DNA from: a bacterium
GTDB taxonomy: Bacteria; B130-G9
Direction: 5' to 3'
Assembly (NCBI GenBank): GCA_021160245.1
Contig: JAGHCW010000017.1
Span: 1 to 20,729, forward strand
Length of the DNA: 20,729 nt
Both the position numbers and the translations under genes were made by a program. The notes beneath the pieces were generated by a model. The model did not search any database, was not told where the DNA came from, and was given only the letters and a program-made list of their open reading frames with translations. Positions 1 through 20,729 of the stretch are shown here, piece after piece. Every line of letters starts with the position of its first letter. Positions within the stretch are counted from its first letter, which is position 1.

Positions 1-1279
1 CATCAACTACCTCCACCGCCTTAATCGCTGCGTCAAGATAGCCGGTATGACCAACCATGTCTGCGTTCGCAAAATTGACCACCACAAAGCTGTACTGACG
101 TGAGAGTATGCCGCTAACAACCGCATCCTTCACCTCATAGGCGCTCATCTCCGGCTTCAGGTCATAAGTCGCAACTGGCGGAGAGGGGATCAATCCCCTG
201 TCCTCGTGCTCAAACGGCTCCTCCACCCCTCCGTTGAAGAAGAACGTTACGTGAGCGTACTTCTCCGTCTCCGATATGTGATACTGCGACTTGCCCGAAG
301 ACTCTATCGCTTCCCCGAGTATTCGCTCGAGCTTCTGCGCCTGATACGCTACCCGAACGATCTCGAATTCCCCGAAATCGGCTTTGTACTCCGTCATGCA
401 AACGAACATAGAGAGTCGCGGAAAAAACGTCCGCTCAAAGCTGCTGAACGCCGGATCGATAAGCGTTGAGGTCAACTCTCTCGCTCGGTCCGCCCTGAAA
501 TTGGCAAATGACACAACGTCGTCGTCTCGCATCCGCCCCAACGGCTCACCCGCCTCGTCAACTATGACGGTCGGAAGCATCAGCTCGTCCATCTCGCCCC
601 GAGCATAGCCCATCTCTACGGCCTCCTGGGCGCTTCTCGCGATGAGCCCCTCACCCAGGACTATCGACTGGTAAGCAGCCCGAACACGAGGCCATCGGTT
701 GTCCCGATCCATCCCGTAATAGCGACCTCCAACCGACGCTATCCCCGCGCCTTCAAAGTCCGCAAGAAACTCCTCCGTCTGCTTGATATAGCCAAGAGCG
801 CTCTGAGGCGGAGTGTCCCGACCGTCCAGGAAGCAGTGAAGGAAGATATTCTTGACGCCACACGACTTATAGAGTCTCACAAGCGCGTGGATGTGCGAAA
901 TGTGGCTGTGCACGCCACCATCCGACAGAAGGCCTAGAACGTGAACAGCAGACCCCAGCTCAACTGCCCGTTCAGCGGAAGATATGAGTGACTTATTCTC
1001 ATAGAACGACTCGTCCCTAATTGCCCTACTAATCCGTACAAGCTCCTGATAGACGATCCGCCCCGCGCCAAGATTCAGATGGCCCACCTCGGAGTTGCCC
1101 ATCTGGCCGTCCGGCAACCCAACCCGTTCCCCGGACGCCGTAAGCCTGGTGTATGGAAACGTCTGACTCAGCTTGTCCACATTCGGGGTCTTGGCGAGAT
1201 AGACCGCGTTGTGCTTTGTCTCATCGCTCAGACCCCAACCGTCCATTATCACCAATACCGCTGTTTTCTTCCGCTGCAT
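1..1279 (-). CDS. gpmI: 2,3-bisphosphoglycerate-independent phosphoglycerate mutase, 3'-truncated by the window edge
   Basis: Cytoplasmic glycolytic/gluconeogenic enzyme interconverting 3- and 2-phosphoglycerate with a dinuclear metal centre and a phosphoserine intermediate. The minus-strand frame is open from 1279 to the left edge (426 codons of about 510 expected), so roughly 85 C-terminal residues are missing. Visible family signatures are the N-terminal VIMDGWGLS metal-binding segment, MGNSEVGH with the nucleophilic serine, LLSDGGVHSH, FLDGRDTPP, SFANFRADRAREL and, near the cut, NFANADMVGHTG with metal ligands. Two ATGs compete (1285 and 1279). The inner one is preferred because the AAGGA ribosome site at about 1286-1290 is then correctly spaced. 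It appears to be monocistronic or the end of a minus-strand unit, and has no obvious functional link to its neighbours. The family assignment is secure. Confidence 0.96.
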   Translation of the reverse strand, partial: MQRKKTAVLVIMDGWGLSDETKHNAVYLAKTPNVDKLSQTFPYTRLTASGERVGLPDGQMGNSEVGHLNLGAGRIVYQELVRISRAIRDESFYENKSLISSAERAVELGSAVHVLGLLSDGGVHSHISHIHALVRLYKSCGVKNIFLHCFLDGRDTPPQSALGYIKQTEEFLADFEGAGIASVGGRYYGMDRDNRWPRVRAAYQSIVLGEGLIARSAQEAVEMGYARGEMDELMLPTVIVDEAGEPLGRMRDDDVVSFANFRADRARELTSTLIDPAFSSFERTFFPRLSMFVCMTEYKADFGEFEIVRVAYQAQKLERILGEAIESSGKSQYHISETEKYAHVTFFFNGGVEEPFEHEDRGLIPSPPVATYDLKPEMSAYEVKDAVVSGILSRQYSFVVVNFANADMVGHTGYLDAAIKAVEVVD

Positions 1280-1464
1280 CACCATTCCTTACTACTTATC
1301 CATTTGCACACAAAACCAACCCAATAACATTAGCACAAAACTGATTATGTCCGACGGACTTTCTGAAGCTGTCTCACAATTGGCGTTCATCTATACCAAT
1401 GGACAGACAGGAATGCCCGTCGGACACGTCACAATCCATCTCAGAAGGCCCTGGAGGCATCCAC

Positions 1465-2025
1465 TCATAGAGGTGAGCCGTATTCCTCGAAGAAGAATAT
1501 CTCCTCGGACGGTCTTCTCATGCGCTTTGCGTCATTGCGAGCGGTCATGCCCCCATACTCCACCTCCGCATCTCTCTTGTAGTGCCCAATCGGTATGATG
1601 GAGAGGATTCTGATATGAGGCGGTATGCCCAGCGCCTTGCGGACGACTCGAGGGCTGAAAGATAATACCCAAACGGTCCCCAAACCCATAGCATGAGCTG
1701 CCAGCAGAATGTTCTGCACCGCAGCCGATATATCCATTACAAAGCAATCGTCGCGCTCGTCATATCTCGCCCATGTGTCGTGCGGATTCGCGCAAGCGAC
1801 GATGACGCATGGGGCCTGTTCGACCCACGGTTGGTGGAAATAGGGATCAAAGGTCTTAATCTTGTCCCTGTCAAAGGTCACGACAAACCGCCACGGTTGC
1901 CTATTGCCGCCTGAAGGAGCCCACCTCGCTGCCTCAAGTATCTCGCGAATTTCCTCCTGCAACACATCTTGATGTGCGAATCTTCGAATGCTTCGTCGCC
2001 CTTTGATGCAATCTAACGTCTCCAT
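1465..2025 (-). CDS. Nitroreductase family protein (FMN-dependent oxidoreductase)
   Basis: A 186-residue protein of the nitroreductase superfamily, which use FMN and NAD(P)H to reduce nitro compounds, quinones or other substrates. The real substrate cannot be read from sequence. Visible signatures are the N-terminal GRRSIRRF phosphate-binding stretch (residues 9-16), APSGGNRQPW (36-45) contacting FMN, and GLGTVWV (114-120) of the core. The C-terminal KRMRRPSEEIFF segment resembles the closing element of small nitroreductases. The length is typical of the short single-domain subgroup. The ATG at 2025 follows GGGAGG with 5-nt spacing, which fixes the start. It is separated from gpmI by about 185 nt and diverges from the YciI-like gene, so it is probably transcribed alone. 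Confidence 0.93.
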   Translation of the reverse strand: METLDCIKGRRSIRRFAHQDVLQEEIREILEAARWAPSGGNRQPWRFVVTFDRDKIKTFDPYFHQPWVEQAPCVIVACANPHDTWARYDERDDCFVMDISAAVQNILLAAHAMGLGTVWVLSFSPRVVRKALGIPPHIRILSIIPIGHYKRDAEVEYGGMTARNDAKRMRRPSEEIFFFEEYGSPL

Positions 2026-2081
2026 CCTCGCCTCCCGTCGTTGACATCACACTTCGTATGCCGCACAGGCTAATTTTGCTC

Positions 2082-2087
2082 ATTATA
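2082..2087 (-). promoter_or_regulatory. Candidate -10 box for the nitroreductase gene
   Basis: The minus strand reads a perfect TATAAT here, about 57 nt upstream of the nitroreductase ATG, giving a leader of roughly 50 nt. No convincing -35 hexamer lies 16-18 nt upstream, so the call rests on the -10 box and position only. Confidence 0.35.
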
Positions 2088-2149
2088 CATGACGCCGGCG
2101 ATAATGCACTCGCGGAAATAATAGACTATATTTGAAATCAACCGCAAAC

Positions 2150-2164
2150 TGGCACAGACTCAGC
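2150..2164 (+). promoter_or_regulatory. Weak sigma-54-like element upstream of the YciI-like gene
   Basis: TGGCAC followed nine bases on by GC reproduces the GG-N10-GC spacing of a sigma-54 -24/-12 promoter, but the TT preceding the GC is CA. It lies 55-69 nt upstream of the YciI-like ATG. A six-base inverted repeat AGGCGC/GCGCCT with a five-base loop follows at 2170-2186, near the expected transcription start. A chance match is quite possible. It is noted because an NtrC-type activator is encoded in this window. Confidence 0.2.
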
Positions 2165-2218
2165 CCATAAGGCGCAATTCGCGCCTAATCTGAATCAGAA
2201 TGGATGGGGAGATGAAAC

Positions 2219-2494
2219 ATGCACGTTGCCGCAATTTACGCCAAAGGGCCAAAGTGGCGCGATGGCGCCCTAATCGAAGACGAGATATCCGCACACAAGG
2301 CATACCAGCTGGAGAATTACGAGAGGGGCAAGCTAATAATGGGCGGGCCGTTCCTTGACGAGGCGGTAGGGATGGCGATTTTCGAGGTCCACTCGATTGA
2401 GGAGGCAGAGATAATGATCGAGCAAGACCCGGCCGTCTCCAGCGGAGTATATACCGCGGAGATTCATCCCTGGCGGATCGTGTTGAGGCGATAA
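2219..2494 (+). CDS. YciI-like (YCII-related domain) small protein
   Basis: A 91-residue single-domain protein of the YciI-like dimeric alpha/beta-barrel fold. Members include small hydrolase-like or dehydrochlorinase-like enzymes and many of unknown role, so no reaction is assigned. It shows the usual layout: an N-terminal strand (VAAIYAKGP), the conserved histidine in the first helix (His26), the LIMGGPF turn (residues 39-45), and the Asp-Pro pair at 70-71 before the closing strand ending WRIVL. The ATG at 2219 is preceded by GGGGAG at eight-base spacing. It is divergent from the nitroreductase and convergent with the pilus operon. Confidence 0.88.
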   Translation: MHVAAIYAKGPKWRDGALIEDEISAHKAYQLENYERGKLIMGGPFLDEAVGMAIFEVHSIEEAEIMIEQDPAVSSGVYTAEIHPWRIVLRR

Positions 2495-2508
2495 GACGGA
2501 TGGTCCGG

Positions 2509-2567
2509 CAAGCCCGGTTGGGACCCCGAGCCGGCATCAAAACAAAACCGCCCAGGCGCCGGGCTTG
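2509..2567. repeat. Inverted repeat downstream of the YciI-like gene
   Basis: CAAGCCCGG (2509-2517) is repeated inverted as CCGGGCTTG (2559-2567), a perfect nine-base match enclosing 41 bases. It begins 14 bases after the YciI-like stop codon. There is no T-run after it, so it is not a textbook intrinsic terminator, but it could form a long-range 3' stem in the YciI transcript. Confidence 0.4.
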
Positions 2568-2610
2568 GGGCATCAGCGCAAAGGCGGTATGTATCTAGCG
2601 TTGGTCTCGA

Positions 2611-2631
2611 TGTAAGGCCTAACACCTTACA
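2611..2631. repeat. Small hairpin between convergent genes
   Basis: TGTAAGG and CCTTACA form a perfect seven-base stem around a seven-base loop. It lies about 105 bases past the end of the pilus operon (read on the minus strand). No U-tract follows on either strand. It could be a 3' structure or a protein site. Confidence 0.35.
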
Positions 2632-2673
2632 GTACCACTCATCGTATGATATTCGAGTTATCCTTAGCTGATA

Positions 2674-2692
2674 TTGCCAGCAGCGCTGGCAA
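2674..2692 (-). terminator. Hairpin past the last pilus gene (possible weak terminator)
   Basis: TTGCCAGC and GCTGGCAA form a perfect eight-base stem with a three-base loop, 42 bases beyond the stop codon of the secretin gene. It is the first stable structure the minus-strand operon transcript would meet. The sequence after it is not T-rich, so it may stabilise the 3' end or act with Rho rather than terminate intrinsically. Confidence 0.4.
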
Positions 2693-2734
2693 CTTAGTCA
2701 GCGCCGGCACATAATTTTCAAGTTTCCCCCAATG

Positions 2735-4003
2735 TTAATCCTCGTCTGCCTCGCCCGGGCCATCCCAATGCTTCTTGACCGTGGTTTGCAGCTCCTTTTC
2801 CGTTGCATCAAATACTGACGGCTGCGTCCCGCGTGCGGCTAGACGGGCAGGGAGCTTGTCAAGGAGCTCTGCCTTAAGCAGAATGATTAGCTCTTTGTCC
2901 TTCTTTTCAACTCGGTCGAATCCGAAGACATATCGCAGTCCCAACACCCACCAGGGTAGGTCCTTGAGAAACGGAACGCCCTTGCGCTGGGTATTTCGGT
3001 CAGTGGAATAGAGTCCGGCTATCGCCGTGTCCTCGCCATCATAAAGGAGAACCGAGGACCTGGCCTGCGTCTTGTTGATTGTTATGTTGACCGGATCGAC
3101 GAGGCTCGAGCGCTCCACCGAGATGCCAAGATGAATGTATTCCTCATCATCCCGGCCCTTGAATACCGTCGGGGTCACTTGCATTATCGTGCCCGTCTCA
3201 TAGAAGTCGGTGACTACGTTGCCGGCAAAATCCCTTGTATTCACCGCGAACTCCTGACCGACGAGTATCTTGGCCGGTTTCCCAACCATTGCCACAATCT
3301 GTGGCGAGGAGATAATTCTGCCCTTCTCTGCGTTCTCTATTGTCCTGAGAAGGACATCAACCTGAGCGCGGCCGTCGTGGAAGGTCTTGCTCAAAAGCAC
3401 GGAAAGCATCTCCTCTCCGACCTTTGAGGCGCCAATATTTGAGCCTCCCAGGAGAAGGCTGCCGTTTCTGAGGGTTGTCCAGTCGATTCCGATCTCGCGT
3501 AACAGACGCCTGTCCGCCTCAAAGAAAGTCGCCTTGATTCTGACCTCACGGGTGTTTTCAGTTAGCGAGACCTTCTTCCCGACCGGCGTCTTGGACCTCT
3601 TGGGCGTCTTGCTGGTGGAAACCTCTTGCGCGACGGGCTCAGCGATCTCGTAGTATGTGTCGAACGATGCATACCACAGACCATTTGCTCTGAGGACCAT
3701 CTCGAACGCCTTCTTCCAGTGCATGTTCTCGATGTCCACACCGACGGTACCTTTGTGCTTCTCAGGGTCGATAATGACCTTCTTCTCGAACTTATTACTG
3801 AACTTGGACAAGATAAACATCGCCTGACTGAACGAGGTGTCGGCCGAAAGCGACACAAGCTCGTCACTCGACGTGTGCTCGATCGGGTATTTGTTTGGGA
3901 CAAATAGGTGCTTATTGCCCTGCTTACCAACATCCACTTCGGCCGCGCACCAGACCGCAGACAGTAAAATAATAAACGTCAGAATCGATATGGCCCTTTT
4001 CAT
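2735..4003 (-). CDS. Short secretin, PilQ-like outer-membrane pore of the type IV pilus
   Basis: A 422-residue exported protein expected to form the outer-membrane ring through which the pilus emerges. Residues 1-20 are a signal peptide (charged MKR, hydrophobic core, cleavage near CA/AE). Residues 53-122 form one secretin N-domain/STN-like module. Residues 150-382 are the secretin domain, with the strand-rich region around GKPAKILVGQEF (241-252), VTPTVF (276-281), and the conserved closing element GVPFLKDLPWW (342-352) followed by KELIILLKAELL (370-381). A 40-residue acidic tail ends the protein. Typical PilQ proteins run to about 700 residues with AMIN domains and several N-domains. These are absent here. 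The ATG overlaps the upstream PilO-PilP stop by four bases (ATGA), so the two are translationally coupled. Secretin identity is firm; PilQ versus GspD is decided by context. Confidence 0.9.
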   Translation of the reverse strand: MKRAISILTFIILLSAVWCAAEVDVGKQGNKHLFVPNKYPIEHTSSDELVSLSADTSFSQAMFILSKFSNKFEKKVIIDPEKHKGTVGVDIENMHWKKAFEMVLRANGLWYASFDTYYEIAEPVAQEVSTSKTPKRSKTPVGKKVSLTENTREVRIKATFFEADRRLLREIGIDWTTLRNGSLLLGGSNIGASKVGEEMLSVLLSKTFHDGRAQVDVLLRTIENAEKGRIISSPQIVAMVGKPAKILVGQEFAVNTRDFAGNVVTDFYETGTIMQVTPTVFKGRDDEEYIHLGISVERSSLVDPVNITINKTQARSSVLLYDGEDTAIAGLYSTDRNTQRKGVPFLKDLPWWVLGLRYVFGFDRVEKKDKELIILLKAELLDKLPARLAARGTQPSVFDATEKELQTTVKKHWDGPGEADED

Positions 4004-5064
4004 TTCTTCCCACTCCTGTTCTCGTCGAAGTTAATCCCCAAAGTGAAGTCTGTTTTTATGCCGCCCAAATCGAGGGCGAATACGCACTCACTCTTTTTCG
4101 GGTCTATGCTGACCAAGTATCCCAAATAGACTTCATCACCTACTTGGAGCGCGATCAGATTGCCTGTCTGATCGGTTATGAAAGCAGTGTCATAAGTTAC
4201 GGCCTGCAGCTTGGCGGAGTCGACTTCCAGGAGGCCATGTGTATTCTTCGGAAGGTCCTCAAGCAGCAGTGGATAGAACGGATTTATAAGCTCCGGAGGA
4301 GGAGGCACAACAAGAGGAGCCTGGTCCATGCTCAATGAAGATGAAGCGCCGTAGTAGGCCTTAACGAGCATACTGAACGAAACTTCTTCAGAATTGCGAG
4401 GCCAGATATTGAAGGACATCTTAGTGTCAATATCGCTGACCGTCATAAAGCCAGGGACATATCCCGGTCTGACGACAAACTTCTTCTCACTCACAGGGTC
4501 AGAAATAACCCGCGTGGAGTTTATGAAGGAGCCGACGCCATTCAACTCCAGCGCTCTTCTCATGTCCTCCGGCAGATGGTCCATCGATTTTGCATTTGCT
4601 ATCGTGATGGACTCGATCTCATACAGCAATGAATAGTGCTCAAGGAAGTAAATGAAGCTGAAAAGATTGGCGAAGCTGTCGTCGCCTGTCAGTTTGTAAG
4701 TCCTGTTTGGGATTTCCGCATCAGGATCCTCGGCCAGAATCTGAAAGTCATACATCAATGGAGAGCCCGTTTGAGCGCCCAACCAATTGAAGTAATTGTA
4801 GGATATTTTCGAGTCCTCATGCGCCGGCAGCACCTTCTTACGCTGGTGCCACTCCTCCTTCACTTTTGCTAGTTTAGTCTTGAGTTCCGGCAAACTGTCA
4901 ACCAAGACCTGCATCTCCTGGAACTCCGCAAGCGCCTCGCTCTCTTTCTCTTTGACCTGCTCAAGATCTTCGACCTGTTTGTAATACACATACCAGCCTC
5001 CGACCGTGAATAGGATCAGCCAAATAACTGTGATGACTATTGTACTTCTTAGTGCGTTGGACAC
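4000..5064 (-). CDS. PilO-PilP fusion-like pilus alignment protein
   Basis: A 354-residue inner-membrane protein. One membrane helix (residues 8-28) is followed by a coiled coil rich in Glu and Lys (30-75) and an alpha/beta periplasmic region (85-245), the layout of PilO. After a proline hinge (PPPPELINPFYPL, 254-266) the last 80 residues look like the PilP homology domain, a small beta-sandwich: GLLEVDSAKLQAV, TGNLIALQVGDEVYLG, and paired strands to the end. In characterised systems PilO and PilP are separate, and PilP bridges the inner-membrane PilNO to PilQ. The start is GTG at 5064, fixed by AGGAGG six bases upstream. The gene lies ten bases after the PilM-PilN stop and overlaps the secretin start by four bases. 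PilO assignment is from topology and order, with moderate certainty. The PilP domain is inferred. Confidence 0.8.
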   Translation of the reverse strand: MSNALRSTIVITVIWLILFTVGGWYVYYKQVEDLEQVKEKESEALAEFQEMQVLVDSLPELKTKLAKVKEEWHQRKKVLPAHEDSKISYNYFNWLGAQTGSPLMYDFQILAEDPDAEIPNRTYKLTGDDSFANLFSFIYFLEHYSLLYEIESITIANAKSMDHLPEDMRRALELNGVGSFINSTRVISDPVSEKKFVVRPGYVPGFMTVSDIDTKMSFNIWPRNSEEVSFSMLVKAYYGASSSLSMDQAPLVVPPPPELINPFYPLLLEDLPKNTHGLLEVDSAKLQAVTYDTAFITDQTGNLIALQVGDEVYLGYLVSIDPKKSECVFALDLGGIKTDFTLGINFDENRSGKK

Positions 5065-5074
5065 ATCATTCCTC

Positions 5075-7921
5075 CTATTCAGCCTCAGTTGCTACGGCTG
5101 GCGTCAGCGATCTCGTCCTGGCTGAAGCCATCGGCCCAAAACGACTGCCCGGATAGTCCGACAGAAGTCTTGCATACGAGGCGTTCGCTTTCTGATTATC
5201 CTTAAGCTTCAAGTAGCAGTTACCAATCATAAACAGTGAGGCATCCCTCAGGCCGGAGCCCGTGCAATTCAGCGCCTCCTCAAATTCGGCAATCGCTTCC
5301 TCGTGCTTGTGCATTCCAAAGAGGCAATGCCCTAGCCAATGATGAGACTCGCACGCAACTTGCGAATCTGAGACCTGTGCCGCAATTCGCCTAAACATCT
5401 CCGCGGCTTGCTCATAGTCTCCATGCTTGAAGTATGCAATGGCGCTGTCATAATCGTTTGTGTCAGCAGCCTCATTGAGAGCGGCCTTTGTCTTCGGCTC
5501 TGTCTTTGGTTTTGCTTTTGGCTCCGTCTTTGCCAAGACCAATGCGACTTTGGGCTCTTCGGAGGACGGTGCACTGCTCTTATGCGCGGGGGCACTCTCC
5601 TCGCTCATCTTAGAAGGCGCCTCGCCCGACACTTCACTCAACGCTTTGCTCTGCGACTTGCCAGCCGAGGTCGAGGCCGGCGGAGGCACCGCGACATTGG
5701 ATGATCTGCCGTCTGTCTTGGCACTTGGCTCGCTGGTCTTGACCGTGGGCTTCTCCACCTTCGGAGTTGGATTTGGACGCTCGACTTTGATGGTCCGGTC
5801 TTCTTTGACAGCTTTCTTGGACGAGGAACTGGCCTCATTTGTCCGCGATTCGCTCTGCCCTTTTGGCGCTTCCTTGATCTCTGGCTGTCTCTTTATGGAC
5901 GGGGCCTCTGAGCCCTGCTTCGGCACTGACCTATGATCGCCCTTGTCCATGGCGGCAGGCGGACTTTTTACCTTCGGGGGACTCGGGACGAGTCGAGGCG
6001 CTTCCTCTTGCTTCGCCTTTGGCCCTAGGTACTTCTCCTCAATTGACCTCTCACTTGAGGCCATCTCCTGCGTTACGATCTGCTTCTTCCAGTCGTCGCT
6101 TTGCGCTACCTTTTCGGCGCTCTCGTAATAGGCGTTGAAGCCCATTTTCAGCGTCTGTTGGAGGAAATTATCGCCGCCCATTCCGAGAGCCGGAACGCCT
6201 GAATTGGGCATCGTGCTCCCCAGCATCCCAGACGCCGGTGACATCGCGAGATTCTGCATGCCGTCCGCAAATCTTCCGGGAATCCCCATTCTGCCATACT
6301 CACCAAACTCCGTCTGATTTTCCGCCTTGATCTTCGCCAGATATATCGGCGGCTCGACAATATCGGGGAATTTCACCTTCAACTTGAAGTCCCAAAGCCT
6401 GTAGCCACGGATCATGCCTCGGTCAACAACGTCCAGATATGACTGGCTATAGGCGGCGGCAAGGACTGCAACTTTCCCTCTGTCACGCGAGCTCCCCTCC
6501 AGAACGTAGTCATTGGTGGTTGAGGTCTCAAGTCGCGTCACCCAAAAGGCTGCATTGCGCTCAGATAGATCGGCGAGCTTCTGCAGGGAATTGCTCCACT
6601 TGTTCGGTTGGCCGATCAACCCAGCTAGCCTGGACATTTCGCCCTCATAGAGCGCCACCTGCTCCGCGATTGTGGTTGCCTCTGCCATAAGCGTCCGACC
6701 GGGCTTGGTCATGTCAAGATACCACTTCGTCATCTCGGCTGAACTCTTCAACTCGCTCCAATTCTCGTTTGCCTTCAAAACCAGAAGGAGGGATAGCCCA
6801 AAAATGACCAATAGAGCTGATAGACCGTGCCAAGCAATCTTGAAAGGCTTCTGCGCCTCAAGCATGTAGTCCGGCGTGAAATCCGTTTGGTAATAATCGG
6901 GATTCGATGGCTCAAGTGCCTTTTTCGCAAGCGATATTGAGAGAGCAAAACTCGCGAGAGGCGCGGGGAATTTTGTGGGGTCCATCTCGCTTCCGGCGAA
7001 CTTACCATGCTTGATATTCTCGATCTTAACACCGGGCATCTTCTCTGAGAAAAAGTCCCTCGCCCCGATGGCGCCAATATCACCAGCTAGAATTATGCGG
7101 TTGATATCCGGGAGTTCGCCCTCGTCCTGCTCAAAGAGTATCTTGCTGAATATTGTGGGCAGCACATTTGGTGAATTCGCTCCCTCCTGGATCACAGGCA
7201 ATTGCCTGAGATAATCCCGTCCCTTCATGACGATGATGCGCGTCACATCCGGATTAACATAAATGATTGCAGTGATTTCTGTTCCCGCGACATCGTGATT
7301 CGCTCTAACCTCGCTCATCAGAGATATATCAGCAACATCTACCAGGCCGATATAGGGCTTGTTGCTGCCCAAGAACGGCTTCAAATCCTTGAGCGCAAGC
7401 AGAAATGGAGGTTCCGCGCCACAAACCAAGCATGCAAGCTTCTTGTCTGCGGCATGAATGAAGTCCACCATCTCCCCAGTCACAACACCGTCGTGCTTCG
7501 GCGCAACCAAATCAACCAGAGCCTTCTTCAACTTCCGGCCTTCGACCGCGAAATTGTCATCGAATGAATAGAAGTGAACGGCGTCATCAGGCACATTCAC
7601 AGCGAGCTTCGCGCCTCTAAGATTGTATCCGGAGAGTATATCCAGCAGCACGGAGGTCGCGTCCTGCTCCTCCCCGTCGTCGCCCGAGTCTTTCTCTCTT
7701 GAGCTCGGCTGCGCCTCCTCGGACATATCGAGCTCGCCAAAAACCTCCTCAAACGCCTCGAGTTCCCCCTCGGGAAGGATGCGCTCCTCCTCAACGCCAA
7801 GTGGTTCCGGCAGTTTTGCTATCTCAAGCCTCTTCAGAACTACACCTTGGCGGGTCTGGGCTATGTGAGCAACCTTTACGTCCGTCCCCTCTATTGATAG
7901 TCCTATTGCTTCCCTTTTCAT
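5075..7921 (-). CDS. PilM-PilN fusion with C-terminal TPR domain
   Basis: A 948-residue protein. Residues 1-340 resemble the actin-like ATPase PilM (opening IGLSIEGTDVKVAHI, internal IILAGDIGAIG, closing APLASFALSISLA), with an acidic insert at 43-90. A single membrane helix follows (359-383), then a PilN-like periplasmic alpha/beta segment (384-535). After a Gly/Met-rich stretch (540-600) comes a long Pro/Lys/Ser/Glu-rich disordered linker (640-812), then about three tetratricopeptide repeats (820-940; for example GDYEQAAEMFRRIAA and KHEEAIAEFEEAL). PilM normally sits in the cytoplasm and binds the PilN N-terminal tail, so the fusion keeps known topology. The linker and TPRs would lie in the periplasm. 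The ATG overlaps the pilT stop by four bases and has GGAGG upstream. The reading frame is uninterrupted. Confidence 0.85.
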   Translation of the reverse strand: MKREAIGLSIEGTDVKVAHIAQTRQGVVLKRLEIAKLPEPLGVEEERILPEGELEAFEEVFGELDMSEEAQPSSREKDSGDDGEEQDATSVLLDILSGYNLRGAKLAVNVPDDAVHFYSFDDNFAVEGRKLKKALVDLVAPKHDGVVTGEMVDFIHAADKKLACLVCGAEPPFLLALKDLKPFLGSNKPYIGLVDVADISLMSEVRANHDVAGTEITAIIYVNPDVTRIIVMKGRDYLRQLPVIQEGANSPNVLPTIFSKILFEQDEGELPDINRIILAGDIGAIGARDFFSEKMPGVKIENIKHGKFAGSEMDPTKFPAPLASFALSISLAKKALEPSNPDYYQTDFTPDYMLEAQKPFKIAWHGLSALLVIFGLSLLLVLKANENWSELKSSAEMTKWYLDMTKPGRTLMAEATTIAEQVALYEGEMSRLAGLIGQPNKWSNSLQKLADLSERNAAFWVTRLETSTTNDYVLEGSSRDRGKVAVLAAAYSQSYLDVVDRGMIRGYRLWDFKLKVKFPDIVEPPIYLAKIKAENQTEFGEYGRMGIPGRFADGMQNLAMSPASGMLGSTMPNSGVPALGMGGDNFLQQTLKMGFNAYYESAEKVAQSDDWKKQIVTQEMASSERSIEEKYLGPKAKQEEAPRLVPSPPKVKSPPAAMDKGDHRSVPKQGSEAPSIKRQPEIKEAPKGQSESRTNEASSSSKKAVKEDRTIKVERPNPTPKVEKPTVKTSEPSAKTDGRSSNVAVPPPASTSAGKSQSKALSEVSGEAPSKMSEESAPAHKSSAPSSEEPKVALVLAKTEPKAKPKTEPKTKAALNEAADTNDYDSAIAYFKHGDYEQAAEMFRRIAAQVSDSQVACESHHWLGHCLFGMHKHEEAIAEFEEALNCTGSGLRDASLFMIGNCYLKLKDNQKANASYARLLSDYPGSRFGPMASARTRSLTPAVATEAE

Positions 7922-9168
7922 ATTGTCCTCCGAAGAAGATCTGTCAGCCGTTTCTTGTTATTGGCGAAGTTCATCGCATTATCCTTTGATATCCTCTTAA
8001 GTCGATAAAGCCTAAAAAGGTCCTGCTCTATGGTTGTCATTCCCTGCTCTTGGGATTCAAAGATCATCTGATATATCTCGCCTGTGTTGTTGTTTTTAAT
8101 CGCCGCTCTGACTGACGAGTTCACGAGCAAAACCTCCTTGGCCAAAATCAACCGACCATCAAGCCCGGCAACCAACTTCTGAGATACTATCGCCGTCAAA
8201 ACGTCCGCAAGTCGCATCCGAACCCTCTCCTGCATGGCGACCGGACACTCGGCAATTATTCTGTCGATGCTCTCAACAGCTGAGGCGGTATGTAGCGTTG
8301 AGAAGACTTTGTGACCACTATCTGTTATCTCAAGCGCGGTCAGAATCGTGTCAGGGTCGCGCATCTCGCCGATGACTATAATGTCCGGGTCCTGACGCAA
8401 TGATTGAACGGCGCCCTCCTTAAAAGACATCACATCGCGTCCCACCTCGCGGTGCCGAACGATGCACCTATGGGGCTTATGGATGTTCTCAATCGGGCTG
8501 CCGATTATCACTATGTGAGCGTCAACGGTTTGGTTATTCGCATCTATGATGCTGTCCATCGTCGTGCTCTTGCCTGAGCCAGTTATCCCTGTCAGGAGAA
8601 TCAAGCCCTGTTTCACATGCGTCAGAGACAGTGAGCGCGCGATGTTCGGATGAAACCCCAAGTCCTTGAAGGGATATATCTTGTTAGAGATCATTCGCAT
8701 ATTCAGGGCCAGGTGGTCGAGATCGAAGTACATATCCCCTCTGAACCTGACTTGAGTACCCTCGTAATCAATCATATATGAGAAGTCGAGGTTACGCCAC
8801 TCAATCAAATACTCTTTCTGCCGCTCCATGAGTATGTTCAGAAGAAGAACATCGGATTCCGCGAGCGTGTATTCGCCCATCTCATCGCACGGCCGCTTGA
8901 ACCCGAAGACTCGATACCAAACACGCTCACCGCACCCATTGCTCCCAACGTCGATATCTGACGCCTCAAGATCGACCATCTTCTCCAGCCAGTGATCTAC
9001 GACAAGCCTCAACGCGTCTCTTTCCTGGTCAGAGAGCTCCGAGATAAGCTGACCGATGGCCATCTGCCTCTCAAAACCCACCTGGGACGCGCGCACATGG
9101 GAGATGAGCCTCCCAACTATCGCCCGTGCCCGTGCGAAAATGTCAACGCTCTCGCAGACTGCTTCCAA
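7918..9168 (-). CDS. PilT-like twitching-motility ATPase with altered Asp box
   Basis: A 416-residue cytoplasmic hexameric ATPase of the PilT/PilU class, expected to power pilus retraction. Motifs in order: EASDIDV (68-74, the N-domain ASDIH-type motif), Walker A GITGSGKSTT (194-203), Walker B IIVIGEMRDPDT (263-274), His box STLHTASA (290-297), and an AIRNLIRE-like AIKNNNTGEI (356-365) that marks retraction ATPases. The N-terminus is about 55 residues longer than usual. The Asp box, normally IEDPIE, reads IGSPIE (222-227), so the acidic pair is lost. The PilB in the same operon keeps it. The start is TTG at 9168, three bases after the upstream stop, with GGGA eight bases upstream. An internal start near residue 36 (Met) is possible. 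Confidence 0.92.
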   Translation of the reverse strand: MEAVCESVDIFARARAIVGRLISHVRASQVGFERQMAIGQLISELSDQERDALRLVVDHWLEKMVDLEASDIDVGSNGCGERVWYRVFGFKRPCDEMGEYTLAESDVLLLNILMERQKEYLIEWRNLDFSYMIDYEGTQVRFRGDMYFDLDHLALNMRMISNKIYPFKDLGFHPNIARSLSLTHVKQGLILLTGITGSGKSTTMDSIIDANNQTVDAHIVIIGSPIENIHKPHRCIVRHREVGRDVMSFKEGAVQSLRQDPDIIVIGEMRDPDTILTALEITDSGHKVFSTLHTASAVESIDRIIAECPVAMQERVRMRLADVLTAIVSQKLVAGLDGRLILAKEVLLVNSSVRAAIKNNNTGEIYQMIFESQEQGMTTIEQDLFRLYRLKRISKDNAMNFANNKKRLTDLLRRTI

Positions 9169-9171
9169 GTC

Positions 9172-10239
9172 CTATTCCCACCACGAAAGGATTTTCAGAT
9201 CGTCGCTGTCTAAACCACTTAGCGCCCTATGTATATAATGGGTGCTGTAACGTGCCTCGCCCCTACCGTTGCCGACGCAGTTTCCTCTTGGGCTGCTCCC
9301 TATAACGGTTACATTGCCCGTCACCCGACCATGAATATGCTCAAGGTCATCGGCAATGATCAATCCGTAGAAATTACCCCTCAGGTTCTTGATCAGGGCG
9401 TTCTTCTGCGAGTTGTGAACGACAAGAATGCCGAAGCTATTGTAGTCAAAGCCGCAATGGCAATACGTGAAGTTGGGCGCATTCCAGACACCATTGTTGG
9501 GAAGTTCTACGTATGTTACGCCTTTGAGCGGCATTGAAATACTGCCGCCGCTAGTCGCATATTGACTGCCACCGGCGCCGCTTTGGGCCATGGCCTTGAG
9601 TGTCCCCTCCGGAAGCCCCAACAGAGCGTCCGGCGTTGCTGGGAAGCCCCCATCAAATTCGTAGTTCTCCTCAATGATGCTGGGATCGAAACCCGTGACC
9701 GGAGGAAGATCGACACCCAATTCATTTGTGCCCCCGTACTTTGAGCTGCCTCCCCTCGTGATGGTCTCTCCACTGACAATGGCGAGCCCGCCCTGATTCG
9801 GCACAATGTTCTCATTCTCATCGTAGTCTCTCCCGTCCACTTTGAGATTGCCGAGAGTCCTGACCCACGGCTTGGCGGTAATTGCTGACCTGAGATGAGG
9901 AGAGCGAGTCTGCACAATGACACGCACATTGTGTAATGTCTCATTACACGTCCCGCTTGCTGTTATCTCCGAGTTGGCTGAAGCCGGAACCCTTACACAG
10001 GTCGCAGAATAGGTCCCGTCCGCCATTGTGGCTGAAGCTGACCCGGTCCAAGTAGGGTCAAGCGTGATGTTCGATAGACAGACATTCGCAGCAGAGTGCG
10101 CAAGATTCCCCGCGCTGGCGGTGTTGAATGAAAAACAGGCGTTAGCCACCGCCTCGTTCCTCTTCTCCTGCGCTCCCATCGTCAGAAACGACATGGTTAT
10201 CGCAATACCGAGAACCAAAATTATTGATGCTTTTCCCAT
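9172..10239 (-). CDS. Large pilin-like/PilX-like exported protein of the pilus operon
   Basis: A 355-residue protein with an N-terminal hydrophobic helix at residues 5-20 and no charged leader longer than MGKAS. The rest is polar and strand-rich. Residues 105-125 (VRVIVQTRSP, then the region before LKVDGRDYDEN) and the end (GILVVHNSQK, GNFYGLIIADD, HGRVTGNVTVIG) resemble the PilX-like/DUF4900-type minor-pilin-associated proteins seen in type IV pilus clusters. That match is from memory of the pattern and not proven. There are several cysteines, including a CHC pair near 279-281, suggesting disulfides outside the cytoplasm. The ATG at 10239 follows GGGAGG with eight-base spacing. It lies between the small pilin-like genes and pilT, and could be a tip or priming subunit. 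Confidence 0.7.
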   Translation of the reverse strand: MGKASIILVLGIAITMSFLTMGAQEKRNEAVANACFSFNTASAGNLAHSAANVCLSNITLDPTWTGSASATMADGTYSATCVRVPASANSEITASGTCNETLHNVRVIVQTRSPHLRSAITAKPWVRTLGNLKVDGRDYDENENIVPNQGGLAIVSGETITRGGSSKYGGTNELGVDLPPVTGFDPSIIEENYEFDGGFPATPDALLGLPEGTLKAMAQSGAGGSQYATSGGSISMPLKGVTYVELPNNGVWNAPNFTYCHCGFDYNSFGILVVHNSQKNALIKNLRGNFYGLIIADDLEHIHGRVTGNVTVIGSSPRGNCVGNGRGEARYSTHYIHRALSGLDSDDLKILSWWE

Positions 10240-10311
10240 CTTCTTGTCCTCCCTTTCTTTGCCAGGACCGTCTATTCCAATCGCTCGTACTTCTTACTTA
10301 TCGGATATTGT

Positions 10312-10875
10312 CTAGAGATTCCTCGGGCTAATCATCGTCTCCCACCCAGCCGAGGAATACTCGCCGTCATAATCGACCGTGCTCTGAACGTCTAAGCTCA
10401 CGCCAATAGCCTTGACGTCTGCTGTGTTCGCGGTGACATTTCCTGCCTCGTCGAAGTACTCAAGGCCGAAATCCGTCACGCCAAGCCCGACCGCCACTGG
10501 AGTCGCGGCGCCGACAGTTCTGTAAAGAAATTTGTCATTGGGATTCGGAGTGGACGAAGCCGTTGAGGTGTCGCTCAACTGATATGTTATCGTGTTTAGA
10601 CCGTCCGAAATGCCGTCGCCATCGGTGTCTATGCCAGACCAGAACGTTATGCTGTCTGAGCTCATGTTGACAATTGCCGAGCCTGCAATCGATTGATAAC
10701 CCATTTTGTGAAAGTCATACTCGATCATCCTGATAATAGTTGTCATCGATTCCTGGGCTACGACATCAAGTGTCTGCTGAGTCGAGGTCTCGGTTACACT
10801 TGATGTCAGCCCAATCATCATCAAAATCAGCATTCCGGCTATCAATGACGCGCCTATGATATCTGCTAAAGCCAT
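10312..10875 (-). CDS. Minor pilin-like protein (PilW/PulJ-like)
   Basis: A 187-residue protein with a hydrophobic helix almost at its N-terminus (residues 5-27) after only MALA, then a helical region (ETSTQQTLDVVAQESM) and a strand-rich globular domain. The pattern RMIEYDFHKMGYQ (49-61) and the late IGVSLDVQST segment look like PilW/PulJ minor pilins, where residues after the N-terminal helix carry the same ID/FxxMGY theme. A DTDGDGISDG loop (83-92) resembles a calcium-binding thrombospondin-type-3 loop. There is no GF(T/S)LxE prepilin site. The ATG at 10875 has a perfect AGGAGGT site eight bases upstream. It is a member of the pilus operon, 23 bases after the preceding gene. Confidence 0.78.
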   Translation of the reverse strand: MALADIIGASLIAGMLILMMIGLTSSVTETSTQQTLDVVAQESMTTIIRMIEYDFHKMGYQSIAGSAIVNMSSDSITFWSGIDTDGDGISDGLNTITYQLSDTSTASSTPNPNDKFLYRTVGAATPVAVGLGVTDFGLEYFDEAGNVTANTADVKAIGVSLDVQSTVDYDGEYSSAGWETMISPRNL

Positions 10876-10898
10876 GTTCTCTTACCTCCTACTGATGC

Positions 10899-11378
10899 CT
10901 AAATGGTGTATGCGAAAATTCGCGTAACCACCACATCGGTCGGAATGAACGGGCAACCGGCCGTTATCTCCATCTTCTTGAAATACGTCCTGTTAGCGGT
11001 TTCCGTGCCGCTTGAGTTGCAGTACACAACTGTTATCTCTACATCATAGGTTACCCGGTTTGTCGCGACGGATGCCGCATAATCGTTAAAATCGTCCACA
11101 TCATCGAAGTTCGGGTAAATCTCGCCGTCCGGGCCAAGACTTCCCGAATACGTGAATGTCCCGGGAAACGTTGACGGGTCGTGCCCTCCCTCCTCCTCAT
11201 CGAATCTCAGCACTGCCGCATGCTCGATGAACGATTGCGCGACAGAAGTGGCGCCGATATAGAGCTCGCTCTCCATCATCGTCCTATTGCCGTCCAACAT
11301 TATTGAGTTGAGTGAAAGCGCGAGCATTGAAAGCAGCATCAATGCCCCCAAAGCCATGATCATCTGTCCTGAACTCAT
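10899..11378 (-). CDS. Minor pilin-like protein (PilV/PulI position)
   Basis: A 159-residue protein beginning MSSGQMIM and running straight into a hydrophobic helix (residues 6-27), followed by an amphipathic extension (DGNRTMMESELYIGATSVAQSF) and a polar, strand-rich domain containing two cysteines. Prepilin proteins share this lollipop shape, but the usual Glu5 and TLIE motif are absent. A Gly-Gln at residues 4-5 parallels the GQ of the major pilin-like protein and could mark a processing site. The ATG at 11378 follows GGGAGGT. It sits 16 bases after pilB and 23 before the PilW-like gene, so it probably belongs to the minor-pilin set. The family assignment is by context and shape. Confidence 0.72.
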   Translation of the reverse strand: MSSGQMIMALGALMLLSMLALSLNSIMLDGNRTMMESELYIGATSVAQSFIEHAAVLRFDEEEGGHDPSTFPGTFTYSGSLGPDGEIYPNFDDVDDFNDYAASVATNRVTYDVEITVVYCNSSGTETANRTYFKKMEITAGCPFIPTDVVVTRIFAYTI

Positions 11379-11394
11379 CTCTTACCTCCCTTCT

Positions 11395-13179
11395 CTAGTC
11401 CCCTGCCGTAGCGAACGCTATTTCCTCAAGCGTCGTCACGCCCTCCTTGATTCTCTCCCGACCAGACGCCCGAAGGGACAGCATCCCATCTGAAGTTGCC
11501 TGCTGACGCAGCGCGTCCTCGTCAATATCCTGCGAGGCCTTGTAGATCATCTGCCGTATCTCCTTGCTGAAATAGAGCGCCTCGTGGATTGCCGTCCGAC
11601 CTCTATAACCCAATCGACATTTTTTGCAGCCCACCGGCTCATAAAACGTTATGTCACGAACCTCATCTTCCGTAAATCCAAGTTCAAGAGGAATACTCGG
11701 ATCCATATCCGTTATCTCTCGTTTACATTCAGAGCAAAGCGTCCGAACAAGCCTCTGAGCCACAACGATGCTGATCGAATAGGCAAGCAGAAACGGCTCA
11801 ATTCCCATCTTGTAAAGCCTCGCAACAACACTCACGGCATCGTTCGTATGAAGCGTGGAAAACGTCAAATGCCCCGTGTTCGCAAGCTTGATCGCTATCT
11901 CAGCTGTTATCTTATCTCGCATCTCACCGACCATCACGATGTCCGGGTCATGACGCAATATCGAACGTATCGCCTGATCGAAATCAAGACGTGCGCCAAG
12001 CTTTATCTGCCTTGCGCCTCGTATGTAATACTCGACCGGGTCCTCAACCGTCAGAACGTTCACGCTCGGGTTGAGCACATGGCTCAGCGCCGCAACGAGA
12101 GTTGTGCTCTTACCACTACCTGTCGGGCCAGTTAAAATCACGATCCCTTGAGGCTTGCCAATCGCCCGCAAGAAGTCATCTTTTGCCTTCTTCTGGAAAC
12201 CGAGCTTCTCGAAATCGGTAACTAGCTTCCGATCGTCAATCACCCTGATCACGATACTCTCGAGCTTCCGCCGTATCTCCTCGCCGACAATTGGGAGGAT
12301 GGAAACACGAAACCTGATCAAGTAATTGTCAATATTGCGCTGAATGAAACCGTCCTGAGCAGAATCCCATTCAAAGCGGTCGATGTTTTTGGACCTGTCC
12401 TTGATGACTGCCGATATGGCCTCCGGTTTCGTCCCCTCGTGGCGATACCACAACTGGAGCTTGCCATCGATTCGAAAGTAGAACTCCGTCGTATTCCCCG
12501 CCTTCGGGATAACGTGAATATCACTTGCCCCTTTGCGAACCGCCTCAACGAGACTTCCCTCCACGAGGTTTGTTAGCAGACTTTGGTTGATTTCTGCCTC
12601 AAGCGCCTCCTCGTCAAGCTCAGCATCGCCTTCCTCGACCGTCTCGACAGCCTCACTCGCCTGTTCCACGATCTTCAGGAACTCGTCCTCATGAGGACTG
12701 ATCTTCTCAACGAGCTGCTCAATATCCTCGAGCCGCATATAAGCTATCTCATAACGCTTGAAATTGAATTCAGTGACGAGGCTCTGCACCTCACGATTGG
12801 TCGGATCGGGGCATACAACCACCAAGACTCCATGCTTCTCACGGTGAAGCCTCAGTGGAATCACTCGCTTGTTCAAAAGGTAGCTCCGCATCTCGGAGCT
12901 GATGCTCTCCATCTGGTCGCTTATGAACCTGAGGTTGTCCTCACAGAGGTCCTCCTCAGAGAGCTCCAGTGTCCTGAAAGCGTAGATATTCGCCACTTCC
13001 TTATAGATACTATGCCGATCAATCTTGAAATCTTCGACGAGTATCTCACCTATCTTGCGGCGATTCGCATCAACCTCAGAGGCCTGGACCTGTAGAGCCC
13101 TCTCAAAGGTCTCCTCATCGATCACGCCCCGCTGGACCAGCAGGGCGCCGAACCTGGTCTGTGGAGGTGGCGCGTTCAT
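11395..13179 (-). CDS. pilB: PilB/GspE-family pilus extension ATPase
   Basis: A 594-residue cytoplasmic hexameric ATPase that drives pilus polymerisation. An N-terminal MshEN/GspE-N-like region (1-160, RFGALLVQRGVI onwards) is followed by a Glu-rich linker (166-196) and the ATPase core. The core has GASDIHV (217-223), Walker A GPTGSGKSTT (351-360), Asp box TVEDPVEY (377-384), Walker B IVMVGEMRD (414-422), His box TLHTND (442-447), and a CxxC...CxxC zinc site (Cys482/485 and 518/521), characteristic of PilB/GspE rather than PilT. The frame is open 45 codons further upstream into pilC, but the ATG at 13179 is chosen because it follows the pilC stop by 20 bases and has AAGGA at correct spacing, and because the extra residues are low-complexity and unlike the family. 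Confidence 0.96.
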   Translation of the reverse strand: MNAPPPQTRFGALLVQRGVIDEETFERALQVQASEVDANRRKIGEILVEDFKIDRHSIYKEVANIYAFRTLELSEEDLCEDNLRFISDQMESISSEMRSYLLNKRVIPLRLHREKHGVLVVVCPDPTNREVQSLVTEFNFKRYEIAYMRLEDIEQLVEKISPHEDEFLKIVEQASEAVETVEEGDAELDEEALEAEINQSLLTNLVEGSLVEAVRKGASDIHVIPKAGNTTEFYFRIDGKLQLWYRHEGTKPEAISAVIKDRSKNIDRFEWDSAQDGFIQRNIDNYLIRFRVSILPIVGEEIRRKLESIVIRVIDDRKLVTDFEKLGFQKKAKDDFLRAIGKPQGIVILTGPTGSGKSTTLVAALSHVLNPSVNVLTVEDPVEYYIRGARQIKLGARLDFDQAIRSILRHDPDIVMVGEMRDKITAEIAIKLANTGHLTFSTLHTNDAVSVVARLYKMGIEPFLLAYSISIVVAQRLVRTLCSECKREITDMDPSIPLELGFTEDEVRDITFYEPVGCKKCRLGYRGRTAIHEALYFSKEIRQMIYKASQDIDEDALRQQATSDGMLSLRASGRERIKEGVTTLEEIAFATAGD

Positions 13180-13199
13180 AATCCTGTTCCTTTGCCTCT

Positions 13200-14549
13200 C
13201 TATTTGACTGTAACGCCCGGCATCGTTGGCTTCATTATTGCTGTCTCGGATGAAACCACCGTTATGCCCGTCATCACGATGAGCACGAAAAATGCTATGA
13301 AGACCTGGACCCAATCGATGATCGCTTTCATCTTGTAGGTCGTCTCCTTCTCATAGTAGTTCGCAACTTGCAGAGCCGTCTTTCTCAGTGTTCCCGTCTC
13401 CGCCCCACCGCGAAGCCTATTCAGAGCGTTCTCTGTGAAGACGCCGGTTCTCTCCAATGACTCCACGAGGCCCTTGCCCTCTTTGATCATCATCGGGATT
13501 GCTATCTCCTTGATCTGACGCTCCATGTAGCGGTTTCGACATGCCTCCGCCGAGGTCCGTATCACCTCGATGTTCTCGCCCGAGCCAGAGTAAAGCGCTG
13601 TGAATACCCGACAGAAAATCTCGATGCTCGTCTTATGCAAAAGCGAGCCGATGATCGGCAGCCTTATGATGTACTTGTCTATTAGGAAGCGGCCTTTGTT
13701 CGTGAATGCTAACTTCAATGCGACCGCTATTGGCACGAACGTGCCGATAAGAAGAAGAATTATATTGTCCCTAAGGAAGTAGCTTACATCAAGTGTAAAC
13801 CTAGTCATCGGTGGTAACTTCATGTCAAACTTAAGGAACATCTCCGCCGTCTCAGGAAATATATAACCGACGTAAAATAGTACTGCACAAAGAAGCAAAA
13901 ACACGGTAACGCAGGGCATGATGAGGGCGCTTCTCAAACTCTTCTTGAAGGCCTGATTCCGCTCGAGGAATTTGGCCGTGCTCTCATAGATTTCAACCAT
14001 GTTACCGCTCTGGGCTGCCACACCCAGCATGTGCGCTGGGAACCGGCCCAGGGCATCTTCCTGCTTCCCGAAGACCTCCTTACCCTCTCTCCCCTCTTTC
14101 AGGTCGCTACTTATCTCCTTAATCGCCTCTCGTAGCGTTCTGTTTTGAATGTCATTTCCTAAGAGCTCCAGCACCTCGTCATACGGCAGCTTCTCGCGAA
14201 GAAGATCGGCGCCGAGCCTGATGAACATGACGACGTCGCTGGAAGGCGGACTCATGCGAAAGTCCAGTGGCTTGCGACGGACGGAGAGGACCTTGTACCC
14301 GATGGCCCGCAATGCCCGGCTTAGTTCCTCCTGCGAGTAGGCCTTCCGCTCCCCGCGAACGGCCCGCTCATTGCCCTTACTCACCTTGTAAACGTACGTT
14401 CGCTTTTTCTCAAGGGAGTTGAGGTTGAACCGTCTGACACGCATCAGCTCCGTGAGCTTCAGCATCGCCGACTTCTTGTTCTTGGCCGTCAATAGCCCCT
14501 GAATCGGGCGACCCGCTGAGTTCATTCCATGATATCTGTATTCTGCCAT
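13200..14549 (-). CDS. pilC: PilC/GspF-family inner-membrane platform protein
   Basis: A 449-residue polytopic membrane protein that couples the ATPases to pilin assembly. An N-terminal cytoplasmic segment (1-55) has the usual YxGxNxAGRxxxG start. A second short alpha/beta piece (65-95) seems to repeat its tail. Two GspF domains follow (about 100-230 and 305-435). Membrane helices are visible at about 206-231, 262-283 and 414-433. The GGAETGTLRKTAL motif (381-393) in the second domain is the family's G-E-x-G signature. In the first domain the matching site reads AAQSGNMVEIYES (178-190), where Glu is replaced by Gln-Ser. The ATG at 14549 has AGGGA upstream. It is the first gene downstream of the pilin terminator, and its stop lies just before pilB. 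Confidence 0.95.
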   Translation of the reverse strand: MAEYRYHGMNSAGRPIQGLLTAKNKKSAMLKLTELMRVRRFNLNSLEKKRTYVYKVSKGNERAVRGERKAYSQEELSRALRAIGYKVLSVRRKPLDFRMSPPSSDVVMFIRLGADLLREKLPYDEVLELLGNDIQNRTLREAIKEISSDLKEGREGKEVFGKQEDALGRFPAHMLGVAAQSGNMVEIYESTAKFLERNQAFKKSLRSALIMPCVTVFLLLCAVLFYVGYIFPETAEMFLKFDMKLPPMTRFTLDVSYFLRDNIILLLIGTFVPIAVALKLAFTNKGRFLIDKYIIRLPIIGSLLHKTSIEIFCRVFTALYSGSGENIEVIRTSAEACRNRYMERQIKEIAIPMMIKEGKGLVESLERTGVFTENALNRLRGGAETGTLRKTALQVANYYEKETTYKMKAIIDWVQVFIAFFVLIVMTGITVVSSETAIMKPTMPGVTVK

Positions 14550-14573
14550 TTTCTTGTCCCTACCCCTTGCATA

Positions 14574-14605
14574 GATAGAAAAGGCAGGCCCCGGAGGGCC
14601 TGCCC
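14574..14605 (-). terminator. Strong intrinsic terminator between the pilin and pilC
   Basis: On the minus strand GGCAGGCCC and GGGCCTGCC form a perfect nine-base GC-rich stem capped by a TCCG tetraloop and followed directly by TTTTCT. It lies 131 bases after the pilin stop codon and 25 bases before the pilC ATG. Partial read-through would give high pilin and low machinery transcription. That role is inference; the structure is plain. Confidence 0.92.
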
Positions 14606-14735
14606 AAAATCATCAAAGAGGTGCTGTTCGCTTCTCTTTCAACATCATGCCGTCGCCGCGCCGGTGGATTGCTCATCAGATCGGATTGAACCGAGCTGCC
14701 ACATTTCCGCGTCCCGACTGCATGATAAATCACTC

Positions 14736-15146
14736 CTACTCTTCCTCTCCGCCTTTGTTGATCGTCGTCGTGACGTCAACTGGCGTTACGTCGGCAACCA
14801 CATTGACCGGCGTCTCGTCGTCATCCTGCAAAGCCGTGGAGCAAGTACCGGTTATCGTCACGCCATCGTCGTCCGCGTCACTCACTACATACGTATCACC
14901 GTTGCGGTTCTCTCCAGCACCAATGTCCTCAACTGTGATGCCGGTGAAGCTGCGACCGCCGCCACCAAGAGCTGTAGGCTTCATGTAATACTGCTGAGCT
15001 CTTGCGCCCATGTTGAGAACGTCCTGGACCACCTGGTCGATGTTTGCCTGGTCCGCTCCCTCACTGAAGAGGCCAAGTCCGATTACTACCGCTATACCAA
15101 CAATGATCACACTCAGGACGATCAGAAGAAGTTGCTGCTGTCCCAC
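14736..15146 (-). CDS. Putative major pilin with non-canonical N-terminus
   Basis: A 136-residue protein. After MGQQQ comes an uninterrupted hydrophobic helix (residues 6-27) and an amphipathic stretch (DQANIDQVVQDVLNMGARAQQYY), then a small polar, acidic, strand-rich head (55-130) with one cysteine and an acidic tail ending GGEEE. This is the pilin outline, and the gene leads the pilus operon ahead of a strong terminator, as expected for a highly expressed subunit. If Gly2 is the cleavage site the leader is two residues long, and the mature protein starts QQQLLL, without Phe1 or Glu5. The start is GTG at 15146, set by GGAGGAAA seven bases upstream. The nearby in-phase-shifted ATG at 15159 is not in this frame. 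Its role as major pilin is inferred from position. Confidence 0.75.
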   Translation of the reverse strand: MGQQQLLLIVLSVIIVGIAVVIGLGLFSEGADQANIDQVVQDVLNMGARAQQYYMKPTALGGGGRSFTGITVEDIGAGENRNGDTYVVSDADDDGVTITGTCSTALQDDDETPVNVVADVTPVDVTTTINKGGEEE

Positions 15147-15343
15147 TGTCTTTCCTCCATGAAATTTGACTCGCCCGCACCGCAGGCGACTGATTAATGC
15201 ATCCTAAAAGTCGGACATAACGTCAGGTGTTTTTATTGAATTAGCTACGCCTCTTTAATCACCTCCAGTCTGGTTCCTCGCAAAATCTGCGATCCATTCA
15301 ACTACTCATCTTGTTCTCACTAACTCCGCTCTCATCGCACAGC

Positions 15344-15571
15344 TTATCGGAGCATAGTTCGTGCCAGTTTAGCTATTTCTGCTCCCTTTCCCTCCCAATT
15401 GCCCACTGAACGCCTTGAACCCATAGCAGGGCAATTCCGGTGGCTAGAAGGGCTATTGACTGGATCAAACCAAAACTGACCGATAACGGACGCATCACAA
15501 CGGGTTGCCGCGTCCCACGAGCAGATCACCCCTTGAAAACCTTGAATCTCCAGTATTCTCATTGTGTCCAT
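15344..15571 (-). CDS. Doubtful small ORF, 75 residues, unrecognised
   Basis: Reads MDTMRILEIQGFQGV at its start and has no recognised motif, signal peptide or membrane helix. In favour: its ATG lies 16 bases after the pseudo-receiver stop and has GGGAG seven bases upstream. Against: the composition, with scattered Trp, Cys, Arg and Ser, looks like non-selected translation, and a second frame within it looks more protein-like. It could be a short coupled gene or chance. Confidence 0.22.
   Translation of the reverse strand: MDTMRILEIQGFQGVICSWDAATRCDASVIGQFWFDPVNSPSSHRNCPAMGSRRSVGNWEGKGAEIAKLARTMLR
15373..15495 (-). CDS. Doubtful 40-residue single-helix membrane peptide
   Basis: Starts MRPLSVSFGL, followed by one continuous hydrophobic stretch (residues 8-30, including IALLATGIALLWV) and a charged end GREREQK. 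This positive-out-of-helix layout fits a small inner-membrane peptide. There is no clear ribosome site. It overlaps the 75-residue frame on the same strand in another phase, so at most one of them is likely real. Confidence 0.2.
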   Translation of the reverse strand: MRPLSVSFGLIQSIALLATGIALLWVQGVQWAIGREREQK

Positions 15572-15587
15572 ATCCGGACTCCCTTTC

Positions 15588-16022
15588 CTATGCTCGCGCC
15601 AATGAATTCACGACGACGATCAATTCATCCGCCTCGGCCGGCAGCAACATGTAGTATTGGACCCCCACGCTGCGCACGTTGATCTCAAGGCTCGCTGTAT
15701 TGTCATCTACCGCAAAGAGTATTGGCACGTCGGGGGCTTGCTGCTTCAATTGAGCTATCTGCTCTGACGCCGCGGAAGGGTTCGGTTGCACCTGCACTAC
15801 CTGGGCAAGTCGTTCGCTATCTGCGCTATCAAGGCAGGGTGGGAGTGAGGGGAACTCATCGACGACTGAGAACCTATGCGCCTCCAAAACTCCCCTTATC
15901 TCGCGGCAGTGCTCCTCATTAAGGGACGCGACTAGAACGATCAGGTCCTTATGCTCAGGCGCCGTATGAGTGGATCGGCACTGGGTCTGCTGGTTTCTTT
16001 GATGCTCAGTCATAATATCCAT
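15588..16022 (-). CDS. Degenerate receiver-domain (pseudo-receiver) protein
   Basis: A 144-residue protein. After a polar 25-residue N-terminus, residues 27-143 have the alternating strand/helix plan of a response-regulator receiver: LIVLVASLNEEHCREIRGVL, FSVVDEF, QVVQVQPN, PILFAVDDN, VQYYMLLPAEADELIVVV. Every phosphorylation residue is missing: no acidic pair after strand 1 (ASLNEE), Gln/Asn instead of the phospho-acceptor Asp after strand 3, and Leu in place of the Lys in the YxxKP position. If the fold call is right, it is a phosphorylation-independent protein-interaction domain. It lies on the same strand between the NtrC-type regulator and the pilin gene. The start is uncertain; Met1 and Met4 both lack a good ribosome site. 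Confidence 0.6.
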   Translation of the reverse strand: MDIMTEHQRNQQTQCRSTHTAPEHKDLIVLVASLNEEHCREIRGVLEAHRFSVVDEFPSLPPCLDSADSERLAQVVQVQPNPSAASEQIAQLKQQAPDVPILFAVDDNTASLEINVRSVGVQYYMLLPAEADELIVVVNSLARA

Positions 16023-16271
16023 ATAAAGCAGGTATCGTGCCTCGCGTCGGAGAACTTTACGGCAGATGTAAGGAACGGTCTTCTATTGGGCTGATTCGAA
16101 AATGATTAATCGCATCGCTCGAAGGCTCCTGTAACTCCTGCGTTTTCTTGCGCAATTCAGAGCCAATGGTCGATCTAACGCTCGCTGGCTGCACCGGACG
16201 AGGCGCCGGGAGAGTTTATGAGGCGCGGTTGGCGGGAATCGCAGACTAGCTCCCGTCGCTGAATGTGTCCG

Positions 16272-17639
16272 TCACCGGTCATTCTGGGTATCCGGCCCGA
16301 TGCCGTGTCGCTCGATCTTCCGATATAACGCTTGCCGCGTGAGGCCTAAAAGCTTTGCCGCCTTTGCTATGTTGAATGCAGAGAGTTGAAGCGCTCGCTC
16401 CACATGCTCGCGCTCAATATCGGCCAGTTTTAGAAACCTCTTGGATGCTGCCAATGTCTTGTCTCTCATTGCTTTGGGCAGGTCCTTGGGCAGGACAGCG
16501 GGGCCATTGGAGAAGATGATGCCGTGCTCAATGGCGTGCTTCAGCTCGCGAACGTTGCCGGGCCACTCGTAGCTCATCATCAACTCGTGCGCCCGTGGCG
16601 AGAGCTGCTTTTGAGCTGAGCCGTGCGTTTTGCAGTGTTGAATGAGAAAGTACTCGGCCAAGAGAGGTAGATCGGCGCGACGTTTCCTAAGCGGCGGCAA
16701 AGTGATGATCGCTGAGATGAGTCTGTAATAGAGGTCCTTTCTGAAGGTCCCCGATTCTACTCTACTCTCGAGGTCTTCGTTGCTTGCCGCGAAGACCCTG
16801 ACGTCAACCTTCTGAGGTGTGGAGCTCCCGATCGGACGGACTTCCTTGCTATCTAGGACCCGCAATAGCGCGATCTGAGTGCTCTCGTGCGCCGCCTCGA
16901 TCTCATCCAGGAGAATAGAGCCGCCCGAGGCAGCGGCAAACAGACCCATTTTGCTTGAAGACGCGCCCGTAAATGAGCCCTTTGTGTGTCCGAAGAGCTC
17001 GCTTTCTAAGAGCGATTCGGGGAGACTCCCGAAATTGACCGCAATGAACGGCGCATCCTTTCGCTTGCCGGTGTTATGGATAGCCTTTGCAGTCAGCTCC
17101 TTGCCAGTTCCGGTCTCTCCGAGCAACAGCACGGTCGAATCGGTCTTCGCAAGATGCCGAATCCGCTGATAGACCATTTGCATCTCGGAACTCGCCCCAA
17201 TCAGCTGTTCAAATTGGTCTTTCTTGCTCACCGAGGCCGCGAGCTGCTCGATCTTGGCCGCCATCCTCGCCTTCTCAACGGCTCGCCTGGCAACCATCAC
17301 GACGCGGTCTATCGACGCAAAAGGCTTCGTTAGAAAATCGTATGCGCCCTGCCTCATCGCCAGAACGCTCATCGGGATATCTGCGAAGGCGGAGATCACT
17401 ATGATTTGTGTATGCTCACTAAGAGCGGTCGCCCGGCGCTGGAGCTCCAGACCGTCCATCCCAGCCATCCGCACGTCAGTTATGACGAGGTCATATTCCG
17501 TTGACGACAAACTAACCAGCGCCTCCTCGCCGCTGACTGCGACATCGACGTTGAAGCCCCCGTCAGAGAGCACTTCCTCAAGAACGGAGCGAATGTCCGC
17601 ATCGTCGTCAACGACGAGCACTCTTCCTTCGTCGGGCAC
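16272..17639 (-). CDS. NtrC-family sigma-54-dependent response regulator (PilR/AtoC-like)
   Basis: A 455-residue transcription activator. The receiver domain (1-125) has Asp11/Asp12, phospho-acceptor Asp55 in LVITDVRM and Lys105 in FLTKPF. The AAA+ domain (143-380) has Walker A GETGTGKE (174-181), the sigma-54-contacting loop GSFTGA (221-226, Ser for the usual Ala), Walker B ILLDEI (242-247) and the arginine-finger region FRKDLYYRL (299-307). The Fis-type helix-turn-helix lies at 410-445 (AAKLLGLTRQALYRKIERHGI). All catalytic residues are intact. The start is GTG at 17639 with GGGAGG seven bases upstream. It is oriented like the pilus genes and is separated from the pseudo-receiver by 249 bases without a clear gene. 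A PilR-like role is a guess from position. No partner kinase is in the window. Confidence 0.93.
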   Translation of the reverse strand: MPDEGRVLVVDDDADIRSVLEEVLSDGGFNVDVAVSGEEALVSLSSTEYDLVITDVRMAGMDGLELQRRATALSEHTQIIVISAFADIPMSVLAMRQGAYDFLTKPFASIDRVVMVARRAVEKARMAAKIEQLAASVSKKDQFEQLIGASSEMQMVYQRIRHLAKTDSTVLLLGETGTGKELTAKAIHNTGKRKDAPFIAVNFGSLPESLLESELFGHTKGSFTGASSSKMGLFAAASGGSILLDEIEAAHESTQIALLRVLDSKEVRPIGSSTPQKVDVRVFAASNEDLESRVESGTFRKDLYYRLISAIITLPPLRKRRADLPLLAEYFLIQHCKTHGSAQKQLSPRAHELMMSYEWPGNVRELKHAIEHGIIFSNGPAVLPKDLPKAMRDKTLAASKRFLKLADIEREHVERALQLSAFNIAKAAKLLGLTRQALYRKIERHGIGPDTQNDR

Positions 17640-17805
17640 GAATAACCTCCCTCGGCTGAACGTTTGATGGATGGCTCCGCATTCATGGGAACCACAATCC
17701 CTCTCTCCGTTGTATCGAATTGGGCGGGGATTAGCTTAAACTGAAGCCGAGACTTGACCGTGATTCTCGCTCTCATTGATCCGATTTTTCGCCTCACGAC
17801 CAGCA

Positions 17806-17834
17806 TTGAAAACCGGTTTCAGTTTGGATACAAT
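17806..17834 (+). promoter_or_regulatory. Sigma-70-type promoter of the caspase-FGE gene
   Basis: TTGAAA (17806-17811) and TACAAT (17829-17834) each match the consensus in five of six positions and are separated by exactly 17 bases. The expected transcript starts near 17841, giving a leader of about 40 bases before the ATG at 17880. Confidence 0.75.
17810..17819. promoter_or_regulatory. Palindrome inside the promoter spacer (operator candidate)
   Basis: AAACCGGTTT is a perfect ten-base palindrome lying between the -35 and -10 boxes, where a bound repressor would block RNA polymerase. No protein can be assigned. A ten-base palindrome can arise by chance. Confidence 0.35.
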
Positions 17835-17839
17835 TCTCC

Positions 17840-17856
17840 AAGACCAAAGAGGTCTT
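17840..17856 (+). promoter_or_regulatory. Hairpin at the start of the caspase-FGE mRNA leader
   Basis: AAGACC and GGTCTT form a six-base stem with a five-base loop, beginning at the predicted transcript start and followed by an A/T-rich run up to the ribosome site GGAGA (17870-17874). It could protect the 5' end of the mRNA or be an operator. Confidence 0.4.
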
Positions 17857-17879
17857 AATTATTATTAACGGAGAATGTC

Positions 17880-20204
17880 ATGTTGACGAAAGGCACGATA
17901 ATCCTATCAATCGCATTTGCCCTGTTTATCAGCGCAGCAAGCGTCCAGGCCGAGGAGCGCTACGCACTGCTCGTTGGCATTAACAAGTACAACTCCAGCC
18001 GCATAAGCGAGCTCAAAGGGGCCGTCGATGATGTGGTAAGCGTAGGCGTGGCCCTGACCCAATACTGTGACTTTGATAAAGACAATGTCTATTATCTAAC
18101 GAGCGACCGAGACCCAGACCATCAGCCCTACAAGACGAAGATCGTCTCAATACTCGATTACCTCGCCGACATCATCAAGCCGGAGGACGCGTTCATCTTC
18201 TACTTCTCAGGCCACGGCGTCACACAGAATAACGGGCAATTCCTTCTAACGCAGAATGCCGACATTAGCTCCGAAAGCTGCGTCAAGATGAGCTGCCTCG
18301 CGCTCGGCGATCTCCACTCGATGCTCGACCGCATCCGCGCCTCGAAAAAGGTCATAATCGTTGACGCCTGCCGTAACCAATCGGTGCTTGCGGCAAAGGG
18401 CGACAAAGAGGGAACGAAGCTCTCCGCGGAATTTAGCAAAGGCTTGACAATGAGACCCAAGTCCGGCGGCGGTGACATCAGTTTCTCGGCCGTCCTTTAC
18501 GCATGTAAACCCAATCACGTCGCCTACGAGTACCCCGGTAAGAAGCGGGGCTTTTTCTCGTTCTTTCTGACCCAAGCGCTTCAAGGCGCCGCCGAGGCGC
18601 TCAATAAGAACGGGGACCTGACACTAGGGAGTATTGACGCTTATCTTGAAACAAGCGTTAACGCGGCGGTCAAGAGAGAGTTTAGAGGAGAGGCTGAACA
18701 GAGACCCTGGATTGACCGCAAAGGCTCCGGCTTCAGCACCTGGCGCCTCGCCCACTTCAAGCCGGGACGGGCGGGTATAGGACGGCCTTTCCAGGCTGTC
18801 CCTGGGCCTGTCCCCGTGTCTGTTGGCGGCAATAATCAACCCATCCTCAAACCCTACGAGCCCGCCGCGACTCAGCAAGACGTCTATGTCCCACAGATGC
18901 CCTCCGTTGGCAGCAACCCGCCGAAGATCGACTTCATGAAGAAACCGCCCTCCAGCGTGAGTCGGCTCGAGGCGAAGCGGGGCCTTGAGTTTCGGTTCAA
19001 GTCCGAAACGCAAGCGGGCATCGCCCGATACGATTATCGGCTGGACAATGAGGGCATCAAGAGCACGCAGCGGATCAATTTGAGGCTCAACGGTCTCTCA
19101 TCTGGTACGCACAAGCTTCAGGTTCAGGCTGTGGACATCAATGGCTCCAAGTCGAAGCCCGCCATACACCAGTTCACGATTCGGGGCAACGAGCGGCCAA
19201 CCGTTCGCTTCGTTACGCCGGCGACGAGCGGCTCAAAGGTCAGGGCGAAGTCGCTGAAGGTGAAGCTCACCGGGAAGGACACGGATGGCAAGATTGCGAA
19301 ATACCGGTGTGCCTTAGGCAACGCCAGGAACGCGAAGGCCTCGAATAGCGGCGAGTTTGAGTTCCAGTCGGCTGATGGAAATCAGAGGCTTTTTGCTCAG
19401 GCTGAGGACGACGAGGGGGCCTTATCGGATTGGGAGGAGCTCGATGTTGTTTATGAGTATGCGACTGAGCCCTCGCCTGGGGATGAGCGGACGTTTGACG
19501 GCATCGCGTTCGTTTGGATTCCGGCGGGTGATTTCATGATGGGCTCGCCGTCATCGGAGAAGAATCGTGACGATGACGAGGGGCCGGTTCACCGGGTTCG
19601 GATCAGCAAGGGTTTTTGGCTGGGGAAGTATGAGATAACTAACGCGCAATATCGGCGGTTCAAGTCAGGTCACGATAGCGGGGATTACAAGGGTCATGGT
19701 CTGAATGGCGGTAATCAGCCGGTGGTGAATGTTAGTTGGGATGACGCGAAGGGTTATACGGAGTGGCTTTCTCGGCGAAGTGGTGGGAAGTATCGTTTGC
19801 CTACGGAGGCTGAGTGGGAGTATGCTTGTCGAGTTGGGACGCCGACGCGGTTTTATACTGGCGATGCTGACTCGGACCTGGGACGGGCAGGATGGTATGG
19901 AAGTAATTCGGGCGGCAAGACTCATGCAGTAGGTCAGAAGGCGGCGAATGGTTGGGGCCTGTATGATATGCGTGGTAATGTATGGGAGTGGTGTTCAGAT
20001 TGGTATGGCAAGGGTTATTATGGTAGCAGTCCAGGTGTTGATCCTACGGGGCCTGGTAGTGGCTCGGGGCGCGTGGGGCGTGGCGGCAGCTGGGGCGGCA
20101 ACCCGGGGTTCTGCCGGTCGGCTTATCGCTACAGGTTTGCCCCGACGAGCCGGAACTACGACCTCGGCTTTCGTGTTGTCGCAGTTCGGCGGTTGGATGA
20201 TTGA
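17880..20204 (+). CDS. Secreted caspase-like protease with C-terminal FGE/C-type-lectin domain; likely DGR variable protein
   Basis: A 774-residue exported protein. Signal peptide 1-24 (cleavage after VQA). Peptidase C14-type caspase domain 26-290 with catalytic His112 in FYFSGHGV and Cys164 in VDACRNQ. Low-complexity linker 295-350. Two Ig-like beta segments, 350-436 and 438-527, the second opening PTVRFVTPA. FGE-sulfatase/C-type-lectin domain 538-770: FVWIPAGDFMMGS, YEITNAQYRRF, RLPTEAEWEYACR, GLYDMRGNVWEWCSDW, and RGGSW...LGFRVV at the end. The first FGE active-site cysteine position is Gly740, so oxidase activity is unlikely and a binding role is expected. Such lectin-fold domains are common DGR targets, and residues 739-761 show the DGR pattern. 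ATG at 17880 with GGAGA five bases upstream; strong promoter at 17806. Codon use shifts to T-ending codons around 19600-20060, then returns to C-ending ones in the variable region. Confidence 0.93.
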   Translation: MLTKGTIILSIAFALFISAASVQAEERYALLVGINKYNSSRISELKGAVDDVVSVGVALTQYCDFDKDNVYYLTSDRDPDHQPYKTKIVSILDYLADIIKPEDAFIFYFSGHGVTQNNGQFLLTQNADISSESCVKMSCLALGDLHSMLDRIRASKKVIIVDACRNQSVLAAKGDKEGTKLSAEFSKGLTMRPKSGGGDISFSAVLYACKPNHVAYEYPGKKRGFFSFFLTQALQGAAEALNKNGDLTLGSIDAYLETSVNAAVKREFRGEAEQRPWIDRKGSGFSTWRLAHFKPGRAGIGRPFQAVPGPVPVSVGGNNQPILKPYEPAATQQDVYVPQMPSVGSNPPKIDFMKKPPSSVSRLEAKRGLEFRFKSETQAGIARYDYRLDNEGIKSTQRINLRLNGLSSGTHKLQVQAVDINGSKSKPAIHQFTIRGNERPTVRFVTPATSGSKVRAKSLKVKLTGKDTDGKIAKYRCALGNARNAKASNSGEFEFQSADGNQRLFAQAEDDEGALSDWEELDVVYEYATEPSPGDERTFDGIAFVWIPAGDFMMGSPSSEKNRDDDEGPVHRVRISKGFWLGKYEITNAQYRRFKSGHDSGDYKGHGLNGGNQPVVNVSWDDAKGYTEWLSRRSGGKYRLPTEAEWEYACRVGTPTRFYTGDADSDLGRAGWYGSNSGGKTHAVGQKAANGWGLYDMRGNVWEWCSDWYGKGYYGSSPGVDPTGPGSGSGRVGRGGSWGGNPGFCRSAYRYRFAPTSRNYDLGFRVVAVRRLDD
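20070..20185 (+). other. Putative DGR variable region (VR)
   Basis: The 3' end of the caspase-FGE gene. Fixed codons (Trp738, Pro742, Arg746-Ser747-Ala748, Arg750, Arg752, Pro755, Arg758, Leu762-Gly763-Phe764) alternate with codons that adenine mutagenesis of Asn-type template codons could produce: GGC, GGC, AAC at 739-741, TTC at 744, TAT at 749, TAC at 751, TTT at 753, AGC at 757, and AAC, TAC, GAC at 759-761. The end near LGFRVV is where template and variable copies normally stay identical (initiation site). The boundaries are estimates. No template repeat is in the window, so the pairing is inferred. Confidence 0.72.
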
Positions 20205-20257
20205 GCGGAGGTCGGAGGTTGGGCGCGACGTGGTGAGCGGAGAGAACCCGAGCGGAG
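20203..20257 (+). repeat. Three GAGCGGAG direct repeats after the variable gene
   Basis: GAGCGGAG occurs at 20203-20210 (overlapping the stop codon), 20235-20242 and 20250-20257. The last copy can also pair through GAGCGG (20250-20255) with CCGCTC (20265-20270). The surrounding 150 bases up to the next gene are G/C-rich and hold no gene. The role is unknown. Confidence 0.45.
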
Positions 20258-20306
20258 CGAGAGGCCGCTCATCCTCCGCGCCGGAGCGAGTGTGCAGGAG
20301 GAACTA

Positions 20307-20341
20307 GGGGTTTCAAGGGGATTTATCCCCTTGATCGCCCC
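20307..20341 (+). repeat. Strong hairpin between the variable gene and the HRDC-type gene
   Basis: CAAGGGGAT and ATCCCCTTG (20314-20322 and 20325-20333) form a perfect nine-base inverted repeat with a two-base centre. An outer GGGG (20307-20310) and CCCC (20338-20341) extend it. There is no T-run, so termination is unlikely. DGRs often carry a hairpin or cruciform downstream of the variable region that helps target recognition. This one is about 130 bases away, further than in the well-studied phage case. It also lies between the AGGAGG at 20296-20301 and the next ATG. Confidence 0.6.
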
Positions 20342-20353
20342 AAAAATCAAAAA

Positions 20354-20729
20354 ATGCAATATCGTGTATTCGCCATCCCAGCGACGGGTTCGGAGGACCT
20401 CGAAGAAGAGTTAAACCGGTTCTTGCGGTCGCATAAGATCGTCTCGGTGCAAAAGACGGTTGAATTGGTGGACCGTGCGCCGCGCTGGTGTTTCTGCGTG
20501 GAATATCTTGAGGGCGTTCGATCCTCTGGGCGATCAAAGCGGATTGACTACAAGGAAGTCCTTTCGGAGAAGGACTTCGCGGTGTTTGCGCGCCTCCGCG
20601 ACGCGCGCAAGGCGCTGGGGGAGGCGGAGGCCGTCCCGGTGTATGCCGTATGCACGAACGAGCAGCTGGCGGCAATGGCGACGAGGCGACCCAAATCGCT
20701 GTCGGCCCTGAAGGAAATCGACGGCCTGG
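20354..20729 (+). CDS. HRDC-domain DGR accessory protein, 3'-truncated by the window edge
   Basis: The plus-strand frame from ATG 20354 stays open to the right edge (125 complete codons). Residues 1-80 form a family-typical N-terminal part (MQYRVFAIPATG, LNRFLRSHKIVSV, WCFCVEYLEG, RIDYKEVLSEKDFAVFARLR). Residues 82-125 are the beginning of an HRDC nucleic-acid-binding domain: KALGEAEAVPVYAVCTNEQL, AMATRRPKSLSALKEIDGL. I recall this protein type next to reverse transcriptases in diversity-generating retroelements, where it takes the place of the Avd accessory protein. No ribosome site is adjacent to the ATG. The only AGGAGG is 52 bases upstream, beyond a hairpin. The frame is also open upstream to 20237 but without another ATG. 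The remaining HRDC residues, the template repeat and the reverse transcriptase should follow outside the window. Confidence 0.85.
   Translation, partial: MQYRVFAIPATGSEDLEEELNRFLRSHKIVSVQKTVELVDRAPRWCFCVEYLEGVRSSGRSKRIDYKEVLSEKDFAVFARLRDARKALGEAEAVPVYAVCTNEQLAAMATRRPKSLSALKEIDGL

Follow-up and report, generated by a model that had tools for sequence, protein, structure and literature searches.

The window, a stretch of 20,729 nucleotides (nt) that is the whole of contig C165 in a 3.43-Mb draft genome (244 contigs, 94.8% complete), ends in two rightward genes on the (+) strand, the first encoding a caspase-FGE protein and the second a protein with an HRDC domain (Table 1). The sequence stops inside the HRDC gene, and no other contig in this assembly overlaps the right end of the window (position 20729). 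That these two genes follow each other on one strand, and that they belong to a diversity-generating retroelement (DGR) truncated by the contig end, had been proposed in a first-pass annotation; the gene order was borne out, and the contig does end within the second gene. To the left of the pair, the (-) strand genes between 11395 and 17639 include one for a sigma-54 response regulator (16272-17639) and others for parts of a type II secretion or type IV pilus system (T2SSE, 11395-13314; T2SSF, 13200-14549).

Table 1. Features at the right end of the window. L066 is the DGR locus of a Ca. Hydrogenedentota MAG; VR, variable repeat; TR, template repeat.
Feature	Position	Strand	Remarks
Caspase-FGE target (variable) protein, putative	17880..20204	+	774 aa
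Caspase (Peptidase_C14) domain, aa 27-280	17958..18719	+	Pfam PF00656, 74.7 bits
FGE-sulfatase (C-type-lectin-like) domain, aa 544-767	19509..20180	+	184.5 bits
VR, putative	20061..20187	+	bounds from ungapped alignment to L066 TR
VR 3' end, IMH-like constant stretch CTCGGCTTTCGTGTTGTCGCAGTTC	20163..20187	+	23/25 bases as in L066 VR and TR
Imperfect inverted repeat enclosing conserved element	20213..20278	+	arms 20213-20225, 20266-20278
Conserved noncoding element GTGAGCGGAGAGAACCCGAGCGGAGCGAGAG, 31 bases	20233..20263	+	one mismatch to L066, same place behind VR
HRDC accessory protein, putative, cut by contig end	20354..20729 (frame 20354-20728)	+	125 of ~160 aa

Judged by eye, the caspase-FGE protein starts with a signal-peptide-like (Sec) sequence, MLTKGTIILSIAFALFISAASVQA-EE, and its caspase domain has kept both the His motif SGHG (H112) and the Cys motif DACRN (C164). 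Because these motifs are intact and the start resembles a signal peptide, our guess is that the protein would most likely act as an exported or envelope-bound sensor-protease binding varying surface or phage ligands. The FGE domain is of the C-type-lectin-like type found in DGR targets, and its top solved-structure match by sequence was TvpA, the variable protein of a Treponema denticola DGR (PDB 2y3c). The first-pass annotation listed FGE and C-type-lectin domains as major DGR targets. FGE targets of putative conflict systems have been published (PMC10907252, PMC7159879).

The HRDC domain beside this target (48 bits, model positions 2 to 52 of 68) was matched in nine genomes besides its own out of 145 searched, several of the matches being long proteins of RecQ size. 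The first-pass annotation had assigned the protein to a DGR accessory class. Ten standalone homologues (26 to 72% identical) adjoin a DGR-type reverse transcriptase (RT) with the motifs YMDD and (I/V)G(N/S)LTSQ, and at eight of these ten loci all or nearly all VR/TR mismatches fall on template adenines. The two closest relatives, one in a Ca. Hydrogenedentota MAG (L066; HRDC 72% identical, 17/17 mismatches at template adenines) and the other in a Ca. Wallbacteria MAG (L067; 68% identical, 20/20), share the order FGE target-HRDC-RT-TR, with the HRDC gene overlapping the RT gene by 26 bases and the TR overlapping the RT end by 16. At a locus in genome G028 (L034/L068), the HRDC gene (54% identical) is flanked by the end of an FGE gene and by an RT that has both IGNLTSQ and YMDD, and the TR comes next; here VR and TR differ at 15/128 bases, all 15 on template adenines. 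The corresponding counts are 17/17 and 20/21 at L069 (HRDC 49% identical), 24/26 at L070 (31% identical), 19/19 at L038, 16/17 at L039, and 10/12 and 6/7 at L036, and every locus named so far carries a YMDD RT (L066, L067, L069 and L070 came from a scan of named genomes). DGR-type RTs also adjoin the standalone homologues in genomes G053 (two), G101 and G143 (one each), and all but one of these four loci show an adenine-directed VR/TR pair. A weak homologue (31%) near a contig end, L037, had no RT in view. Among viral contigs, a single distant relative of the HRDC protein was found, L074, and it is accompanied by an RT.

The 3' end of the caspase-FGE gene can be aligned to the L066 TR with no gaps. 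Of the 32 template adenines 21 are changed, and of the 95 other bases 18, an adenine bias with an odds ratio of 8.2 (p = 2e-6) when measured, as here, against a foreign TR; the window's own TR is predicted to lie outside the assembled sequence. With the L067 TR, p was 5e-5. The pattern reported earlier for this gene end is thus real, and the span first given for it (20070-20185) comes close to the aligned one. Since the true VRs of three other DGRs score much the same against the foreign L066 TR (adenine and other differences of 21/32 and 20/95, 17/30 and 17/92, and 20/31 and 22/88), the window VR resembles a true VR. Within this gene, the constant portion of FGE yielded odds ratios of only 1.5 to 1.9, and the other FGE genes of this genome scored below the window VR against the L066 TR (best p = 0.0005). 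None of the TRs seen would allow a perfect adenine-only derivation of the window VR.

We also considered that the gene might be an ordinary FGE paralogue that happens to lie beside an unrelated HRDC gene, its alternating pattern being no different from the RGGSW...GFR motif of the family. FGE proteins are indeed generally conserved at RGGSW, R.A.R and GFR, and several other FGE genes of this genome lean toward differences at template adenines (p between 9e-5 and 0.04, according to which TR served as the reference), the lowest value belonging to a gene on contig C172 (L050), which against the L067 TR comes near the window VR. However, some of these paralogues are themselves probable VRs, and by its sequence L050 may be a further one. 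Moreover, 77 of the 95 non-adenine bases of the L066 template are kept in the window VR, silent sites included, which is more than in most paralogues, and the HRDC family stands beside a DGR RT in 10 of the 11 loci read. Together with the noncoding element that the window shares with the L066 cassette, described below, these observations make a chance neighborhood highly improbable, and the VR pattern as read from the sequence goes beyond the usual FGE motif.

The resemblance of the window to the L066 cassette continues past the coding region. The IMH-like VR 3' end is followed by a noncoding stretch whose alignment between window and L066 scored 85, compared with a maximum of 46 in 500 shuffles, and the conserved element within this stretch is single copy in the genome, with no copies behind the FGE paralogues. 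An inverted repeat is expected at DGR target sites (PMC3240598), and the imperfect one that encloses the conserved element could possibly form a target-site hairpin or cruciform, with the reservation that its computed DNA fold was no better than that of shuffled sequences (z 0.26). Between the VR and the HRDC gene lies, in addition, a palindromic dispersed repeat, GGGTTTCAAGGGGATTTATCCCCTTGA (20308-20334), of which the genome holds four copies.

The contig ends before the place where an RT would be expected. Carrying the L066 and L067 spacing over to the window, we predict an RT at ~20.81 to 21.83 kb and a TR at ~21.82 to 21.95 kb, both within ~1.25 kb past the contig end. In the rest of this 94.8% complete genome, searches with RVT_1, with one DGR RT on its own and with a profile built from eight such RTs detected no DGR RT; the matches were two group II intron fragments. 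The RT fragment on contig C152 was rejected as the missing enzyme on its 213 bits to a group II maturase model, as was that on C96, an interrupted piece similar to the one on C152. A degenerate template pattern matched only the window VR in this genome. The first 50 bases of contig C243 equal positions 20289-20338 of the window; this match falls in the dispersed repeat and the genes on C243 are unrelated, and we ruled that contig out as a continuation. An adenine-rich, template-like remnant was found 76 bases before the end of contig C172 (36660-36717, i.e., L013:19661-19718), and it agrees with the L034 TR at 48 of 60 aligned positions. It was not accepted as the template of the window, since its alignment to each TR contains gaps and it is not the source of the window VR.

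These negative results raise the question of whether the element has decayed, with the target and the HRDC gene left behind, the RT or the TR lost, and the VR once variable but now frozen. In Thiohalocapsa PB-PSB1, degenerate loci that lack the machinery have been reported (PMC10907252). The assembly lacks both a DGR RT and a TR, the remnant on C172 could be counted on the same side, and, since no DGR RT was found in three other genomes of the same family either (none, that is, in any of the four, this one included), loss of the RT is conceivable in this lineage. However, no stop codon interrupts the HRDC frame before the contig end, its product is 72% identical to the HRDC protein of an intact cassette (L066), and, because the contig stops just before the expected RT place, the absence of the RT from it is not evidence of loss. 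We therefore regard decay as improbable, if less so than a chance neighborhood. An assembly gap is the simplest reading of the absent RT and TR. It is common for bins to lack short contigs.

The right end of the window matches the closest cassette in gene order, in VR framework and in both the VR 3' end and the element downstream. On this basis, it is very probably one half, the left, of a chromosomal DGR, with the other half missing from the assembly; this is also the overall reading of the first-pass annotation, which is now supported by the complete DGRs around HRDC relatives, the bias of the VR and the shared element behind it. We infer that an RT and a TR follow beyond the contig end, and present-day activity and the role guessed at above are inferred likewise. 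In that case, the RT, helped by the HRDC protein, would copy a template RNA into cDNA that carries a random base wherever the template has an adenine, and this cDNA would replace the VR, aided by the constant VR 3' end and by the inverted-repeat element behind it. As a result, the ligand-binding face of the FGE (C-type-lectin-like) domain would change residues, with the rest of the caspase-FGE protein remaining fixed.

Among known systems, the L066 DGR (contig JAKQOG010000047.1) is closest to the window in HRDC identity, in the order and spacing of target and HRDC genes, and in VR framework, IMH-like VR end and downstream element; it differs in having its RT and TR assembled and in its target, which is a NACHT-LRR-FGE protein instead of a caspase-FGE protein. 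The T. denticola TvpA DGR likewise combines an FGE-type C-type-lectin variable protein with an HRDC accessory, the gene for which overlaps the RT, but its target lacks a caspase and its accessory gene is located between TR and RT (PMC4891356). On Prosthecochloris aestuarii plasmid pPAES01 (NC_011061.1), another locus with an HRDC homologue is annotated as FGE-HRDC-Avd-RT; the FGE target is followed by HRDC and then RT as in the proposed order, but with an Avd gene between the latter two and an HRDC protein only 25% identical to that of the window. Cyanobacterial orthocaspase variable proteins are also DGR targets with a caspase-like peptidase domain in their N-terminal portion, but they come from Cyanobacteria, and HRDC and FGE are not mentioned in their description (PMC7517822). 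Hence HRDC accessories (PMC4891356, PMC10053308), FGE targets and caspase-like targets are all already known for DGRs. What the locus adds, from an uncultured lineage, is a probable DGR target in which a caspase-like protease, its start resembling a signal peptide, is coupled with a binding domain that is hypervariable. In addition, it illustrates that a DGR cassette cut by assembly can be recognized from one half, by its accessory gene, VR framework and downstream element.

Two further FGE genes of the same genome, L049 (contig C27, ~28974-29630) and L052 (contig C94, ~19942-20688), appear to carry VRs of their own, and the C27 gene is a caspase-FGE paralogue (~80% DNA identity in the caspase domain). 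Between the VRs of C27 and C94 there are 13 differences at first, 10 at second and 2 at third codon positions, whereas the corresponding numbers for the 120 codons upstream of the VRs are 32, 29 and 66 (p = 2e-5). Behind both genes lies a near-identical hairpin, GCGAAGGGTCAAGAAGGGC..GCCCAAGAAGACCCTTCG, also written as GCGAAGGGTCAAGAAGGGC...GCCCAAGAAGACCCTTCGC. The same hairpin follows FGE genes of the three other family genomes, and its core was found, among the 111 loci fetched, only behind such FGE genes; copies of either downstream element were absent from the viral contigs. The VRs on C27 and C94 are likely remote ones that share a single unseen template, distinct from that of the window, and this second set supports past or present DGR action in the lineage, although no DGR RT was found in any of the four family genomes. 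Such probable remote VRs make a trans-acting DGR testable with reads.

A related genome, G002, contains ~30 or more FGE genes (e.g., L083-L101) whose residues between RGGSW and GFR are hypervariable; searches of it for a DGR RT were negative, and the hairpin was present in only one sampled FGE copy. We speculate, without giving the idea much weight, that the family might keep a DGR with multiple targets, acting in trans to rewrite a number of FGE sensors, some of them exported caspase-FGE proteins, and that the FGE expansion in G002 might constitute an anticipatory recognition repertoire. Finally, one of the four copies of the palindromic repeat GGGTTTCAAGGGGATTTATCCCCTTGA is located behind the FGE gene on C94.
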